From positions 1-64,000 of the forward strand of contig NZ_JAGTUF010000005.1 in the NCBI RefSeq assembly GCF_018224925.1: a stretch of DNA of 64,000 bases, written 5' to 3'. Below, piece after piece: positions 1-64,000 of this stretch (position 1 is the stretch's first letter; every line of letters starts with the position of its first letter). The position numbers and the translations under genes were made by a program. The notes beneath the pieces are model-generated. The model was not told where the DNA came from and searched no databases. It worked only from the letters and a program-made list of their open reading frames with translations. Source of the DNA: Magnetospirillum sulfuroxidans (GTDB taxonomy: Bacteria > Pseudomonadota > Alphaproteobacteria > Rhodospirillales > Magnetospirillaceae).

Positions 1-569
1 TTCCGCCCTGGGATATAAAAGCCCGTGCCGCTTCGAGGCCGAAGCTGCATAGACAGAGAAACGCTCTCCACTCTTTCCGGGCAAGTCCAACTATACGGTG
101 CCGCCTTGCGCGTCGTCATGTCCGAGGCACGTCCACAGATCGCCGTCTCCTGGGTGTGGGCGCCGCTGCTGAGGATCGGCATGGCCGAAATCAAGGGGGA
201 GAGGGACGGTATGCTCGTCACGCCCCTCCATCCCCTGCGTCTGGCGGAGGTGGGCGTCAAGGCCCGCCAACTGGCGGAAGCCGTGCGGAAGGTGACCTTC
301 AGCGGGGAGAACGAAGCGGACGAGATCGGCAACTATCTGCCACGCGTTGGGAAAGACGTACTACGCGGATGTCGGCATCTCCGACAAGCGGCGCCTTCTC
401 ATTGAGACCCGACGGTTGGCGGACGTTAGTCTGCTCGAATCGCCGACGTTCGGCGGGGACGCAGACGAACTGGCGGACGAGCCCGCCGAAGGGACGGTTG
501 AGAAGTTCGAGTTGGTAACAGACGAGTAGGCGGAAATACTGTCGGGCTTCGGGCAGACCCAAGCGGTTG
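1..569 (+). pseudogene. decayed fragment of a large defence-type ATPase (DptH/HerA-like, tentative)
   Basis: The coding trace runs in one frame from about base 60 to 350 (LLRIGMAEI, then LVTPLHPLRLAEVG and a charged helix) and continues in the next frame from about 347 (VGKTYYADVGISDKRR, then LADEPAEGTVEKF). It meets an in-frame TAG near 528 and continues briefly as AEILSGFG. So there is at least one frameshift, one stop, and no start inside the window. The TPLHPLRL motif resembles the C-terminal part of large ATPases in DNA-modification-linked defence such as DptH. That family call comes from memory of the motif and is weak. The right end is cut by a transposase remnant, and the position inside a tRNA-flanked island fits cargo decay. 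Confidence 0.4.
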
Positions 570-860
570 GCTGAGAGCATGGAAGCGCAGGCGATAAAGG
601 CCTTTCCACTGTCTCGCCAGGGGCGGCGACGAAAGACATGCTCCGCCACGACTTCGGGAGCGGCCAAGCGCCTTCAGCCGCCGGGCCTCCGACACCTCAA
701 GGCCGCCGTACTTGGACTTCCATTTGTAGAAGGTGGCACTCGATATGCCATGGCGGCGACACACATCCGCCGTCGGCGCCCCGGCCTCCTGTTCCTTCAG
801 GATGCCGATGATCTGCTCTTCACTGAACCTGCTGCGTTTCATGTCGTCCGTCCTCTGATG
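540..860 (-). mobile_element. IS3-family insertion sequence remnant (orfA 5' part)
   Basis: Reading leftward from 842, the first about 58 codons match the N-terminus of IS3-family Orf[18 protein letters not shown], then the helix-turn-helix [21 protein letters not shown]. After ARRLKAL, near 665, the frame is lost and the usual leucine-zipper and OrfB DDE catalytic domain are absent. A short adjacent frame (EVVAEHVFRRRPWRDSG) may be the distal end of an element, which would mean most of the IS was deleted. Clear terminal inverted repeats or target duplications are not visible, so the borders are approximate. It lies between the defence remnant and the truncated integrase and probably caused both truncations. 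It cannot be active. Confidence 0.65.
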
Positions 861-869
861 GGCCGGACT

Positions 870-1382
870 CTACTTCAAACTGGAGGAGATTTCCCAAGGC
901 AGGTCAGGGGCGATGCCCAGCTTTTCATTCATCATCGTCACCATGGTGCGCCGCAGGTCGTGCAAATCCCAATCCGGCATGGGCTTTTGCTCGGCCTTCT
1001 TGCGGGCTTCATTGATGTGTTTGTCGATGCGCCGCTTGGCCCGGCTGAATCCGGAGGCCGGAGTGGTGCCGGTCGCCGAAAACAAAAGACCCGCTTCGCC
1101 GATCTCCGGACGGCCCGCAATGATCTTGGCGGCAAGAGGCGACAGGGGGACGACATGCGGGCGGGAATTCTTCGTCCGCATGCTCGGGATTTCCCAGGCC
1201 GTCCACTTGCCGCCCGCATCGGTGACGCGAAGGCCGAACCCCGGCACCATCGCATCCCAATGCTCGGTGCGCGATCCCTTGGGGGCAGGCTTGAGCCTGT
1301 CGACCATGGCGGCGGTGATGACTTTGCGGGCGGCCAGACGGGGCATTTTCGGGCATATCCTATGGTCGTTTTGGGGGCACAA
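870..1382 (-). pseudogene. tyrosine recombinase (phage/island integrase), internally deleted and C-terminally truncated
   Basis: The likely start is the ATG at 1346 (MPRLAARKVITAAMVDRLK). The N-terminal arm-binding domain (DAMVPGFGLRVTDAGGKWTAW) is followed directly by the catalytic beta-hairpin (RTKNSRPHVVPLSPLAAKII) and the box II motif LHDLRRT. The whole core-binding domain and box I arginine region are missing, so about 200 residues have been deleted in frame. The C-terminus, including the nucleophilic tyrosine, is replaced by a short tail (LPWEISSSLK) where the IS remnant begins. The gene reads away from the tRNA-derived att site at 1510-1559, the standard arrangement for tRNA-targeting islands. 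It is certainly non-functional. Confidence 0.85.
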
Positions 1383-1509
1383 ACGTTTCCGTTTTGCCCT
1401 ATTGCGCCCGATTCGCCCATGTTGCGCCGACAGAGATAAAAATCAATGATTTTATAGTGTTAGCGTGAGTCCGGACGTTCCGCCATGTTCACAAATGTTC
1501 ACGTTGGCT

Positions 1510-1559
1510 CCGGAATCATAATCCTGGGGTCGGGGGTTCAAGCCCCTCTCCCGCTACCA
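1510..1559 (+). other. island attachment site: 3' half of a CAT-anticodon tRNA gene
   Basis: The segment folds as the 3' half of a tRNA: anticodon CAT at 1517-1519 in loop ATCATAA, a five-base variable loop, a T arm GGGGG-TTCAAGC-CCCTC (1532-1548), acceptor strand TCCCGCT, discriminator A and encoded CCA at 1557-1559. No 5' acceptor strand or D arm precedes it; the upstream sequence is unrelated. It is therefore not a functional tRNA but the duplicated tRNA end left by site-specific integration. The intact, restored tRNA should lie beyond the left edge of the window. CAT suggests elongator tRNA-Met, though an Ile (CAU) tRNA cannot be excluded. Confidence 0.8.
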
Positions 1560-1571
1560 ACCTTGCGAAAC

Positions 1572-1611
1572 AAAAACCCCTGATAGGTCAATGACTTATC
1601 AGGGGTTTTTT
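1572..1611 (+). terminator. Rho-independent terminator of the original tRNA gene
   Basis: AAAACCCCTGATA pairs with TATCAGGGGTTTT around an 11-base loop, followed by a T run. It sits 13 bases after the tRNA-derived CCA end. This is expected if it belonged to the tRNA gene before the island was inserted, and it marks the first native chromosomal sequence. Confidence 0.85.
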
Positions 1612-1666
1612 GGTTTTAGACGTTCATGAAAAATCCCTCCATCCATGCGGATGGAGGGGGAAATCA

Positions 1667-2047
1667 TCAACCTGATGTCAGCACATGCGGCACGATGCCG
1701 GTGATGGTGCTGACATGGGTGACGACCAGGCGGAGCAACGGCAGGGTTGGGCGCGTGAAGGTCAATCGGGTCAAGCGACCATCCTTGGACACCACTTCGC
1801 ATTCGGTAGCGATGCCGGCGGCGGCAGCGCCAGCGCGGCTGAGCACCAGACGGAATTGCGCCCCGAGGGGGCGGTCGAAATCGCGCAAGCTCAACCCGCC
1901 AGTGGAAATATCGACCACCGGCAGACTTTGACCGCCAATCTCGATGACCAACCCGGCGCCGTCATGGCGGGAATGGCGACGGCGATCGAAATCGCCGATC
2001 TCGGATTGGGACTGGCCCCTCTGGGCACTCTGGCGTTTCATCAACAT
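1667..2047 (-). CDS. PilZ-domain protein
   Basis: A 126-aa single-domain protein likely to bind cyclic di-GMP. The PilZ signature is visible: R23xxxR27 in DRRRHSRHD and the DxSxxG motif D46-S48-G51 in VVDISTGGLSL, with a beta-rich body after it. There is no signal peptide or membrane segment, so it is probably a cytoplasmic c-di-GMP effector. The SD (GGAGG) lies directly before the ATG, and the upstream small ORF ends over it. A PAS-MCP-PilZ receptor and a GGDEF enzyme lie within the next 8 kb, consistent with c-di-GMP signalling in this neighbourhood. The output partner is unknown. Confidence 0.85.
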   Translation of the reverse strand: MLMKRQSAQRGQSQSEIGDFDRRRHSRHDGAGLVIEIGGQSLPVVDISTGGLSLRDFDRPLGAQFRLVLSRAGAAAAGIATECEVVSKDGRLTRLTFTRPTLPLLRLVVTHVSTITGIVPHVLTSG

Positions 2048-2247
2048 TGTTCCTCCTCGTCACGAGGATTTTGCTTCCGTGACCAAGCGTTATCGTAATA
2101 TTGGCAAACCAGACGATCAGCCATCGGGCGCATCCCCCCGTCATCATCATCCCACGCATCGCCACGGGGCGAAGGCACTGGCGACAAGGGATCGAGGAAT
2201 CGATCGATCAGCACGAACAGCATGGTCTTTGACCCCAGGGTGGGCAT
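2041..2247 (-). CDS. possible small protein upstream of the PilZ gene
   Basis: A 68-codon frame, or 60 codons from an internal ATG (MLFVLIDRFLDPLSP). It ends within the start region of the PilZ gene, overlapping by a few bases so that its last codons cover the PilZ ribosome-binding site. That layout would allow translational coupling. The composition (DDDDGG, DEEEQC) matches no family I recognise, and the SD GGAGGT abuts the first ATG with almost no spacer. It may equally be untranslated leader of the PilZ mRNA. Confidence 0.25.
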   Translation of the reverse strand: MPTLGSKTMLFVLIDRFLDPLSPVPSPRGDAWDDDDGGMRPMADRLVCQYYDNAWSRKQNPRDEEEQC

Positions 2248-2362
2248 ACCTCCATCTTATACCCTATGACTATGTCAAGGTTTTGGGTTGCGCATAAACG
2301 CCAGGTAAACGGGGGAACACTGAAACATTAAAGACATATCCATAGGTGAAAAAAGGACGTTA

Positions 2363-2391
2363 TTGACTTCCCCCCTCAACCCAGCAATAAA
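2363..2391 (+). promoter_or_regulatory. candidate sigma-70 promoter for the 84-aa gene
   Basis: TTGACT at 2363-2368 and AATAAA at 2386-2391 are separated by 17 bases in an AT-rich stretch of an otherwise GC-rich window. Transcription from here would give a leader of about 130 bases that includes the SD-masking hairpin at 2476-2522. It is a prediction from consensus match only. The rest of 2248-2475 shows no further gene. Confidence 0.4.
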
Positions 2392-2475
2392 TCAAAAAGG
2401 AATAGTTAAGACGTTTTGTGCTATCATTATCATGCGGTGAAAATCAGCGCATTCCTGCAACGTCAGGTACAGAGG

Positions 2476-2522
2476 AAACCTCCAGCCACACCATGCCGGC
2501 CCGGTGCCGGCCCAGGAGGTTT
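2476..2522 (+). promoter_or_regulatory. leader hairpin that masks the Shine-Dalgarno sequence
   Basis: AAACCTCC (2476-2483) is the exact complement of GGAGGTTT (2515-2522), which contains the SD of the 84-aa gene starting at 2532. Inside it GCC pairs with GGC and CACC with GGTG, giving a nested stem about 15 pairs long. A GC-rich stem covering the SD should block initiation until it is opened by heat, a ligand, a protein or an sRNA. No known riboswitch core is recognisable. Confidence 0.55.
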
Positions 2523-2531
2523 TGAGTAACC

Positions 2532-2786
2532 ATGTCTTCTTCCGTCGCCGAACGCATTCAAGCCCTGATCGATGGCGCCCGCCACTCGGCCACCAATTCC
2601 GGCCAGCCCTTCGATCTGCAGAAAATTTACGTCAGTGCCCTGGTCCGGTGTGGCATCAGTCACGAGGAAGCGTTGTCGCTGATCGCCGATCCCGCCAATG
2701 ATCCGGTCGGCCGCATCCTGCACTTCGCCGGCGATTCCCACAATTTCGCCATCCTGGCGGTGGAAGAGGCCTTGGCCGCCGCCTGA
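2532..2786 (+). CDS. 84-aa conserved-looking protein of unknown function
   Basis: The protein begins MSSSVAERIQALIDGARH and is largely alpha-helical. It has one cysteine (VRCGISHEEALSLIAD), no signal peptide and no membrane segment. I do not recognise the family. The start is fixed by SD AGGAGG at 2514-2519, nine or so bases before the ATG, and codon use resembles the neighbouring backbone genes. The AT-rich promoter-like leader and SD-masking hairpin suggest a conditionally translated gene. It is followed by a cluster of hairpins and then by the 3' end of the chemoreceptor gene on the other strand. Confidence 0.65.
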   Translation: MSSSVAERIQALIDGARHSATNSGQPFDLQKIYVSALVRCGISHEEALSLIADPANDPVGRILHFAGDSHNFAILAVEEALAAA

Positions 2787-2856
2787 ACGGCCGCCGACCG
2801 CTTAATACCTATATCCCGGTGATCGCAACCGATCCCCGGTGCCCTCAAGCGGCGGG

Positions 2857-2983
2857 CGGGTTTCTCCGAAACCCTTGCCTCCCGCGGCATAAGCCGCGCA
2901 GCCCCTTGGGCTTAGCCAAATCCCGATGAGTTCCACTCAGCGGGATTTGGTATAAGCCGCCCCCCGGTCACCAGGGGGGCGGC
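2857..2983. repeat. cluster of four palindromes between convergent genes
   Basis: The stretch holds GGGTTT-ctccg-AAACCC (about 2858-2874), GCGGC-ataa-GCCGC (about 2884-2898), a near-perfect 16-pair hairpin CCAAATCCCG...CGGGATTTGG (2916-2950) with inner stem TGAGT/ACTCA, and GCCGCCCCCC/GGGGGGCGGC (2956-2983). Only weak T runs follow, so they may be bidirectional terminators or REP-type elements rather than classical terminators. They separate the 84-aa gene from the convergent chemoreceptor gene. No ORF is supported in 2787-3015. Confidence 0.6.
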
Positions 2984-3015
2984 GTCATGGCTGGCGGCCC
3001 AAAGGAGTGCCGGGA

Positions 3016-5967
3016 TTAGGCACCCAGCTTCATGGCCATGCGCACAGCGCCCCAATGGCGACCGTCAACGGTCACCGGCATATCCATTTCCTTCAGCACG
3101 ATAAAGGTGCCGCCGCCCATGTCGCGGGCATAAGTGTGAGCCAAGGGCTTGGTCGTGCGCGCCGCCAAGATACCGGTGCGGTCATCGAAAATTCGACGAT
3201 TGCGGCTGTTGGCGGCGTTCCACAATGCATCATTAAGCCGCTGCGGTTGCGAATATTTGCGGTTATGGGCAGCGATATAGCCGTTGCGATCAGTAATGCA
3301 GCAAAAAACCACCGCCGGGTCACGACTGAGCGGCGCTTCGATCAGTTCCGGGAACAGCTTTTCCGCCACTTCCGTATGCTTGACCGTCACCTGAATCGGA
3401 TCGGTACCAGGGATGGCGGTATATTCGGCATCAAACAGGTCGGCCATGGAAAGAGTGCGATCCCGCACCGCCTGCTCCAGGCGTCGCGATGCTGCCGTCG
3501 CCACCTTTTCAATCATCTCCAGATAGGGCTGGTCGTCGCGTTCGGCCTGTTCCAGACGAGTGGCCAAGGCATTCTTGGCCTGTGTGTCGGCGGCGGGAAA
3601 TTCGGCATTCAAGCCAATGCCGGTATCGTTGACGATACGCACTTTAAGGCTGCCGATACCTTCCATGCGCAACACCCCTTGTGTGCCGGTGGGCGGCCGG
3701 GTCTTGGCGCCAACCAACACCAGAAAGGCGCCCTTGAGGTCGATGTCGCCGGTATAGCCGCGCACACTGGTCCCGCCATATTCAAAACTGAAGGGAAGCG
3801 CGGCGGTGATGCGTTTGAATTGGCGGCGGTCGCCGCCATAAGAGGTGCGCATGATCACATACAGGCGGCGTTGCAAGGCGGCGATGTCGCGGCTGACCAT
3901 GGCGGACAATTCATTGACCCGCATGGCGGTGGTGCCGGTGGCTTCGACCCCTTCCATCATCAAGGTAACGTTTTCAGCCACGGAACGGGTGTGATCCGCA
4001 GCCTGGGCGGCGCTTCCCATGATCTCGGCGGTGGCCGCACGCTGTTCGTCGGTGGCGCGGGCCACTTCCGAGGCGATGGCGTCGATCTGTCGGATGACCT
4101 GGGCCACCGATTCCACCGTTTCCACCGCCTCACGCGTGGTGCGGCCAATTTCCTCGGCTTGGGAATTGACGGTGGCAATGCCGTGCTCGGTCTGATTGGC
4201 CAGGCTCTTGACCTCTTCCGCCACCACGGCGAAGCCCTTGCCGGCCTCCCCCGCCCGTGCCGCCTCGATGGTGGCGTTAAGCGCCAGCATGCGGGTCTGG
4301 CCGGCGATATTTTGGATCATGGTGACCACGTCGCCGATTCGCGCCGTCGCCTCTGACAAACCGGCGACGCGGTGACTGGCTTCATCGACATTGATGCGGG
4401 CGACTTCCGCCAGTTGCGACGAATTGCCGACCTGGGAAAGGATTTCCCGGCTCGACGCTTCCAGTTCCTCGGTGGCGCCGGCCACCGTTTGCACATTGCC
4501 ACTGGTGATCTGGACCGCTTCGGTTACATGTTCGGCCATCTGGCGTAATTGCACCGCCACCCGCGACAATTCCACCGACCCTTCCGACAGGCGGCGGGCC
4601 TGGACCGAAATATCGCCAACGGTTTCCTGAACCTCGCCTTCCAAGGTCTCGGTCAGGTTCAGCATCTCGTGCTTCAGCTTTTCCTCGCCGCGGCGGGCAA
4701 TTTCCTGATTTTCGACGATGCCATAAGCCAACTTGGCCCGCATGGCCCGCAACATGGCGGTGGCCCGATGAAAATCGGGAATAGGTTCGGCCGGAATGAC
4801 ATAGGCCAGTTCCCCCCGAGCGATGGCGGCAAAGCTGTTTTCCATCCGCGCCAACGGCTTGGTCGATCCCTGCAACAGGCGGCGGGCCAACAGCAAGGAT
4901 AAAGCCGCGCTGACCACCACGATCACGATGCCAAAAAGCAAGTGGTTGGCGAAATCCGCCATGGCCTCTTGATAGACCTGTTGCGCCACCTGCTCTTGTA
5001 AATGGATCATCTGGCCGAGATGGGCCTCGGCAACCAAAGTCTGCGGACGGACCACCTGAACGAAGAAAGCTTCCGGATCGGCGGGGAGCGGACCGCTTCT
5101 CAAGGGGGTGAACACCGCCTTGTCCAAACGGTCACGCATGCGCGAAAAGCCATCCGCCAGCGTCTTTTCCTCGGGGGTCAGATATGTGGCCAGATAGGCT
5201 TGCCATACCTGGTCCAAGCGCGAGAGGTTGGCTGTGATTTTGTTGGCGGCATCCGGATTCTGCGAGATCCGGGCCGCGATGAGAACGCAATCGCGCAACA
5301 GATCGCGAATTTCCCCCAATTGCGCCGCCGGAACCACCCGATCCTCGTAAACCGTGCGGATTGCTTCGTTCGAAGCGGCAATGCCCAGCAGACCGATTCC
5401 GGCGGCAACCGCCACCATCAGCAGCAACGAGACAACAATGGCGCTAACCCGACCGGCCAAAGAACGGCCGAAACGGAAAAGCCGTTGAAGCCCCCCGGTG
5501 CGGACAAGCAGCCCTTCGCTCAGGACCGAGCCAACAAGCCGACCGCCGCGCATGTCGGCATAAAGCCGTTCGGCTTCAACAACAGCATCGCGACTGGGTT
5601 TGCCGCGGATCGAGATAAAGCCGACAATCTGACCATCAACCACTTCCGGGGTGACGTTGGCGTGCACCCAGTAGTAATCGCCGTTCTTACAGCGGTTCTT
5701 GACCAGACCTTCCCACGGCAGCCCATTCTTCACCGTCTGCCACAGATCGGCGAAAGCCGCCGCCGGCATGTGCGGGTGACGCACCAGATTGTGCGCAGAG
5801 CCGATCAATTCTTCCGCCGAAAAGCCACTCATGGTGGCAAAATCCTGATTAACGAAGGTGATCCGGCCACCACAATCGGTCTTGGAGACCAGTATCTGGC
5901 CGTCCTCCATCTCCACTTCGTGATCGGTGATCGGCTCGTTGACGCGCATATCTACCCCAGGGTGCAT
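3016..5967 (-). CDS. methyl-accepting chemotaxis protein with N-terminal PAS and C-terminal PilZ domains
   Basis: A 983-aa receptor. Residues 20-125 form an Aer-type PAS domain ([26 protein letters not shown]), the kind that binds FAD or senses redox. TM helices lie at about 173-197 and 342-362 around a helical region of about 145 residues, followed by HAMP (363-415). The MCP signalling domain (440-690) has the conserved tip ([20 protein letters not shown]). Residues 708-790 look like PilZ ([14 protein letters not shown] with the usual Ser replaced by Asp). Residues 800-983 are an additional domain I cannot name. The start is 5967, or 5949 where GGGG lies upstream. It probably couples energy taxis to c-di-GMP. 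Confidence 0.9.
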
Positions 5968-6093
5968 ATTACTTTAGAATGCACAAGGGGACCTCAGCAC
6001 ACCTGGAATGTCAATCAAAATCGGGCCAAAACAGGCCATGCCAAGCGCCAAACAAGCGCATGGTCCATGGCGTTAACTATCCATTTATAAAGT

Positions 6094-6113
6094 GTTTTAA
6101 CGCGTTTTAACGC
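6094..6113. promoter_or_regulatory. tandem GTTTTAACGC repeat upstream of the chemoreceptor gene
   Basis: GTTTTAACGC occurs twice back to back (6094-6103, 6104-6113), with a related CGTTAAC at 6071-6077, in the 227-base gap before the receptor start. Spacing of one helical turn per unit suggests a cooperative regulator site. The regulator is unknown. Confidence 0.35.
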
Positions 6114-6165
6114 TGCCGGCCCGGTAGGCTTTGCCTCTGCGAACAAGGGGCAAACAAAAACTGTG

Positions 6166-6192
6166 ACCGTGCTGCACATTCACGGCATCACG
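6166..6192. repeat. dispersed palindrome, degenerate copy
   Basis: ACCGTGCTGC-acattcacg-GCATCACG matches the palindromes at 32648-32684 and 60917-60945 in arms, loop length (9) and much of the loop sequence, with one arm mismatch and an incomplete right end. It ends two bases before the stop codon of the ferritin-like gene. Confidence 0.6.
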
Positions 6193-6194
6193 AA

Positions 6195-6650
6195 TTAGGC
6201 GGCGCTACGGGCTATCCACCGTTGGATGGCGGCGACGTGCTCGGCTTCTTCCTCGACGAATTCGGCGGCCATGGCCTTGATCTCGGGATCAGAGGTCCGG
6301 TCCAACACCCCTTGGTAAAAGGCCAGACCGTTGGTTTCGGCATCCAAAGCCACACTCAGGGCCATGGCCACGTCCATTTGCGGATCGGCGGCCCAAATGG
6401 CGGCGGCTTCCGGGCTTTCCAGTTGCGGCCAGTCGTAATCGCCCGGCGCCATATCGGGCAGATCGCGGAACCCGCCGCGCTTGCGGGCTTCTTCCAGGTG
6501 CATGCGGGAATATTCGGCCATCTGGCGGAAGAACCCCGAAACCTCGGTATTGTCGAAACTGCCGGCGGCATCGGCCAATTCATCGAAGCGCAACGCCGCC
6601 TCTTGTTCAAGGCGGGCGGCGTAGACCAGGAATTCTTCGACCGATTTCAT
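6195..6650 (-). CDS. ferritin-like/rubrerythrin-type diiron protein
   Basis: A 151-aa four-helix protein. Helix motifs with likely iron ligands are visible: LEQEAALRFDELAD near residue 15, EYSRMHLEEA near 47, DAETNGLAFYQ near 105 and EFVEEEAEHVAAIQRW near 130. The two pairs of Glu/ExxH motifs are the signature of diiron ferritin-like proteins (rubrerythrin/Mn-catalase clan). No rubredoxin CxxC domain is present, so it is not a full rubrerythrin. Likely roles are peroxide reduction or iron handling in the cytoplasm. The SD GAGGAG precedes the ATG well. It is transcribed separately from mnmA, which ends 72 bases upstream on the same strand. Confidence 0.8.
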   Translation of the reverse strand: MKSVEEFLVYAARLEQEAALRFDELADAAGSFDNTEVSGFFRQMAEYSRMHLEEARKRGGFRDLPDMAPGDYDWPQLESPEAAAIWAADPQMDVAMALSVALDAETNGLAFYQGVLDRTSDPEIKAMAAEFVEEEAEHVAAIQRWIARSAA

Positions 6651-6722
6651 GGCTCAGCTCCTCTGTGCGGCAACAAAAGCCTACAGAAAATAAGGGATTA
6701 TTTCAAACAATTCCAAGGCGCG

Positions 6723-7814
6723 TTAACGGGCGGAGGCAATCCAGCCGCCGCCCAGCACGCGCTCGCCGTCATAGAACACGCAGGCCTGTCCGGGGGCAAC
6801 CCCCTGTTCCGGCAGATCAAGCATGACTTGGCCGCCGCCCGTCCCATCCAACTGGACACGAGCCGGCATGGGCGGACGGGTCGAGCGTACGCGGACGCTA
6901 CAGCGGAAATCGGCGCCATCGCCCTCGCCCAGCCAATTGACCTGCCGCAGGCTGATCCGTGTCCGCCCCAATGCCTCACGCGGGCCGACCACCACTTGCG
7001 CCTGCTCGGCATCCAGCCGGATCACATAAAGCGGATCGCCGCCGCCTACCCCAAGGCCTTTGCGTTGACCGATGGTGTAATGGATGATGCCTTGGTGCGC
7101 CCCCAGCACGCGACCATCCTCGACATGGACAATCTGCCCCGGACGAATGGCGCCGGGCTTGAGCTTGTTGACCAGACCGGCGTAATCGCCATCGGGAACA
7201 AAACAGATATCCTGGCTGTCGCGCTTGGTCGCCACCGGCAGATTATAACGGGCGGCGATGGCGCGGGTTTCGTCCTTGGACAGGAAACCGCCCAGGGGAA
7301 AGCGCAGGAAATCCAATTGCTCCCGCGTCGTGGTGAACAGGAAATAGCTTTGATCGCGGGCTGGATCGGCACCTTTAAACATGATCGAGCCGTGCTCGCC
7401 CTCGCTCCGCTGAACATAATGACCGGTGGCCAAAGCATCGGCCCCCAGGTCGCGGGCGATGGCGAACAGGTCGCGGAACTTGACGGTCTGATTGCATAAC
7501 ACGCACGGGATCGGGGTTTCGCCCCGCACATAGGATTCGGCGAATTTATCGACCACGTCGGCATGGAAGGTGGATTCCATGTCCATGACGTAATGGGGAA
7601 TGGCCAAAACGTCAGCAACGGCGCGGGCGTCATGAATGTCCTTGCCGGCGCAGCAGGTGTTGGGCCGGCACACCGCCTGACCGTGATCGTAGAGTTGCAG
7701 GGTGACGCCGACGACGTCCCAGCCCTGCTGTTTCAACAAGGCGGCGGTGGCGGAGGAATCCACCCCGCCCGACATGGCGACGACGATGCGGCCCAAGGAT
7801 GTTGTCTGGTTCAT
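6723..7814 (-). CDS. mnmA: tRNA-specific 2-thiouridylase MnmA
   Basis: A 363-aa enzyme that thiolates U34 of Lys, Glu and Gln tRNAs using sulfur relayed from a cysteine desulfurase and ATP. Visible motifs are the PP-loop SGGVDSS (residues 15-21), the catalytic cysteine region PIPCVLCN (C104, C107), [13 protein letters not shown] with the second cysteine, the tRNA-binding ATGHYVQ, and a C-terminal beta-barrel. I chose the ATG at 7814 ([17 protein letters not shown]) because an upstream ATG would add 24 residues absent from the family. The sulfur donor could be the IscS encoded about 6.5 kb away. It is divergent from the GGDEF gene across 128 bases. Confidence 0.95.
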
Positions 7815-7942
7815 GCAGGCATATATGCGACCGCCCGCCGCCAAGTCCAGGGGCTTAAGGGTAAAGCACCACGAAAATGTCATCAATTCTTCGGCATTCG
7901 CCGATGGCTCCAGCCGTTAGTCTGCGCCGCCGGAGAGCCCCC

Positions 7943-9553
7943 ATGAAGCGCAGCACCAAGATCATCGCCATCATCACTTTGGCCATTTTGACCACCGAGG
8001 CCGGCTTGGTGCTGACATCATGGCTATCGGCCCGCCGCGTCATGGAACAAACCATCCAAGATCGCGGCGCCACCCTGCGCGAAGGCTTCGCCATCGCCCA
8101 ATCAACCACCGAGATGCAATTGGGAGCCATCGCCAATTTCATCGCCGATGTCGAAGATGTCCGCCGGTTCATGGCCTTGGCCCAGGTTCTCGGCGACATT
8201 CCGCCCGCGGCCATGGACGATTACCGCTCGCAATTAGAGCACATCATCGGCGCCCGCTGGTCCAATCTGCAATTCCGTTTCCTGTTGCGGCAACTGGCGT
8301 TCCATCTTCCCGACGGCACCACCTTTTTGCGGATCGAACGCCCCTATCAGCATGGCGAGCGAACCACCCCCGAGCACGGGCTGGTCGACGCCAGCATCGC
8401 CAGCCGGCGCATCCGCAGCGGCTTCGAGATCGGGGCCTGGTCCACCGGCCTGCGCGCCACCGCGCCGATCACCATGCAAGATGCCGATGGCGCCACCGCC
8501 TTACTGGGGGTGGTCGAAGTCGGCACCTCGTTCGACCCCATGCTGGTGCCCATTTGTCCAACGGCCGAATGCGGCGTCTCGGTCCTGCTGTCGCCCCTGG
8601 CCGCCGCGGCGATGGCCCCGGCCAGCCGTGACGCCCTGTTTACCCCCGACCGCATCAGCGAACGCGGCTGGCTGATGGAAGCTTCGTCCAATCCGGCGAT
8701 CACCCGCGCGGTCATCGACGCCTTGCCCCAACCGACACGCGGCCAGTCGGACACCCGCTTGCTGCGTTCCCCCGCGGGCCGTTGGCTGGGGGTGACCACC
8801 TTCCCGTTGCTGGACTTTCCGGCCCAGGCCGACGCCGCCCGCCCACCCATCGGCATGGTGGCGGTCTGGCAGGACGCCACCGATCTGATCGATGGATTGC
8901 ACGCCGATTTGCGCACCACCATGGCCGGGGCCTTGCTGGCCTTTATCGTTGTGGAAACGGTACTGGTCGCCGGCGTCCACCTGACCACCCGGCGGCTGGA
9001 ACGCGAAATCGCCGGAGCCACCGCCGAATCGCAGGCCTTGCTGCGCAAGGTCACCGCATTAGCCGAACGCGACCCCTTGACCGATCTGTACAACCGCCGC
9101 AGCTTTTCCCGCCGGATGAGCGAGGAAACGGCACGGCGGCAGCGCGAGGACCGCCCGCTCAGTCTGGCGATTATCGACCTCGACCATTTCAAGCGCATCA
9201 ACGACAGCCATGGCCACGCCGCCGGCGACGAAGTGATCATGCGGCTGGTCGGCCATCTTGGCCATGTCCTGCGCAGCAGCGATCTCTGCGGCCGCTGGGG
9301 GGGCGAGGAATTCCTGATCGCCTTTCCCGCCGCCACCGTCCTCGAAGCCGGCCGGGTGCTGGAACGCCTGCGCGCATGCATCGCCACGGACCGGGGGCCC
9401 TTGGCCTTCAGCTTCAGCGCCGGGGTGACGCAATGGCGCGACGGAGACGATCTCGATTCCATGCTGCATCGCGCCGATGAATGCCTGTACCGGGCCAAGC
9501 GCGAAGGCCGCGACCGCATCGCCTATGACCGCACCCCCGAACCGGTGGCGTGA
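7943..9553 (+). CDS. membrane-bound diguanylate cyclase (GGDEF)
   Basis: A 536-aa protein predicted to make c-di-GMP from two GTP. TM1 lies at residues 7-27 (IIAIITLAILTTEAG), followed by a periplasmic sensory region of about 300 residues of Cache-like layout and TM2 around 335-355. The cytoplasmic GGDEF domain carries DPLTDLYNRRSF, DLDHFKRINDSHGH and the active site GGEEF near residue 453. An inhibitory I-site RxxD (RSSD) lies five residues before GGEEF, so product inhibition is likely. The ATG at 7943 has SD GGAGA; an upstream in-frame ATG would prefix an implausible Arg-rich tail. The ligand is unknown. It converges end to end with the DUF599 gene. Confidence 0.9.
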   Translation: MKRSTKIIAIITLAILTTEAGLVLTSWLSARRVMEQTIQDRGATLREGFAIAQSTTEMQLGAIANFIADVEDVRRFMALAQVLGDIPPAAMDDYRSQLEHIIGARWSNLQFRFLLRQLAFHLPDGTTFLRIERPYQHGERTTPEHGLVDASIASRRIRSGFEIGAWSTGLRATAPITMQDADGATALLGVVEVGTSFDPMLVPICPTAECGVSVLLSPLAAAAMAPASRDALFTPDRISERGWLMEASSNPAITRAVIDALPQPTRGQSDTRLLRSPAGRWLGVTTFPLLDFPAQADAARPPIGMVAVWQDATDLIDGLHADLRTTMAGALLAFIVVETVLVAGVHLTTRRLEREIAGATAESQALLRKVTALAERDPLTDLYNRRSFSRRMSEETARRQREDRPLSLAIIDLDHFKRINDSHGHAAGDEVIMRLVGHLGHVLRSSDLCGRWGGEEFLIAFPAATVLEAGRVLERLRACIATDRGPLAFSFSAGVTQWRDGDDLDSMLHRADECLYRAKREGRDRIAYDRTPEPVA

Positions 9554-10255
9554 TCATTCCGGCGGCAGGACGGCGCGCAAGGTTTGCAGACTTTTCGAGT
9601 GAAATTCACGCCGGTACAAAATGGCGACGACACACGCGGCGGCAACAAGAAAAGCCCCGGCATGGACGAACCACATCATCATCGCCAAGGCGAAATAATA
9701 GGCGCGCAGGCCCCGATTAAAGGTGTTCGCGGCCAGATCTTGTAAACGCGCCGCATGAACGGCAAAGCCGGTCTTGGCCGCCGCGTCGGCATCGATCGCC
9801 GGCGCCGCCCCCATCAGGATGCAACAGTAATTGAACTGACGCAGCGCCCAGGTGAACTGAAAAAAGGTGTAAACGAAAACCCCGGCCAACAGCAAAATCT
9901 TCATCTCGAAGGATTCAAGACTGGTTTGACCGGCGAACGGCATTTCGCGATAGACCTGATAGCCGTGTTCTCCCGCCCCCATCAGCGCCACCAGACCGCC
10001 CAGGATCAGGATCGACGCCGAAGCGAAGAACGACACCGCCCGCATCAGATTGCCCATCAGCGAAGTATCGGAAATGCGGTTTTCACGGTCGCACAGCGAC
10101 CGCATCCAGATTTCCCGGTGCGCGGCCATCACCGCCGACAACGTGCGGCTGCGCACTTTGCGATGCTCGGCCAACACGGTATAGCCGACCCACAGCACCA
10201 CGAACGCGGCCAGGGCGACGATATCAATAACGGGAATGCCTTGAACACTGATCAT
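9554..10255 (-). CDS. DUF599 integral membrane protein
   Basis: A protein of about 233 aa with a hydrophobic N-terminus (IDIVALAAFVVLWVGYTVLAE), three further membrane segments and the family-typical MRSLCDRENRISDTSLMGNL region that follows the first helix. DUF599 proteins are widespread in proteobacteria and their function is not established. The start is taken at the ATG at 10255, preceded by SD GAGGT at five bases; the in-frame GTG two codons upstream is less likely. It lies downstream of iscX on the same strand but beyond a hairpin, so it is probably not part of the isc operon. Confidence 0.8.
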   Translation of the reverse strand: MISVQGIPVIDIVALAAFVVLWVGYTVLAEHRKVRSRTLSAVMAAHREIWMRSLCDRENRISDTSLMGNLMRAVSFFASASILILGGLVALMGAGEHGYQVYREMPFAGQTSLESFEMKILLLAGVFVYTFFQFTWALRQFNYCCILMGAAPAIDADAAAKTGFAVHAARLQDLAANTFNRGLRAYYFALAMMMWFVHAGAFLVAAACVVAILYRREFHSKSLQTLRAVLPPE

Positions 10256-10273
10256 GAACACCTCGAAAAGCCG

Positions 10274-10293
10274 AAGGGGCCTTGCGGCCCCTT
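10274..10293 (-). terminator. hairpin at the end of the isc operon
   Basis: AAGGGGCC-ttgc-GGCCCCTT is a perfect eight-pair hairpin between the iscX stop and the DUF599 start. On the minus strand it is followed only by a short T run (CTTTTC), so it may be a weak terminator or an RNA-stabilising 3' structure. Confidence 0.55.
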
Positions 10294-10299
10294 ACAACT

Positions 10300-10494
10300 T
10301 TAATCCCGCTCGTCGATCCAGGCCATTTGAATGGCTTCCAGGATCTTCTCGTTGGATTTTTGCGGATCATCAGCGAAATCAGGCAAGGCGCAAACCCAGG
10401 CGTGCAGGTCGGTGTAACGCAAATTGACGTTATCGACGTCAGGATGGGTTTCTTCCAACGCGATGGCGATGTCGGTGATATCGGTCCACTTCAT
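10300..10494 (-). CDS. iscX: Fe-S assembly protein IscX
   Basis: A 64-aa acidic protein matching the IscX/YfhJ family over its full length: MKWTDITDIAIALEETHPDVD, then RYTDLHAWVCALPDF and a C-terminal SNEKILEAIQMAWIDE. IscX binds IscS and iron and tunes the rate of cluster assembly, with some overlap with frataxin, which is also encoded in this window (cyaY at 25975). It is the last gene of the isc operon, 12 bases after fdx, the usual place for it. Confidence 0.95.
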   Translation of the reverse strand: MKWTDITDIAIALEETHPDVDNVNLRYTDLHAWVCALPDFADDPQKSNEKILEAIQMAWIDERD

Positions 10495-10506
10495 CCGCGG
10501 CGGCCT

Positions 10507-10845
10507 TTACTTCTTGTCGACGCTCATGTTGCGGGTCGCGACCGGCACCGAAACCACCAGGCCGTCCAGTTCCTGCTTCATGATGATCTGGCAGCCCAGA
10601 CGCGAGGTCGAGGTCAGGCCAAAGGCCAGATCCAACATGTCTTCCTCGTCTTCCTCGGCCGCGGCCAAACGCTCGTACCAATCGGGATCAACGACGATAT
10701 GACAGGTGGAACAGGCCAGCGAGCCCTCGCAGGCGCCTTCCAGGTCGATCTTGTTGCGGTGAGCGATTTCCAGAACCGACAGGCCTTCCGGGGCGTCAAC
10801 CTCGTTGCGCGAACCATCGGCGGTGATGAACGTCATCTTGGGCAT
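10507..10845 (-). CDS. fdx: ISC-system [2Fe-2S] ferredoxin Fdx
   Basis: A 112-aa adrenodoxin-type ferredoxin. The four cluster ligands are C39, C45, C48 ([10 protein letters not shown]) and C85 (RLGCQ). The acidic patch around residues 63-73 (EEDEEDMLD) is typical of the isc form, which passes electrons to IscS/IscU for sulfur reduction. The SD GGAAG precedes the ATG. It lies between hscA and iscX, the conserved operon order. Confidence 0.95.
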
Positions 10846-10899
10846 ATACTTCCTGCCTTCCTCATCTTTTTGGGTCCCGCCGCAGACGGAACGCAGTGG

Positions 10900-12819
10900 C
10901 TACTCGGCGCCCCCCAGGGCGTCATCGAGGCGGTCCACCGACACGCCGGCCAGCGCCTGGCGGATACCCCGGTCCATGCGCTTTTCAGCGAAGGCCTTGG
11001 TGGCTTCCTCCAGAGACTCGACGGCGGCGGTCACGGCATCGCGGTCAATTCCCGCGCATGCCGTCTCCACAGCTTCGATAGCTGCATCGATAGCCTGTCG
11101 TTCGTCATCAGACAAGAGGTCCGCATCGACTCCCAGTGCAGATTTTACCGCCAGCACGGAACGGCGCGCCTCGACCACCGCTTCGGTCAGCAATCTTTGC
11201 GCCATGTCATCCTTGGCGTGCACCAGGGAATCGCGCAGCATGGTGGCCATTTCGTCCTCGGACAGACCATAGGACGGCTTGACCGCCACGTGCTGTTCCA
11301 CCCCGGTGGCCATTTCCTGGGCCGAGACGGTCAACAGGCCGTCGGCATCGACCTGAAAGGTGACACGAATGCGGGCGGCGCCGGCGGCCATGGGCGGAAT
11401 CCCGCGCAAGACGAAGCGGGCCAGCGAGCGACACTGGTCGACCATCTCGCGCTCGCCCTGGACCACGTGAATGGACATGGCCGACTGGCCGTCCTGATAG
11501 GTGGTGAATTCCTGGGCCATGGCCACCGGAATCGGCGTGTTGCGCGGGATCACCTTTTCGACGATGCCGCCCATGGTCTCGATGCCCAGGGACAACGGCG
11601 TCACGTCAAGCAGCAAGGTGTCGGAACCGCGCGTCAGCGCCTCGGCCTGCAACGCGGCGCCGACGGCGACCACTTCATCGGGGTTGATGTCGGCCAACGG
11701 CTGACGGCCGAAGAATTCGGCGACGCGACGGCGCACCAGCGGCATGCGGGTGGAGCCGCCGACCAGCACCACGCCGTGAATAGCGGAAACGTCGATGCCG
11801 GCATCTTCAACCACGCCCCGGCAAATCTCGATGGTGCGTTCGACGAAGGGAGCCGCCAACGCTTCCAGTTCGGCCTTGGTCATCTTGTGACGGCTGGTGA
11901 GGCCGTTCAGTTCGATCATCCATTCGCCATTGGGTTGGCTGGTCAGGCATTCCTTGGCCACGCGGGCGGTCATCAGCGCCTGCTTGACCTCGCCCGCGGT
12001 GATGGCGGCGCCGGCGGCGCGCTGCGACAGGAAATGCTCGGCGACCGCATGGTCGATGTCGTCGCCCCCCAACACGGCATCGCCGCCGGTGGCCTTGACC
12101 TGGAACACGCCCTTTTCCATCTTCAGGATGGAAATATCAAAGGTGCCGCCGCCCAAATCATAGACGGCGTACAGCCCTTCCACCGAACTGTCCAGGCCAT
12201 AGGCCAAAGCGGCGGCGGTGGGTTCGTTGACCAGACGCAGAACCTCGATATCGGCCAGACGGGCGGCGTCCTTGGTGGCGGTGCGGGCGGCATCGTCAAA
12301 ATAAGCCGGCACGGTGATGACGGCGCGGGTAACGCTTTTGCCCAGCATGGCCTGCTCGGCCCGCTCCTTGATGGCCATCAGGATATGGGCGGAAATGGCC
12401 ACCGGGGTCAGGGTGCGGCCGGCGACGCGCAGGCGAACCATGCCGCCCCCAGGGCTGCCCTCTGGCGGGACCACCACTTCGTAGGGCAGCGTGCCGGCCA
12501 GCGATTTGACATCCTCGATGCCGCGCCCCATCAACCGCTTGATCGACGACACCACCTGATCGGGGCTTTCCAGAATGGCCCGACGCGCCGCCGCCCCGAC
12601 TTCGACCGAACCGTCATCCTTGTAATGGACCACCGACGGGATCAGCGCCTTGCCGTTCTCGTCCTTCAGCACCTCGACCTCGGAATCGAAAGAAAAAGCC
12701 ACCACCGAATTGGTGGTTCCCAGATCAATGCCAACGGCAAGTCCGCTTTCGGCTTCATGGGGGACCGGAGTTTCCCCCGGCTCATGCAATTGCAGCAGGA
12801 CGAGCCCGTCATCGCTCAT
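10900..12819 (-). CDS. hscA: Hsp70-type chaperone HscA
   Basis: A 639-aa Hsp70 specialised for releasing Fe-S clusters from IscU. The nucleotide-binding domain has the phosphate-1 motif IDLGTTNS (residues 31-38), the second phosphate loop YDLGGGTFD near residue 220, and VLVGGSTRMPLV further on. The substrate-binding domain carries the VTPLSLGIETMGG hallmark. The lid is shorter than in DnaK and lacks the EEVD-like tail, as expected for HscA. The SD AAGGA precedes the ATG. It follows hscB by 21 bases. Confidence 0.95.
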   Translation of the reverse strand: MSDDGLVLLQLHEPGETPVPHEAESGLAVGIDLGTTNSVVAFSFDSEVEVLKDENGKALIPSVVHYKDDGSVEVGAAARRAILESPDQVVSSIKRLMGRGIEDVKSLAGTLPYEVVVPPEGSPGGGMVRLRVAGRTLTPVAISAHILMAIKERAEQAMLGKSVTRAVITVPAYFDDAARTATKDAARLADIEVLRLVNEPTAAALAYGLDSSVEGLYAVYDLGGGTFDISILKMEKGVFQVKATGGDAVLGGDDIDHAVAEHFLSQRAAGAAITAGEVKQALMTARVAKECLTSQPNGEWMIELNGLTSRHKMTKAELEALAAPFVERTIEICRGVVEDAGIDVSAIHGVVLVGGSTRMPLVRRRVAEFFGRQPLADINPDEVVAVGAALQAEALTRGSDTLLLDVTPLSLGIETMGGIVEKVIPRNTPIPVAMAQEFTTYQDGQSAMSIHVVQGEREMVDQCRSLARFVLRGIPPMAAGAARIRVTFQVDADGLLTVSAQEMATGVEQHVAVKPSYGLSEDEMATMLRDSLVHAKDDMAQRLLTEAVVEARRSVLAVKSALGVDADLLSDDERQAIDAAIEAVETACAGIDRDAVTAAVESLEEATKAFAEKRMDRGIRQALAGVSVDRLDDALGGAE

Positions 12820-12840
12820 GGGGGAAATCCTTTCGTGAGA

Positions 12841-13491
12841 TCAGCGCATGGCCCGCGTCATGCGGGTCTTTTTGCTGCGGGCCTCTTCGGCCAGCTTGGC
12901 GAGATATTTGAGCCGAATGGTCAGATGACCGGCCTGTTCCAGATCGTCGGCATTGAAAGCGGCCGAGATGTGGCACTGGCAGGCGATAACTTCGGAATCG
13001 GCATCGGCGGACAGCCTGGTGATGGTGGCGACCGAATCGGCGTCGGCGATGGCTTCGCGCTTTTCCATCTGTTCCATCAACAACATGGGGTCGTTGATGG
13101 TGCCGCAGGCGGTCAGATCGACCTTGCGCCCCTTCATCTCCATCAGATAGGCCGCCCGCTTCAACGGGTCCTTCAATGTCTCATAGGCTTCGTTCAGGCT
13201 GGTCGCCTGACTTTGCGACAACGCCCGTTCCTTCGGCGATTTGGCGGCGAAGCGGTCGGGATGCAGGCGACGCTGAAAGCCGAAATACTGCTTTTCCAGC
13301 AAATCCTGATCGACGTCGAAAGTGGGCTGCATGCCCAGACGGGTAAAATGATCAATGGTGCCGGGGCCTTGCACCGCCCCGCAAACCGAACAGAACAAGG
13401 CGCGGGTGGCCACCGGTCCCTTGCAGGACCAGCAGGGCACCACGGCGGCAACGGCGCTGGCACTTCCCGACATCATTCCCCCTTCCGGCAT
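12841..13491 (-). CDS. hscB: J-protein co-chaperone HscB with N-terminal zinc motif
   Basis: A 216-aa J-protein that brings IscU to HscA and stimulates its ATPase. The J-domain HPD motif is at residues 77-79 (RRLHPDRFAAKSPKE), followed by the C-terminal three-helix IscU-binding bundle. The N-terminus has two CxxC pairs (C20/C23 and C34/C37), which E. coli HscB lacks but mitochondrial HSC20 has. Start 13491 lies ten bases after GGAG; a second ATG pair five or six codons in, after GGGGGA, is a possible alternative and would still keep the cysteines. Confidence 0.93.
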   Translation of the reverse strand: MPEGGMMSGSASAVAAVVPCWSCKGPVATRALFCSVCGAVQGPGTIDHFTRLGMQPTFDVDQDLLEKQYFGFQRRLHPDRFAAKSPKERALSQSQATSLNEAYETLKDPLKRAAYLMEMKGRKVDLTACGTINDPMLLMEQMEKREAIADADSVATITRLSADADSEVIACQCHISAAFNADDLEQAGHLTIRLKYLAKLAEEARSKKTRMTRAMR

Positions 13492-13506
13492 GATCAGGAC
13501 GTCTCC

Positions 13507-13845
13507 TTAGACATGGAACGATTCACCGCAGCCACAGCGGCCCTTTTCGTTGGGATTGCGGAAGACGAAGCCCGATTGCATCTTTTCTTCCACCCAGTCC
13601 ATTTCGGTGCCGAAGATGAACATGGCCGCCTTGGGATCGATCAGCACGGTGATGCCGTCTTGTTCGACCACTTCGTCAAAGGGCGACTTTTCGTCGGCAT
13701 ATTCCAGCGTGTATTGCATGCCGGAACATCCCTTCGACCGCACGCCGATGCGGATGCCGGCCGACGGCTTGCCGCGCTTGTCCAGCATGGTCCGCACCCG
13801 CGAGGCGGCGCTTTCGGTGATGGTGATGGGGGCTTTCAGTTCCAT
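13507..13845 (-). CDS. iscA: A-type Fe-S carrier IscA
   Basis: A 112-aa A-type carrier. The three conserved cysteines are C40 (SKGCSGMQY) and C104/C106 (GRCGCGESF), which hold iron or a cluster for delivery to [4Fe-4S] apoproteins. Length and motif spacing are normal. The gene sits between iscU and hscB. Confidence 0.95.
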   Translation of the reverse strand: MELKAPITITESAASRVRTMLDKRGKPSAGIRIGVRSKGCSGMQYTLEYADEKSPFDEVVEQDGITVLIDPKAAMFIFGTEMDWVEEKMQSGFVFRNPNEKGRCGCGESFHV

Positions 13846-13875
13846 GACCAGTCCCTCTCTTGCTATGGCGCCGGC

Positions 13876-14289
13876 TTAACCGGCGGCCTTTTCGCTTTCG
13901 TCACCGGCCGGAGCCGACTTTTTCTTGTAATCGGCGATGGCCGCCTTGATAGCATCCTCGGCCAGGACCGAACAATGGATCTTGACCGGCGGCAAGGCCA
14001 ATTCATTGGCGATGTCGGTGTTTTTGATGGCGGCGGCCTCGTCCAGGGTCTTGCCCTTGACCCATTCGGTCACCAGCGAAGACGAGGCGATGGCCGAGCC
14101 ACAGCCAAAGGTCTTGAACTTGGCGTCCTCGATGATGCCTTCGGCGCTGACCTTGATTTGCAGCTTCATGACGTCGCCGCAAGCGGGGGCGCCCACCAGA
14201 CCGGTGCCGACATCGGTCGAATCCTTGTCCATGGAGCCGACATTGCGGGGGTGTTCGTAATGGTCGACAACCTTGTCGCTGTAAGCCAT
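13876..14289 (-). CDS. iscU: Fe-S cluster scaffold IscU
   Basis: A 137-aa scaffold on which the [2Fe-2S] cluster is built from IscS sulfur and iron. Ligands C37, D39 (APACGDV), C63 (FGCGSA), H105 and C106 are all present, and the HscA recognition motif LPPVK lies at residues 99-103. The short C-terminal extension (KKKSAPAGDESEKAAG) is longer than in E. coli. The start is the ATG at 14289 (MAYSDKVVDHYEHPRNVG), after SD GGAGG and matching the family exactly. Confidence 0.96.
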   Translation of the reverse strand: MAYSDKVVDHYEHPRNVGSMDKDSTDVGTGLVGAPACGDVMKLQIKVSAEGIIEDAKFKTFGCGSAIASSSLVTEWVKGKTLDEAAAIKNTDIANELALPPVKIHCSVLAEDAIKAAIADYKKKSAPAGDESEKAAG

Positions 14290-14347
14290 GTGTTCCTCCA
14301 AACTCTCGACCGGACGATACCGGCTCTCAATCATATATGGGTACGGT

Positions 14348-15586
14348 TCAGTGTTCAGCCCACTGGATCGACTTGATATCGACGCCTTCCAGGTGCATGT
14401 CCCACAAAGGCGACAGCGAGCGTAGATGCTCGACCGCCTTGACCGTGTGATCGATGGCGTATTCGATATCGTCCTGGGTGGTGAAGCGTCCCAGGCCGAA
14501 GCGCAGGCTGGTATGGGCCATCTCGGCATCCAAGCCCAGGGCGCGCAGCACATAGGACGGTTCCAACGAGGCCGAGGTGCAGGCCGAACCCGACGACACC
14601 GCCAGATCCTTCACCCCCATCATCAGCCCCTCGCCCTCGACGAAGGCGAAGGAAATGTTGATGTTGCCGGCCACTCGGTTATCCAAATCGCCATTGACAT
14701 AGATTTCCGGCAGGCGCTGACGCAGGCCGCCGAGCAGGCGGTCGCGCAGGCCGCGCAGACGTTCGGTTTCCGCCCCCATTTCGGCTTGGGCAATGGCGCA
14801 GGCTTCGCCCAGGCCGACACATAGCGGTGTCGCCAGGGTGCCTGAACGCATGCCGCGCTCTTGGCCGCCGCCATTGATCATCGGCACCAGCCGCACGCGC
14901 GGCCGCCGACGCACGAACAAGGCGCCGACGCCCTTGGGGCCATAAATCTTATGGCCGGAAATGGACATCAGATCGATGTTCATGGCGTTGACGTCCAGCG
15001 GAATCTTGCCCACGGCCTGAGCGCAATCGGTGTGGAAGAAAGCGCCCTTCTTGCGACACAACGCGCCAATCTCGGCCAGCGGCTGGATCACCCCGATCTC
15101 GTTATTGACGCCCATCACCGAAACGATGGCGGTCTTGTCGGTGATCGCCGCATCCAATTCGGCCAGATCGATCAGGCCATTGGTCTGCACCGGCAGATAG
15201 GTGACCTTAAAGCCTTCTTGTTCCAGATGGCGGCAGGTATCGAGCACGCATTTATGCTCGGTCACCACGGTGACGATGTGATCCCGCTTGCCTTTGTAGA
15301 ACTGGGCAACGCCCTTGATCGCCAGATTGTTGGATTCGGTCGCGCCCGAGGTGAAGATGATTTCCTTGGCATCGCCGCCGATGATGGCGGCGATCTGTTC
15401 GCGCGCCACCTCCACCGCTTCTTCCGCTTCCCAGCCATAGGCATGATTGCGCGAATGGGGATTGCCGAATTTTTCGGTGAAATAAGGCAGCATCTTATCG
15501 ACCACGCGCGGATCGCACGGCGTGGTGGCCTGATAGTCGAGATAAATCGGCTGTCCCGGGCGCCGGCCGATGGAGGAGTTGGTCAT
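14348..15586 (-). CDS. iscS: cysteine desulfurase IscS
   Basis: A 412-aa PLP enzyme converting cysteine to alanine and an enzyme persulfide. PLP lysine K213 is in [10 protein letters not shown], and catalytic C336 in the mobile loop [14 protein letters not shown]. The C-terminus ([21 protein letters not shown]) is the IscU-docking tail of true group I IscS. The start is the ATG at 15586 ([23 protein letters not shown]), preceded by AAGGACC. It lies downstream of a second, NifS-like desulfurase gene and supplies sulfur to IscU and probably to MnmA. Confidence 0.96.
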
Positions 15587-15615
15587 CGCTTCAGGTCCTT
15601 TCTTTAAGGCGGCGA

Positions 15616-16746
15616 TTACGCCGCATCCTTGACTGTTTTTCCTTTCCGCCGGGCGAAATCGCACCATGCGGCCAGGAAAGCTTCGATCTCTTCGGCCCGG
15701 CTGTCGGTCCCTAAGCTGACGCGCACGGCGCAGCCGGCAAAGGACTGATCCAGGCCCATGGCTTCCAGCACCGGGCTGGACGCTACCTTGCCCGATGAAC
15801 AAGCGGCCCCGGCGCTGACCATCACCCCGGCCAAATCCAAGGCCATCACCTGAAGCTGTGCCGGAATATGCGGCAAGATCAGGCATGAGGTGTTGCACAA
15901 CCGGGGCAGCGCACCGCCCACCACCACCGCCTCGGGCAACCGGTCCGCCACTTGGGCTTCCAGCCAATCCCGAAGCCTGCTCATCCTTGCCGGACCATCG
16001 CCCCCATCGACTTCCGCCGCGGCCAATCTGGCGGCGACGGCGAAGCCAACAATGCCGGCAAGATTCTCGGTTCCCGCTCGACGACGTTTCTCCTGACCTC
16101 CTCCTAGCAAGATGGGTGCCAAGGAAATGTCGGGTTTCGACAACACTAAACAACCCGTTCCGGCCGGACCGCCCATTTTGTGTGCGCTCAATGTCAGAAA
16201 GTCGACACCAAGTTCCGACAAAAAAACAGGCATCCGCCCCAAACCCTGGGCCGCATCGCAATGAACCAGGGCGCCCCGCCCATGGGCGATGCGCGCCACC
16301 TCCGCCACCGGCTGAATGATGCCGGTCTCATTGTTGGCCAGCATGACCGACACCAAAGCCGGACGCTCGTCTTGGGCCAGCATCCGCTCCAGCGCCGCCC
16401 GATCGACGACGCCATCGCCGGTGACCGGAATGATCTCGGCCGCGGCGCATTCCCGCACGGACGGATGTTCGATTGCCGACACCAGCAGCCGCGAACGACC
16501 ACTGCCGCGCAAGGCCAAGGCATTGGCCTCGGTCCCGCCCGAGGTAAACACCACCCCCGCGGCATCGGCGCCGATTGCGGCGGCAACGCCGCGCCGCGCC
16601 TGTTCAAGCACGGCACGGGCGCGACGACCAAAGGCATGGACCGAGGATGGATTGCCGGCGGCCGACAGCACGTCAACCATGGCCGCCACGACCTCGGGTC
16701 GCGCCGGCGCGCCGGCGTTATGATCGAGGTAGGCCGACAGGGTCAC
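15616..16746 (-). CDS. second cysteine desulfurase, NifS-like
   Basis: A 376-aa class V aminotransferase-fold desulfurase adjacent to iscS. PLP lysine K190 ([11 protein letters not shown]) and catalytic C316 ([10 protein letters not shown]) are present, so it should be active. It lacks the IscS docking tail and ends in [13 protein letters not shown], so it probably serves a different acceptor or acts as an auxiliary sulfur donor. The start is a GTG at 16746 with SD GGAGG about ten bases upstream. It lies between iscR and iscS with gaps of 32 and 29 bases, so it is likely in the operon. The family is certain; the physiological partner is not. Confidence 0.85.
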
Positions 16747-16778
16747 GGAACAATCGCCTCCTTGGCGTTCAACGGGGG

Positions 16779-17243
16779 TTACTGAGCGGCAACGGTGCCG
16801 GTATTGCCATGAAACATGCCCGAACTGCCCAAGATCCGGCGTTCGCACACATCGGCCAGCGACACCGCCGACAGGTACAGATAAATCTGGTTGCCCAATT
16901 CTTCCCACAGATCATGGGTCAGGCAGCGGCCCTTGTTGTGGTGGCAGCCAGCCGGCGAACCGGGCGAGCAACGGGTGGTCTGAATCGGTTCATCCACCGC
17001 CAAGATGATATCGGAAATGCGCATCTGCGGGGCCGGACGCGACAGCAGATAGCCGCCACCGGGACCGCGCACGCTTTTCACCAATCCGCCCTTCCGCAGC
17101 TTGCCGAACAATTGTTCGAGATAGGAAAGCGAGATTTCCTGACGTTCGGCGATATCAGCCAAAGCGACCGGGCTTCCTTGCGAATGACTGGACAGATCGA
17201 CCATCGCCATGACGGCGTAACGACCTTTGGTGCTGAGTTTCAC
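16779..17243 (-). CDS. iscR: Rrf2-family Fe-S regulator IscR
   Basis: A 154-aa transcription factor. The winged helix begins MKLSTKGRYAVMAMVDL and includes the recognition helix ISLSYLEQLFGKLRKGGLV. Cluster ligands C92, C100, C107 and H110 (RCSPGSPAGC...GRCLTH) are present, although the first two are eight apart rather than six as in E. coli. It probably represses the operon when it holds a [2Fe-2S] cluster. It starts with GTG at 17243, behind GGAGA. A perfect dyad lies 19 bases upstream (17262-17279). It is first of the isc genes and follows cysE. Confidence 0.93.
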   Translation of the reverse strand: MKLSTKGRYAVMAMVDLSSHSQGSPVALADIAERQEISLSYLEQLFGKLRKGGLVKSVRGPGGGYLLSRPAPQMRISDIILAVDEPIQTTRCSPGSPAGCHHNKGRCLTHDLWEELGNQIYLYLSAVSLADVCERRILGSSGMFHGNTGTVAAQ

Positions 17244-17261
17244 TGCTGTCTCTCCTGAACG

Positions 17262-17279
17262 TTCGGACCCCAGTCCGAA
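17262..17279. promoter_or_regulatory. perfect dyad in the iscR leader, candidate operator
   Basis: TTCGGAC-CCCA-GTCCGAA is a perfect 7-4-7 inverted repeat 19 bases before the iscR start codon, in the 88-base gap after cysE. Autoregulation of iscR is known in other bacteria. Assigning this site to IscR is inference, and it could also form an mRNA hairpin. Confidence 0.45.
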
Positions 17280-17331
17280 GGTTAAAACATTGCCCCGGTC
17301 TTAAGGCGGCCCCAGCCGCCAGTGACCGGTT

Positions 17332-18069
17332 TCAGCCGCCGGCGGCCTGATTACGGTCATCTTCGCCCAGCACCACCACGTTATCCGGGTGACGCGGGTG
17401 AAGTTCAATGTCGCGCGCACTTTCCAATTCATGCACCCGCTCGACCAAGGTGTTGACCTGGGCGCGCAGATTGTCGATGGCGCGGGCCACCGGATCGGGC
17501 AAATTCTGGTCATCCAAGCCATAGGCGCAAAATGTCGGCTCGCCGTCCTTGGGTTTGCGCAAAACGGCACGGGCCGGAATGCCGACCATGGTGACGCCGG
17601 GCGGCACCTCGGTCAGGACCACGGCATTGGCGCCGATGCGCGCCCCCTTGCCGACGACGATCGGCCCCAGAACCTGAGCGCCGGAACCGACGATGACGTC
17701 GTCTTCCAAGGTCGGGTGACGCTTGCCCTTGTGCAGCGAGGTGCCGCCCAAGGTCACCCCGTGATACAAGGTGACGTCATCGCCGATGATGGCGGTTTCG
17801 CCAATCACCACGCCGGTGCCGTGATCAATGAACAAACGGCGGCCGATGGTGGCGCCGGGATGAATTTCGATGCCGGTGAACACCTTGCCGACATGGGAAA
17901 GAACGCGCCCCAGCACCTTCAGACCCACGCCCCAGCACCAATGCGACAAGCGATAAATAAGCAGCGCGTGCAGCCCCGGATAGCACAAAACCACTTCGAT
18001 CCACGAATGCGCTGCCGGGTCTCGGCTACGAATCGAAGCGATATCTTCGCGAAGGGACTTGAAAACCAT
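17332..18069 (-). CDS. cysE: serine O-acetyltransferase CysE
   Basis: A 245-aa enzyme making O-acetylserine, the committed step to cysteine. The left-handed beta-helix hexapeptide repeats run from about residue 65 ([21 protein letters not shown]) to 175 ([18 protein letters not shown]), with the active-site histidines in FIDHGTG and YHGVTLGG. It has the short N-terminal form, followed by a C-terminal tail of about 50 residues. The start at 18069 ([13 protein letters not shown]) fits the family; an upstream ATG would add an unrelated leader. Its position just ahead of iscR suggests coupling of cysteine synthesis to the desulfurases. Confidence 0.93.
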
Positions 18070-18134
18070 GGCCGGCAATATGCTAATCTTCCCGCTTGAG
18101 GACGCAGCCCGTTGATGTCTCAAGGACCAAGGGG

Positions 18135-18170
18135 GGCCTTAAGGCCGGGCTGCATTCACTGAAGGTGAAT
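18135..18170. promoter_or_regulatory. two palindromes between cysE and the divergent hydrolase gene
   Basis: GGCCTTAAGGCC (18135-18146) and ATTCAC-tgaag-GTGAAT (18154-18170) lie in the 233-base divergent intergenic region. Either could be an operator controlling cysE or the hydrolase gene. No family-specific consensus is recognised. Confidence 0.35.
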
Positions 18171-18302
18171 ATAGGATGCCCGACAAAGCCGGTCAAGTAT
18201 GACCGGAAATAAGCCCAAAACCCGTCACCCATTCCCCGACGCGTAAACTCGGGAATTCCCCGTTTGCGCCGCGATAAAAAACCATTACAGGTAGGGGGCA
18301 TA

Positions 18303-18992
18303 ATGCCTGAGGTCATTTTCAACGGAGCCGATGGACGCCTGGAAGGCCGTTATCACCATTCCAAGACGACCAACGCACCCATCGCGCTTTTGCTGCATCC
18401 GCATCCGCAGCACGGCGGCACCATGAACAACAAGGTGGTTTACGCGCTTTACAACGCCTTCGTGAAGCGCGGCTTTTCCACATTGCGCTTCAATTTCCGC
18501 GGCGTCGGCCGCAGCCAGGGGAAATTCGACGCAGGCCAGGGCGAATTGTCCGACGCCGCTTCGGCCCTGGATTGGATGCAAAATTATAACCCCAATGCCC
18601 AGGCCTGCTGGGTGGGTGGTTTTTCCTTCGGCGCCTGGATTGGCATGCAATTGCTGATGCGCCGGCCGGAAATCGACGGCTTCGTCTCGGTGGCGCCGCC
18701 GGCCAACGCCTATGACTTCACCTTCCTGGCCCCCTGCCCGTCTTCCGGCCTGATCGTTCACGGCACCGCCGACGAAGCGGTGCCGGAAGCTTCGGTGGCC
18801 AAGCTGGCGACCAAATTGGGCAGCCAGAAGAATATCCGGGTGCGCTACCGCACGGTGGAAGGCGCCAACCACTTCTTTGGCAATCACTTGGACACGCTGG
18901 CCGAGATGGTCGATCAGTATCTGAGCGAAAGCCTGAGCGACACCGGCAGCGCCCAGCCGGGCGTGGCCGTGGCCGCCGCCGCCGCCCCCTGA
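18303..18992 (+). CDS. alpha/beta-hydrolase family protein
   Basis: A 229-aa cytoplasmic alpha/beta hydrolase. Visible elements are the oxyanion region LLLHPHPQHGGTMNNK, the FRGVGRSQG turn, the nucleophile elbow GGFSFGAW with Ser in GxSxG form, an acidic residue near IVHGTADEAVP and the catalytic His in GANHFFGNH. This layout matches the dienelactone-hydrolase-like group common in alphaproteobacteria, whose substrate is unknown. The start at 18303 has SD GGTAGGGGG. The Ala-rich C-terminus (VAVAAAAAP) is unusual. It ends at a strong terminator. Confidence 0.8.
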   Translation: MPEVIFNGADGRLEGRYHHSKTTNAPIALLLHPHPQHGGTMNNKVVYALYNAFVKRGFSTLRFNFRGVGRSQGKFDAGQGELSDAASALDWMQNYNPNAQACWVGGFSFGAWIGMQLLMRRPEIDGFVSVAPPANAYDFTFLAPCPSSGLIVHGTADEAVPEASVAKLATKLGSQKNIRVRYRTVEGANHFFGNHLDTLAEMVDQYLSESLSDTGSAQPGVAVAAAAAP

Positions 18993-19006
18993 CCGGCGAT
19001 AGAGTC

Positions 19007-19043
19007 AAAGCCCCCGCCGGCAGGTCCGACGGGGGCTTTTTTT
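19007..19043 (+). terminator. Rho-independent terminator after the hydrolase gene
   Basis: AAAGCCCCCG pairs with CGGGGGCTTT and is followed by a run of seven Ts, directly after the hydrolase stop codon. Confidence 0.9.
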
Positions 19044-19044
19044 C

Positions 19045-19074
19045 ATAAAAAAACGCCCGCCAAAAGGCGGGCGC
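19045..19074 (-). terminator. Rho-independent terminator after trcR
   Basis: CGCCCGCC-aaaa-GGCGGGCG, read on the minus strand, is followed by a run of seven Ts. It ends the DUF1013 gene and lies next to the opposing terminator. Confidence 0.9.
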
Positions 19075-19098
19075 TTTCCAGACGGAACCGCGATCCGA

Positions 19099-19674
19099 TT
19101 ACTCGGCGTGGTGATCCTCGTCGTCATGATATTGCGGCGCCACCGGGGCGCCGGCGCGGCCACGGCCGATGGCCACTGCCTTTTCCAGGTCGGATTCGGA
19201 ACACAGACCCAGGGTCACCGGATTGCGCGGCTTGATGTTGGCGGCGTTCCAATGGCTTTTTTCCCGCACCGACTGGATGGTCGGCTTGGTGGTGCCGATC
19301 AGCTTGCACAACTGGCTGTCCGACAATTCAGGGTGATGCTTGAGCAGCCAAGCCAAGGCGTCGGGTCGATCCTGGCGCTTGGACACCGGGGTGTAGCGCG
19401 CCCCCTTGGGCTTGGCCCGCGGCTGCGGATAATCGGTGATGTTCAGCTTCAGATGGGCATCGGGATCGGCTTCACAACGTTCCACCTCGCCCTTGACCAA
19501 TTGGCCGTTGGCGACGGGGTCCATACCGACGATGCCGGTCGCCACTTCGCCGTCGGCGATGGCTTGCACTTCCAGCGAGTGCAGGCCGCAGAACTCGGCG
19601 ATCTGCTCAAAGCTGAGGGCGGTATTTTCGACCAGCCAGACGGCAGTTGCCTTGGGCATGAGCGGCAGAGCCAT
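19099..19674 (-). CDS. trcR: cell-cycle transcriptional regulator TrcR (DUF1013)
   Basis: A 191-aa protein matching DUF1013 over its length: ATAVWLVENTALSFEQIAEFCGLH at the N-terminus, KGARYTPVSKRQDRPDALAWLLKHHPE centrally and a second helix-turn-helix-like part (SDSQLCKLIGTTKPTIQSVREKSHW). The family is confined to alphaproteobacteria; TrcR in Caulobacter-type bacteria associates with RNA polymerase and cell-cycle genes. The acidic, His-rich tail (YHDDEDHHAE) is variable. The start has a strong AAGGAGG SD. It is a single gene with its own terminator. Confidence 0.9.
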   Translation of the reverse strand: MALPLMPKATAVWLVENTALSFEQIAEFCGLHSLEVQAIADGEVATGIVGMDPVANGQLVKGEVERCEADPDAHLKLNITDYPQPRAKPKGARYTPVSKRQDRPDALAWLLKHHPELSDSQLCKLIGTTKPTIQSVREKSHWNAANIKPRNPVTLGLCSESDLEKAVAIGRGRAGAPVAPQYHDDEDHHAE

Positions 19675-19786
19675 GAATCCTCCTTAAAGGTCTCGATCGG
19701 AACCGGCCGGTCAAGGCTTCGGTCCCGGTGCCGATGGCAGGCACATGAGGGAATTGTCGTAGTTATATGGGACGCCGCCCGGCGGG

Positions 19787-20779
19787 TCAAACGGTCAACA
19801 CGATCTTGCCCACATGGACGTTGGATTCCATCAACCGGTGGGCCTCGGCCGCCTGAGCCAGCGGGAAAACCGCATGGATCAGCGGACGAATGCGACCCGC
19901 GGCGACCAGCGGCCAGACGGCGGTTTTCAGCCCTTCGGCCATGCGCGCCTTGGCTTCATCCGATTGCGGACGCAGCGTCGAGCCGGTCAAGGTCAATCGC
20001 TTGAGCATTACCGGCATCATGTTCATTTCCGCCACCGGGCCCTTCAAAAAGGCGATATTGACCAACCGCCCATCCATGGCCAGACATTTGACGTTGCGCG
20101 GCAGGTAATCGCCGCCGACCATGTCCAAAATGACATCGACGCCCTTGCCGCCGGTTTCCGCCTTGATCACCTCGACAAAATCCTCGGCGGCGTAGTCGAT
20201 GGCGCGGTCGGCCCCCAGATCACGGCAAGCGGCGCATTTGGCCGCGCCATTGGCGGTGGCGAACACCGTCGCCCCCAACGCCTTGGCCAATTGAATGGCG
20301 GTGGTGCCGATCCCCGAAGCGCCGCCATGGACCAAAAACCGCTCGCCCGCCTTCAGGCCACCGCGTTCGAACACGTTGTGCCAAACGGTGAACAAGGTTT
20401 CCGGCAACGCCGCCGCCTGGACCAGGTCCAGACCGGCGGGCACGGCCAGGCAATGGCGCGCGGCGGAAACCGCGTATTCGGCATAACCGCCGCCGGCGGT
20501 CAGCGCGCACACCGCATCCCCCACGGCCCAGCCATCCACGTCGTCGCCCAGGGCGGCGATGGTGCCCGCCACTTCCAGGCCGGGCAGGTCCGAAGCGCCG
20601 GGCGGGGCCGGATAGGCGCCCTGGCGCTGCAACACATCGGGACGGTTGATGCCGGCGGCGGCCACCTTGATCAACACCTGCCCCTTGGCCACAGCCGGCA
20701 AGGGCCGCTGAACCGGCGTCAAAACATCGGCGGCGCCGGGGGTGGAAATCTCGATGCAGGTCATGGTTTCAGGCAGCAT
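19787..20779 (-). CDS. NAD(P)H:quinone oxidoreductase, zinc-independent MDR family
   Basis: A 330-aa medium-chain dehydrogenase/reductase of the quinone oxidoreductase (PIG3/QorA-like) type. Visible are the GroES-like N-terminus (AAAGINRPDVLQRQGAYPAPPG), DLPGLEVAGTIAALGDDV and the nucleotide-binding fold FLVHGGASGIGTTAIQLAKALGA. The zinc-binding cysteines of alcohol dehydrogenases are absent. It likely reduces quinones or alpha,beta-unsaturated carbonyls with NADPH. The start is set at the ATG at 20779 (MLPETMTCIEISTPG); the next Met, six codons later, is possible. It diverges from the DUF1192 gene with 83 bases between. Confidence 0.88.
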   Translation of the reverse strand: MLPETMTCIEISTPGAADVLTPVQRPLPAVAKGQVLIKVAAAGINRPDVLQRQGAYPAPPGASDLPGLEVAGTIAALGDDVDGWAVGDAVCALTAGGGYAEYAVSAARHCLAVPAGLDLVQAAALPETLFTVWHNVFERGGLKAGERFLVHGGASGIGTTAIQLAKALGATVFATANGAAKCAACRDLGADRAIDYAAEDFVEVIKAETGGKGVDVILDMVGGDYLPRNVKCLAMDGRLVNIAFLKGPVAEMNMMPVMLKRLTLTGSTLRPQSDEAKARMAEGLKTAVWPLVAAGRIRPLIHAVFPLAQAAEAHRLMESNVHVGKIVLTV

Positions 20780-20862
20780 GGCCGTGTCTTTTCCTTGGTC
20801 TGTCCCTGGTCGAGTCAATCTGGTACGTTCATGCCGTCATGGCAAGCGGCGAAGGAGGCCCC

Positions 20863-21048
20863 ATGGACTGGGAAGACCTGGACCCCAAGAAAACCCCGGC
20901 GCAAAGGCGCAATCTTGAAATCATGGGGGTGACCGAATTGCGCGAATATATCGACCAGTTGCAGGCCGAGATCGTCCGCGCCGAAGCTGCCATCACCGCC
21001 AAGGAATCCGTCAAACTGGGGGCCGAGGCCCTGTTCAGAAAGCTATAA
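20863..21048 (+). CDS. DUF1192 small protein
   Basis: A 61-aa protein starting MDWEDLDPKK and continuing NLEIMGVTELREYIDQLQAEIVRAEAAI. This is the DUF1192 pattern: a short acidic head followed by a coiled-coil helix, found in alphaproteobacteria with no known function. The start at 20863 is set by SD GGAGG five bases upstream; the ATG 24 bases earlier has no SD. It lies 11 bases before bdhA and is probably cotranscribed with it. Confidence 0.8.
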   Translation: MDWEDLDPKKTPAQRRNLEIMGVTELREYIDQLQAEIVRAEAAITAKESVKLGAEALFRKL

Positions 21049-21059
21049 GGGGAATCACA

Positions 21060-21836
21060 ATGTTGAAGGGACGCAACGCTGTCGTCACCGGCTCGACCAG
21101 CGGCATCGGCCTGGGCATCGCCCGCGCTTTCGCCGCCCAAGGCTGCGGTATCATGCTGAACGGCTTCGGCGACGGCATCGAGGCGCTGCGCGCCAGCCTC
21201 GCCGATGAATTCGGCGTCACCGTGCTTTACAATGGCGCCGACCTGTCCAAGGCCGATGAATGCGTCGCCCTGATCGCCGACGCCCAGTTGCGGCTGGGAT
21301 CGGTGGACATCTTGGTCAATAATGCCGGCATCCAACATGTGGACGCGGTGGAAAACTTCCCCGCCGCCCGCTGGGACGCGGTGATCGCCATCAACCTGTC
21401 ATCGGCCTTTCACACCATCCGCACTGCCCTGCCCGGCATGAAGGCACGCGGCTGGGGCCGGCTGATCAACGTCGCCTCGGTGCACGGTCTGGTGGCTTCG
21501 ACCAACAAGGCCGCCTATGTGGCGGCCAAGCACGGCATCATCGGCCTGACCAAGGTCGTCGCCTTGGAAAATGCCGAAACCGGCATCACCTGCAACGCCA
21601 TCTGCCCCGGCTGGGTGCTGACGCCCTTGGTGCAAAAGCAGATCGACGCGCGGGCCGAAGCGCAAGGCATCTCCATCACTGATGCCGGCCGCGATCTGCT
21701 GAGTGAAAAGCAGCCGTCCAAGCGCTTCACCACCCCCGAACAGCTGGGCGAACTGGCGGTGTTCCTGGCGTCGGATGCCGCCGGCAACATGACCGGCAGT
21801 TCGTTGACCATGGATGGCGGCTGGACCGCCCAATGA
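21060..21836 (+). CDS. bdhA: D-3-hydroxybutyrate dehydrogenase
   Basis: A 258-aa short-chain dehydrogenase that interconverts 3-hydroxybutyrate and acetoacetate with NAD, in polyhydroxybutyrate turnover. Visible are the nucleotide motif TGSTSGIGLGIA (residues 10-21), NNAGIQHV, the catalytic Ser and YVAAKHG, and the family-typical C-terminal segment QPSKRFTTPEQLGELAVFLASD with the Q...K substrate residues. The SD AAGGGG precedes the ATG. It overlaps the following thioesterase gene by four bases (ATGA). Confidence 0.92.
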   Translation: MLKGRNAVVTGSTSGIGLGIARAFAAQGCGIMLNGFGDGIEALRASLADEFGVTVLYNGADLSKADECVALIADAQLRLGSVDILVNNAGIQHVDAVENFPAARWDAVIAINLSSAFHTIRTALPGMKARGWGRLINVASVHGLVASTNKAAYVAAKHGIIGLTKVVALENAETGITCNAICPGWVLTPLVQKQIDARAEAQGISITDAGRDLLSEKQPSKRFTTPEQLGELAVFLASDAAGNMTGSSLTMDGGWTAQ

Positions 21837-22264
21837 GCAAAAGCGTCGCGGCCCGCAAGGAAGACTTCCGCTTTCTTGCTCAAATACAGACACGGTGGTC
21901 GGACAACGATATGTTCGGCCACATCAATAACGTGGAATACTACCGTTTCTTCGAGATGATCGTGGTGGAATTCCTGCGCGGGCCGTGCGCCATGGATTTG
22001 TTGAACAGTCCGGTCCTGACCTTCGCCGCCGAAAGCCTGTGCCGCTTTCGGCGGCCGCTATCCTGGCCGCACGGCGTCGTCGGCGGGCTAAAGATCGAAC
22101 ATTTGGGTAATTCCTCGGTCCGCTACGCCATCGCCCTGTTCGACGACAGCAGCGATGACGCCGCCGCCGATGGCCACTGGACTCACGTCTTCGTCGATCG
22201 TCAGAGCCAACGCCCTATTGCCATCCCCGAAGCCATCCGACAGGTGTTCCTCGGCCACCAGTAG
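21833..22264 (+). CDS. acyl-CoA thioesterase, 4HBT hotdog family
   Basis: A 143-aa hotdog-fold thioesterase. The family motif TRWSDNDMFGHINNVEYYRFFE contains the catalytic Asp and the GHxNN turn. Proteins of this group hydrolyse short acyl- or hydroxyacyl-CoA. Translational coupling to bdhA through the ATGA overlap suggests a role in hydroxybutyryl-CoA or acetoacetyl-CoA metabolism, which is inference from context. Confidence 0.88.
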   Translation: MSKSVAARKEDFRFLAQIQTRWSDNDMFGHINNVEYYRFFEMIVVEFLRGPCAMDLLNSPVLTFAAESLCRFRRPLSWPHGVVGGLKIEHLGNSSVRYAIALFDDSSDDAAADGHWTHVFVDRQSQRPIAIPEAIRQVFLGHQ

Positions 22265-22324
22265 CGTGCGATCTCCGCCAAAAGCGCCAAACCTCCTCCG
22301 AAAAGATCAGAAGGCCGAACCGGG

Positions 22325-22519
22325 CTATTTCTCCCGTTTCAGCAGGACCCTGACGTTTGGCGTATGGTCGAAAGTATCGCTGTGCCAAGCAACATCTTCG
22401 ACCCGATAAATCTTGCCGCTGCGGGATTGGATGACCCCGCCAATGCGACAACTGATTTCGGCATCGAAAAAGTGGTTTATCTCGCTCTTGTCGAACGATT
22501 CCGTGACGACGAAGCGCAT
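22325..22519 (-). CDS. 64-aa hypothetical protein
   Basis: The protein MRFVVTESFDKSEINHFFDA..., ending NVRVLLKREK, appears to be a compact beta-rich domain with one cysteine (EISCRIGGVIQ). I do not recognise the family. The start has a convincing SD (GAGGT, five bases spacing). It stands alone on the minus strand between the thioesterase and the RcdA-like gene, with an AT-rich 229-base region upstream that could hold promoters for both directions. Confidence 0.55.
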   Translation of the reverse strand: MRFVVTESFDKSEINHFFDAEISCRIGGVIQSRSGKIYRVEDVAWHSDTFDHTPNVRVLLKREK

Positions 22520-22748
22520 AATGACCTCACAGACCGAGATAATTACATCACCATCACTATGACAATGGCGTCATTACTATTCAATATTTATAATTTTATC
22601 CAATTTAACATTCACTTTGCCGCTATTTTTGTCTCTTGATATTTTTTGGGAATATTCCATCTTAGGTGGACCGGGTGCCATGATGTGGCCTCGGCGGGGA
22701 AAATGCCCAAGGCTTCGGGGGAGCCGCGGACGCAACAGGAGTGTTGCC

Positions 22749-23147
22749 ATGCAGCAGCCGGCCTTTTTTGGCGGGACCTATGACGAGGCCATGACATTGA
22801 TGGTCGAAGCCCGTAATTACATGTCCTATGTGGAAGAACGCGAACGCCGCAAGGTCGAAGCCATCGCCGGGCTGCGCATGTCGTGTGAAGCCATGCGGGT
22901 GACCTCGCGGCTGACCCAGGTGATGGCTTGGCTGATGATGCAACGCGCCGTGCACGAGGGTGAAATCGATTCGACCGCCGCCCTGGCCGAGCCCAACCGG
23001 CTGTCGGGATTCGAAGTCTGCCTTGACCATTCGTTCGGAGCCGATGAAAACCTGCCCACCGGCTTGCGCAGCCTGCTGGAACGCTCGTTGAGGCTTTATC
23101 AGCGCATCGCCCGCCTGGAAAACCAGATGCTGCAACGGCTGAATTAA
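22749..23147 (+). CDS. DUF1465 protein, RcdA-like (regulator of CtrA degradation)
   Basis: A 132-aa helical protein with the DUF1465 hallmarks: YDEAMTLMVEARNYMS near the N-terminus, CEAMRVTSRLTQVMAWLMMQRAVHEGE in the middle and LRSLLERSLRLYQRIARLENQM at the end. In Caulobacter, RcdA is a ClpXP adaptor that helps degrade the cell-cycle master regulator CtrA. This copy is shorter, lacking much of the disordered tail. The ATG at 22749 has SD AGGAG seven to eight bases upstream. The AT-rich leader (22520-22748) contains a small hairpin ATGAC/GTCAT at about 22558-22573 and no supported gene. Confidence 0.8.
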   Translation: MQQPAFFGGTYDEAMTLMVEARNYMSYVEERERRKVEAIAGLRMSCEAMRVTSRLTQVMAWLMMQRAVHEGEIDSTAALAEPNRLSGFEVCLDHSFGADENLPTGLRSLLERSLRLYQRIARLENQMLQRLN

Positions 23148-23189
23148 AATTATCCCGGCGAACAGCTCAGCGGAAAGACACGCCGGTCC

Positions 23190-25004
23190 TTATTTCCAAC
23201 TGATTTCGTACATGGTGATGGGATCGCGAAACCCCTTCACCGCCTTGGCCCCGACCGACCGGAACAAGGAACTGGGCTTGCCCGCCAATTCCATCACCGA
23301 AGCCGTGCACAGGATTTCATCCGAATTGGTGGCGGCGCAAACGCGCGCGGCCAATTGCACGGTGGAACCGAACAGATCGTCTTCTTCCTGAATCGGTTCG
23401 CCGGCATTAAGGCCAATGCGCAAATGCAGGGTTTGGGTGGGCATACGGGTGTTGTGTTCGGCCACCTGACGCTGGACCACGATCATGGCGTCAACCGCCG
23501 CCCCCGCCGACAGGAACGAGGCCATGATGCCATCGCCGGTATGCTTGACCTCGTGACCGCCGAATTTGGACAAGGCGTTGCGGACAATCAGGTTGTGACG
23601 ACGAACGATTTCCTGGGCGGCGGCATCACCGCGGATCTGGGTCATGTTGGTGGAATCGACCATGTCGGTGAACAACACCGTCATCATCTGCCCCTGCGTC
23701 TGGTCGGTCTTGCGGTTCCAGTCGCGGAAAACATCGCGCAGCGAGATATGCGCCCCCATCTCATCGCCCAGCAAATAATTGCCCATGGCGTTGCGCCCGG
23801 CCTCGATCACCGACATATAGCGCGCCTCGCGGCGATATTCCGGCAGCTTGTCAAAAAAGCTGCGGGCCATCTCGCCGCGCGTCCCCAAGACGTCAAGCGC
23901 TTCGCTCATCAACGGCACCTTGGCGGCGGCGCCCAATTTACGGAACTCGGCCAAAGCCTCGACGGCGCCGGCCATGTACAGGTGCAGGGCGAATTTATTG
24001 TAATTGTCCATGCCGATGCGTTCTTGCCGGCATTGCTCCAAGGCGCCATCAAGAAAGCGCGACACCTTGGGCATCTGGGATTCGACGCTTTGGCTCGGAA
24101 CCGCCGGCTCATCGCCCTTGCTTTCCGCCGTCGGCTTGTCTGGCGGTTGTTGTTCTTGCGCCTGCTCCTGACTCGCCGCCGCCGCCATCACCTCGTCCGG
24201 TGACGGATCGTCGGCCAAATCCAGATCCAGTGGCGGCAAATCGTCGTCGTCGGCGGCGCTGCTTTTGGGAGCTTCTTGCTGCGCTTCCTTGGCCAATTTG
24301 TTCAAGGATTTCTTCATTTCCTTGCTCAGGCCCGATTTCGACGGCGCCGCCGCCGCCGCGCCGGCCAGGGCCAAGTGCGGCGCCCGGAACTTGGGCAAGG
24401 CGGTCTTGCGCGGCAGAAATTTCAGCGCCAGCGGCACCGAGGTCATCAGGAAGGTCAGGGCGAAAATAATCATCAGCAACTGGGAATAGCTGTTGGCATC
24501 GACCTTGATGCCAAAGCCCATCTTCCACAGCATCAAGATGACATTGGGGGTCAGCTTGATGGCCAGCAGGGCGGCCGCCAGCCCCAAGGCGACAATGGCC
24601 AGCAGACGGCCAAGCAATTGACGGGCCTGGGCGATCTCTTCATCCGACGCCTTGGACTTGGGCCGTGCGGCTGGCATGCGTCGGGCGGCGGCGGCAGGTG
24701 TCGAACGGGCGGCGGAAGCAACCTTCCGCCCGCCGCCAGCTCCCCCGGCCCGCGCGGATGGCGTGGCTGGCGCCGGGCTGGCGCGCTCAGGGTTCTTGCC
24801 CCCGGTCACATAAATTTCGGCTTCTTCGAAGGCGTTGTTGTCGGTGTAATAGGTTTCGCGAACTACCCGAACTTTGATCTTCAGGGCGTATTCAAGTTCC
24901 TTGGCTTCGGCCAAGGCACTTTCGCGCTCCATGCGAGGAAAACGCGCATGCAGCATCCATCCGCGGCCTTCGAGGACGTAAACCTCGTAGTGGACGATGA
25001 TCAT
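23190..25004 (-). CDS. membrane-anchored class III adenylate/guanylate cyclase
   Basis: A 604-aa protein. The first about 70 residues form a small unidentified beta-alpha domain (VHYEVYVLEGRGWMLHARFPRMERESALAEAKELE). A basic Ala/Pro-rich linker, two TM helices (about 132-160 and 172-195) and a long acidic linker follow. A helical domain comes next, and the C-terminal cyclase homology domain carries metal aspartates in FTDMVDST and KHTGDGIMASF. Residues for a homodimeric cyclase are present, so cAMP production is likely; cGMP cannot be excluded. It stands alone between convergent rcdA-like and upstream rpmE, and the signal sensed is unknown. Confidence 0.88.
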   Translation of the reverse strand: MIIVHYEVYVLEGRGWMLHARFPRMERESALAEAKELEYALKIKVRVVRETYYTDNNAFEEAEIYVTGGKNPERASPAPATPSARAGGAGGGRKVASAARSTPAAAARRMPAARPKSKASDEEIAQARQLLGRLLAIVALGLAAALLAIKLTPNVILMLWKMGFGIKVDANSYSQLLMIIFALTFLMTSVPLALKFLPRKTALPKFRAPHLALAGAAAAAPSKSGLSKEMKKSLNKLAKEAQQEAPKSSAADDDDLPPLDLDLADDPSPDEVMAAAASQEQAQEQQPPDKPTAESKGDEPAVPSQSVESQMPKVSRFLDGALEQCRQERIGMDNYNKFALHLYMAGAVEALAEFRKLGAAAKVPLMSEALDVLGTRGEMARSFFDKLPEYRREARYMSVIEAGRNAMGNYLLGDEMGAHISLRDVFRDWNRKTDQTQGQMMTVLFTDMVDSTNMTQIRGDAAAQEIVRRHNLIVRNALSKFGGHEVKHTGDGIMASFLSAGAAVDAMIVVQRQVAEHNTRMPTQTLHLRIGLNAGEPIQEEDDLFGSTVQLAARVCAATNSDEILCTASVMELAGKPSSLFRSVGAKAVKGFRDPITMYEISWK

Positions 25005-25093
25005 GGTCTATGCGCGTCCGCCTATTCGGCCCGAAAGCCTCCCTATCCCTGCCTGCTGTACCGTCTTCACGGGACGAAGTCCACCATAAAGCA

Positions 25094-25127
25094 AAGAAAG
25101 CCGCCAGACCATAATCCGGCGACTTTC
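25094..25127 (-). terminator. terminator after rpmE
   Basis: Read on the minus strand, AAAGTCGCC pairs with GGCGGCTTT (one wobble), followed by CTTTGCTTT. It lies 42 bases past the rpmE stop. Confidence 0.7.
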
Positions 25128-25168
25128 TTCGTTCTGGCAACCGTGCGGCAAAGCCGCTGGCGGCAAAC

Positions 25169-25393
25169 TTACGACTTGATGCCGAAGCTGGCGAACCGCT
25201 TGTTGAACTTGGCGATCTGGCCACCCGAATCCACCATGCGATGCACGCCGGTCCAAGCCGGATGGGACTTGGGATCAATGTCCAGACGCAGAGTGTCGCC
25301 GGCCTTGCCCATGGTCGAACGAGTCTTGAATTCGGTGCCGTCCGTCATCACCACGTTGATCTCATGGTAGTCGGGATGAATGTCGTTCTTCAT
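25169..25393 (-). CDS. rpmE: 50S ribosomal protein L31
   Basis: A 74-aa ribosomal protein starting [19 protein letters not shown] and ending [13 protein letters not shown]. It has no cysteines, so it is the zinc-independent (C-minus) form, and it carries the short insert typical of alphaproteobacterial L31. The start at 25393 has SD AGGA. A good sigma-70 promoter lies upstream at 25425-25453, and the gene ends at its own terminator. Confidence 0.95.
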
Positions 25394-25424
25394 GGCCGTC
25401 CTGCTTTGCAAATCGAAGGGGCCC

Positions 25425-25453
25425 TCTATACAGAAAACCCCATGAGGGTGCAA
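25425..25453 (-). promoter_or_regulatory. sigma-70 promoter for rpmE
   Basis: On the minus strand TTGCAC (25448-25453) and TATAGA (25425-25430) are separated by exactly 17 bases, about 30 bases upstream of the rpmE start. Both hexamers match consensus at four or more positions. Confidence 0.65.
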
Positions 25454-25484
25454 GCGCGGGGTTTATTTTTTTTCACACTGGGTT

Positions 25485-25811
25485 TCACGCCAGGCTGGCG
25501 CGCACCGCGTTCAGCAGATCGTCACGGCGAAACGGCTTGGGCAAAAAGGTGTTGGCGCCCGAAAGCCGCAGCCGTTCCGACAACATGGCCCGACGCTGAT
25601 CGGTCCCGCCCGGCACGGCCAGAATCCTGGCCCCGGCCGGCGGTTCGTCGATGCCGTCGGCGATAACCAGATCGGCGGGACGCAGCGTATGGCGCGACTG
25701 CGCATCACCGCCATCGACAGCGACCACCACCTCGTATCCGGCACTTTCCAAAATGGATTTCAAGGCCTGCCTGGCCCGTGCCTCGGTCTCGATGACCATG
25801 ATGCACTTCAT
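25485..25811 (-). CDS. degenerate single-domain response-regulator receiver
   Basis: A 108-aa receiver-like protein with no output domain. The phospho-acceptor Asp is probably in LVIADG, and the conserved Lys is in LPKPFRRDDL. The acidic pair that binds magnesium is replaced by ETE (CIMVIETEARARQAL), and the beta4 Thr/Ser region is altered. It may be a phosphorylation-independent or pseudo-receiver. The start at 25811 has SD GGGAG. No histidine kinase is nearby. Confidence 0.7.
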   Translation of the reverse strand: MKCIMVIETEARARQALKSILESAGYEVVVAVDGGDAQSRHTLRPADLVIADGIDEPPAGARILAVPGGTDQRRAMLSERLRLSGANTFLPKPFRRDDLLNAVRASLA

Positions 25812-25974
25812 GGATGTCTCCCTCTGTCGGCGGGCCATCTGACGTGGCGCCTGCATCGCTGACTGTATCACCACCGCACGGCAAAAGGTCCAATTAAAAT
25901 ACGGTTATGACCTGAGGACTTGGCGAGAGCGGCGGGGTTAGGTACCATCCGCCGCCAGTTGAAAAGGATGTGCC

Positions 25975-26301
25975 ATGAGCGTTGATGAAAGCCGTTTCGC
26001 CGCCGCCGCCGACGATCTGCTGAACCGTATCGCCGACAGCGTCGACGATATTTTAGGGGACGATATCGACGCCGAAATTCAAGGCGGCATCCTGACCATG
26101 TCCCTGGATGGCGGCGGTCAATACGTCATCAACAAACATGGCCCCAACCGGCAAATCTGGATGTCGTCGCCGTTCAGCGGCGCCAGCCATTACGATTTCG
26201 CCGAGGGGCAATGGATCTCGACCCGTGACAGCGCCAACCGGCTGCCGCAGGTTCTGGCCGACGAGCTGAAGGCCAAATACGGCCAGGACCTGAACTTCTA
26301 A
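25975..26301 (+). CDS. cyaY: frataxin-family protein CyaY
   Basis: A 108-aa frataxin homologue. The acidic first helix (ADDLLNRIADSVDDILGDDIDAE) is the iron-binding ridge, and the strand region QYVINKHGPNRQIWMSSPFSGASHYDF carries the conserved Trp and N-K-H-x-P-x-x-Q-I-W signature. It regulates IscS and iron entry in Fe-S assembly, so it belongs functionally with the isc operon 8 kb upstream. The SD AAGGA precedes the ATG. It converges with hemY with a four-base overlap of the stop codons. Confidence 0.95.
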   Translation: MSVDESRFAAAADDLLNRIADSVDDILGDDIDAEIQGGILTMSLDGGGQYVINKHGPNRQIWMSSPFSGASHYDFAEGQWISTRDSANRLPQVLADELKAKYGQDLNF

Positions 26302-27614
26302 ACCGGAACCGGCAACAAGGCTTGGGCCGGCTGACGCCAATGCAGGCCGTCAACGGCGCCACAGGCCGGACAGGCGCTGGTCCAACCGTCGGCCGGCTTG
26401 CCACAGGCGGCGCAGTACCACGCCGGCTCTCCTGGGGCCGCGGCGACCTTCAGCAGCCAAGCCTGGGCCGCCGGCTCGTCTTGGCGTTCTTCCCGCTCCA
26501 GCCGCGCCAGCAGGATATAGACACCGCCGCTGGGCCGTTGCGCCGCCGCCAGTTCCAGATGGGTCCGGGCTTGTCCCCACAGCTTGGCCGCCAAAGCAGC
26601 TTCGGCCAGGGCGATGTGACCGTCGGCGGCGTCGGGATTGGCCTTGACCAGCTTTTCCAGACGCTTGACCCGTTGCAGCGGCGTTTCCGCCGGCGCCAGG
26701 GCGATCATCGCCTCGACCAGAATCGGATGTGGCGCAACCTGCCAAGTGGTGATCAGGGCGGCGGCGGCCTTGCGGTCCTTCCCGGCGCGATGCAACAGCC
26801 GCGTGGCGCGGACCGTCGCCTCGACCAGGGTAAAGTCGCCCTGATGGGCCTTTACCGCCAAAGCCAAGGCCCCGGCCTGATCGCCATCTTGTTCCGCCCG
26901 GACCGAACGCTCGAAATGAACCAAGGCCTGACGATGACGGATATCCTCGACCGGTAAGGCCCGGCGCTTCCGCGCCTCGGCCAGGGTCGCCTCGGCTTCC
27001 ACCCACTGGCCGGCACGGGCCTGCAAATCGAACAGACTGGCCGCCAGCCCCTCGACCGGCACCCCCAAGGCCCAAGCCCGACGGGCGTAATCCAAGGCAC
27101 CGGCATTGTCGCCATGACGCTGAGCCAGGGTCAGCAGACCTTTCAGACCCAACAAGGCGGTCTGTGGCCGCTCGACCATGGCGCTCAGCCGCTTCTCCGC
27201 CTCGCCCTCGTCGCCGGCGAGTTCCGCCGCCTGGGCGGTCAACAGACCGGTCAGCACCGGGTCAGCCAGCAGCTTGTCGGCACGGCGAGCCAGCTTGCCG
27301 GCACTGCGGCGATCGCCGGCGGCCACCGCCGCCAATCCATCGGACAGCGCCGCATAGCCCTGACGCCGCCGCCTTTCCCGCCGAATGGCAAGAAAGCGCC
27401 CCGGCGCCGCGATAATCGAACCAACCAGCCGCACCAGTACCGTGACCACGGCCATGAAGGCAAGCATGGCCGAGATCAGCACCGGCACACTGGTATCGAC
27501 ACGCCAGCCTTGCCAATGAATGGTCACCGAACCGGGGCGATCAGCCAACCAGACGGCCCCGCCGACCAAAGCGGCGACGACCAGGGCGAACAGGAAGAGC
27601 CGGCGCGCCATCAC
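26298..27614 (-). CDS. hemY: HemY-type TPR membrane protein
   Basis: A 438-aa protein of the proteobacterial HemY family (the operon protein of hemCDXY, not protoporphyrinogen oxidase). Two N-terminal TM helices (residues 5-25 and about 45-65) are followed by a helical TPR-like domain (RRADKLLADPVLTGLLTAQAAELAG and later repeats). A C-terminal zinc-ribbon-like motif (CAACG and CPACG) follows. Its exact biochemical role in haem synthesis is not settled. It overlaps the mic60 stop by four bases, so it is translationally coupled. Confidence 0.88.
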   Translation of the reverse strand: MMARRLFLFALVVAALVGGAVWLADRPGSVTIHWQGWRVDTSVPVLISAMLAFMAVVTVLVRLVGSIIAAPGRFLAIRRERRRRQGYAALSDGLAAVAAGDRRSAGKLARRADKLLADPVLTGLLTAQAAELAGDEGEAEKRLSAMVERPQTALLGLKGLLTLAQRHGDNAGALDYARRAWALGVPVEGLAASLFDLQARAGQWVEAEATLAEARKRRALPVEDIRHRQALVHFERSVRAEQDGDQAGALALAVKAHQGDFTLVEATVRATRLLHRAGKDRKAAAALITTWQVAPHPILVEAMIALAPAETPLQRVKRLEKLVKANPDAADGHIALAEAALAAKLWGQARTHLELAAAQRPSGGVYILLARLEREERQDEPAAQAWLLKVAAAPGEPAWYCAACGKPADGWTSACPACGAVDGLHWRQPAQALLPVPV

Positions 27615-28738
27615 TGCTTCGCCCCCACCTGGGCGACCACATGGGCGGTCAGCGCCGATGCGGCCTTGTCGGCGATCAGCCGCGCCTGTACGTCGCCCAA
27701 CCAGGGGGCGGCGATCTCGGCGGCGACGGCGGGCAGGCTGATGATTTCAGCGGCGGCATGCTCGAGATCGTCCTCGGCCAGACGGGCTTCGGCACGGGCG
27801 ACAATGGCGGCGGTGCTGGTCCCAGCGGCGTCGCCATCCTCGCGCCGGACAACCACCAGCGAGGTCAGGCGGTCCAGGGTCTGGCGCCACCAGCTTTGTT
27901 CCGCCGGCAGAACCTGGGCACGGACCAGATCGGGGGCCAGACGGTGAAACCGGCTGATCAGAATGGGAGAGGTGGGAATGCCGACCGTGGCGCGGTTTTT
28001 CAAAGTGGCGGCGATGGTCACCACCTCGGGATCGGAACCGGCAAGGGCTAAAAGCGCCCGCAACTCGGCATCGTACGGCATGGCCCGGGCCAAGGCTTCG
28101 CGCAATTGGCCGACGGCCAGCAGAACCGCCACCGCCGACGAACGCCGCGCCTGCACTTCGCGCAACTCGGCATCAATCTTTTCCACTCGATCGGCCAGCC
28201 GCAAAACAGCGGCGGCATCGGCGCTGGTGCGCTTCAACTCGGCGACCTGCTTGCCCAGGTCCTCGACCTCGCCGACCAGCCGAGCCGGCACTTGCGGCTG
28301 CGCCTGCAAAGCCTGGATCGCCGTCTCGGCCTTATCGAAACGCCCCGCCAAAGCGGCGCCGTCATCCCCTTGCGGCCGCATTTCCAACTGTGCGAGACGA
28401 TCGCGCAGACCATTCAGCTCGACCCGCATGGAATCGGTGTCGGTGGCCGGGCGAAACACCGGCGATTGCGGCGCCGAAGCGACCGAGGGGGCCTTGGCCG
28501 GCGGCAGCACCAAACCTTTCCATTGATCGAACGTGGCGACGCCGCCGCCAACCACGGCAATGGCCACCAGGGACAGCGCCAGAGCGGCCCATGGGCCGCC
28601 GGATTTTTCCTTGGCCGCCGTCGCCGTCTCTGCTGCGTCGTCTGATGGCGTCTCCGATTTAGGGACTAAAGACGCCTCCGGTTCGGCAACAATCGCGGTG
28701 TTTTCCTCGTCCGAGGGTGGCTTTTGGCTTTCGGTCAT
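27611..28738 (-). CDS. alphaproteobacterial Mic60/mitofilin homologue (COG4223)
   Basis: A 375-aa protein with an acidic, disordered N-terminus, one TM helix near residues 50-70 (ALALSLVAIAVVGGGVATF) and a coiled-coil stretch (DRLAQLEMRPQ ... KQVAELKRTSADA). The C-terminal mitofilin domain contains LLAVGQLREALARAMPYDAELRAL. Alphaproteobacterial Mic60 is known to shape intracytoplasmic membranes and sits in the haem operon between hemD and hemY, exactly as here. The periplasmic domain is predicted. It is one of the best-supported bacterial ancestors of the mitochondrial MICOS component. Confidence 0.88.
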   Translation of the reverse strand: MTESQKPPSDEENTAIVAEPEASLVPKSETPSDDAAETATAAKEKSGGPWAALALSLVAIAVVGGGVATFDQWKGLVLPPAKAPSVASAPQSPVFRPATDTDSMRVELNGLRDRLAQLEMRPQGDDGAALAGRFDKAETAIQALQAQPQVPARLVGEVEDLGKQVAELKRTSADAAAVLRLADRVEKIDAELREVQARRSSAVAVLLAVGQLREALARAMPYDAELRALLALAGSDPEVVTIAATLKNRATVGIPTSPILISRFHRLAPDLVRAQVLPAEQSWWRQTLDRLTSLVVVRREDGDAAGTSTAAIVARAEARLAEDDLEHAAAEIISLPAVAAEIAAPWLGDVQARLIADKAASALTAHVVAQVGAKQ

Positions 28739-28741
28739 GGA

Positions 28742-29467
28742 TTATCCCCGCTTCAAATCGTGATCCAGCGCCGATAACAGCGCCGCTTGCGTCGGTGCGT
28801 CGGCCACCCGAATGGTGGACCACGGCAAACCCGCCAATTCCCGCGCAACGGCGGGACTAAGGGCATAGGCGACAATCCCGGCGCACCATCCCCCGGCACC
28901 GGCATCGATGGCCAGGGTAACAAAGGTTGCCGCCGTGCGGGGAGAGAAAAACAAGACAACGTCGATCCCCCCCTGCTCCAGGGTGGTGATCAGCCCGGCG
29001 GACAAGGCGGTCGCGGTTCGGGCTTGGTACAAAACCACGCGGCGCACGACAAAGCCGGCCGCCCCCAGCATCCCCGCCAGATCGCCGGCGGTCACCGTTC
29101 CGGCGGCGTGTAAAAAGCCGCCGTCTTGCGGCCGGCACCGGGCCGCGACCAAAGCGGCCAGGTCGTCGACGTCGCCGCCGGCGCTTTCCACCCGCTGATA
29201 GCCCAGTTCCCGCGCCACGCGGGCCGAGGCATCGCCCACCGCCCATACCGGCAGCGAACGATCCGCCAGTTCCCGCGCCAGCGCCCGCACACCATTGGCC
29301 GAGGTGGCCAAAATCCCCTGGATGCCGATAGCGGAAACCTCGGCCCCGGTCACCGGCACGATATCGAGCAACGGCTCGACCATCACACCGACACCGCGCA
29401 GCGTCAGTTCCGCCGCCAAGGCCTCGGAATCTTCACGCGGGCGGGTGACCAACGCCGTCGTCACCAC
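28742..29467 (-). CDS. hemD: uroporphyrinogen-III synthase
   Basis: A 241-aa enzyme that closes and inverts ring D of hydroxymethylbilane. The sequence is poorly conserved, as usual, but VTRPREDSEALAAELTLRG, ILATSANGVRAL, VWAVGDASA and FFSPRTAATFV all match the family. It starts with GTG at 29467, two bases after the hemC stop, and is followed three bases on by mic60. Confidence 0.9.
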   Translation of the reverse strand: MVTTALVTRPREDSEALAAELTLRGVGVMVEPLLDIVPVTGAEVSAIGIQGILATSANGVRALARELADRSLPVWAVGDASARVARELGYQRVESAGGDVDDLAALVAARCRPQDGGFLHAAGTVTAGDLAGMLGAAGFVVRRVVLYQARTATALSAGLITTLEQGGIDVVLFFSPRTAATFVTLAIDAGAGGWCAGIVAYALSPAVARELAGLPWSTIRVADAPTQAALLSALDHDLKRG

Positions 29468-29469
29468 AA

Positions 29470-31521
<2,052 letters not shown>

Positions 31522-31524
31522 CCC

Positions 31525-31785
31525 ATGCCGTGGCCATGGCTGATCGCCGAAATCCCCGCCATGCCCGATGATTGGGCCCAGGCCTTCGACGAAGCCATGC
31601 GCGACATTGCCCGCCTGCACCTGCCGCCGCAATTTCGGGTCATCCGCGTGTTCGAAGCGTTGGGGACCCTGCGCATCGAATGGCGCCATGCCGGCGCCAT
31701 CGACAACGATGTCGCCCGCATCGCCCTGAAATTGGCCATCCGCACCGATTCCTGGTGCATGGACCCCAACGATACGTCGTTCTGA
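31525..31785 (+). CDS. 86-aa hypothetical protein downstream of tsaD
   Basis: MPWPWLIAEIPAMPDDWAQ... encodes a helix-rich head, then a likely beta-hairpin (RVIRVFEALGTLRIEW) and ends SWCMDPNDTSF. It starts three bases after the tsaD stop, so it is almost certainly cotranscribed. I recognise no family and see no signal peptide. Codon use matches the backbone. Confidence 0.6.
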   Translation: MPWPWLIAEIPAMPDDWAQAFDEAMRDIARLHLPPQFRVIRVFEALGTLRIEWRHAGAIDNDVARIALKLAIRTDSWCMDPNDTSF

Positions 31786-31842
31786 GACTTGCCAGGGCCG
31801 CGCATAATGCCCATACTTTCTATATGGAAAGGGGGCACGCGC

Positions 31843-32586
31843 ATGCGACAGATCGCAATGGCGGTGTTAATTGGGCTGGCGGTGATTTTCCCGGCAGCGG
31901 CGCAAGAAGTGGTGGTGGCGCTGACCGATTCCACCCCCAATTTCAGCATGCGCCAGCCTGACGGCAGCACCACCGGCATCAACGTCGAACTGGCGGCCTT
32001 GCTCTGTTCGCGGATCGGGCTGCACTGCCGGTATCAGCCCATGCCGTTGGCCGCCCTGGTGGCGCAGATCCGCGATGGCCACGCCCAGATCGGCTTTGGC
32101 AATCTGATCAAGACGCCGGAACGGGCGCAAACCATGCTGTTCTCGCAGCCTTATTGGCGTTCAACCTCCGTCTTCATCGGCCGTCGTGACTTGGCCGGGA
32201 CCTCCATGACCAAGCTGGTGCAGGGCCGCAAGGTGGCGGTGCAAGAGGGGTCGCGCCAAGCCAAATGGCTGCATGATAACTTTGGCGCCGACTTCACCCC
32301 GGTCACGAAACCGACGATTTCCGAGGTAATCGCCGCCCTGAAGAACAATCACGCCGATCTGGCCCTGGCGCCGATGATGACCGTTCAGCCCTTCCTGATC
32401 ACCCCATCGGGGGCCGAATTCGGCTTTGTCTCGGACCCGATTGACGCCGGCTGGCCAGTCCATATCGTCATCGCCAAGAACCGTCCGGATTTGCAGGCGA
32501 AGATCGACGAAGCCCTGGAAGAGGTAACCCGTGACGGCAGCCTGGGCCGGATCGTGCGCGCTTATGTCCCCTTTGATATTTTTTGA
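31843..32586 (+). CDS. periplasmic solute-binding protein, family 3
   Basis: A 247-aa protein with a clear Sec signal peptide (MRQIAMAVLIGLAVIFPAAAQ) and the SBP_bac_3 fold: VALTDSTPNFSMRQPDG, GINVELAALLCSRIGLHCRYQ, then GNLIKTPERAQTMLFSQPYW and VAVQEGSRQAKWL. These proteins bind amino acids or related polar compounds for ABC transporters, or act as sensors. No permease or ATPase gene adjoins, so it is an orphan. The start at 31843 has SD GGAAAGGGGG; an earlier ATG would hide the signal peptide. Confidence 0.82.
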   Translation: MRQIAMAVLIGLAVIFPAAAQEVVVALTDSTPNFSMRQPDGSTTGINVELAALLCSRIGLHCRYQPMPLAALVAQIRDGHAQIGFGNLIKTPERAQTMLFSQPYWRSTSVFIGRRDLAGTSMTKLVQGRKVAVQEGSRQAKWLHDNFGADFTPVTKPTISEVIAALKNNHADLALAPMMTVQPFLITPSGAEFGFVSDPIDAGWPVHIVIAKNRPDLQAKIDEALEEVTRDGSLGRIVRAYVPFDIF

Positions 32587-32647
32587 CGCTTCAGCGCCCC
32601 TTGCGGGCGCGGCCAGGCCTGCGCCCGGTGAGGGAAAATGATGAAGC

Positions 32648-32684
32648 TTAGACCGTGATGCACATTTAGGGCATCACGGTCTAA
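32648..32684. repeat. dispersed palindrome, best copy
   Basis: TTAGACCGTGATGC and GCATCACGGTCTAA form a perfect 14-pair stem with a nine-base loop (acatttagg). The right arm overlaps the stop codon of the convergent methyltransferase gene. Copies occur at 60917-60945 (opposite orientation) and 6166-6192. No T run follows. The gap 32587-32680 holds no gene. Confidence 0.75.
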
Positions 32685-34006
32685 GGCCGGCGCAAGATGA
32701 TGCCGAAGCCGCATTCCCCCGAACGAACCGCCGGCTCGACCCAGGTGGCGTCGGCGGCGGCGTCGCCATAAAGCGCGGTCAGATCGGCCCACAGACGCGC
32801 CATGCTTTCACATAGCACGATGTCATCGAAGACCACGACGCGGGGCGCCAAAAGGGCATCGAAGATGCTGAAATGGGCCAATGTCGATGGATAATCATGG
32901 GCGCTATCGACAAACAACAAATCGATGGGCTGATAGTCAAAGGCTTCCAGCACCGCCCGCACGGTCGGATCAGCGGCGGCGTCGCCGACGATCCGACAAA
33001 TGCGCGGATCGAATTGCTCGAGCTTGAGAGCGGCATCGACAATATCCACCGTCACCAGCTTTTCCTGCGTCGATCCCATGCCTTGAGCCATGGCCCAAGC
33101 CGAACCGCCAAGTCGGGTGCCGATTTCAAGAACCCGGCGGCACCCTTGCTGGCGCACCAACCCGGCGAGGAAATGATAATAATCGCCGGCTTCGTATCCG
33201 TCGCACACTTGCGGCGGAATGACCTGGATTGACGAACCGACCGCCTGGGCGTCCTCGATCATCCGTCGCAGCGCCGGGGCGACGGGGCGCCGCGCCTTGC
33301 CCAAGGCCAACGCGGACAGGGATAGCGGCACGGCGATCTCGGCCGCGCCCAAACGCACGACGTAACGGCAACCATTCACCTTGACGTTGGCGATCGTTCG
33401 GCCCGAGAAAAATACATGGGGATAACGCAAGCACCACCGCCCGCCCCCCAATTGGGCCACCTGGTCAACATCATCAACACAAGCGTCAAGCACATGACCA
33501 TCTTCGCTTAAGGCGAAAGCGTCGGTGCGATTGATCGCCACCCCCGCCCATTCCGCCAAAGCCTCCAGATCAAGCCGCCATGCATGGCGGCGCTCATGGC
33601 GCAGAAACCGCGAGACATCGACCGCCATGCCGGTCCAGTGCTCCAGTTGCCGGGCAATCGTCCGGGCACGATCCGGGGTCAGCCAGGCCGCGGCGATCAG
33701 ATCGACCCGATGATCGCCAATGGCCAACGTATATTTCCGCCCATTGTCCAAGGGCGAGGAATTGTCACTGGTGGCAAAGCGGACCGTCCCGGCCCAATGG
33801 GAATAGCGGCCGGCGCCAAGCGAGCGGATTTCGGAATGAGGCTGGTGCGGGGACGGCAACGCAACCCCATCCTCCAGCACGACCAGGCGTGACCCATAGG
33901 CTTGCATGGTATCGGCCGCTTCGCCCGGAAAAGCCTCGGCCACACCTTCGGCAATCCAGCAAAAACGCTCTTCATACCTGAAATTCAGTGTCACATTCCC
34001 AGACAT
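32681..34006 (-). CDS. two-domain class I SAM-dependent methyltransferase
   Basis: A 441-aa protein. The C-terminal part (about 250-441) is a Methyltransf_24-type fold: RVLEIGTRLGGSAWAMAQGMG (motif I), VTVDIVDAALKLEQF and IDLLFVDSAHDYPSTLAHFSIFDALL. The N-terminal about 240 residues resemble no family I know and contain Trp- and His-rich segments (ARQLEHWTGMAVDVSRFLRHERRHAW). The substrate is unknown; glycan or peptide methylation is possible by analogy. The start at 34006 (MSGNVTLNFRYEE) has GGGGG upstream. It diverges from the alcohol dehydrogenase gene. Confidence 0.75.
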   Translation of the reverse strand: MSGNVTLNFRYEERFCWIAEGVAEAFPGEAADTMQAYGSRLVVLEDGVALPSPHQPHSEIRSLGAGRYSHWAGTVRFATSDNSSPLDNGRKYTLAIGDHRVDLIAAAWLTPDRARTIARQLEHWTGMAVDVSRFLRHERRHAWRLDLEALAEWAGVAINRTDAFALSEDGHVLDACVDDVDQVAQLGGGRWCLRYPHVFFSGRTIANVKVNGCRYVVRLGAAEIAVPLSLSALALGKARRPVAPALRRMIEDAQAVGSSIQVIPPQVCDGYEAGDYYHFLAGLVRQQGCRRVLEIGTRLGGSAWAMAQGMGSTQEKLVTVDIVDAALKLEQFDPRICRIVGDAAADPTVRAVLEAFDYQPIDLLFVDSAHDYPSTLAHFSIFDALLAPRVVVFDDIVLCESMARLWADLTALYGDAAADATWVEPAVRSGECGFGIILRRP

Positions 34007-34191
34007 TGCAGCCCCCGTGCGGTTCTGAAAAACACAGTGTCGGCGCACTGGTAAACAAAGCCTTGCCTCGCCCGGTATCATGGTCGATCAAAACCGCGAA
34101 TGACGCGGGTCCATACACGAGCATCCTTGACCTGAGTGGCCCGAGCATGGCCCAATCCGCCCCCGGATTTCCGCCAGCAAGGGTGCGCGCC

Positions 34192-35349
34192 ATGGATAAT
34201 TTCACCTTCCATAATCCCGTTCGGCTGATCTTTGGCCAAGGCCAGATCGCGCAGTTGAGCAAGGAAATTCCCACCGGCGCCCGCGTGCTGTTCGCTTTTG
34301 GCGGTGGCTCGATCAAAACCAATGGCGTCTATGATCAGGTGGTCGCGGCCCTCCAGGGCGCCGGCCTGCATTGGGCGGAATTCGCGGGCATCGAGCCCAA
34401 CCCGCGCTATGAGACCCTGATGCAGGCGGTGGAACTGGCGCGACGCGAAAAGCTGGATTTTATCTTGGCGGTAGGCGGCGGCTCGGTCGCCGATGGCTGC
34501 AAGTTCATCGCCGCCGCCATTCCCTTCGTCGGCGACCCCTGGGATATCTTGGCCAAGCGCGCCCGCATCACCCAGGCGGTGCCGATGGGCATCGTCCTGA
34601 CCCTGCCGGCCACCGGTTCGGAAATGAATTGCTTCGCCGTGGTCAGCCGCGACGAAACCCACGAAAAGCTGTCATTTGGCCACCCGGCGGTGTGGCCGAA
34701 ATTCTCGGTTCTCGACCCGCACAGCACCTATAGCCTGCCGCCGCGCCAGCTCGGCAACGGCATCGTCGATGCTTATGTCCATGTGCTGGAACAATATCTG
34801 ACCTTCCCCGCCGCCGCCCCGCTGACCGACCGGCTGGCCGAGGCGGTGCTGTCGACCCTGGTGGAAATCGCCCCGCGGGCGATGGCCAATCCGCCCGATT
34901 ATCAGGCCCGCGCCAATTTGATGTGGTGCGCCGCCATGGCCTTGAACGGTCTGGTCGGATCGGGGGTGCCGCAAGATTGGGCCACCCATTATATCGGCCA
35001 CGAACTGACCGCGTTGAGCGGTATTGATCACGCCCGCACCCTGGCCGCCATCTGGCCCGGCGTGATGGCGCTGAAATTCGAGGCGAAAAAGGCCAAGCTG
35101 GCCCAATACGCCGAGCGAGTGTGGAATATCCGCGACGGATCAGAGGACGAACGCGCCCTGGCGGCCATCGCCAAGACCCGCGCCTTTTTTGAATCGGTGG
35201 GCGTGCCCACCGGCCTGAGCTCTTACGATCTGCCCGCCGATATCGCCGCACAGATCGCCGGCCGGCTGGCGGCCCGCCATCAGGCGCCCTTGGGCGAACA
35301 TGGCGACATCGACAGCGCCATGGTCAAACGGATAGTGGAAGCCGCCTAG
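34192..35349 (+). CDS. iron-type (group III) alcohol dehydrogenase, YqhD/BDH-like
   Basis: A 385-aa dehydrogenase. Motifs are FGGGSIKTNGVYDQV and AVGGGSVADGCKF (cofactor binding), TLPATGSEMNCFAVVS, and metal-binding residues in VDAYVHVLEQYL and DWATHYIGHELTALSGIDHARTLA. The pattern matches the NAD(P)H-dependent butanol dehydrogenase/YqhD group, which reduces aldehydes. The start is the ATG at 34192 (MDNFTFHNPVRLIFGQG); upstream in-frame starts lack the family N-terminus. Only 24 bases separate it from cobP, so cotranscription with cobalamin genes is possible but functionally unexplained. Confidence 0.88.
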   Translation: MDNFTFHNPVRLIFGQGQIAQLSKEIPTGARVLFAFGGGSIKTNGVYDQVVAALQGAGLHWAEFAGIEPNPRYETLMQAVELARREKLDFILAVGGGSVADGCKFIAAAIPFVGDPWDILAKRARITQAVPMGIVLTLPATGSEMNCFAVVSRDETHEKLSFGHPAVWPKFSVLDPHSTYSLPPRQLGNGIVDAYVHVLEQYLTFPAAAPLTDRLAEAVLSTLVEIAPRAMANPPDYQARANLMWCAAMALNGLVGSGVPQDWATHYIGHELTALSGIDHARTLAAIWPGVMALKFEAKKAKLAQYAERVWNIRDGSEDERALAAIAKTRAFFESVGVPTGLSSYDLPADIAAQIAGRLAARHQAPLGEHGDIDSAMVKRIVEAA

Positions 35350-35373
35350 CAATATGTGGTAGATGATCAAGGC

Positions 35374-35886
35374 ATGATCCACACCACCTTGATAATCGGC
35401 GGCGCCCGCTCGGGCAAAAGCGTCTATGCGGAAACCCTGCTGACCGCGGGCGCGGCCTTGTATCTGGCCACCGGTCAGGCCTTTGATGATGAAATGGCCG
35501 CACGGATCCGCTTGCATATGGACCGGCGCGGCCCCACCTGGAGCACCATCGAGGAACCGCTGGAGCTGCCGCAGGCCCTGGACCGACATCTCGACCCGGC
35601 CCGCCCCATCCTGGTCGATTGCCTGACCCTGTGGATCAGCAATTTGATGCATGCCGGCCGTGACGTCGGCTGTGAAACCGAAGCCCTGGCCGAGGTGCTG
35701 GCCACGGCGCGGGGAACAGTGGTGCTGGTCTCCAACGAGGTCGGTCTGGGACTGGTGCCGGAAACCCGGCTGGGCCGCGACTTCCGCGATCATCAGGGCC
35801 GCGTCAACCAGCGGATCGCCCAAATTTGTCACCGCGTGGTGTTCGTCGCCGCCGGATTGCCCCTTGTCTTGAAGGATAGTGTTTGA
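35374..35886 (+). CDS. cobP: adenosylcobinamide kinase / adenosylcobinamide-phosphate guanylyltransferase
   Basis: A 170-aa bifunctional enzyme (CobP, CobU in Salmonella) that phosphorylates adenosylcobinamide and transfers GMP for nucleotide-loop assembly. The P-loop GGARSGKSVYAE is at the N-terminus, the likely GMP-accepting His is in IRLHMDRRGPTW, and LVDCLTLWISNLM and VSNEVGLGLVPE follow. The start is the ATG at 35374. Its stop overlaps the cobW start (TGATG). No cobalamin riboswitch is visible upstream. Confidence 0.92.
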   Translation: MIHTTLIIGGARSGKSVYAETLLTAGAALYLATGQAFDDEMAARIRLHMDRRGPTWSTIEEPLELPQALDRHLDPARPILVDCLTLWISNLMHAGRDVGCETEALAEVLATARGTVVLVSNEVGLGLVPETRLGRDFRDHQGRVNQRIAQICHRVVFVAAGLPLVLKDSV

Positions 35887-36890
35887 TGCGCAAAGTCCCC
35901 GCCACCGTCATCACCGGCTTTCTTGGCGCCGGCAAGACCACCTTGGTCCGTCATCTGATGGAACATGCCCACGGCCGCCGCATCGCCCTGATCGTCAATG
36001 AATTCGGCGATATCGGCATCGACGGCGATTTGCTGGCGTCATGCGGGGTGCAGGGCTGCACCGAGGACGACATCATCGAACTGGCCAATGGCTGTCTATG
36101 CTGCACCGTCGCCGACGAATTCCTGCCGACCATGCAGGCATTGCTGGATCGCCCCAATCCGCCCGATCACATCATCATCGAAACCTCGGGCCTGGCCCTG
36201 CCCAAGCCGCTGGTCAAAGCCTTTCAATGGCCGGAAATCCGTTCCCGCGTCACCGTTGACGGGGTGCTGGCGGTGGTCGATGCGGCGGCGGTGGCGGCCG
36301 GACGTTTCGCCGACACGCCGGAACAGATGGCCCAGCCCGACCACGACAACCCGTTGGAAGAAGTGTTCGAGGACCAATTGGCCTGCGCCGACATGGTGCT
36401 GCTCAACAAGGCCGATCTGCTGGATGACGCCGCACTTGGCCGCACCCACGCTGAACTGGCCGCCAAGCTGCGCCCCGGCGTGCGGGTGATCCGCACCAGC
36501 CGCAGCGCCATCGACCCGATGATCGCCCTGGGCCTGTCGGCGGCGGCCGAGGATGATCTGGCCGCACGCCCCAGCCACCACGACGGCGAAGACGGCCACG
36601 ATCACGACGATTTCGAAAGCTTCGCCGTCACCTTGGCCGAAATCGCCGATCCGGCGGCACTGGAAGGCCGGCTGATCCAAGCCATCGCCGATCACGATAT
36701 CTTGCGCCTGAAAGGCTTTTTGGCGGTATCGGGCAAACCGGCCCGCCATGTGGTGCAGGCGGTCGGCACCCGCATCGAACGCTGGTTCGACCGCCCGTGG
36801 CAGGCCGGCGAAGACCGCGTCAGCCGGTTGGTGGTGATTGGCGAAAAAGGCCTGGACCGCACCGCCATCGAGGCGGCCATCCTGGCCTAG
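35886..36890 (+). CDS. cobW: CobW, G3E-family metallochaperone GTPase
   Basis: A 334-aa G3E GTPase thought to deliver cobalt to the CobNST chelatase. Walker A is GFLGAGKTTL (residues 11-20), the CxCC metal motif is in NGCLCCT, guanine specificity is in NKADLLDD, and a His/Asp-rich loop (HHDGEDGHDHDD) precedes the C-terminal domain. It overlaps cobP by one base and ends four bases before cobN, so the three genes are tightly coupled. Confidence 0.93.
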   Translation: MRKVPATVITGFLGAGKTTLVRHLMEHAHGRRIALIVNEFGDIGIDGDLLASCGVQGCTEDDIIELANGCLCCTVADEFLPTMQALLDRPNPPDHIIIETSGLALPKPLVKAFQWPEIRSRVTVDGVLAVVDAAAVAAGRFADTPEQMAQPDHDNPLEEVFEDQLACADMVLLNKADLLDDAALGRTHAELAAKLRPGVRVIRTSRSAIDPMIALGLSAAAEDDLAARPSHHDGEDGHDHDDFESFAVTLAEIADPAALEGRLIQAIADHDILRLKGFLAVSGKPARHVVQAVGTRIERWFDRPWQAGEDRVSRLVVIGEKGLDRTAIEAAILA

Positions 36891-36894
36891 ATCC

Positions 36895-39800
36895 ATGCAT
36901 CTTCTCGCCGCCCAGCCCGGAACCATCAATGACGGCGCCGAAGCCGTCGATCTGGGGCAAAGCCCCGGCGAAGTGGTCATCTTGTCCGCTGCCGACACCG
37001 AATTGTCGGCCATCGCCGCCGCTCATGCCCGGCTGGGGGCGCCGTTTTCGCTGCGTCTGGCCAACCTGCTGCGGCTGTCGCATCACCTGTCGGTGGATTT
37101 GTACGTCGATCAGGTGATTGCCTCGGCCCGACTGGTGATCATTCGCCTGCTTGGCGGCAAATCCTATTGGCCCTATGGCGTCGAGCAGATTTCCGCCGTG
37201 TGCCGCCAGCGCGGCATCGCCTTGGCCTTGCTGCCCGGCGACGACAAGCCCGACCCTGATCTGATGACGGCCAGCACCCTGGCCGGGGCCACCCTGGATC
37301 GGGTCTGGCGCTGGCTGATCCAGGGCGGCCCCGACAATGTCACCAGCCTGCTGCGCTGGGCCGCCGGGGCCGAGGATTGGCTGGAACCCAAGCCATTGCC
37401 CGCCGCCGGTCCCTATCCGTCGCTGGATTGGGCCACGGATTGGGACCTGGCCAAACCCAGTGCGGTGGTGGTGTTTTACCGCGCCCTGGTCCTGGCCGGC
37501 GACATTGCCCCGGTGGATGCTTTGCTTGATGGCCTGCGCGCCCGCGGTCTCAACGCCGCCGCGCTGTATGTGCAATCGCTCAAAGACCCGGCCTCGGCCG
37601 GCACGGTGGAAACCATGTTGGCGCGCATGCGCCCCGATGTCATCGTCAACGCCACCGGCTTCGCCGTCGCCACCCCCGGCAAGCCCGAGGACACCGCCTT
37701 CGCCGCCAGCGATTGCCCGGTGCTGCAAGTGGTGTTCGCCGGCGGCAGCCGTGAAAACTGGTCCGCCGGCGCCAATGGCCTGGGCCCCAAGGACATCGCC
37801 ATGAACGTGGCGCTGCCGGAAGTGGATGGCCGCGTCCTCATCCGCGCCGTGTCGTTCAAGGCGGCGCGGCGCGACGCCGCCACCCAGTGCGATCTGGCCC
37901 GCCACCAGCCCGAAGCCGACCGCATCGATTTCGCCGCCGCCCTGGCCGCCAATTGGGCCAAATTGCGGCGCAAAAGCCCGGCCACACGCCGAATCATGCT
38001 GGTGCTGGCCAATTACCCCAACCGCGACGGCCGGCTGGGCAATGGCGTCGGCCTGGACACCCCCGCCGGCACCGTCCAGGTGCTCCGGGCCCTGCAACAG
38101 GCCGGCTATGGTCTTGACACCCTGCCCGCCGACGGCAACGCCTTGCTGACCCTGCTGCAACAGGGCTCGACCAACGATTGGCGGCACTTGGACCAGCGGC
38201 AGGAACGCGAAAGCATTGCCCTGCCCGATTATCTGAGTTTTTTCCACTCCCTGCCCGATCAGGTGCAACAGGCGGTGGCACTGCGCTGGGGCACGCCCGA
38301 GGCCGATCCATTCTTCCGCCCCGGTGAATTGTCGTGCGGCCGGCTGTTGCTGCCCATCTTGGTGCTGGGCAAAATCGCCATCGGCATCCAGCCGGCACGC
38401 GGCTATAACATCGACCCGGCGACCAGCTATCACGATCCCGATCTGGTGCCGCCGCACAATTACCTGGCCTTCCATGCCTGGATGCGTGAACAGTTCCGCG
38501 CCGACGCCGTCATCCACATGGGCAAGCACGGCAATCTGGAATGGCTGCCGGGCAAATCGCTGGCGCTGTCCGCCGCCTGCTTCCCCGAGGCCTGTCTGGG
38601 GCCGCTGCCCAATTTGTACCCGTTCATCGTCAATGATCCGGGCGAAGGCACCCAGGCCAAGCGCCGGACCAGCGCGGTGATCATCGATCACCTGACGCCG
38701 CCGCTGACGCGGGCGGAAAGCTATGGCCCGCTGGCCGAGCTGGAACGGCTGGTGGATGAATATTACGAAGCGGCGGGTGTCGATCCCCGTCGCCTCGCCA
38801 TTTTGCGCAAGGATATCTTGTCGCTGACCGCCGTCGCCGGGCTGGACGCCGATCTCGGCATTACCCCCGGCGATGATGCCGACGCCGCCTTGAACAAGCT
38901 GGACAACCATCTGTGCGAGCTGAAGGAACTGCAAATCCGCGACGGATTGCACATCTTCGGCCTTAGCCCCACCGGGGACCAGCGGCTTGATCTGCTGGTC
39001 GCCCTCGCCCGCATCGGCCGCGGCAGCGAAGCGGGACAGCAATCGCTGTTGCGGGCCTTGGCCGACGATCTGTGCTTGGGCTTCGATCCATTGGATTGCG
39101 TGCTGGGCGAGGCATGGCAAGGCCCCCGTCCGCCCATCCTGGGCGACGGAACATGGCGAAGCCATGGCGACACCGTCGAACGACTGGAAGCCCTGGCCCG
39201 CGCCCTGGTTGCCGGCCAAGCCCCCGATCCGGCCTGGAAACGGACCCAGGCGGTGCTTGATCACATCGCCGCCACCATCGCCCCGGCCGTGGATGGCTGT
39301 GGCGCGGCGGAAATCGCCGGGCTGCTGCGCGGATTGGATGGCCGCTTCGTCGCCCCCGGTCCATCCGGGGCGCCGACGCGGGGGCGACCCGACGTATTGC
39401 CGACCGGCCGCAATTTCTATTCCGTCGACACCCGCGTCGTTCCCACTCCGGCGGCATGGATGCTGGGGTGGAAATCGGCGCAATTACTGGTCGAGCGTCA
39501 TTTCCAAGACCACGGCGACTGGCCGCGCGCCATGGCGGTAACCGCCTGGGGCACCAGCAACATGCGCACCGGCGGCGACGACATCGCCCAGGCCCTGGCC
39601 CTGCTTGGCGCCCGCCCGACCTGGGACACCGCCTCGCGCCGGGTCACCGGTTTCGAGATTTTGCCGCACACCGTGCTGGACCGGCCGCGCATCGACGTCA
39701 CCTTGCGGGTCTCGGGTTTTTTCCGTGACGCCTTCCCCGACCTCATCAACCTGTTCGATTCGGCGGTGCGGGCCGTCGCCGCCCTGGACGAGGCCGAGGA

Positions 39801-40551
39801 CGTCAATCCCCTGGCCGCCCGCGTCCGCGCCGAAACGCCGCGCCGGGGCAGCGCCGCCGCCGCCCGCGTATTCGGCTCCAAGCCCGGAGCCTACGGCGCC
39901 GGCTTGCAGGCGTTGATCGACGAAGGCGGCTGGAGCGATGAAAGTGATCTGGCCCAGGCCTATATCGCCTGGGGCGGCTGGACCTATGGCGACGGCGCCC
40001 AAGGCGAGGCCGCCCATGACCTGTTCCAACACCGTCTGGCCCATATCGAGGCGGTGATCCAAAACCAGGACAACCGCGAACACGATTTGCTGGATTCCGA
40101 CGATTATTATCAGTTCGAAGGCGGCATGGCGGCGGCGGTCAAGCATGCCAGCGGCACCGCGCCGACGATCTATCACCCCGACCATTCCCGCCCGGAAAGC
40201 CCGCGCATCCGCACGCTCTCCGAGGAAATCGCCCGTGTCGTGCGCGCCCGCGCGGTTAATCCGAAATGGATCAACGGAATCATGCGCCACGGCTATAAGG
40301 GCGCCTTTGAAATGGCGGCGACGGTGGATTACCTGTTCGCTTTCGCCGCCACCACCGACGCGGTCAAAAACCACCATTTCGATCTGATCGCCGATGCCTA
40401 TCTCGGCGACGAGACCGTCCGCGCCTTCCTGCAAGCCAATAATCCCGCCGCCTTGGCCGAAATAAAAGCCCGCCTGGGTGAAGCCATTGAACGTGGGTTG
40501 TGGAAACCCAGACGCAATTCGGTCCATGCTCTTTTGCACAGTGACACGTAA
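36895..40551 (+). CDS. cobN: cobaltochelatase subunit CobN
   Basis: A 1218-aa large subunit of the ATP-dependent aerobic cobalt chelatase that inserts cobalt into hydrogenobyrinic acid a,c-diamide. Recognisable segments are GGKSYWPYGVEQI near residue 85, IGIQPARGYNIDP, VIHMGKHGNLEWLPGKSLALS (active-site His and Glu) near 545, AWGTSNMRTGGDDIAQAL and WINGIMRHGYKGAFEM near the C-terminus. The length is normal. CobS and CobT are not in the window. Its ATG (MHLLAAQPG) lies four bases after cobW. Confidence 0.96.
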   Translation: MHLLAAQPGTINDGAEAVDLGQSPGEVVILSAADTELSAIAAAHARLGAPFSLRLANLLRLSHHLSVDLYVDQVIASARLVIIRLLGGKSYWPYGVEQISAVCRQRGIALALLPGDDKPDPDLMTASTLAGATLDRVWRWLIQGGPDNVTSLLRWAAGAEDWLEPKPLPAAGPYPSLDWATDWDLAKPSAVVVFYRALVLAGDIAPVDALLDGLRARGLNAAALYVQSLKDPASAGTVETMLARMRPDVIVNATGFAVATPGKPEDTAFAASDCPVLQVVFAGGSRENWSAGANGLGPKDIAMNVALPEVDGRVLIRAVSFKAARRDAATQCDLARHQPEADRIDFAAALAANWAKLRRKSPATRRIMLVLANYPNRDGRLGNGVGLDTPAGTVQVLRALQQAGYGLDTLPADGNALLTLLQQGSTNDWRHLDQRQERESIALPDYLSFFHSLPDQVQQAVALRWGTPEADPFFRPGELSCGRLLLPILVLGKIAIGIQPARGYNIDPATSYHDPDLVPPHNYLAFHAWMREQFRADAVIHMGKHGNLEWLPGKSLALSAACFPEACLGPLPNLYPFIVNDPGEGTQAKRRTSAVIIDHLTPPLTRAESYGPLAELERLVDEYYEAAGVDPRRLAILRKDILSLTAVAGLDADLGITPGDDADAALNKLDNHLCELKELQIRDGLHIFGLSPTGDQRLDLLVALARIGRGSEAGQQSLLRALADDLCLGFDPLDCVLGEAWQGPRPPILGDGTWRSHGDTVERLEALARALVAGQAPDPAWKRTQAVLDHIAATIAPAVDGCGAAEIAGLLRGLDGRFVAPGPSGAPTRGRPDVLPTGRNFYSVDTRVVPTPAAWMLGWKSAQLLVERHFQDHGDWPRAMAVTAWGTSNMRTGGDDIAQALALLGARPTWDTASRRVTGFEILPHTVLDRPRIDVTLRVSGFFRDAFPDLINLFDSAVRAVAALDEAEDVNPLAARVRAETPRRGSAAAARVFGSKPGAYGAGLQALIDEGGWSDESDLAQAYIAWGGWTYGDGAQGEAAHDLFQHRLAHIEAVIQNQDNREHDLLDSDDYYQFEGGMAAAVKHASGTAPTIYHPDHSRPESPRIRTLSEEIARVVRARAVNPKWINGIMRHGYKGAFEMAATVDYLFAFAATTDAVKNHHFDLIADAYLGDETVRAFLQANNPAALAEIKARLGEAIERGLWKPRRNSVHALLHSDT

Positions 40552-40559
40552 GTTTCATA

Positions 40560-40587
40560 TTGCCTGACGCCCGGCTGCCGCTATACC
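40560..40587 (+). promoter_or_regulatory. candidate promoter for pstB-phoU
   Basis: TTGCCT (40560-40565) and TATACC (40582-40587) are spaced 16 bases apart, 24 bases before pstB. The match is moderate (4/6 each). I see no convincing pair of Pho-box half sites here. Confidence 0.35.
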
Positions 40588-40610
40588 AGCGCTGCCTTTG
40601 ACCGATACGG

Positions 40611-41411
40611 ATGGACCCCATGCCGGAAGCCTCTGCCGACACCGTCGCCCTTGATACCAAGATGACCTCGCGCGATGTCAAGGTTCATTACGGCGACAAG
40701 CTGGCGCTTAAGGGCGTCGATCTTGAATTCCGCACCAATGAAGTGACCGCCTTGATCGGACCTTCGGGCTGCGGCAAGTCGACCTTCCTGCGCTGCCTTA
40801 ACCGCATGAACGACACCATCGGCATTGCCCGCGTCAGCGGCCAGGTGACCTTGGACAACGACCACATCTATGGCCCCAACGGCATCGACCCGGTGCTGCT
40901 GCGCATGCGCGTCGGCATGGTGTTCCAAAAACCCAATCCGTTCCCCAAATCGCTTTACGACAACGTCGCCTTCGGCCCGCGCATCCACGGCCTGTACCGC
41001 GACAAGGATCATTTGGACGAGATCGTCACCAAGGCGCTGGAAAAGGCCGGGTTGTGGCACGAGGTCAAGGACCGTCTGTACGAAAAGGGCACCGGCATTT
41101 CCGGCGGCCAGCAACAGCGCCTGTGCATCGCCCGCGCCATCGCCGTCTCCCCGGAAGTGATCTTGATGGATGAACCCTGTTCGGCGCTGGACCCCATCGC
41201 CACCGCCAAGGTCGAGGAACTGATCGACGAATTGCGGGAAAATTTCACCATCGTCATCGTCACCCATTCCATGCAGCAGGCGGCCCGCGTATCGCAGCGC
41301 ACGGCGTTTTTTCATCTTGGCGAAGTCATCGAAGTCGGCGATACCGAACAGATCTTCACCGCGCCCACCCAGCAATTGACCCAGGGCTATATTACCGGCC
41401 GCTTCGGCTGA
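40611..41411 (+). CDS. pstB: phosphate ABC transporter ATPase PstB
   Basis: A 266-aa ABC ATPase. Walker A is [19 protein letters not shown], the signature is [14 protein letters not shown], and Walker B is [13 protein letters not shown]. The Pst-specific region [20 protein letters not shown] is intact. The start is 40611 or an ATG three codons later; neither has a strong SD. pstS, pstC and pstA are absent; cobN lies upstream. phoU follows after 13 bases, so the pair is probably one operon acting with permease genes elsewhere. Confidence 0.93.
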
Positions 41412-41424
41412 ACGGAGAATTCCC

Positions 41425-42144
41425 ATGCCCACCATCGGCGAGCAACACATCGTCAAGTCCTACGACGACGAAATGAAGCGTCTGCACGACGCCTTGGCCC
41501 GCATGGCCGGATTGGCCGAAGCGCAATTGGCCGCCTCGATCGAAGCGCTGGAAAAGCGCGATTCCGACATCGCCACCCAGGTGATGAACAGTGACTACAA
41601 GGTTGATGAATGCGAGCATTTCATCAACGAACAAACCGTGCGCCTGCTGGCCTTGCGCGCCCCCGTCGCCGACGACCTGCGATTGGTGATCTCGGCCTTG
41701 AAAGCCGCCGGCGACATCGAACGCATCGCCGATCATGCCGCCAACGCGGCGAAGCGGTCGCTGGTGCTGAACCAGATGCCCACCGTCGCGCCCATGCGGT
41801 CGCTGGTGCGCATGGGCAAGCTGGTGGCCGAATTGCTGAACGAAGTCCTGGACGCCTTCTTGGCCCATGACGCCGAACGCGCCCTGGCGGTGCGGTCGCG
41901 CGATCAGGAAGTGGACGATCTGTATTCCAGCCTGTTCCGCGAAATCCTCACCTACATGATGGAAGACCCGCGCACCATCACCGCCTGTTCGCATCTGATG
42001 TTCATCGCCAAGAACATTGAACGGGTCGGCGATCACGCCACCAACATCGCCGAGATGACCTATTTCATCTCGACCGGTCGGGCGCTCAACGACCAGCGGC
42101 CCAAGCGCGACACCTCGGCCTTCGAAGGCGCGGTGACCCCCTGA
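41425..42144 (+). CDS. phoU: phosphate signalling protein PhoU
   Basis: A 239-aa all-helical protein with two three-helix PhoU repeats: YDDEMKRLHDALARMAGLAEAQ with the metal-binding ...ADDLRLVISALKAAGDIERIADHAANAAK, and the second copy ...DPRTITACSHLMFIAKNIERVGDHATNIAE. It links the Pst transporter to the PhoR/PhoB system and restrains phosphate uptake. SD GGAG precedes the ATG. Confidence 0.95.
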   Translation: MPTIGEQHIVKSYDDEMKRLHDALARMAGLAEAQLAASIEALEKRDSDIATQVMNSDYKVDECEHFINEQTVRLLALRAPVADDLRLVISALKAAGDIERIADHAANAAKRSLVLNQMPTVAPMRSLVRMGKLVAELLNEVLDAFLAHDAERALAVRSRDQEVDDLYSSLFREILTYMMEDPRTITACSHLMFIAKNIERVGDHATNIAEMTYFISTGRALNDQRPKRDTSAFEGAVTP

Positions 42145-42172
42145 TTATTGATCCCGGCCCTTTGAACGTTAT

Positions 42173-42219
42173 CGCCCGGCCAATGAACCGACCCAGCGGA
42201 TCTGGCCATTGGTCGGGCG
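42173..42219. repeat. long hairpin between convergent phoU and a periplasmic-protein gene
   Basis: CGCCCGGCCAATG pairs with CATTGGTCGGGCG (13 pairs, one G-T) around a 21-base loop that itself contains CCG/CGG. No T run follows on either strand. It may be a bidirectional 3'-end structure. Confidence 0.55.
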
Positions 42220-42250
42220 GCGTCCTTAAAGTGTCGTATCCTGTGGCGGT

Positions 42251-42568
42251 CTAACTGCACGCCGCCTCGCCCAGACGATCCCACTTGGCGGCGGGCTGAG
42301 TTCTGACCGCTTTGGTCAACTCGATGATTCGCACCCGGAAAATCCGGCCCTGATGCGGTGCCGCCACCTTGCACAGATAGCCGGCATATTGGGGCCAGGC
42401 GATATTCTCGGCCTTGACCAGCACGTAGACATTGCCCGAAGTATCGGCGCTGACGTCGATCACCTTGGGCTGCTCGCGGATCGCCGCCAGGGCGGTCGCC
42501 TGATCGGCCTGGGCGGGCGCTGCCGCGACGATTGCGGCCACGGCGGCGGCGGTCAGGATACGTTTCAT
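42251..42568 (-). CDS. small periplasmic protein of unknown function
   Basis: A 105-aa precursor with a clear signal peptide (MKRILTAAAVAAIVAAAPAQA, cleavage before DQATALAAI). The mature part of about 83 residues has two cysteines (GYLCKVAAP and EAACS) that could form a disulfide, and otherwise no motif I recognise. The SD AAGGAG is well placed. It lies 44 bases after anmK on the same strand and may be cotranscribed with it. Confidence 0.7.
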   Translation of the reverse strand: MKRILTAAAVAAIVAAAPAQADQATALAAIREQPKVIDVSADTSGNVYVLVKAENIAWPQYAGYLCKVAAPHQGRIFRVRIIELTKAVRTQPAAKWDRLGEAACS

Positions 42569-42612
42569 GGCATGCTCCTTTGCATTGGCCCCCCATCTAA
42601 CCCGAACAGGGG

Positions 42613-43686
42613 TTAGAAAACGGTTACCCGGCCACCGGTCAGCGGCCGGTCAATGCCGGTAGTTCCGGGAAAGGTCAGGGCCAGCCCGCGCAACGACCGG
42701 ACCGCCAAAAAGGCGAAAGCTTGCGCCTCCAGCGCGTCGCCATCCCAGCCGACCTGCTCCACCGGTTCCACCGGGGTCCCCAATTCCGCCGCCAATGCCG
42801 CCATCAGCGTTGGATTGCGCCGTCCGCCGCCACAGACCAGCCATCGTCGCGGTGGGATCGGACAATGGGTCGCCGCCATGGCAACGGCGCGGGCGGTGAA
42901 AGCGGTCAAGGTGGCGGCGCCATCGGCCGCCGATTTGCCGGCGACCAACGTTGCCGCCAGGGATTGGAAATCATCACGATCCAACGATTTCGGCGGCGAA
43001 GCGGCAAAATAGGCATGGCGGGAAAACGCCTCCACCGCCGCCATATCGACCTGTCCGGCGGCGGCCAGGGCGCCATCCATGTCCATCGCCATACCGGTAT
43101 GGCGCAAGGCCCAATCATCGACCAAGGCGTTCCCCGGCCCGGTATCGAAGGCCAGCAAGCGACCATCGGCGCCGATCCAGGTCACGTTACCGACCCCCCC
43201 CACATTAAGCACCGCCAGCGGGCCGGCCAGATCGTGGGCCAGGGCCGCGTGATAGACCGGCACCAGCGGCGCCCCCTGCCCGCCCGCGACCACGTCGGCG
43301 CTTCGGAAATCGTTAACCACGGTGACGCCGGTCAGCCGCGCCAACAAAGCGGCATCGCCGATCTGCCAGGTCCGGCGCTGGTCGGGACGGTGTAAAATGG
43401 TGTGGCCGTGGAAACCGATGACATCAATGGCGGCGGCGCTGATTCCGGCCACATCCAGCAACCGGGTCACCACCTGGGCATGGGCTTCGGTCAGCCGTCG
43501 TTCGATCTCGGCCACCGGTCCGCCCCCCCCCAGCACACCGCGCAATCCGGCGCGCAAGCCGTCATCATAGGCGACGGTCAAAGCCGCCCCGGTGGCCGTC
43601 ACGGTTTCCCCATCGGTTTCGACCAAAGCGGCGTCGATTCCATCCAACGACGTGCCGCTCATCAGCCCCAAGGCCAGCTTGTTCAT
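42613..43686 (-). CDS. anmK: anhydro-N-acetylmuramic acid kinase
   Basis: A 357-aa ASKHA-fold kinase that opens and phosphorylates 1,6-anhydro-MurNAc in peptidoglycan recycling. LGLMSGTSLDGIDAALVE at the N-terminus, IGFHGHTILHRP, LNVGGVGNVTWIG, FDTGPGNALVDDW and LVCGGGRRNPTLMAAL are all diagnostic. It is divergent from tyrS with 90 bases between. Confidence 0.95.
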   Translation of the reverse strand: MNKLALGLMSGTSLDGIDAALVETDGETVTATGAALTVAYDDGLRAGLRGVLGGGGPVAEIERRLTEAHAQVVTRLLDVAGISAAAIDVIGFHGHTILHRPDQRRTWQIGDAALLARLTGVTVVNDFRSADVVAGGQGAPLVPVYHAALAHDLAGPLAVLNVGGVGNVTWIGADGRLLAFDTGPGNALVDDWALRHTGMAMDMDGALAAAGQVDMAAVEAFSRHAYFAASPPKSLDRDDFQSLAATLVAGKSAADGAATLTAFTARAVAMAATHCPIPPRRWLVCGGGRRNPTLMAALAAELGTPVEPVEQVGWDGDALEAQAFAFLAVRSLRGLALTFPGTTGIDRPLTGGRVTVF

Positions 43687-43776
43687 ACGCGATGCGCCTT
43701 TGCACTGATTGTTGACCGACGACGATTGTGCTAAACGGGCAAACTTTGTTCAAGCAACCGAATGATTGATGAAGCC

Positions 43777-45027
43777 ATGACCACCGCCCGCTCCGAATTC
43801 CTGCGCGTCGTCGCCGAACGCGGCTACATGCATCAGTGTACCGACCTGGAAGCGCTGGACAAGCGCCTGACGCAAGGTCCGGCGGCGGCGTATATCGGTT
43901 TTGACTGCACCGCCGAATCGCTGCATGTGGGTGGTCTGATGCAGATCATGCTGCTGCGGTGGTGGCAAAAGACCGGCAACAAGCCGATCGTGCTGATGGG
44001 CGGCGGCACCACCCGCATTGGCGACCCTACCGGCAAGGACGAAGCCCGCAAGATGCTGGATGATGCCGCCATCGCCAAGAACATGGCCGGCATCAAAAAG
44101 GTTTTCACCAAGTATCTCAGCTTCGGCGATGGCGCCACCGACGCGCAAATGGTCAATAATGCCGACTGGCTGGACCAGTTGAACTACATCGCGTTCCTGC
44201 GCGATTACGGCAAGCATTTCACCATCAACCGCATGCTGACCTTTGATTCGGTCAAAATGCGGTTAGAGCGCGAGCAGCCGCTGACCTTCCTGGAATTCAA
44301 TTACATGATCCTCCAGGGCTATGATTTCGCCGAGCTGTGGAACCGGCATAAATGCGTGCTGCAAATGGGCGGTTCCGACCAATGGGGCAACATCGTCAAT
44401 GGCGTCGAACTGGGCCGGCGCGTGCATCAGGCTGAACTTTACGGCCTGACCAGCCCGCTTTTGACCACCAGTTCGGGCGCCAAGATGGGCAAGACCGTCG
44501 GCGGCGCGGTGTGGTTGAACGCCGACATGCTGTCGCCTTGGGAATTCTGGCAATACTGGCGCAACACCGAAGACGCCGATGTCGGCCGCTTCTTGAAGCT
44601 GTACACCGAATTGCCGCTGGATGAAATCGCCCGCCTGGAAGCATTGCAAGGGGCCGAGATCAACGAGGCCAAGAAGGTGCTGGCCAACGAAGTCACCCGC
44701 CTGTGCCACGGCGAAGCCGCCGCCAGCGAGGCGGCGGAAACCGCGCGCAAAGCCTTCGAGGAAGGGGCTTTGGCCGACAACCTGCCGACCGTGTCCATCC
44801 CAGCCGCCGATCTGGCCGCCGGTATTGCCGCCTTCGCCCTGTTCGTCAAGGCTGGCCTGTCCACGTCCAATGGCGAGGCCCGCCGCCTGCTGCAACAAGG
44901 CGGTGGCCGCGTCAACGACATCCAGGTGACCGACCCCGCCTCGGTCATCGGCCAGGATGCCCTCAAGGATGGGGTGATCAAGCTGAGCGCCGGCAAAAAG
45001 CGCTTGGCCCTGGTCAAGCCGGAATAA
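43777..45027 (+). CDS. tyrS: tyrosyl-tRNA synthetase
   Basis: A 416-aa class Ic synthetase. Motifs are [19 protein letters not shown] (HIGH-like HVGG), the tyrosine pocket QGYDFAEL and [10 protein letters not shown], the KMSKS equivalent [13 protein letters not shown], and a C-terminal S4 domain ([26 protein letters not shown]). The start is probably 43777 ([19 protein letters not shown]), which matches the family better than the ATG 15 bases upstream. Neither has a strong SD. A strong terminator follows. Confidence 0.95.
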
Positions 45028-45030
45028 GAT

Positions 45031-45064
45031 AAAGGGGGGGAGGAGACCACCTCCTCCCCCCTTT
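45031..45064. terminator. bidirectional terminator between tyrS and the YhdP-like gene
   Basis: AAAGGGGGGGAGGAG pairs with CTCCTCCCCCCTTT across a five-base loop just after the tyrS stop. T-rich flanks on both strands suit termination of both convergent genes. Confidence 0.85.
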
Positions 45065-45123
45065 CCGTTAATCTTGGTTGGGCCAGGCCAAAATGGCGTT
45101 GCGCAGGGCGCCCCCGCCCATGC

Positions 45124-48100
45124 TCACTTCGCCCCAGGCTTCTTCCGTGCCTCGGTTTCCGATCCGTCATCGAAGATGTTGAACAGATTGCGCAGGAATC
45201 CGGGGGTCAGGGCCGATAGCGGGTTGACCATGACATCGGGGTCCTGGGTCTCCCCCTTCATGGAATAATTGAAGGCGACCAGACCGCCGCCCTTTTCGCC
45301 GCCGGTCACCAGCCAGCCCAGCACCGGGATATTGCCCAGCACCGAATTCAGCGCATAGGCCGGCACCACCGTCCCCTCCAAGGCCATCCGTCCGGCATCC
45401 AGATCCAGCTCGCCCTTGGCTGTCAGCCCCAAGGCGGCGCCATAGGCGCGGGCATCGTTCAAGGTCAACAGCCCGTCTTTCAGGACAAAGGGGGCGTCCA
45501 AGGTGGAAAAGCCGACGCCCTGATCCTGCATGACATCCAAAATACCGGTCAAGGCCGCCACCGTCAGCAACCGGGCCAAGGCCGGGGCGTTGACGATGTA
45601 ATAATCCGCCACCTTGATGGTGCCGACCAAGGGTTGACCGTCCTTGTCATCCTCATAGGCGGCATCCACGTCCAGCTTGCCTGAAACCATGTGGGCATAG
45701 CTGTCAAAGGCATGCAGTACCGCCCCGGCGTCATCCGAGGTCACCTTGACGGCGCGGCGGTTCGCGGCGGTCTGGCGCAGGCTGAATTCGAAAGCCTTGC
45801 CATCGCCGACGCCGCCCTTGACGTGCATCTGCCGCCAGTCCTGATCGTCGCGTTGCAATTGGGCGCTGGCATTGGTCAGCTTGCCGTTTTTGGACAGCCA
45901 CGCCGTCTTCACCGAACCTTGGATGTTCATGGGCGGCAAATCGGCTTTCTTGCGGTGCTTGTCGGCGCCGGTCAGCGGTGGCGGGTCACCGGGAACCGGG
46001 TTTTCCTCGCCCACCACTGGCTCGGCGTTGAATTGTTCACCCTTGGCGACGATGTCCAAGCCACCGCCGGGACGCAGCGTCAGACTGCCCTCAAGATCGG
46101 TCCGGCCGCCATAGCTCAGCTTGGAAAAATCCACTCGCCGCGGCCGGCCATCGGCAAAAGCCACGGCGCCGCGCGTCTGCAAATCGCCGGCAACGACGGA
46201 AAAGCGCGGAATGGCGGCGATTTCGTTCTTTTCCAACCGCACCGACACCTCGGCGCCGCCGGTTGTGCCCTCGCGCTTGTGCCACCCCAGGCCGGGCAAG
46301 CGCATGAAGGCCGGCGACAGATCGACCTTGGCGTCAATGTCGCCCCGGCCGCCGCCATACAGGGTGGCGACCACCTGCGCCGCCACCGGTCCGGTCATGA
46401 ACGGGGCGACGAAAGGCGGCCCTTCCAGCCGCAGCAGCTTGCGCTGATCCTCGCTGATGGCCGGGACCTTGACCTCATAGCGCGAACGGAAGGCAACGCC
46501 CTTGGAGGCGAAATTCTCGCGCCATTTCAAATCGCCGGCGATCGTACCCAAGACGATGGGGCCGCTGGCGTCCAACCCCTTGGCATCGACATCGATTTCC
46601 AGATCGCCTTGGGTCAGGTCCAACCCCATCACCACCTTGGGCAGGAACACCTTTTTGACCGAGGAATGAACCTTCACCTCAAGATCATCCAGCCGCAAAT
46701 TCTTCAGCAACGGGAACTTCAAACGCAACCGGGTAACGCCGTCGCCGCTGACCGTGGCCGGGTCAATGCCCAGGGCGCTGGCATAGCGCAGCGGCTTGTT
46801 GTCGATCAGCGTCAGCGCATCACGGGCGGGGCCGGCGATGGTCAGGTCGATATCGGCGAATTGATCGGCGGCATTCAGCCCCGACAGCACGATCCGGCCA
46901 TCCTTGAGCGACAACCCATAGACCTCGCCACCCTTGACGGCGATGCGGAAATCGGACTGATCGAAAGTGACGTGAGCGGCTGCGTTCTTGACCACCGGCA
47001 TCGGGTGCAGATAATCGACCTGAACCCCATCGCCGCGCAATTCGCCGGCCAGATGATCGACCGCCAGATCATCGAAATTACCCGAGACCGAATGCGCCGC
47101 CAAGGTGGCGTGGGCCTCGCGGGCGATCCCCTTGGACAGGTTGCTCAGCACCCATTCGCGCGGGTTGGGGGCGGCAAAGGCCGGCCACAGGTTCGGCAAT
47201 TCATCGAACGGCACGTCGTGCAGCGCCAATTCCAAATTCAGCGCGGTCGCCCCGCCCAAACCGTCGGCAACGCCGGACAACAACAGGCGCGGACCACCGA
47301 AATCAATGGCCAGTTCATCCAGCCGCGCCCTGGTCAAGCCGGCGAAGGCCGCGCCGCGCAACGACACGCTGTCGACCTTGCGGTGCATGTTCACCGGTTC
47401 CGGCAAGTCGAAGAAACCAGCGCTGCCGGCCAGTTCGAAGGTCACCTCGTCCACATGACCGGACAGGTTGCCGCTGGCCCGAACCATACCGGCCAAGGGC
47501 AGATCAAGCGCCTTGAGTGGTTTGAGCGGTCCGCCCAATTGGGCCAGCACCGCCGGCCGCAGGCCCGTGACTTCCGCCTCGGCCTTCAACTGTTCGCCAT
47601 CCTTGCGATATTGCAGCGACGCCAAGGCGGTTCCGGCTTCGCCGCCCAACTCGAATTCCAGATGAAGGGCGCCCTCCAAACCGCCATCAACCCGGCGCAT
47701 CTCGATATCGGCGTCGGATGCCTGCCAGGTGGTGTTCAGATAAAGATCATCGACCACCAAGACGGCATCGATAATCGCGGCACGTTGCAAGGACCGCCCC
47801 GGCTGGGACGGATCGGGCTCTCCCACCAAGGCCGCGACCAAGCCGGCGGCAACGGCGCCGGATGGCTGATCCGGCGTCGCCGCGATGTCTTCGCGGTTGC
47901 CGATATCCATTTGCAAACGGCCATCATTGCCGCGCACCAGATGCAGGCGCGGCCGCAGCAAGGTGATGGAATTGGGGGCCAATTCGCCGTTCAGCAGCGC
48001 CTTACCCGACAAGGTCAGGGCGATTTCCGGCACCGAGGCGATGGGGCGCGCCCCATCCGCCGTATAGACGTTGACGCCAAGCGCCCGGATTTCCAGGGTG

Positions 48101-48315
48101 CGCTGATTGGCCGCCAAGGCCAACACGGTCCCGTCCAGGCGCACGGAAATGCCGCCCTCGGGGGCGGTCAGGGCTTCCTCGATATAGGGCGTCAGGAAAT
48201 CCAGGGCGATGGGGGCGCTGGACAAACGCCACAGCAGCACCGGCAGGATCACCAACAAACCAACGACGAGAACGCCCAGAAGCTGGAACAGGCTTCTGAC
48301 GGCACCGTGAACCAC
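45124..48315 (-). CDS. YhdP/AsmA-like envelope protein (DUF3971)
   Basis: A 1063-aa protein with one N-terminal TM helix (residues 8-28, FQLLGVLVVGLLVILPVLLW) and a very long, repetitive beta-rich body of the AsmA/YhdP type. The DUF3971-like central part is around residues 330-600, and the C-terminal AsmA-like segment (GKLDVDAAYEDDKDG, LLTVAALTGILDVMQDQGVGFSTLDAPF) is recognisable. Proteins of this class bridge inner and outer membranes and are implicated in phospholipid transport. It ends with a charged tail (DDGSETEARKKPGAK). It diverges from glnE with 75 bases between. Confidence 0.85.
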   Translation of the reverse strand: MVHGAVRSLFQLLGVLVVGLLVILPVLLWRLSSAPIALDFLTPYIEEALTAPEGGISVRLDGTVLALAANQRTLEIRALGVNVYTADGARPIASVPEIALTLSGKALLNGELAPNSITLLRPRLHLVRGNDGRLQMDIGNREDIAATPDQPSGAVAAGLVAALVGEPDPSQPGRSLQRAAIIDAVLVVDDLYLNTTWQASDADIEMRRVDGGLEGALHLEFELGGEAGTALASLQYRKDGEQLKAEAEVTGLRPAVLAQLGGPLKPLKALDLPLAGMVRASGNLSGHVDEVTFELAGSAGFFDLPEPVNMHRKVDSVSLRGAAFAGLTRARLDELAIDFGGPRLLLSGVADGLGGATALNLELALHDVPFDELPNLWPAFAAPNPREWVLSNLSKGIAREAHATLAAHSVSGNFDDLAVDHLAGELRGDGVQVDYLHPMPVVKNAAAHVTFDQSDFRIAVKGGEVYGLSLKDGRIVLSGLNAADQFADIDLTIAGPARDALTLIDNKPLRYASALGIDPATVSGDGVTRLRLKFPLLKNLRLDDLEVKVHSSVKKVFLPKVVMGLDLTQGDLEIDVDAKGLDASGPIVLGTIAGDLKWRENFASKGVAFRSRYEVKVPAISEDQRKLLRLEGPPFVAPFMTGPVAAQVVATLYGGGRGDIDAKVDLSPAFMRLPGLGWHKREGTTGGAEVSVRLEKNEIAAIPRFSVVAGDLQTRGAVAFADGRPRRVDFSKLSYGGRTDLEGSLTLRPGGGLDIVAKGEQFNAEPVVGEENPVPGDPPPLTGADKHRKKADLPPMNIQGSVKTAWLSKNGKLTNASAQLQRDDQDWRQMHVKGGVGDGKAFEFSLRQTAANRRAVKVTSDDAGAVLHAFDSYAHMVSGKLDVDAAYEDDKDGQPLVGTIKVADYYIVNAPALARLLTVAALTGILDVMQDQGVGFSTLDAPFVLKDGLLTLNDARAYGAALGLTAKGELDLDAGRMALEGTVVPAYALNSVLGNIPVLGWLVTGGEKGGGLVAFNYSMKGETQDPDVMVNPLSALTPGFLRNLFNIFDDGSETEARKKPGAK

Positions 48316-48390
48316 TACGCCCCTTCCTCCATCATCGACTTGACCCGTCGCCTTGGTTTGACCAGTGTGAAGGAATCACAACATCTGGGA

Positions 48391-51384
48391 ATGCACAAGG
48401 TGAACTTTCCGGTCAATGAACAGTTGTTACCAAAGGTCGCCGACCTCGCCCTGATGAGCCGCGGATTCGAACGCTGGGGCGAAATCGCCGACGGCCTGGA
48501 CGATACCGATCTTTCAGCGTTCATGCGCCAGCTTCCCGGCGATTTGATGGCAAATAAATTGCTGTCGGCGGTTTTCGGCAATTCGCCGTTCCTGACCCAG
48601 TGCTGCCTGTTCGAACCGGCCTTCCTGCGCCGGCTGCTGGCCGATGGTCCCGATGCCACCTTTACCGCCCTGTTGGCCGCGTTGGCGGCCGAGGCGGACA
48701 GTCAGACCGACATCGCCGGCCTGATGAGGATTTTGCGCATCGCCAAGCGCCGCGTCGCCCTGTTGACCGCCTTGGCCGACATCGCCGGCCTGTGGCCGCT
48801 GGAATCGGTGACCGAAGCGCTGGCCGATTTCGCCGAAGCCGCCACCCGTCACGGCTTGCGCTTTTTGCTGCGGCGCGAGGCGGCCAAGGGCGACATCGTT
48901 CTGCCCCATGCCGACGACCCGGAAAAAGATTCGGGCGTGATCATCTTGGGCATGGGAAAATTCGGCGCGCGCGAGCTGAACTATTCCAGCGACATCGACA
49001 TCATCGTTTTCTACGACCATGAAAAGCTTGAGTACAAGGGCCGCAAAACCCTGGCCGAGTGCATGATCGCCGCCACCCGCGATCTGGTGAAGATTTTGGA
49101 TGAGCGCACCGCCCAAGGCTATGTCTTTCGCACCGATTTGCGCCTGCGTCCCGACCCAGGGTCAACCCCGGTGGCCATTTCCCTGGCGGCGGCGGAAATC
49201 TATTACGAAGGCTTTGGCCAGAACTGGGAACGCGCCGCCATGATCAAGGCGCGCCAAGTGGCCGGCGACCCGGTGACCGGCGACTATTTCCTGAAATTCC
49301 TCAAGCCGTTCATCTGGCGCAAATCGCTGGATTTCGCCGCCATTCAAGACATCCACTCGATCAAGCGCCAGATCAACGCCCATCGCGGCGGCCGTTGCAT
49401 CGCCGTGGCCGGTCACAACATCAAGCTGGGACGCGGCGGCATCCGCGAAATCGAATTCTTCGCCCAGACCCAACAGCTGATCTGGGGCGGCCGCGTCCCC
49501 GAAATCCGCTGCTGCCGCACCCTTGACGCCATCCGCGCCCTGGCCCTGATGGGGCAAGTCGCCGATCACGCGGTCACCGAACTGGACGAGGCCTATCGTT
49601 TCCTGCGCCAGCTCGAGCATCGCTTGCAGATGATCGACGACAAGCAGACCCAGACCTTGCCCGATTCCCCCCAGCGTCTGGCCGAGATCGCCGCCTTCAT
49701 GGGCTTTGACGGCGCCGAGGATTTCGCCCAGGCCCTGGTCCGCCGCCTGCAAACGGTGGAAAGCCATTATGCCGGCCTGTTCGAGGACGCGCCCGCCCTC
49801 TCCAGCGGCGGCAATCTGGTGTTCACCGGCGGCGAAAACGACCCCGAGACCGTGCGCACCATCGCCGACATGGGCTTTCATCAACCCGACACCGTCTGCG
49901 ACACCATTCGCGGCTGGCACCATGGCCGCATCCGCGCCACCCGCTCGACCCGCGCCCGCGAATTACTGACCGAGCTGACCCCGACTTTGCTGACGGCCCT
50001 GGCCGCCACCTCCAGCCCCGACGACGCTTTCTTGCGCCTGGATGAGTTCCTGTCGCGGCTGCCGGCCGGGGTGCCGGTGTTCTCGCTATTTTATTCCAAC
50101 CCGTCGCTGTTGGAACTGGTGGCCGAATTGATGGGCAACGCCCCCAAGCTGGCCGAACACCTGGCCCACCACACCAGCCAATTGGACGCGGTGGTCGCCC
50201 CCAGCTTCTTCGAGCCGCCGGCGACCACGCCCGAGCTGGTGGCCGAACTGAACAAAAGCCTGAACCAGGCCGGCGACTTTCAGGAAATTCTTGATATCAG
50301 CCGCCGCTGGACCGCCGAGCACAAATTCCAGGTCGGCGTCCACATCTTGCGCAATATGCTTGAGGCCGATCAGGCGGCCCGCGCCTTCGCCGACATCGCC
50401 GACGCGGTGTTGACCAGCTTGTGCCCCAAGGTCGAAGACGAATTGGCCCGCGTCAATGGCCGGGTCGAGGGCGGCCATTGGTGCATCCTGGCCATGGGCA
50501 AGATGGGCGGGCACGAAATGACCTCGACCTCGGACATGGATCTGATCCTGATCTATGATTCGCCCGATCCCACGGCCGAATCGGTGGGGGGGCGTGCGTT
50601 GGCGGCAACGGCATGGTTCGCCCGACTGGCTCAGCGCGTCGTCAACGCGCTGACCGCCAAGACCGCCGAGGGCACGCTGTACGAAGTCGACATGCGGTTG
50701 CGGCCATCGGGCAATTCCGGCCCCATCGCCACCCGTCTGCAATCCTTTGACCGCTATCAACTGGAATCGGCCTGGACCTGGGAGCACATGGCCCTGACCC
50801 GCGCCCGCGTGGTTTGCGGCAGCGCCTCTTTGGCGGCCGAGGTCGAGACGATCATCCAACGCACCCTGACGGCGCGGCGCGACACCGCCAAGCTGATCGG
50901 CGACGTCGCCGACATGCGCGAGCTGATGGCCAAGGAACACAAGGCCGCCAATCGCTGGGAGGTCAAGCATCTCCGCGGCGGGCTGGTTGATATCGAATTC
51001 ATCGCCCAGTGGCTGCAATTGCATTACGGCGCCGAACACCCGGAAATCTTGGCCACCAACACCCGTGCGGTGCTGGAACGGGCCAGCGATGCCGGGCTGT
51101 TGGCCCGATCCGATTGCGACGCCCTGGTCGATGCCTGGCGCTTGTGGTCGGCGGTACAATTGGTGTTGCGCCAGACCGTGGCCGGCGCCTTCGATGAAAA
51201 CACGGCGCCGCGCGGCCTAAAGGAAGTGATGGTTCGCGCCACCGGACTGACCGATTTCAAGACCATGGTCGATCGCATGGATGATTGCGCCGCGGCTGCG
51301 TTCGAAGTGTTCGAACGGCTGATCGCCGCCCCCGGCCGCGCCATGCGCGAGGCGCGGGCCGGCAATGACAAATCCGTGACCTAA
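48391..51384 (+). CDS. glnE: bifunctional glutamine synthetase adenylyltransferase/deadenylase
   Basis: A 997-aa enzyme that adenylylates and deadenylylates glutamine synthetase in response to PII and glutamine. Both nucleotidyltransferase domains have intact motifs: LGMGKFGARELNYSSDIDII near residue 185 (deadenylase) and AMGKMGGHEMTSTSDMDLIL near 700 (adenylylase). The start is uncertain: the ATG at 48391 (MHKVNFPVNEQLL) gives a normal family length, and a GTG at 48367 is an alternative. The open frame extends much further upstream only as antisense of the YhdP-like gene. Confidence 0.93.
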   Translation: MHKVNFPVNEQLLPKVADLALMSRGFERWGEIADGLDDTDLSAFMRQLPGDLMANKLLSAVFGNSPFLTQCCLFEPAFLRRLLADGPDATFTALLAALAAEADSQTDIAGLMRILRIAKRRVALLTALADIAGLWPLESVTEALADFAEAATRHGLRFLLRREAAKGDIVLPHADDPEKDSGVIILGMGKFGARELNYSSDIDIIVFYDHEKLEYKGRKTLAECMIAATRDLVKILDERTAQGYVFRTDLRLRPDPGSTPVAISLAAAEIYYEGFGQNWERAAMIKARQVAGDPVTGDYFLKFLKPFIWRKSLDFAAIQDIHSIKRQINAHRGGRCIAVAGHNIKLGRGGIREIEFFAQTQQLIWGGRVPEIRCCRTLDAIRALALMGQVADHAVTELDEAYRFLRQLEHRLQMIDDKQTQTLPDSPQRLAEIAAFMGFDGAEDFAQALVRRLQTVESHYAGLFEDAPALSSGGNLVFTGGENDPETVRTIADMGFHQPDTVCDTIRGWHHGRIRATRSTRARELLTELTPTLLTALAATSSPDDAFLRLDEFLSRLPAGVPVFSLFYSNPSLLELVAELMGNAPKLAEHLAHHTSQLDAVVAPSFFEPPATTPELVAELNKSLNQAGDFQEILDISRRWTAEHKFQVGVHILRNMLEADQAARAFADIADAVLTSLCPKVEDELARVNGRVEGGHWCILAMGKMGGHEMTSTSDMDLILIYDSPDPTAESVGGRALAATAWFARLAQRVVNALTAKTAEGTLYEVDMRLRPSGNSGPIATRLQSFDRYQLESAWTWEHMALTRARVVCGSASLAAEVETIIQRTLTARRDTAKLIGDVADMRELMAKEHKAANRWEVKHLRGGLVDIEFIAQWLQLHYGAEHPEILATNTRAVLERASDAGLLARSDCDALVDAWRLWSAVQLVLRQTVAGAFDENTAPRGLKEVMVRATGLTDFKTMVDRMDDCAAAAFEVFERLIAAPGRAMREARAGNDKSVT

Positions 51385-51470
51385 AAACCGTAACTTGATT
51401 GTTGGATAGGGACTTATACAAATCCATCGGGTCATCCGGACCGGAACCTCGACAGACGAAGGACGAAGCG

Positions 51471-51932
51471 ATGAGCGTGACCATCGGCCAAAAGGCCCCC
51501 GACTTTTCCGTCGTCACCGATGAAGGACCGCGCAGCCTTGACGATTACAAGGGCAAGCGTCTGGTTCTGTATTTCTACCCCAAGGACGACACCTCGGGCT
51601 GCACCTCGGAAGCGCAGCAATTTCGCGACGAATATCTGCGCTTCACCATCAACAAGGCGGAAATTCTGGGGGTCTCCAAGGATTCCATCGCTTCGCACGA
51701 AAAATTCCGGGCCAAGCACAATCTGCCGTTTCCGCTGGTTTCGGACAGCGAAGGCGCTTTGTGCGAAGCCTTCGGCGTGTGGAAGGAAAAGTCCATGTAC
51801 GGCAAAAAGCACATGGGCATCGAGCGCTCCACCATCCTGATCGACGAGGACGGGTTGGTTCGCGCCGTCTGGCGCAAGGTCAAGGTGTCCGGCCACATTC
51901 ACGAAATCCTGGCGGCGCTGCACGATCTGTAA
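51471..51932 (+). CDS. bcp: thiol peroxidase of the BCP/PrxQ family
   Basis: A 153-aa peroxiredoxin. The peroxidatic cysteine is in PKDDTSGCTSEAQQFRDEY, near residue 45. The resolving cysteine that E. coli Bcp has five residues later is Gln here, so this is the one-Cys-like form or uses a more distant cysteine (ALCEAFG). The C-terminal RSTILIDEDGLVRAVWRKVKVSGH is typical. The start at 51471 has SD AAGGA. It is followed after 44 bases by a ferritin-like gene. Confidence 0.92.
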   Translation: MSVTIGQKAPDFSVVTDEGPRSLDDYKGKRLVLYFYPKDDTSGCTSEAQQFRDEYLRFTINKAEILGVSKDSIASHEKFRAKHNLPFPLVSDSEGALCEAFGVWKEKSMYGKKHMGIERSTILIDEDGLVRAVWRKVKVSGHIHEILAALHDL

Positions 51933-51976
51933 TCCTTCCATTGGCGATCATGGGCCGCATCTGCTAAGGACGGCCC

Positions 51977-52801
51977 ATGAACACCTTGTCCGATGCGGCT
52001 TTGGCCGCCCTTGCCGCCACCGATCCCGCCGACAAATGCCGCCTGAGCCGGCAAGCCGCCGCCGATTGGCATGGCGGACGTCTCGCTGGTCCCGGCCACA
52101 GCCTGCCGCCCGAGCGCCCAGGCCGCCCGGCCCGACCGCAATTGCTGGCCCCCAAAGAGATGCCCAAGCGCGCCTATAAGGGGGATCGCGGCCGCATCGG
52201 CCTGCTGCATGCCCTGGCCCATATTGAGCTGAACGCCATTGATCTGGCCTGGGACATCGTCTGCCGCTTCCCGGACGAAGACATGCCCAAGGGGTTTTAC
52301 GACGACTGGATTCAAGTCGCGGTGGACGAAGCCCTGCATTTCGAGATGTTGCAGAATTTGCTGATTAATCTGGGCTCTGGCTATGGCGAGCTGCCCGCCC
52401 ATGACGGCTTGTGGCAAGCGGCGGAAAAAACCGCCGACGATCTGGCGGCGCGACTGGTGGTGGTGCCGATGACCCTGGAAGCGCGCGGATTGGACACCAC
52501 GCCGGCAACCATGGAACGTCTGGCCCGCAACGGCGACACCATGACCCCGCCGGCGCTCAAGGTCATCTATGACGATGAAATCCGCCATGTGGCGGCCGGC
52601 GTGCGCTGGTTCAAGCATGTGGCGGCCAAGCGCGGCGTCGACGGCAAAAGCGAATATCAGCGGCTGATGGCCGAACGTTTCCCCGGCGGACTGAAAACCC
52701 CGTTCAACCACGCCGCCCGCGCCCAGGCCGGTTTCGACCAGGATTGGTACGAAGAAATGGCCAAGGCCCCCTCGCGCCTGGATGGAGAAAAGCCCTCATA
52801 A
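51977..52801 (+). CDS. DUF455 ferritin-like protein
   Basis: A 274-aa protein of the DUF455 family in the ferritin-like clan (related to MiaE). Potential diiron ligands lie in HALAHIELNAIDLAWD, VAVDEALHFEMLQNLL, VPMTLEARGLDTTP and IYDDEIRHVAAGVRWF. The function is unknown; a diiron oxygenase or hydroxylase role is possible. SD AAGGA precedes the ATG. Adjacent to bcp on the same strand, so it may be linked to oxidative stress. Confidence 0.82.
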   Translation: MNTLSDAALAALAATDPADKCRLSRQAAADWHGGRLAGPGHSLPPERPGRPARPQLLAPKEMPKRAYKGDRGRIGLLHALAHIELNAIDLAWDIVCRFPDEDMPKGFYDDWIQVAVDEALHFEMLQNLLINLGSGYGELPAHDGLWQAAEKTADDLAARLVVVPMTLEARGLDTTPATMERLARNGDTMTPPALKVIYDDEIRHVAAGVRWFKHVAAKRGVDGKSEYQRLMAERFPGGLKTPFNHAARAQAGFDQDWYEEMAKAPSRLDGEKPS

Positions 52802-52939
52802 CCTAGACGCAACATGACATCAGACAGTCACCACAAAAAATAGAACAAAACTCCCAACTTGCGTTATTTGGTGACGCTATATCCTTATGAAGACTTGTAG
52901 AAGCCAATCGAATGTGTAACGTAACTATTTCAATTAACG

Positions 52940-52959
52940 TGTTGGGATCACATCCAACA
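52940..52959. promoter_or_regulatory. dyad in the leader of the outer-membrane protein gene
   Basis: TGTTGGGAT-cac-ATCCAACA is an inverted repeat with one bulged base, about 30 bases before the ATG at 52991. It lies in an AT-richer 189-base leader (52802-52990). It could be an operator or an RNA hairpin. No other gene is visible in this gap. Confidence 0.4.
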
Positions 52960-52990
52960 GACGATCAGGCTCTGAGCGACAGGGGATGAA

Positions 52991-53761
52991 ATGTTGGGAT
53001 ACAAAGCTTCACTCGTGGCCTGCCTCATCGGGGGGATGAGCAGCGGGGCCGCCTTGGCGCAGTCGGCGCCGACGGTTGATTGGTCGGGCTTCTACGTCGG
53101 CGGCCTTGTGGGCGCAACCAACAGCCAAACACAAGCGAAGACGACCGTTGGATACCAGAAATACCTGAACGCGACCGATGCCGCGCAAATGGCCCGGGCC
53201 GGCGACAGCGGTCTGGCCCAATGGCAGCCGTCGGCCGGTTTGGTGGGGGGGTATGGCAAGCAGTTCGGCCACATCCTGCTCGGGCTCGAGGCCAGCGCCA
53301 ACAGCATTTACCTGAACGATGAGCGCACGGTGAGTGAAAATTACGTCACGGCCCCCGCCTCGCGTTTCATTCTCAGGCAATCGGTCCGGGCCGATTGGAT
53401 GGCGAGTTTACGCCCCCGGTTGGGTTGGGCGGAAGACAATTGGCTGGGCTATGTCACCGGCGGACTTTCCGTAACGCAGCTGAAACTGGACACCTTGTTC
53501 GTTGACAATGCCTGGAGCGGCTATTCCAAAAGCTCGGACACGGAAATCAGAACTGGGTGGAGCCTGGGCCTGGGCGGTGAATACGCGCTGAGCGGGGGAT
53601 GGGCGCTTCGAGGCGAATATCTCTACACCAATTTCGGGGCCCTGAAGTCAATGTCCGAGACCACATCGACCAATGACTCGGGTGGTAGCCTGGCCCACAA
53701 GGCCGACCTCGACACGCACGCGGTGATGGTGGGCCTGACTTACCGGTTCAAGGGGTTTTAA
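52991..53761 (+). CDS. outer-membrane beta-barrel protein (porin/Omp25-like family)
   Basis: A 256-aa precursor with signal peptide MLGYKASLVACLIGGMSSGAALAQ and an eight-strand barrel pattern: WSGFYVGGLVGATNSQT, LVGGYGKQFGHILLGLEA, SLRPRLGWAEDNWLGYVTGGLS, GWSLGLGGEYALSGGWALRGEYLYTNFG and the terminal strand HAVMVGLTYRFKGF, which ends in aromatic Phe as OMPs do. This is the OMP_b-brl/Omp25 layout common in alphaproteobacteria. SD AGGGGA precedes the ATG. It is transcribed on its own behind an AT-rich leader. Confidence 0.85.
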   Translation: MLGYKASLVACLIGGMSSGAALAQSAPTVDWSGFYVGGLVGATNSQTQAKTTVGYQKYLNATDAAQMARAGDSGLAQWQPSAGLVGGYGKQFGHILLGLEASANSIYLNDERTVSENYVTAPASRFILRQSVRADWMASLRPRLGWAEDNWLGYVTGGLSVTQLKLDTLFVDNAWSGYSKSSDTEIRTGWSLGLGGEYALSGGWALRGEYLYTNFGALKSMSETTSTNDSGGSLAHKADLDTHAVMVGLTYRFKGF

Positions 53762-53771
53762 AGGCGCCGTC

Positions 53772-54344
53772 CTATTCAGGTTTCTTGCCCAGCGCCTTGG
53801 GCGCCCACGCCGTCACCGCCACGGCCTTGCCGCCTTGCGAACGCATCAGTCGCGGCTTGACCACCTTAGCGATTTCGTCCGCCACGCCGGCGGCATCGCC
53901 GCCCTTGGCCGCCTTGGCGACATCGACATAGTATTTGACCATGGAAGCCAACGGAATTTCCTCGTTCGGCCCCTTGTTCATGGCGGTTGCCACCGCCGGA
54001 TGTTCGTTGAGCTTACGGGTCAATTGGTCGGCGGTCTGCGAGCCGAAGCGACGCCAGATCCCGCCCAGGAAATGCGACACCTGATCGGGCAGTGGATTGG
54101 GATCAAGCATGGGCGGACGACCATAGGCCAGGGCATGGAAAACCGTGGGCTCGACCGGACCGAAGGTGTCGGTGACGAACGTCGCCGGCATCAGCTTGCG
54201 CCCCGGATAGGCCACCGAGTAATAGGCCTGGGCCAGAAAAATCAGGCGGTGCAGCTTTTGCGGCTGGATATATTCGTTGTCGTTCAAGGCTCTGTCGCTG
54301 AACCACAGCACCACGTCGAAACAGGATTTCACCGCGAACGGCAT
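53772..54344 (-). CDS. Panacea-domain (SocA-like, DUF4065) protein
   Basis: A 190-aa protein. NEYIQPQKLHRLIFLAQAYYSVAYPGRKLMPATFVTDTFGPVEPTVFHALAYG is the Panacea pattern seen in SocA and in many antitoxins. Some family members neutralise toxins by acting as protease adaptors. Here no partner toxin gene is adjacent: a barrel protein gene converges on one side and a MoeA-like gene diverges on the other. The basic C-terminus (VVKPRLMRSQGGKAVAVTAWAPKAL) is unusual. The start at 54344 has SD GGAGA. A stand-alone housekeeping role is as likely as an antitoxin role. Confidence 0.7.
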   Translation of the reverse strand: MPFAVKSCFDVVLWFSDRALNDNEYIQPQKLHRLIFLAQAYYSVAYPGRKLMPATFVTDTFGPVEPTVFHALAYGRPPMLDPNPLPDQVSHFLGGIWRRFGSQTADQLTRKLNEHPAVATAMNKGPNEEIPLASMVKYYVDVAKAAKGGDAAGVADEIAKVVKPRLMRSQGGKAVAVTAWAPKALGKKPE

Positions 54345-54444
54345 GCCATTCTCCTTTGCTTGGCCATGATCATAACGCCGCCTTTGGCGGTGGCAAAGTG
54401 CGCTGGGATGATTACAATAAAACCAGCTGAGGAAAGGATGGACG

Positions 54445-55896
54445 ATGCTGTTCGGGGAAGTGCGAATCGATGAAGCCGAGGGGCTGATTTTGGCCCATTC
54501 CCTGCGCCTTCCCACCGCCATGCTGAAAAAAGGCCGTCTGCTGTCCCCCGCCGACATCGCCTTGCTGAAACAAGCGGGGATGAATTTCATCACCGGCGCC
54601 CGGCTGGAAGACAATGATCTGGGGGAAAATGACGCCGCCCAAGCGGTGGCCGACGCCTTGTGCGGCCCCGGCGTGCAAAGCAACGGCGCTTTCGCCGGCC
54701 GCTGCAACTTGTTCGCCACCCAAGGCGGCGTCGTGGTCATCGACCGTGACCGCCTGGATCGGCTTAATCTGGTGGACGAAGCGGTGACCGTGGCCACCGT
54801 GCCGCCCTTCGTCATCGCCCGGCCGCGACAAATGATCGCCACCATCAAGATCATTCCGTTCGGCGTCAGCCGCCATACCGTCGACGCCTGCGCCGCCTAT
54901 GCCTCGACCGGTGGGCCGCTGATCAGCGTGCGGCCGATGAAACCGTTCAATGCCGCCTTGATTCTGACCATCCTGCCCGGCATCCGCGACAAGACCTTAA
55001 AGGCCGCCGCCGCCGTTACCCGCGCCCGCATCGAAGGATTGGGCGGCGCCGTCGCCGCCGAATACCGCTGTCCGCACGACATCGGTCAATTGGAACGCTG
55101 CCTGACCAAGGCGCTGGCCGCCGGCCATGATCTGGTGTTGATCATCGGCGCCTCGGCCACCGTCGATCGCCGCGACGTCGCCCCCAGCGCCTTGGAAAAA
55201 GCCGGCGGCAGCATTGATCATTTCGGCATGCCGGTCGATCCCGGCAATCTGCTGTTGCTTGGCCATGTCGGCGCCGTGCCGGTGGTGACGCTGCCCGGCT
55301 GTGCACGTTCGCCCAAGCCCAACGGCCTGGATTGGGTGCTATCCCGCCTTGCCGCCGGGGTGTCGATCAAGCCCGCCGACATCATGCGCATGGGGGCTGG
55401 CGGTCTGCTTAAGGATTTGGGCGGTCAAGTCAGCACGGTATGGCCGGGGATTTCCACCCCCAACGCCATGCCGCACGCCGCCGCCATCGTCCTGGCCGGC
55501 GATAGTGACGCCGCCCCGGCGGTGGAAACGGCGCTGGCCGCCGGTCTTGAACCGCTGGTGGTGGTGGCCTCGAACAACAGCGACGCGGCCGAGGAAAACC
55601 TGCCGCCCTGCGATATCCGATTGCTGCGAAACGACGACAACCCGTTTGCCGCCGGCCTTGCCGCCTTGCCCGACGATGTGGAGGCGGTCCTGATCTTCGC
55701 CCAAGGGGCAACCATTTCGGTGACCAATGTCGGCGACATGCTGAAGGCGCTGGAACCGGAAGAAGGCCGCGCCATCATCACCGCCGGCGATTCGTGCCTG
55801 ATCCATTGCAGCCATTTCGCCGCCACCTCATTGGCGACGCTGCTGATGGATCACGCCGAACAGGTGCTCGACCTGCCTATTTCCGCCAAGCCTTAA
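54445..55896 (+). CDS. molybdopterin-binding protein with degenerate MobA-like C-terminal domain
   Basis: A 483-aa protein. The N-terminal about 330 residues follow the MoeA-like/MoCF-binding pattern: AEGLILAHSLRLPTAMLKKGRLLSPADIALLK, then VLIIGASATVDRRDVAPSALE and GHVGAVPVVTLPGCARSPKPNG. Homologues usually continue into a MobA/MocA nucleotidyltransferase that starts LAAGxSxRMG. Here the equivalent reads AAAIVLAGDSDAAPAVETALAAG, so the NTP-binding loop is deleted and the metal-binding Asp region is not visible. It may bind molybdenum cofactor without transferring nucleotides. SD AAGGAT precedes the ATG. It converges with the aminotransferase gene and overlaps it by 20 bases. Confidence 0.8.
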   Translation: MLFGEVRIDEAEGLILAHSLRLPTAMLKKGRLLSPADIALLKQAGMNFITGARLEDNDLGENDAAQAVADALCGPGVQSNGAFAGRCNLFATQGGVVVIDRDRLDRLNLVDEAVTVATVPPFVIARPRQMIATIKIIPFGVSRHTVDACAAYASTGGPLISVRPMKPFNAALILTILPGIRDKTLKAAAAVTRARIEGLGGAVAAEYRCPHDIGQLERCLTKALAAGHDLVLIIGASATVDRRDVAPSALEKAGGSIDHFGMPVDPGNLLLLGHVGAVPVVTLPGCARSPKPNGLDWVLSRLAAGVSIKPADIMRMGAGGLLKDLGGQVSTVWPGISTPNAMPHAAAIVLAGDSDAAPAVETALAAGLEPLVVVASNNSDAAEENLPPCDIRLLRNDDNPFAAGLAALPDDVEAVLIFAQGATISVTNVGDMLKALEPEEGRAIITAGDSCLIHCSHFAATSLATLLMDHAEQVLDLPISAKP

Positions 55897-57025
55897 GCCG
55901 CTTGGCGGCGCTGACCATTTCGGCGGTGGCGCCGGCAAAGGAAAAGCGCAGGGTATGGCTTCCGGCCAGGGGATCGAAATCCACCCCCGGCGTCACCGCC
56001 ACCCCGGTTTGCGCCAGCATGCGCCGGCAGAATTCGGCACTGTCATTGGTCAGTTCAGCCACATCGGCATACAGATAAAAGGCGCCGTCTGATGGCGCCA
56101 GCCGGCTAAAGCCGGCCGCCGGCAATTCGTTCAGCAGCACGTCGCGATTAGCGCGATAGACGGCGACGCGATCATTTAGTTCCTCGGTGCAGTCGAACAC
56201 GGCGCAGGCCGCCAACTGGCTGAGAGTGGGGGCGGAAATGAACAGGTTCTGCTGCAAGCACTCGACCGCGCGGACCAGATCGGCCGGCAAGACCATCCAT
56301 CCCAACCGCCACCCGGTCATGGCGTAATATTTGGAAAAGCTGTTGACGATCACCGCATGCTCGCCGGCGCCGATGGCCGAGCCGGCGGCGGCGCCGTAAA
56401 CGATGCCATGATAGATTTCATCGGAAATCAGACGGATGCCCCGCCCTTCGCACCAGACGGCCAAAGCCGCCACTTCGGCCGCCGACAGCATCGAGCCGGT
56501 GGGATTGGATGGTGACGCCACCACCACCCCATCCAGTTTGCCCTCGACCTGTTCCAGCGCCGCGACGGTCAATTGCCAGCGCGATGCTTCCGCCACCGGC
56601 ACCAAGACGCATTCAATGCCAAGGGCGGTCAGGATGTTGCGATAGGCCGGATAGCCCGGCGCCGCCACCGCCACCCGATCACCGGGATTGAAAGCGGCCA
56701 AGAAGGCCAGCAAAAACCCGGCGGAAGAACCGGTGGTGATGGCGATGCGGCCAGAATCGACCGCGACGCCGTGGACATCGCGGTAATGGCCGGCGATGCG
56801 CTCACGCAGGCGCGGCACCCCGAACGCCTCGGTATAGCCGATGGGGTCGCTGTCCAGCGCCGCCTTAGCCGCCGCCAACACCCGCGCCGGAGCCTGACCC
56901 GAGGGTTGCCCCACTTCCAGATGAATGACGTCACCGCCTTCGGCCGCGCGCTGATTGGCGGCACGCATCACATCCATGACGATAAAGGGCGAGATGGCCC
57001 CGCGTCCGGCAACCTTGAAAGCCAT
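55877..57025 (-). CDS. PLP-dependent class I/II aminotransferase
   Basis: A 382-aa fold-type I aminotransferase. Visible motifs are VGQPSGQAPARVL and GYTEAFGVPRLRERIA, the cofactor-binding SPSNPTGSM, LISDEIYHGIVYG, and the PLP lysine in VNSFSKYYAMTGWRLGW, with the terminal Arg in LRFSFAGA. The pattern is closest to aspartate/aromatic-type aminotransferases; the substrate cannot be fixed from sequence. It starts three bases after the GGT-like gene ends, so the two are probably cotranscribed. Confidence 0.9.
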   Translation of the reverse strand: MAFKVAGRGAISPFIVMDVMRAANQRAAEGGDVIHLEVGQPSGQAPARVLAAAKAALDSDPIGYTEAFGVPRLRERIAGHYRDVHGVAVDSGRIAITTGSSAGFLLAFLAAFNPGDRVAVAAPGYPAYRNILTALGIECVLVPVAEASRWQLTVAALEQVEGKLDGVVVASPSNPTGSMLSAAEVAALAVWCEGRGIRLISDEIYHGIVYGAAAGSAIGAGEHAVIVNSFSKYYAMTGWRLGWMVLPADLVRAVECLQQNLFISAPTLSQLAACAVFDCTEELNDRVAVYRANRDVLLNELPAAGFSRLAPSDGAFYLYADVAELTNDSAEFCRRMLAQTGVAVTPGVDFDPLAGSHTLRFSFAGATAEMVSAAKRLKAWRK

Positions 57026-57028
57026 GGA

Positions 57029-58636
57029 TCAGTCCCTGCCCACCACGACGGCCATGCCGGCGCCACGCGGATCGGCCTCGACCTGACATTTGCCGAAATT
57101 GGGCCGACCGGTGTCGCAGCGCAAGGCGTTGACGCGCGACGGCATCGCCACCGTCTTGACCTGATGGCCACGCTTGGTCAACGCCGCCTCGCCGGGGCTG
57201 CCTTCTTCCACGAACAAAATATCGGGATTGCCGGAATGATGCAGGCGCGGCGCGGCCAAGGCCTGTCCCAGCTTGACGCCGCCAAGCTGGTTTTCCAGCA
57301 AGACCTGGGTCATGGCGCTGGCGCCGGTGACGCCGCCACTGGCGGCGGCGGCGAAGCGGACTTCCTGCACATGCGGATTGATGACCATCACCGGTCCCAC
57401 CGCCGGCGGGCCGCTATTGACCCCCGGCGCCGCCGCCATGAAGATGCCGGTGCCCGACAGCATGCGGCCGGTGCCAAACAGACCATAGGTGGTCACGTTG
57501 CAGGCGACGCCATTGCCATCGCCATCCAAGACGACGAAGCTGGAGGCCGGAAGCGCGTCATTGGGGCGATCCCCCTGCACCGGCTGATGCCGATCGGGGT
57601 CATAGCCGGTGGCCAGGGCCTTGCCGGTCTCGGCGTAAAAAGCCGGCTTGGCCGATCCGTCCGCATTCATCCAACCGCCGCGTTCGGCGAAGGCGCGGGC
57701 GGAAATTTCCGCCAGCAGGTGCGGCCGTTCCTCCACCGGGGTTTTTTCCCACCGGTCTTCCAGCGCCGCCACCATCCGCGCCGCCACGGCCCCGCTCACC
57801 GCCGGCGGCGGCGCGAAGTGAATCACCTCGTCGCCATGCTTGACGGTCTGGGTCGGGGTAAAGTTGGGCCGCATGTTGATCAGATCGGCGGTGGACAGGG
57901 TGCCGCCGGCATTTCCCACCGCATCGGCCAGGGATTGGGCGAAGGAGCCGTTATAAAACTCGCCGGGCGAGCGACGGATGCGGGCATAGACCGCGGCAAG
58001 GTCGTGCTGTTCGAAGCTTTGTCCTTCGACCAACAGCCGGCCGCCGGGGAAAAACACTTGGCGGGCGACCGGGTCGTTGGCCAGCAAACGGCCACCGATG
58101 GCAAGGTCGGCGGCAAAGGCCCGCGATACCGGGGTCCCCAGGCGGGCCAGCTTTTCGCCTTCGCCCAACAGGCTTTCCCACCTGAATTTGCCATATTTGG
58201 CGTGTAAGGCATAGAAACCGCGCACCGCGCCGGGGACGCTGGTCGCCAATCGGATACCGGCGGCGCCGCTGGCGGCGCGGGGAAGAAAATCCACCACTTC
58301 GGTGATCTTCTTCTTTTTGTCGTGCACCAGACAGACACCGCCGCCGCCCAGGCTGGCGGTGGAAGGCTGGGTCACGGCCAAGGTGAAATACAGGGCGACA
58401 GCGGCATCGGCAGCGGTGCCGCCGGCCGACAACACGTCACGGGCGACAACAACCGCCTGTGGCTCGTCGGCGGCGACCAAACCGCCAAAGCCCTTGACGT
58501 AACCGACGCTTCCCACGGCGCGCGAATCGCCGCATGCTGCAAGTCCCGCCGTCAAGGCCAGCGCCAAGGCGACCCTTGGCCCCAAGGCGGAGCGATAAAG
58601 AGACCGACCGACCGACGGAGTATGGCTTTTGCTCAC
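57029..58636 (-). CDS. gamma-glutamyltransferase-family lipoprotein with altered nucleophile motif
   Basis: A 535-aa protein of the GGT (Ntn-hydrolase) family. The N-terminus has a lipoprotein signal (RVALALALTAGLAAC, lipobox LAAC), and VLSAGGTAADAAVALYFTLAVTQPSTASLGGGG is the GGT hallmark. The canonical autocleavage site TTH[YF]S is replaced by PASSFVVLD near residue 362, so the usual nucleophilic Thr is missing and only Ser is close by. Catalysis and self-cleavage are doubtful. The start is a GTG at 58636 with SD AAGGA, overlapping the divergent M48 start. The neighbouring aminotransferase gene follows directly. Confidence 0.85.
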   Translation of the reverse strand: MSKSHTPSVGRSLYRSALGPRVALALALTAGLAACGDSRAVGSVGYVKGFGGLVAADEPQAVVVARDVLSAGGTAADAAVALYFTLAVTQPSTASLGGGGVCLVHDKKKKITEVVDFLPRAASGAAGIRLATSVPGAVRGFYALHAKYGKFRWESLLGEGEKLARLGTPVSRAFAADLAIGGRLLANDPVARQVFFPGGRLLVEGQSFEQHDLAAVYARIRRSPGEFYNGSFAQSLADAVGNAGGTLSTADLINMRPNFTPTQTVKHGDEVIHFAPPPAVSGAVAARMVAALEDRWEKTPVEERPHLLAEISARAFAERGGWMNADGSAKPAFYAETGKALATGYDPDRHQPVQGDRPNDALPASSFVVLDGDGNGVACNVTTYGLFGTGRMLSGTGIFMAAAPGVNSGPPAVGPVMVINPHVQEVRFAAAASGGVTGASAMTQVLLENQLGGVKLGQALAAPRLHHSGNPDILFVEEGSPGEAALTKRGHQVKTVAMPSRVNALRCDTGRPNFGKCQVEADPRGAGMAVVVGRD

Positions 58637-59990
58637 GCGCTTGTTCCTTTTGGCAACCCTGTTTCTGACCCTGTCGGCTTCGGCTGGGCAGGCCCAGCAG
58701 CAGCAACGACGCAGCTTCATCCGCGACGCGGAGGTGGAAAATACCATCCGCGCTTACTCCGCGCCACTTTTCCAGGCGGCGGGCCTGCCTCCCGAATCCG
58801 TTCGCCTGCATCTGATCGTCGATAACAGCCTCAATGCCTTTGTCGCCGGCGGATTGAACATGTTTTTCCATACCGGTCTGCTGATCCGTTCGGAAACGCC
58901 CAATCAACTGATCGGGGTCATGGCCCATGAAACCGGCCACATCGCCGGCGGCCATCTGGCCCGTTTGCAAGATGCCGCCGGCAATGCCTCGACCGAGGCG
59001 CTGGTCGCCATGCTGCTTGGCGCTGCCGTTGGCGTCGCCTCGGGTCGTGGCGATGTCGGCACCGCCATCGCCCTGGGCGGCCAAGACGTCGCCGTGCGCA
59101 ATTTGCTGACCTATAGCCGCATGGAGGAATCCTCGGCCGATCAGGCGGCGGTCAAATATCTGGACAGCACCCATCAATCCGCCAAGGGCCTGCTGGAATT
59201 CTTCGAAGTGCTGGGCGATCAGGAATTGCTGATCACCACCCGCCAGGACCCCTATGTCCGCACCCACCCCCTGACCCGCGACCGCGTCAACTTCATTCGT
59301 GATTATGTCAGCCGCTCCCCTTATAGCGCCAGCCCCAGCCGGCCGGAATTCGCCGAAATGCACCGCCGCATGCGGGCCAAGCTTTTCGCCTTCCTTGAAG
59401 CGCCCAGCCGCACCTTGCTGCGCTATAAGGAAAACGATCAAGCCATCGAAGCCCGCTATGCCCGCGCCATCGCCTATTACCGCAAACCGGATATGGACAA
59501 GGCGCTGCCGTTGATCGACGGCCTGATCGCCGAACGCCCCAACGACCCCTATTTCCATGAACTCAAGGGGCAGATGCTGTTCGAGAACGGCCGCGGCGCC
59601 CAAGCCATCGCCCCTTATCGCAAATCGGTGGAATTGTTGCCCGACAACGCCTTGCTGCGTATCGGCCTGGCCCAGGCGCTGATCGAACAAGAAGATCCGG
59701 CCATGCTGACCGAAGCACAGCAATTGCTGTCGCTGGCCACCCACCAAGAACCGCAGAACCTGACGGCTTGGCGGCTGATGTCGGTGGCTTATGGCCGCGA
59801 AGGCGACGAAGGCATGGCCGCCTATGCCATGGCCGAACAGGCGCTGCTGGAAAGGCGCGACACCGACGCCGCCTTCCTGGCCGGCAAGGCCGAACGCCTG
59901 CTGCCCAAGACCGGCACGGTGTGGCTGCGCATCCAAGACATCAAGGAACAAGCCTCCATCAACACCCCCGACGACAAGCGAAAGAAGTAA
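58629..59990 (+). CDS. BepA-like M48 metalloprotease with TPR repeats
   Basis: A 453-aa periplasmic protease. The signal peptide is MLTRLFLLATLFLTLSASAGQAQ, the zinc motif HETGH is at residues 100-104 with the third ligand in EESSADQAAV, and TPR-like repeats begin near residue 265 (AIEARYARAIAYYRKPDM). BepA-type proteins assist or degrade outer-membrane assembly substrates. The start is a TTG at 58629 with SD GGAG eight bases upstream; a nearby ATG at 58622 is out of frame. A DsbA-like gene follows after 69 bases. Confidence 0.88.
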   Translation: MLTRLFLLATLFLTLSASAGQAQQQQRRSFIRDAEVENTIRAYSAPLFQAAGLPPESVRLHLIVDNSLNAFVAGGLNMFFHTGLLIRSETPNQLIGVMAHETGHIAGGHLARLQDAAGNASTEALVAMLLGAAVGVASGRGDVGTAIALGGQDVAVRNLLTYSRMEESSADQAAVKYLDSTHQSAKGLLEFFEVLGDQELLITTRQDPYVRTHPLTRDRVNFIRDYVSRSPYSASPSRPEFAEMHRRMRAKLFAFLEAPSRTLLRYKENDQAIEARYARAIAYYRKPDMDKALPLIDGLIAERPNDPYFHELKGQMLFENGRGAQAIAPYRKSVELLPDNALLRIGLAQALIEQEDPAMLTEAQQLLSLATHQEPQNLTAWRLMSVAYGREGDEGMAAYAMAEQALLERRDTDAAFLAGKAERLLPKTGTVWLRIQDIKEQASINTPDDKRKK

Positions 59991-60059
59991 GGCCCCTTGC
60001 CCAGCCCCAAAGCTTCCGCCAATATGCCCACGCATTCCGATCCAGGAGTTTTTCAACAG

Positions 60060-60842
60060 ATGATCCGCAACACCTTCGCCGCAATCCTGCTTGCCTCGGC
60101 CGCCACTTTGGCCGCCCTGCCCGCCCAGGCCCAGGAAACTTTTGACGCCAAGCAGACCGATGCCGTGCGCAAGATCGTGCGCGATTATCTGATGGAACAC
60201 CCCGAAGTGATCGGCGAAGCCATCGAATCCCTGCGCGAGAAGATGCGCGCCCAGGCGGAAAGCGACGCCAAAAAGGCCATCGAATCGCGCAAGGATGAAA
60301 TCTTTAGCGACGTCAACGACCCGGTTGCCGGCAATGCCAAGGGCGACGTCGTCGTCGTCGAGTTCTTTGACTACAACTGCCCCTATTGCAAGGTGGTGCT
60401 GGACCCGATGATGGAAGCGGTCAAGGCCGACGGCAAGGTCAAGGTGGTCTTCAAGGATATGCCGATCCTGTCGGAAGATTCGTTGACCGCCGCCCGCGTC
60501 GCCCTGGCGGCCAAGAAGTTGGGCAAGTATGACGACGTCCACCGCGCCATGATGAAGTTCCGCGGCAAGCTGGACGAAAAGACCATCTTCCGTCTGGTGG
60601 GCGAGGCCGGCGCCAATGTCGACCAGATCAAAAAGGAAATGATGGCCCCCGAGATCGAAAAGCAGATCCGCAAGAACATCGAACTGGCACACGCGCTGGA
60701 CATTTCGTCCACCCCCAGCTTCGTCGTCGCCGGCGCCGACGGCAAGGCGGCGCGCACCATGTCGGGCGCCATCGAAGGCCAGGTGTTCAAGCAATTGTTC
60801 GACATCACCCGCAAGGGCGGCCGCCTGACCGGCGCCAACTGA
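60060..60842 (+). CDS. DsbA/Com1-like periplasmic thiol:disulfide oxidoreductase
   Basis: A 260-aa precursor with signal peptide (MIRNTFAAILLASAATLAALPAQA) and an N-terminal helical segment (VRKIVRDYLMEHPEVIGEAIESL) of the Com1/ScsC type. The thioredoxin domain has C107-P-Y-C110 (FFDYNCPYCK) and the cis-Pro loop SSTPSFVV. The helical extension resembles a trimerisation arm, so it may act as an isomerase rather than a simple oxidant. The start at 60060 has AGGAG upstream. A terminator follows the stop. Confidence 0.9.
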   Translation: MIRNTFAAILLASAATLAALPAQAQETFDAKQTDAVRKIVRDYLMEHPEVIGEAIESLREKMRAQAESDAKKAIESRKDEIFSDVNDPVAGNAKGDVVVVEFFDYNCPYCKVVLDPMMEAVKADGKVKVVFKDMPILSEDSLTAARVALAAKKLGKYDDVHRAMMKFRGKLDEKTIFRLVGEAGANVDQIKKEMMAPEIEKQIRKNIELAHALDISSTPSFVVAGADGKAARTMSGAIEGQVFKQLFDITRKGGRLTGAN

Positions 60843-60857
60843 TCGGCGGAAGGAAAC

Positions 60858-60892
60858 AAAAAGGCGTCCGGTGTGAACCGGGCGCCTTTTTT
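60858..60892 (+). terminator. Rho-independent terminator after the DsbA-like gene
   Basis: AAGGCGTCCGG pairs with CCGGGCGCCTT (one mismatch/wobble) around TGTGAA, followed by a run of Ts. Confidence 0.88.
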
Positions 60893-60916
60893 CATGATCA
60901 AACCCAGGAAGTCCAA

Positions 60917-60945
60917 ACCGTGATGCCTTGAATATGCATCACGGT
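60917..60945. repeat. dispersed palindrome, second copy
   Basis: ACCGTGATGC-cttgaatat-GCATCACGGT has a ten-pair perfect stem and nine-base loop. Read on the minus strand, its loop (atattcaag) matches that of the copy at 32648-32684 at six of nine positions. It lies between the convergent DsbA-like and rpoH genes. The rest of 60893-61043 has no gene. Confidence 0.7.
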
Positions 60946-61043
60946 CTCGGCTTTTGCGTGCCCCTGGCCGGGCACCCCCTCGGGGGCTTGGCCGCTCGTT
61001 CAACCCTGGCCAAAGCAACGCGCCTGATGGAAGCTGCGTTGCG

Positions 61044-61925
61044 TTAAGCCGCCGGCAGCGCCGCCGGAACAAAACCGGCCGAGACGATGGCGCGGACCTT
61101 GTCGAAGGCCTTGACCTCGATCTGGCGGATACGTTCGCGGCTGACGCCGTGGCGTTCCCCCAATTCCTCAAGCGTCAACGGCTGGTCGCGCAGACGGCGT
61201 TCGATGAAAATTTCGCGTTCACGCTCGTTCAGGCTGTCCAGCGCCGTGGCGATCAGCTTGCGGCCCTTGGACAATTCCTCGCGCTTGCCATAGCCGATTT
61301 CTTGGTCGTCGACATCGTCGGGCAACAGCTCGATAATTTCAGTGCCGCTTTCCCCCACCGGCATGTTCAGCGACGAATCACGCCCGCCCATGCGGCGATT
61401 CATATTGATCACATCGGTTTCGGACACGTTCAATTCGGTGGCGATGGCGGCGACGTCGGCGGGGGCCAGTTCCACCTGATCCAGCAGCCGCAGCTTGGTC
61501 TTGATCTTGCGCAGATTGAAGAACAGCTTTTTTTGCGCCGCCAGGGTGCCGATCTTGACCAACGACCACGAATTGAGCACGAATTCGTTCAAGGACGCCT
61601 TGATCCACCACATGGCGTAAGTGGACAGACGGAACCCGCGTTCGGGCTCGAATTTCTTCACCGCCCGCATCAAGCCCAGATTGCCTTCGGAAATCAGGTC
61701 GGCCATGGGCAGGCCGTAATGACGGTACCCCATGGCGATCTTGGCCACCAAACGCAGATGGCTGGTGACCAATTGGTGGGCGGCTGCGGTGTCTTCGTAA
61801 TCGATCCAGCGCTTGGCCAGCATGTATTCCTGCTGCGGTTCCAAGACCGGAAAGTCACGGATTTCGCGCAGATACTTGCTTAGGCCGCTGTCGTCAGCGG
61901 AAAAGGCGGGCACAGTGGCACGCAT
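61044..61925 (-). CDS. rpoH: heat-shock sigma factor RpoH (sigma-32)
   Basis: A 293-aa sigma factor. Region 2 (LRLVAKIAMGYRHYGLPMADLISEGNLGLMRAVKKFEPERGFRLSTYAMWWIKA) is followed by the diagnostic RpoH box (QKKLFFNLRKIK). Region 4 ends LEELGERHGVSRERIRQIEVKAFDKVRA. The start at 61925 (MRATVPAFSADDSG) has SD GGGAGG; longer starts upstream would run through the promoter. A consensus sigma-70 promoter lies at 62026-62054, giving a leader of about 90-100 bases that could fold over the start. Confidence 0.95.
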   Translation of the reverse strand: MRATVPAFSADDSGLSKYLREIRDFPVLEPQQEYMLAKRWIDYEDTAAAHQLVTSHLRLVAKIAMGYRHYGLPMADLISEGNLGLMRAVKKFEPERGFRLSTYAMWWIKASLNEFVLNSWSLVKIGTLAAQKKLFFNLRKIKTKLRLLDQVELAPADVAAIATELNVSETDVINMNRRMGGRDSSLNMPVGESGTEIIELLPDDVDDQEIGYGKREELSKGRKLIATALDSLNEREREIFIERRLRDQPLTLEELGERHGVSRERIRQIEVKAFDKVRAIVSAGFVPAALPAA

Positions 61926-62025
61926 GGCGGTCCTCCCAACAGAGCAACACATTTGGCCCACCTTGAACGTCGGTCGGGCCGATCCCTGGAAACAGCCTTT
62001 TAAAAAGCACTGCCTCGCTACGAAC

Positions 62026-62054
62026 ATTATGACAACCTGAGTGATACAGGTCAA
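62026..62054 (-). promoter_or_regulatory. sigma-70 promoter for rpoH
   Basis: On the minus strand TTGACC (62049-62054) and CATAAT (62026-62031) are spaced exactly 17 bases, each matching consensus at five of six positions. It is about 100 bases upstream of the rpoH start. Confidence 0.7.
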
Positions 62055-62095
62055 TATCAACAGCCGAATACCACAGTAATTTAGTCGGAGCCGTC

Positions 62096-63061
62096 ATGAG
62101 CAAACCCCGCCTTGTCCTCACCCGCCGTCTGCCGGACCCGGTGGAGCGGGAAATGGCCTCCCATTTCGCGCTTTTATCCAACCAGGACGACCAGCTTTTG
62201 TCCTCGGCCGAGATCGTCGCCCGCGCCCAGGCGCACCACGCCGACGGCCTGCAAATCACCCTGACCGATCGCCTGGATGCCGCCGCCATCGCCGCCTTGC
62301 CCGACACGGTCAAGATCATTTCCACCTATTCGGTCGGCACCAATCACATTGACCTGGAGGCAGCACGGCACCGTTCCATCGCCGTCGCCTTCACCCCCTT
62401 GGCGGTGACCGAGGCCACGGCCGATGTCGCCTTGTTCTTGCTGCTGGCCGCCTGCCGCCGCGCCCACGAATTCCAAATGCAATTGCGCCAAGGCCGATGG
62501 GGGGCCTGGAATGCCTGGGAAAATTTGGGCTGGGATCCCGGCGGTCAGATTCTGGGACTGGTCGGCTTGGGCCGAATCGGCCAAGCCGTGGCCCGCCGCG
62601 CCCGCGCCTTCGGCATGGAAATTCATTACCACCAACGCCGCCGGGCGGACCAGGCGGCCGAACTGGGCGCCGTCTATCATGCCAGCCTGGAATCGCTGTT
62701 CCGGGTCAGCCGCTTCGTCTCGCTGCACACGCCAAGCACACCGCAAACCCTTGGATTCATTAATGCCAATAGCCTGTCCTGGCTGCCCCAGGGGGCTATT
62801 TTCATCAATACCGCCCGGGGCGATCAGGTCAACGATTCGGATTTGATCGGCGCGTTGCAACACGGCCGGGTTGCCGCCGCCGGCCTGGATGTTTTCGCCA
62901 ACGAACCTTCTTTCGACCGTCGCTATCTGGACCTGCCAAACGCTTACTTGCTGCCCCATATCGGGACTTCGACCGAACAGACCCGCGCCCGCATGGGCCG
63001 CGATTCGATCGCCAATTTGTGCGCATTTTTCGCTGGCGCCCCAATGCCTTGGCCGGCCTGA
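62096..63061 (+). CDS. D-2-hydroxyacid dehydrogenase (glyoxylate/hydroxypyruvate reductase-like)
   Basis: A 321-aa NAD(P)-dependent enzyme. The cofactor motif GLVGLGRIGQAVARR, the catalytic Arg in NTARGDQVND, Glu in FANEPSFD and His in LPHIGTST are all present. The pattern VTEATADVALFLLLAACRR matches the glyoxylate/hydroxypyruvate reductase branch, so glyoxylate to glycolate or hydroxypyruvate to glycerate is likely. It begins at an ATG (MSKPRLVLTRRLP), divergent from rpoH across 170 bases. The TetR gene follows on the same strand after 135 bases of AT-rich sequence. Confidence 0.9.
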   Translation: MSKPRLVLTRRLPDPVEREMASHFALLSNQDDQLLSSAEIVARAQAHHADGLQITLTDRLDAAAIAALPDTVKIISTYSVGTNHIDLEAARHRSIAVAFTPLAVTEATADVALFLLLAACRRAHEFQMQLRQGRWGAWNAWENLGWDPGGQILGLVGLGRIGQAVARRARAFGMEIHYHQRRRADQAAELGAVYHASLESLFRVSRFVSLHTPSTPQTLGFINANSLSWLPQGAIFINTARGDQVNDSDLIGALQHGRVAAAGLDVFANEPSFDRRYLDLPNAYLLPHIGTSTEQTRARMGRDSIANLCAFFAGAPMPWPA

Positions 63062-63196
63062 GCCCATCGATAAAATTATCTGAAAATTTCATTAAATCTG
63101 CCCGTATCTTCACTGGCACATTTTGTCACAATCGTGCTACCTATAACCGAAGGGGTATATCCTTATTCACATAAACGACGTTTCCGGAAGCCAACC

Positions 63197-63853
63197 GTGA
63201 TCGAGAACACAGCCCAAACCCGCCGCCGCCTGCCTCGTTCCGAGCGCGAAAAGCTGATTGTCGATGAAGCGATCCGCTTTTTCGCCGAAGTCGGCTTCGA
63301 AGGTCAAACCCGTGCCCTGGCGAACCGCCTGGGCGTGACCCAGCCCTTGCTGTATCGCTATTTCCCCGACAAGGAATCGCTGATCGACCGGGTCTATGCC
63401 GAAGTATTCGTCGGCGGCTGGGAAAACGGCTGGACCGCCTTGCTGTCAGACCGCTCGCGCCCATTGCGGGATCGTCTGATCAACCTGTATGTCAGCTATA
63501 GTCAGGCCAATTTCAGCTATGAACGGGTGCGCCTGTTCATGTTCGCCAGCCTGAAGGACCGCGAGATCGCCAATCGCTATCTCAGCTTCATCCGCGAAAC
63601 GCTGTTTGTTCCGCTCATTCACGAAATCCGGATCGAGGCTGGGCTGAACAACCAGCGCCCGGTATCCGAATTCGAAATCGAATGTGTCGCCGGCCTGCAC
63701 GGCGCCATCGGATATGTCGGCATGCGGCGCTGGATTTATAACGCCCCGGTCCCGGACGAAGTGACCAAGGTCATCACCAGTCTGATCGCCACTTTCTTGC
63801 AAGGGGCGCCCGCCGCTTTTGCCGCATTGGCCGCAGATCCCGCCACCCATTGA
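63197..63853 (+). CDS. TetR-family transcriptional regulator
   Basis: A 218-aa regulator. The N-terminal HTH reads EAIRFFAEVGFEGQTRALANRLGVTQPLLYRYFPDKESLIDRVY, as in TetR proteins. The helical C-terminal domain carries the inducer pocket and dimer interface. The GTG at 63197 with SD GGAAG is the best start; an ATG 63 bases upstream would add a basic extension. The target is unknown; the adjacent dehydrogenase gene is a candidate. Confidence 0.85.
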   Translation: MIENTAQTRRRLPRSEREKLIVDEAIRFFAEVGFEGQTRALANRLGVTQPLLYRYFPDKESLIDRVYAEVFVGGWENGWTALLSDRSRPLRDRLINLYVSYSQANFSYERVRLFMFASLKDREIANRYLSFIRETLFVPLIHEIRIEAGLNNQRPVSEFEIECVAGLHGAIGYVGMRRWIYNAPVPDEVTKVITSLIATFLQGAPAAFAALAADPATH

Positions 63854-63861
63854 CCGGCGAT

Positions 63862-64000
63862 TCAGGGTGCCCCCCTTGAGCCGGGGGGGATGCGGGCGAA
63901 GACGGCGATCCGTGTCGCCTCGGCGGCATCGACCAGAACCGCCATCCGCGCTTTGCCGTCATCGCCGTGACCGCCGCGGCAAGCGTCTTCCATGGCGGCA
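63862..64000 (-). CDS. 3' end of a gene running off the right edge
   Basis: An open frame on the minus strand enters at the window edge and ends at the TGA at 63862-63864. The visible 45 residues read AAMEDACRGGHGDDGKARMAVLVDAAEATRIAVFARIPPGSRGAP. I do not recognise the family. The open frame and typical codon use support a real gene, but the piece is short, and the Met inside it could be its start. It converges with the TetR gene eight bases away. Confidence 0.4.
   Translation of the reverse strand, partial: AAMEDACRGGHGDDGKARMAVLVDAAEATRIAVFARIPPGSRGAP

Follow-up and report, generated by a model that had tools for sequence, protein, structure and literature searches.

The window analysed here, the whole stretch of 64,000 nucleotides (contig 55, positions 1-64000), belongs to the genome of Magnetospirillum sulfuroxidans. 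At about 32.6 kb, two convergent genes, coding for a family 3 solute-binding protein and for a protein with a methyltransferase domain, meet at a palindrome whose 14-bp arms, TTAGACCGTGATGC and GCATCACGGTCTAA, enclose a 9-base loop (Table 1). The original prediction, that the same core recurs inverted near 60.9 kb and in a degenerate third copy, agrees with what we found: the arms ACCGTGATGC/GCATCACGGT with their 9-base loop occupy 32652-32680 and 60917-60945 in opposite orientations (exact arms 32652-32661/32671-32680 and 60917-60926/60936-60945), and the third copy, at 6166-6194, has three arm mismatches. It had also taken the loop sequence to be common to the copies, which stands in part only: on the strand of the element, the 32.6-kb copy has the loop CCTAAATGT, the 60.9-kb copy CTTGAATAT and the 6.2-kb copy CGTGAATGT, and the spacers split the copies, by eye, into two subfamilies, with the 32.6-kb copy in subfamily 1 (spacer CTTCATCATTTT) and the 60.9-kb and 6.2-kb copies in subfamily 2 (spacer GGCTTTTGCGTGCCCC or AGTTTTTGTTTGCCCC). 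The predicted position just past gene ends was confirmed in all three copies, as an edge of the element coincides each time with the stop codon of a neighbouring gene (the A end at 32681 and 6195, the far end at 61044), and at the 32.6-kb copy both edges do so. The sigma-70-family gene beside the second copy is one that we take to be RpoH-like.

Table 1. Element copies in the window, their boundaries and the genes that flank them.
Feature	Position	Strand	Remarks
First copy (32.6 kb), module A	32648-32684	-	14-bp arms, 9-base loop
First copy, boundary tetranucleotide TTAG (minus strand)	32681-32684	-	holds TAG stop of the minus-strand gene
First copy, element body	32587-32680	-	A, spacer, B; C almost wholly lost; covariance-model match 32594-32684
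First copy, far-end target, degenerate, TCAA (minus strand)	32583-32586	-	holds TGA stop of the plus-strand gene
Second copy (60.9 kb), subfamily 2	60917-61043	+	A 60917-60945, spacer, B, C hairpin at about 61015-61042; covariance-model match 60913-61010
Second copy, left boundary CCAA	60913-60916	+	degenerate YTAR
Second copy, right boundary TTAA	61044-61047	+	holds TAA stop of the minus-strand sigma-70-family gene
Third copy (6.2 kb), degenerate, subfamily 2, module A	6166-6194	-	spacer and decayed B run to about 6120
Third copy, boundary CTAA (minus strand)	6195-6198	-	holds TAA stop of gene 6195-6650
Family 3 solute-binding protein gene (SBP_bac_3)	31858-32586	+	flanks first copy
Methyltransferase-domain gene (Methyltransf_24)	32681-33994	-	flanks first copy, convergent
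DsbA/ScsC-like thioredoxin-fold protein gene	60060-60842	+	flanks second copy
Sigma-70-family factor gene	61044-61925	-	flanks second copy, convergent
Rubrerythrin/ferritin-like protein gene	6195-6650	-	flanks third copy

Searching the whole genome (4,132,710 bases, 60 contigs) for the paired pattern with up to three mismatches revealed further copies, 17 places altogether with four of them exact, while the reversed pattern used as control gave none at the same threshold. The single 10-mer, allowed up to two mismatches, occurs 84 times in the window against 79.5 expected, and 34 of 100 shuffles scored equally high; the half-site alone is thus not over-represented there and the special feature is the paired form only. 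The window gave no match to Rfam 15 at the gathering score. Elsewhere in it, positions 1572-1610 hold a strong inverted repeat, AAAAACCCCTGATAGGTCA/TGACTTATCAGGGGTTTTT, which looks like a bidirectional terminator.

Architecture of the Element

Rather than standing alone as a REP, the palindrome forms the left-end hairpin, module A, of a short, gene-less, multi-copy mosaic element of roughly 70-150 bp, and the flanks of the palindrome align mainly to one side. Module A (TTAGACCGTGATGC-9-GCATCACGGTCTAA) is followed by a T-rich spacer, by the double hairpin B (CCCTCGCCGGGCGC-hairpin-CTTGGCCGC...TCAAT...) and by the right-end hairpin C, which closes with CGCTC|TA, so that the ends of the element read YTA|GAGCG...CGCTC|TAR. 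B or C is incomplete in many copies, and A is also found where B is missing. The A-B units may also stand in tandem with a period of 100, as in the record set JAATGN ('Rhodospirillales bacterium bin_346', G049), where positions 159-463 of locus L184 form an array of 3.0 copies with a 100-bp period and 97% matches; by eye, L154 and L164 do likewise. In two loci of the record set CAIULK (L072 and L119), module C has GTGATT..AATCAC and GANTC, which makes the two end hairpins more alike.

Arms vary by genome yet remain palindromic (ACCG..CGGT, AGCG..CGCT, ATCG..CGAT). Across 32 diverse A+B sequences, 93.0% of cells were paired in the drawn structure against 84.2% after shuffling, and 81 cells had changed on both sides, against 27.9 in shuffles and at most 15 when the partner was slid along the sequence. 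The number of pairs with changes on both sides (11 against 9.5 shuffled) and the number of pair types (27 against 26.0) were not unusual, and of the six pairs in the second hairpin of B, one is disrupted in 13 and another in 14 of the 32 sequences. As the paired changes follow the subfamilies, they speak for palindromy kept at the origin of a subfamily and do not indicate the strength of selection on single copies.

Insertion Target and Empty Sites

The edges of the element are sharp. Among 127 elements with both A and B, a number that includes tandem-array units, the four positions before A are Y in 122, T in 106, A in 113 and R in 123, and from -5 outward the sequence is mixed. A script that required TA could read the far end of 50 copies; TA is preceded by C in 45 of these and by T in the other 5, and followed by R in 48. 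The foot of the element is therefore YTAR, with G at its first position in only 2 of 127 copies, and this differs from the foot of REP/BIME hairpins, which is the tetranucleotide GTAG or GGAG.

A clean empty site was obtained at one locus, downstream of uppP, where M. sulfuroxidans carries 70 extra bp that are absent in four sister genomes of the genus (G005, G007, G008 and G012). The inserted copy is shortened and comprises A, the spacer and the first part of B. The filled site reads GCCG CTAA ACCGTGATGC...CGCCGCT CTAA ATCAG, while in the four sisters the downstream sequence comes directly after a single tetranucleotide, TTAG, CTAG, TTAA and CTAA, respectively, all of them YTAR. At the filled site, the uppP stop lies in the left CTAA and that of the convergent gene, on the opposite strand, in the right one; judged by the ungapped alignment rather than by gene calls of their own, the sisters would have the overlapping stops of both tail-to-tail genes in their single YTAR. 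The remaining members of the genus have a different downstream sequence or a locus that could not be read clearly. The uppP site prompted the idea of a 4-bp YTAR duplication, which we rejected: the tetranucleotides on the two sides agree in 10 of 44 copies, while shuffling gives 10.3, counted with a script that accepted only YTAR far ends and, by eye, took the wrong spot in a few rows. With identity at chance level, a duplication of four bases is not supported. TA is found at both ends of the element, where its constancy cannot be told from a sequence preference, and a duplication of TA only, which is what IS630-type elements duplicate, is compatible with the data.

Two further loci were compared. 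Downstream of recN, A stands directly at the stop codon in M. sulfuroxidans, and 10 of the 12 other members of the genus show no element in the 230 bases past the stop; the locus of G009 could not be read clearly, and G008 carries a diverged copy slightly downstream of recN (locus L199), at a position that differs from that of M. sulfuroxidans. For the 32.6-kb copy, the solute-binding protein genes of G005, G007 and G008 end in TAG, TAG and TAA, this element does not follow them and the next gene is another one, so that this locus supports an insertion yet offers no clean empty site. Just past the stop of the solute-binding protein gene of G005 (L330), a different small palindrome, TTTTAGACCAGTTTCAGCTAAAGCGGAAACTGGTCTAAA, occupies the site of the element and is perhaps a second family with the same target.

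Placement Relative to Genes

The genes around the 127 elements were called with our own codon-usage script rather than a standard annotator. Setting aside 44 elements near the edge of a locus, 5 with a gene on one side only and 3 inside a called gene (the one in L024 being a chance match to the loose pattern), 75 elements remained that lie between two called genes: 43 convergent, 29 tandem and 3 divergent, compared with 88, 280 and 112, respectively, among 480 background gaps of at least 30 bases. The bias remains when elements with intact YTAR are compared with non-genic YTAR sites, both for convergent pairs (33/58 versus 67/513, p 5e-13) and for divergent ones (3/58 versus 163/513, p 5e-6), and a stop codon lies exactly at the edge of 35 of the 58 elements (27 left, 8 right) versus 97 of the 513 sites (p 1e-10). 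These comparisons are loose, because a site offers one edge where an element offers two, and because many copies come non-independently from one genome. None of the intact-YTAR elements lies wholly inside a called gene, while 191 of 842 YTAR sites are genic. The preference for convergent pairs exceeds what the choice of target alone explains; a probable further cause is that damaging insertions were selected against, and a possible one is that the element has a use at gene ends.

Such figures would also be expected from a host device for RNA 3' ends, that is, a bidirectional terminator or an mRNA-stabilising hairpin right after the stops of convergent genes, for which the convergent excess, the stops at left and right edges, the paired changes of the hairpin and the T-rich spacer after A all speak. 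We nevertheless consider this explanation unlikely. No T run directly follows A on either strand, and a terminator scan of 32400-32900 returned no site, though its loop limit of 8 bases excludes the 9-base loop of A. The 60.9-kb copy is preceded by terminator-like hairpins with T runs at 60868-60886 that are separate from its palindrome. The element is absent from the same gene ends in sister genomes, and its sharp YTAR edges fit an insertion.

Distribution Across Genomes

Among 41 genomes (M. sulfuroxidans and 40 relatives), 12 contain the palindrome with up to two mismatches; M. sulfuroxidans has 13 such matches and several genera of the same family have more, with 24 in G013, 23 in G016 and 17 in G021. 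A scan of a sequence collection for the right arm of A together with the start of B returned at least 119 stretches, and 119 loci were taken into our scripts. The 80 matches listed bear names such as Magnetospirillum, Paramagnetospirillum and Telmatospirillum or belong to several unclassified MAGs (one of them called Actinomycetes), and 32 of these 80 come from JAATGN.

A covariance model of A+B, 101 positions long, found matches at E<=0.001 in 37 of 150 genomes from the order, including M. sulfuroxidans with 14; since 27 candidates were scored per genome, counts near 27 are lower bounds. Thirteen of the 37 positive genomes belong to the same family. The strongest matches outside it are in G123 (3.6e-20), G098 (1.7e-14), G141 (4.0e-14) and G145 (4.6e-13), followed by G134, G027 and G106 with E between 2e-9 and 5e-7, and the remaining out-of-family matches, with a best E of 1e-5 or weaker, may be due to chance. 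Plasmid records contained no match at E 1e-5.

Candidate Transposases

The original prediction had read the family as REP-like and suggested a TnpA-REP (RAYT) gene elsewhere as its mobiliser. The family is indeed dispersed, mobile, intergenic and palindromic and sits at gene ends, but a palindrome unit moved by a Y1 transposase does not account for the larger element, its sharp edges or a YTAR target with an empty site, and its ends are common to IS630 elements. Moreover, the Y1 transposase domain PF01797, which covers RAYTs and others, was detected neither in the 99.99% complete genome of M. sulfuroxidans nor in G016 (23 copies), G018 (at least 27), G042 and G045, all four of which carry the element, and this speaks against a RAYT as mobiliser. 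PF01797 was detected in 11 genomes of a set of 25 and in 8 of a set of 13, two sets that overlap (G002 equals G046 and G021 equals G048 by identical match coordinates); among the positive genomes are some, G014 for one, in which the pattern has no match. As G002 is a member of the genus of M. sulfuroxidans and G046 is the source of the M. moscoviense locus L118, the identity of these two also places M. sulfuroxidans in one genus with Magnetospirillum moscoviense. The hairpin mosaic, the genome-specific arms and the 100-bp-period tandem array of one genome do recall BIMEs; even so, we regard a REP/BIME-type element as very improbable. Least credible of all is a binding site for a dimeric regulator, nucleoid or segregation factor, for although the 29-bp span is constant and its dyad symmetry near-perfect, the arms differ between genomes by paired changes, the element reaches far past the dyad, and divergent gene pairs hold few of its copies.

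The ends of the element point instead to IS630-type transposases. Their domain, PF13358, was found in 10 of 12 genomes, and a protein like the IS630 transposase of G016 occurs in 29 of 55 genomes of the family. Thirty IS630 loci were fetched, of which 9 short or weak ones were left out and 21 were read in sense direction. By eye, the right end is GCTC|TA in 16 of these 21, with R as the next base in all 15 that were readable; left ends could be paired to right ends in 10, and YTA|GAGC was found in 9 of them, the tenth being a chance pair. Because the ends came from an inverted-repeat search, the choice of right end already dictates GAGC on the left, which leaves the Y before TA as the sole independent base. 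The elements with YTA|GAGC ends include a type in G005, with 2 mismatches in 16, and one in G071, with 0 in 16. An initial search of this kind with stricter settings had given almost nothing. These reads indicate that the element has its end bases and its target in common with local IS630 elements. The likeness goes furthest in G049, where the element end GAGCGCGATGC compares with GAGCGCGATGA at the end of an IS630 remnant and a longer match, GAGCGCGATG, joins the elements to an IS630 remnant of the same genome. In G007, an IS630-type transposase gene gives 32 matches of identical score, and the one copy whose ends were read (L293) has YTA|GAGC and GCTC|TAG; it is likely an active element of the genus. 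An attempt to define the ends of this G007 element from a run of identical columns failed, the run of 879 columns not marking them.

Several observations count against an IS630 partner. PF13358 went undetected in G021, which has 17 copies, and in G043, where at least 4 loci carry the element, and no G016-like transposase was detected in G018 and G020. Beyond GAGC(G), the ends of element and IS630 seldom agree, the 10-base match being confined to G049, and in M. sulfuroxidans the left end is mostly GACCG rather than GAGCG. An intact IS630 gene with matching ends was not found in this genome: one match is broken by two stops and the others are fragments, and a gene with an open frame of 293 aa has no GAGC end in the 90 bases past the match.

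Proposed Mechanism

Weighing these points, we propose, with a probability of about 0.8, that the family consists of new IS630-type MITEs (non-autonomous mini-transposons), which IS630-type (Tc1/mariner-like) transposases most likely move in trans; this partner we infer from ends and target. The transposase would cut at the ends of the element and join them at the TA inside YTAR, thereby duplicating TA. Because YTAR corresponds to the overlapping stops of tail-to-tail genes (TAR on either strand), an insertion leaves each gene a stop, and this double role of the target apparently allows the element to settle between genes with little harm. Selection against damage to genes and promoters would then probably leave mostly copies at convergent gene ends. 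Paired changes preserve the hairpins across subfamilies, and these hairpins may serve in end recognition or affect RNA 3' ends. One may go further and imagine convergent junctions as a safe harbour in which these hairpins have come to act as 3'-end signals, one for each gene, and to keep the two transcripts apart, the element having become a domesticated punctuation element of Magnetospirillum-like bacteria; this extension we offer as rather speculative.

Comparison with Known Systems

Among the papers listed by searches of the open-licence PMC literature, no title or abstract opening describes this element family, but several known repeats resemble it. A comparable case is RUP of Streptococcus pneumoniae, an intergenic repeat of 107 bp that sits at TA and for which an IS630 transposase (IS630-Spn1) has been proposed as the mover, because their ends are alike (PMC2229807). 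Compared by description only, both are intergenic repeats at TA with IS630-like ends, and the Magnetospirillum element is distinguished by two end hairpins and an internal double hairpin, short common ends and edges at stop codons. The enterobacterial ERIC (IRU, RU-1) repeat, 127 bp, is similar in its shortness and TA termini, but it occurs in other organisms, and the passages of PMC2229807 on it name no IS630 partner. CIR of Caulobacter and Brucella is, like our element, an alphaproteobacterial intergenic repeat with TA termini; it is described with a GANTC motif (PMC2229807), whereas the A+B consensus of the element has none.

Insertion sequences of the IS630/ISY100 type duplicate a TA target at insertion (PMC2170065), and IS630 prefers CTAG, according to a title cited there. 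They share the TA target with the element, but code for a transposase, which the element does not. REP/BIME with RAYT are likewise palindromic, intergenic and mosaic; the element differs from them by its foot, its YTAR insertion target and a genome in which no PF01797 gene was found. Together, these comparisons offer an account of a common repeat of magnetotactic and related bacteria, in which a testable transposon model replaces that of REP and RAYT, and a target that coincides with overlapping stops suggests a simple explanation of how IS630-type elements may multiply while doing little harm.
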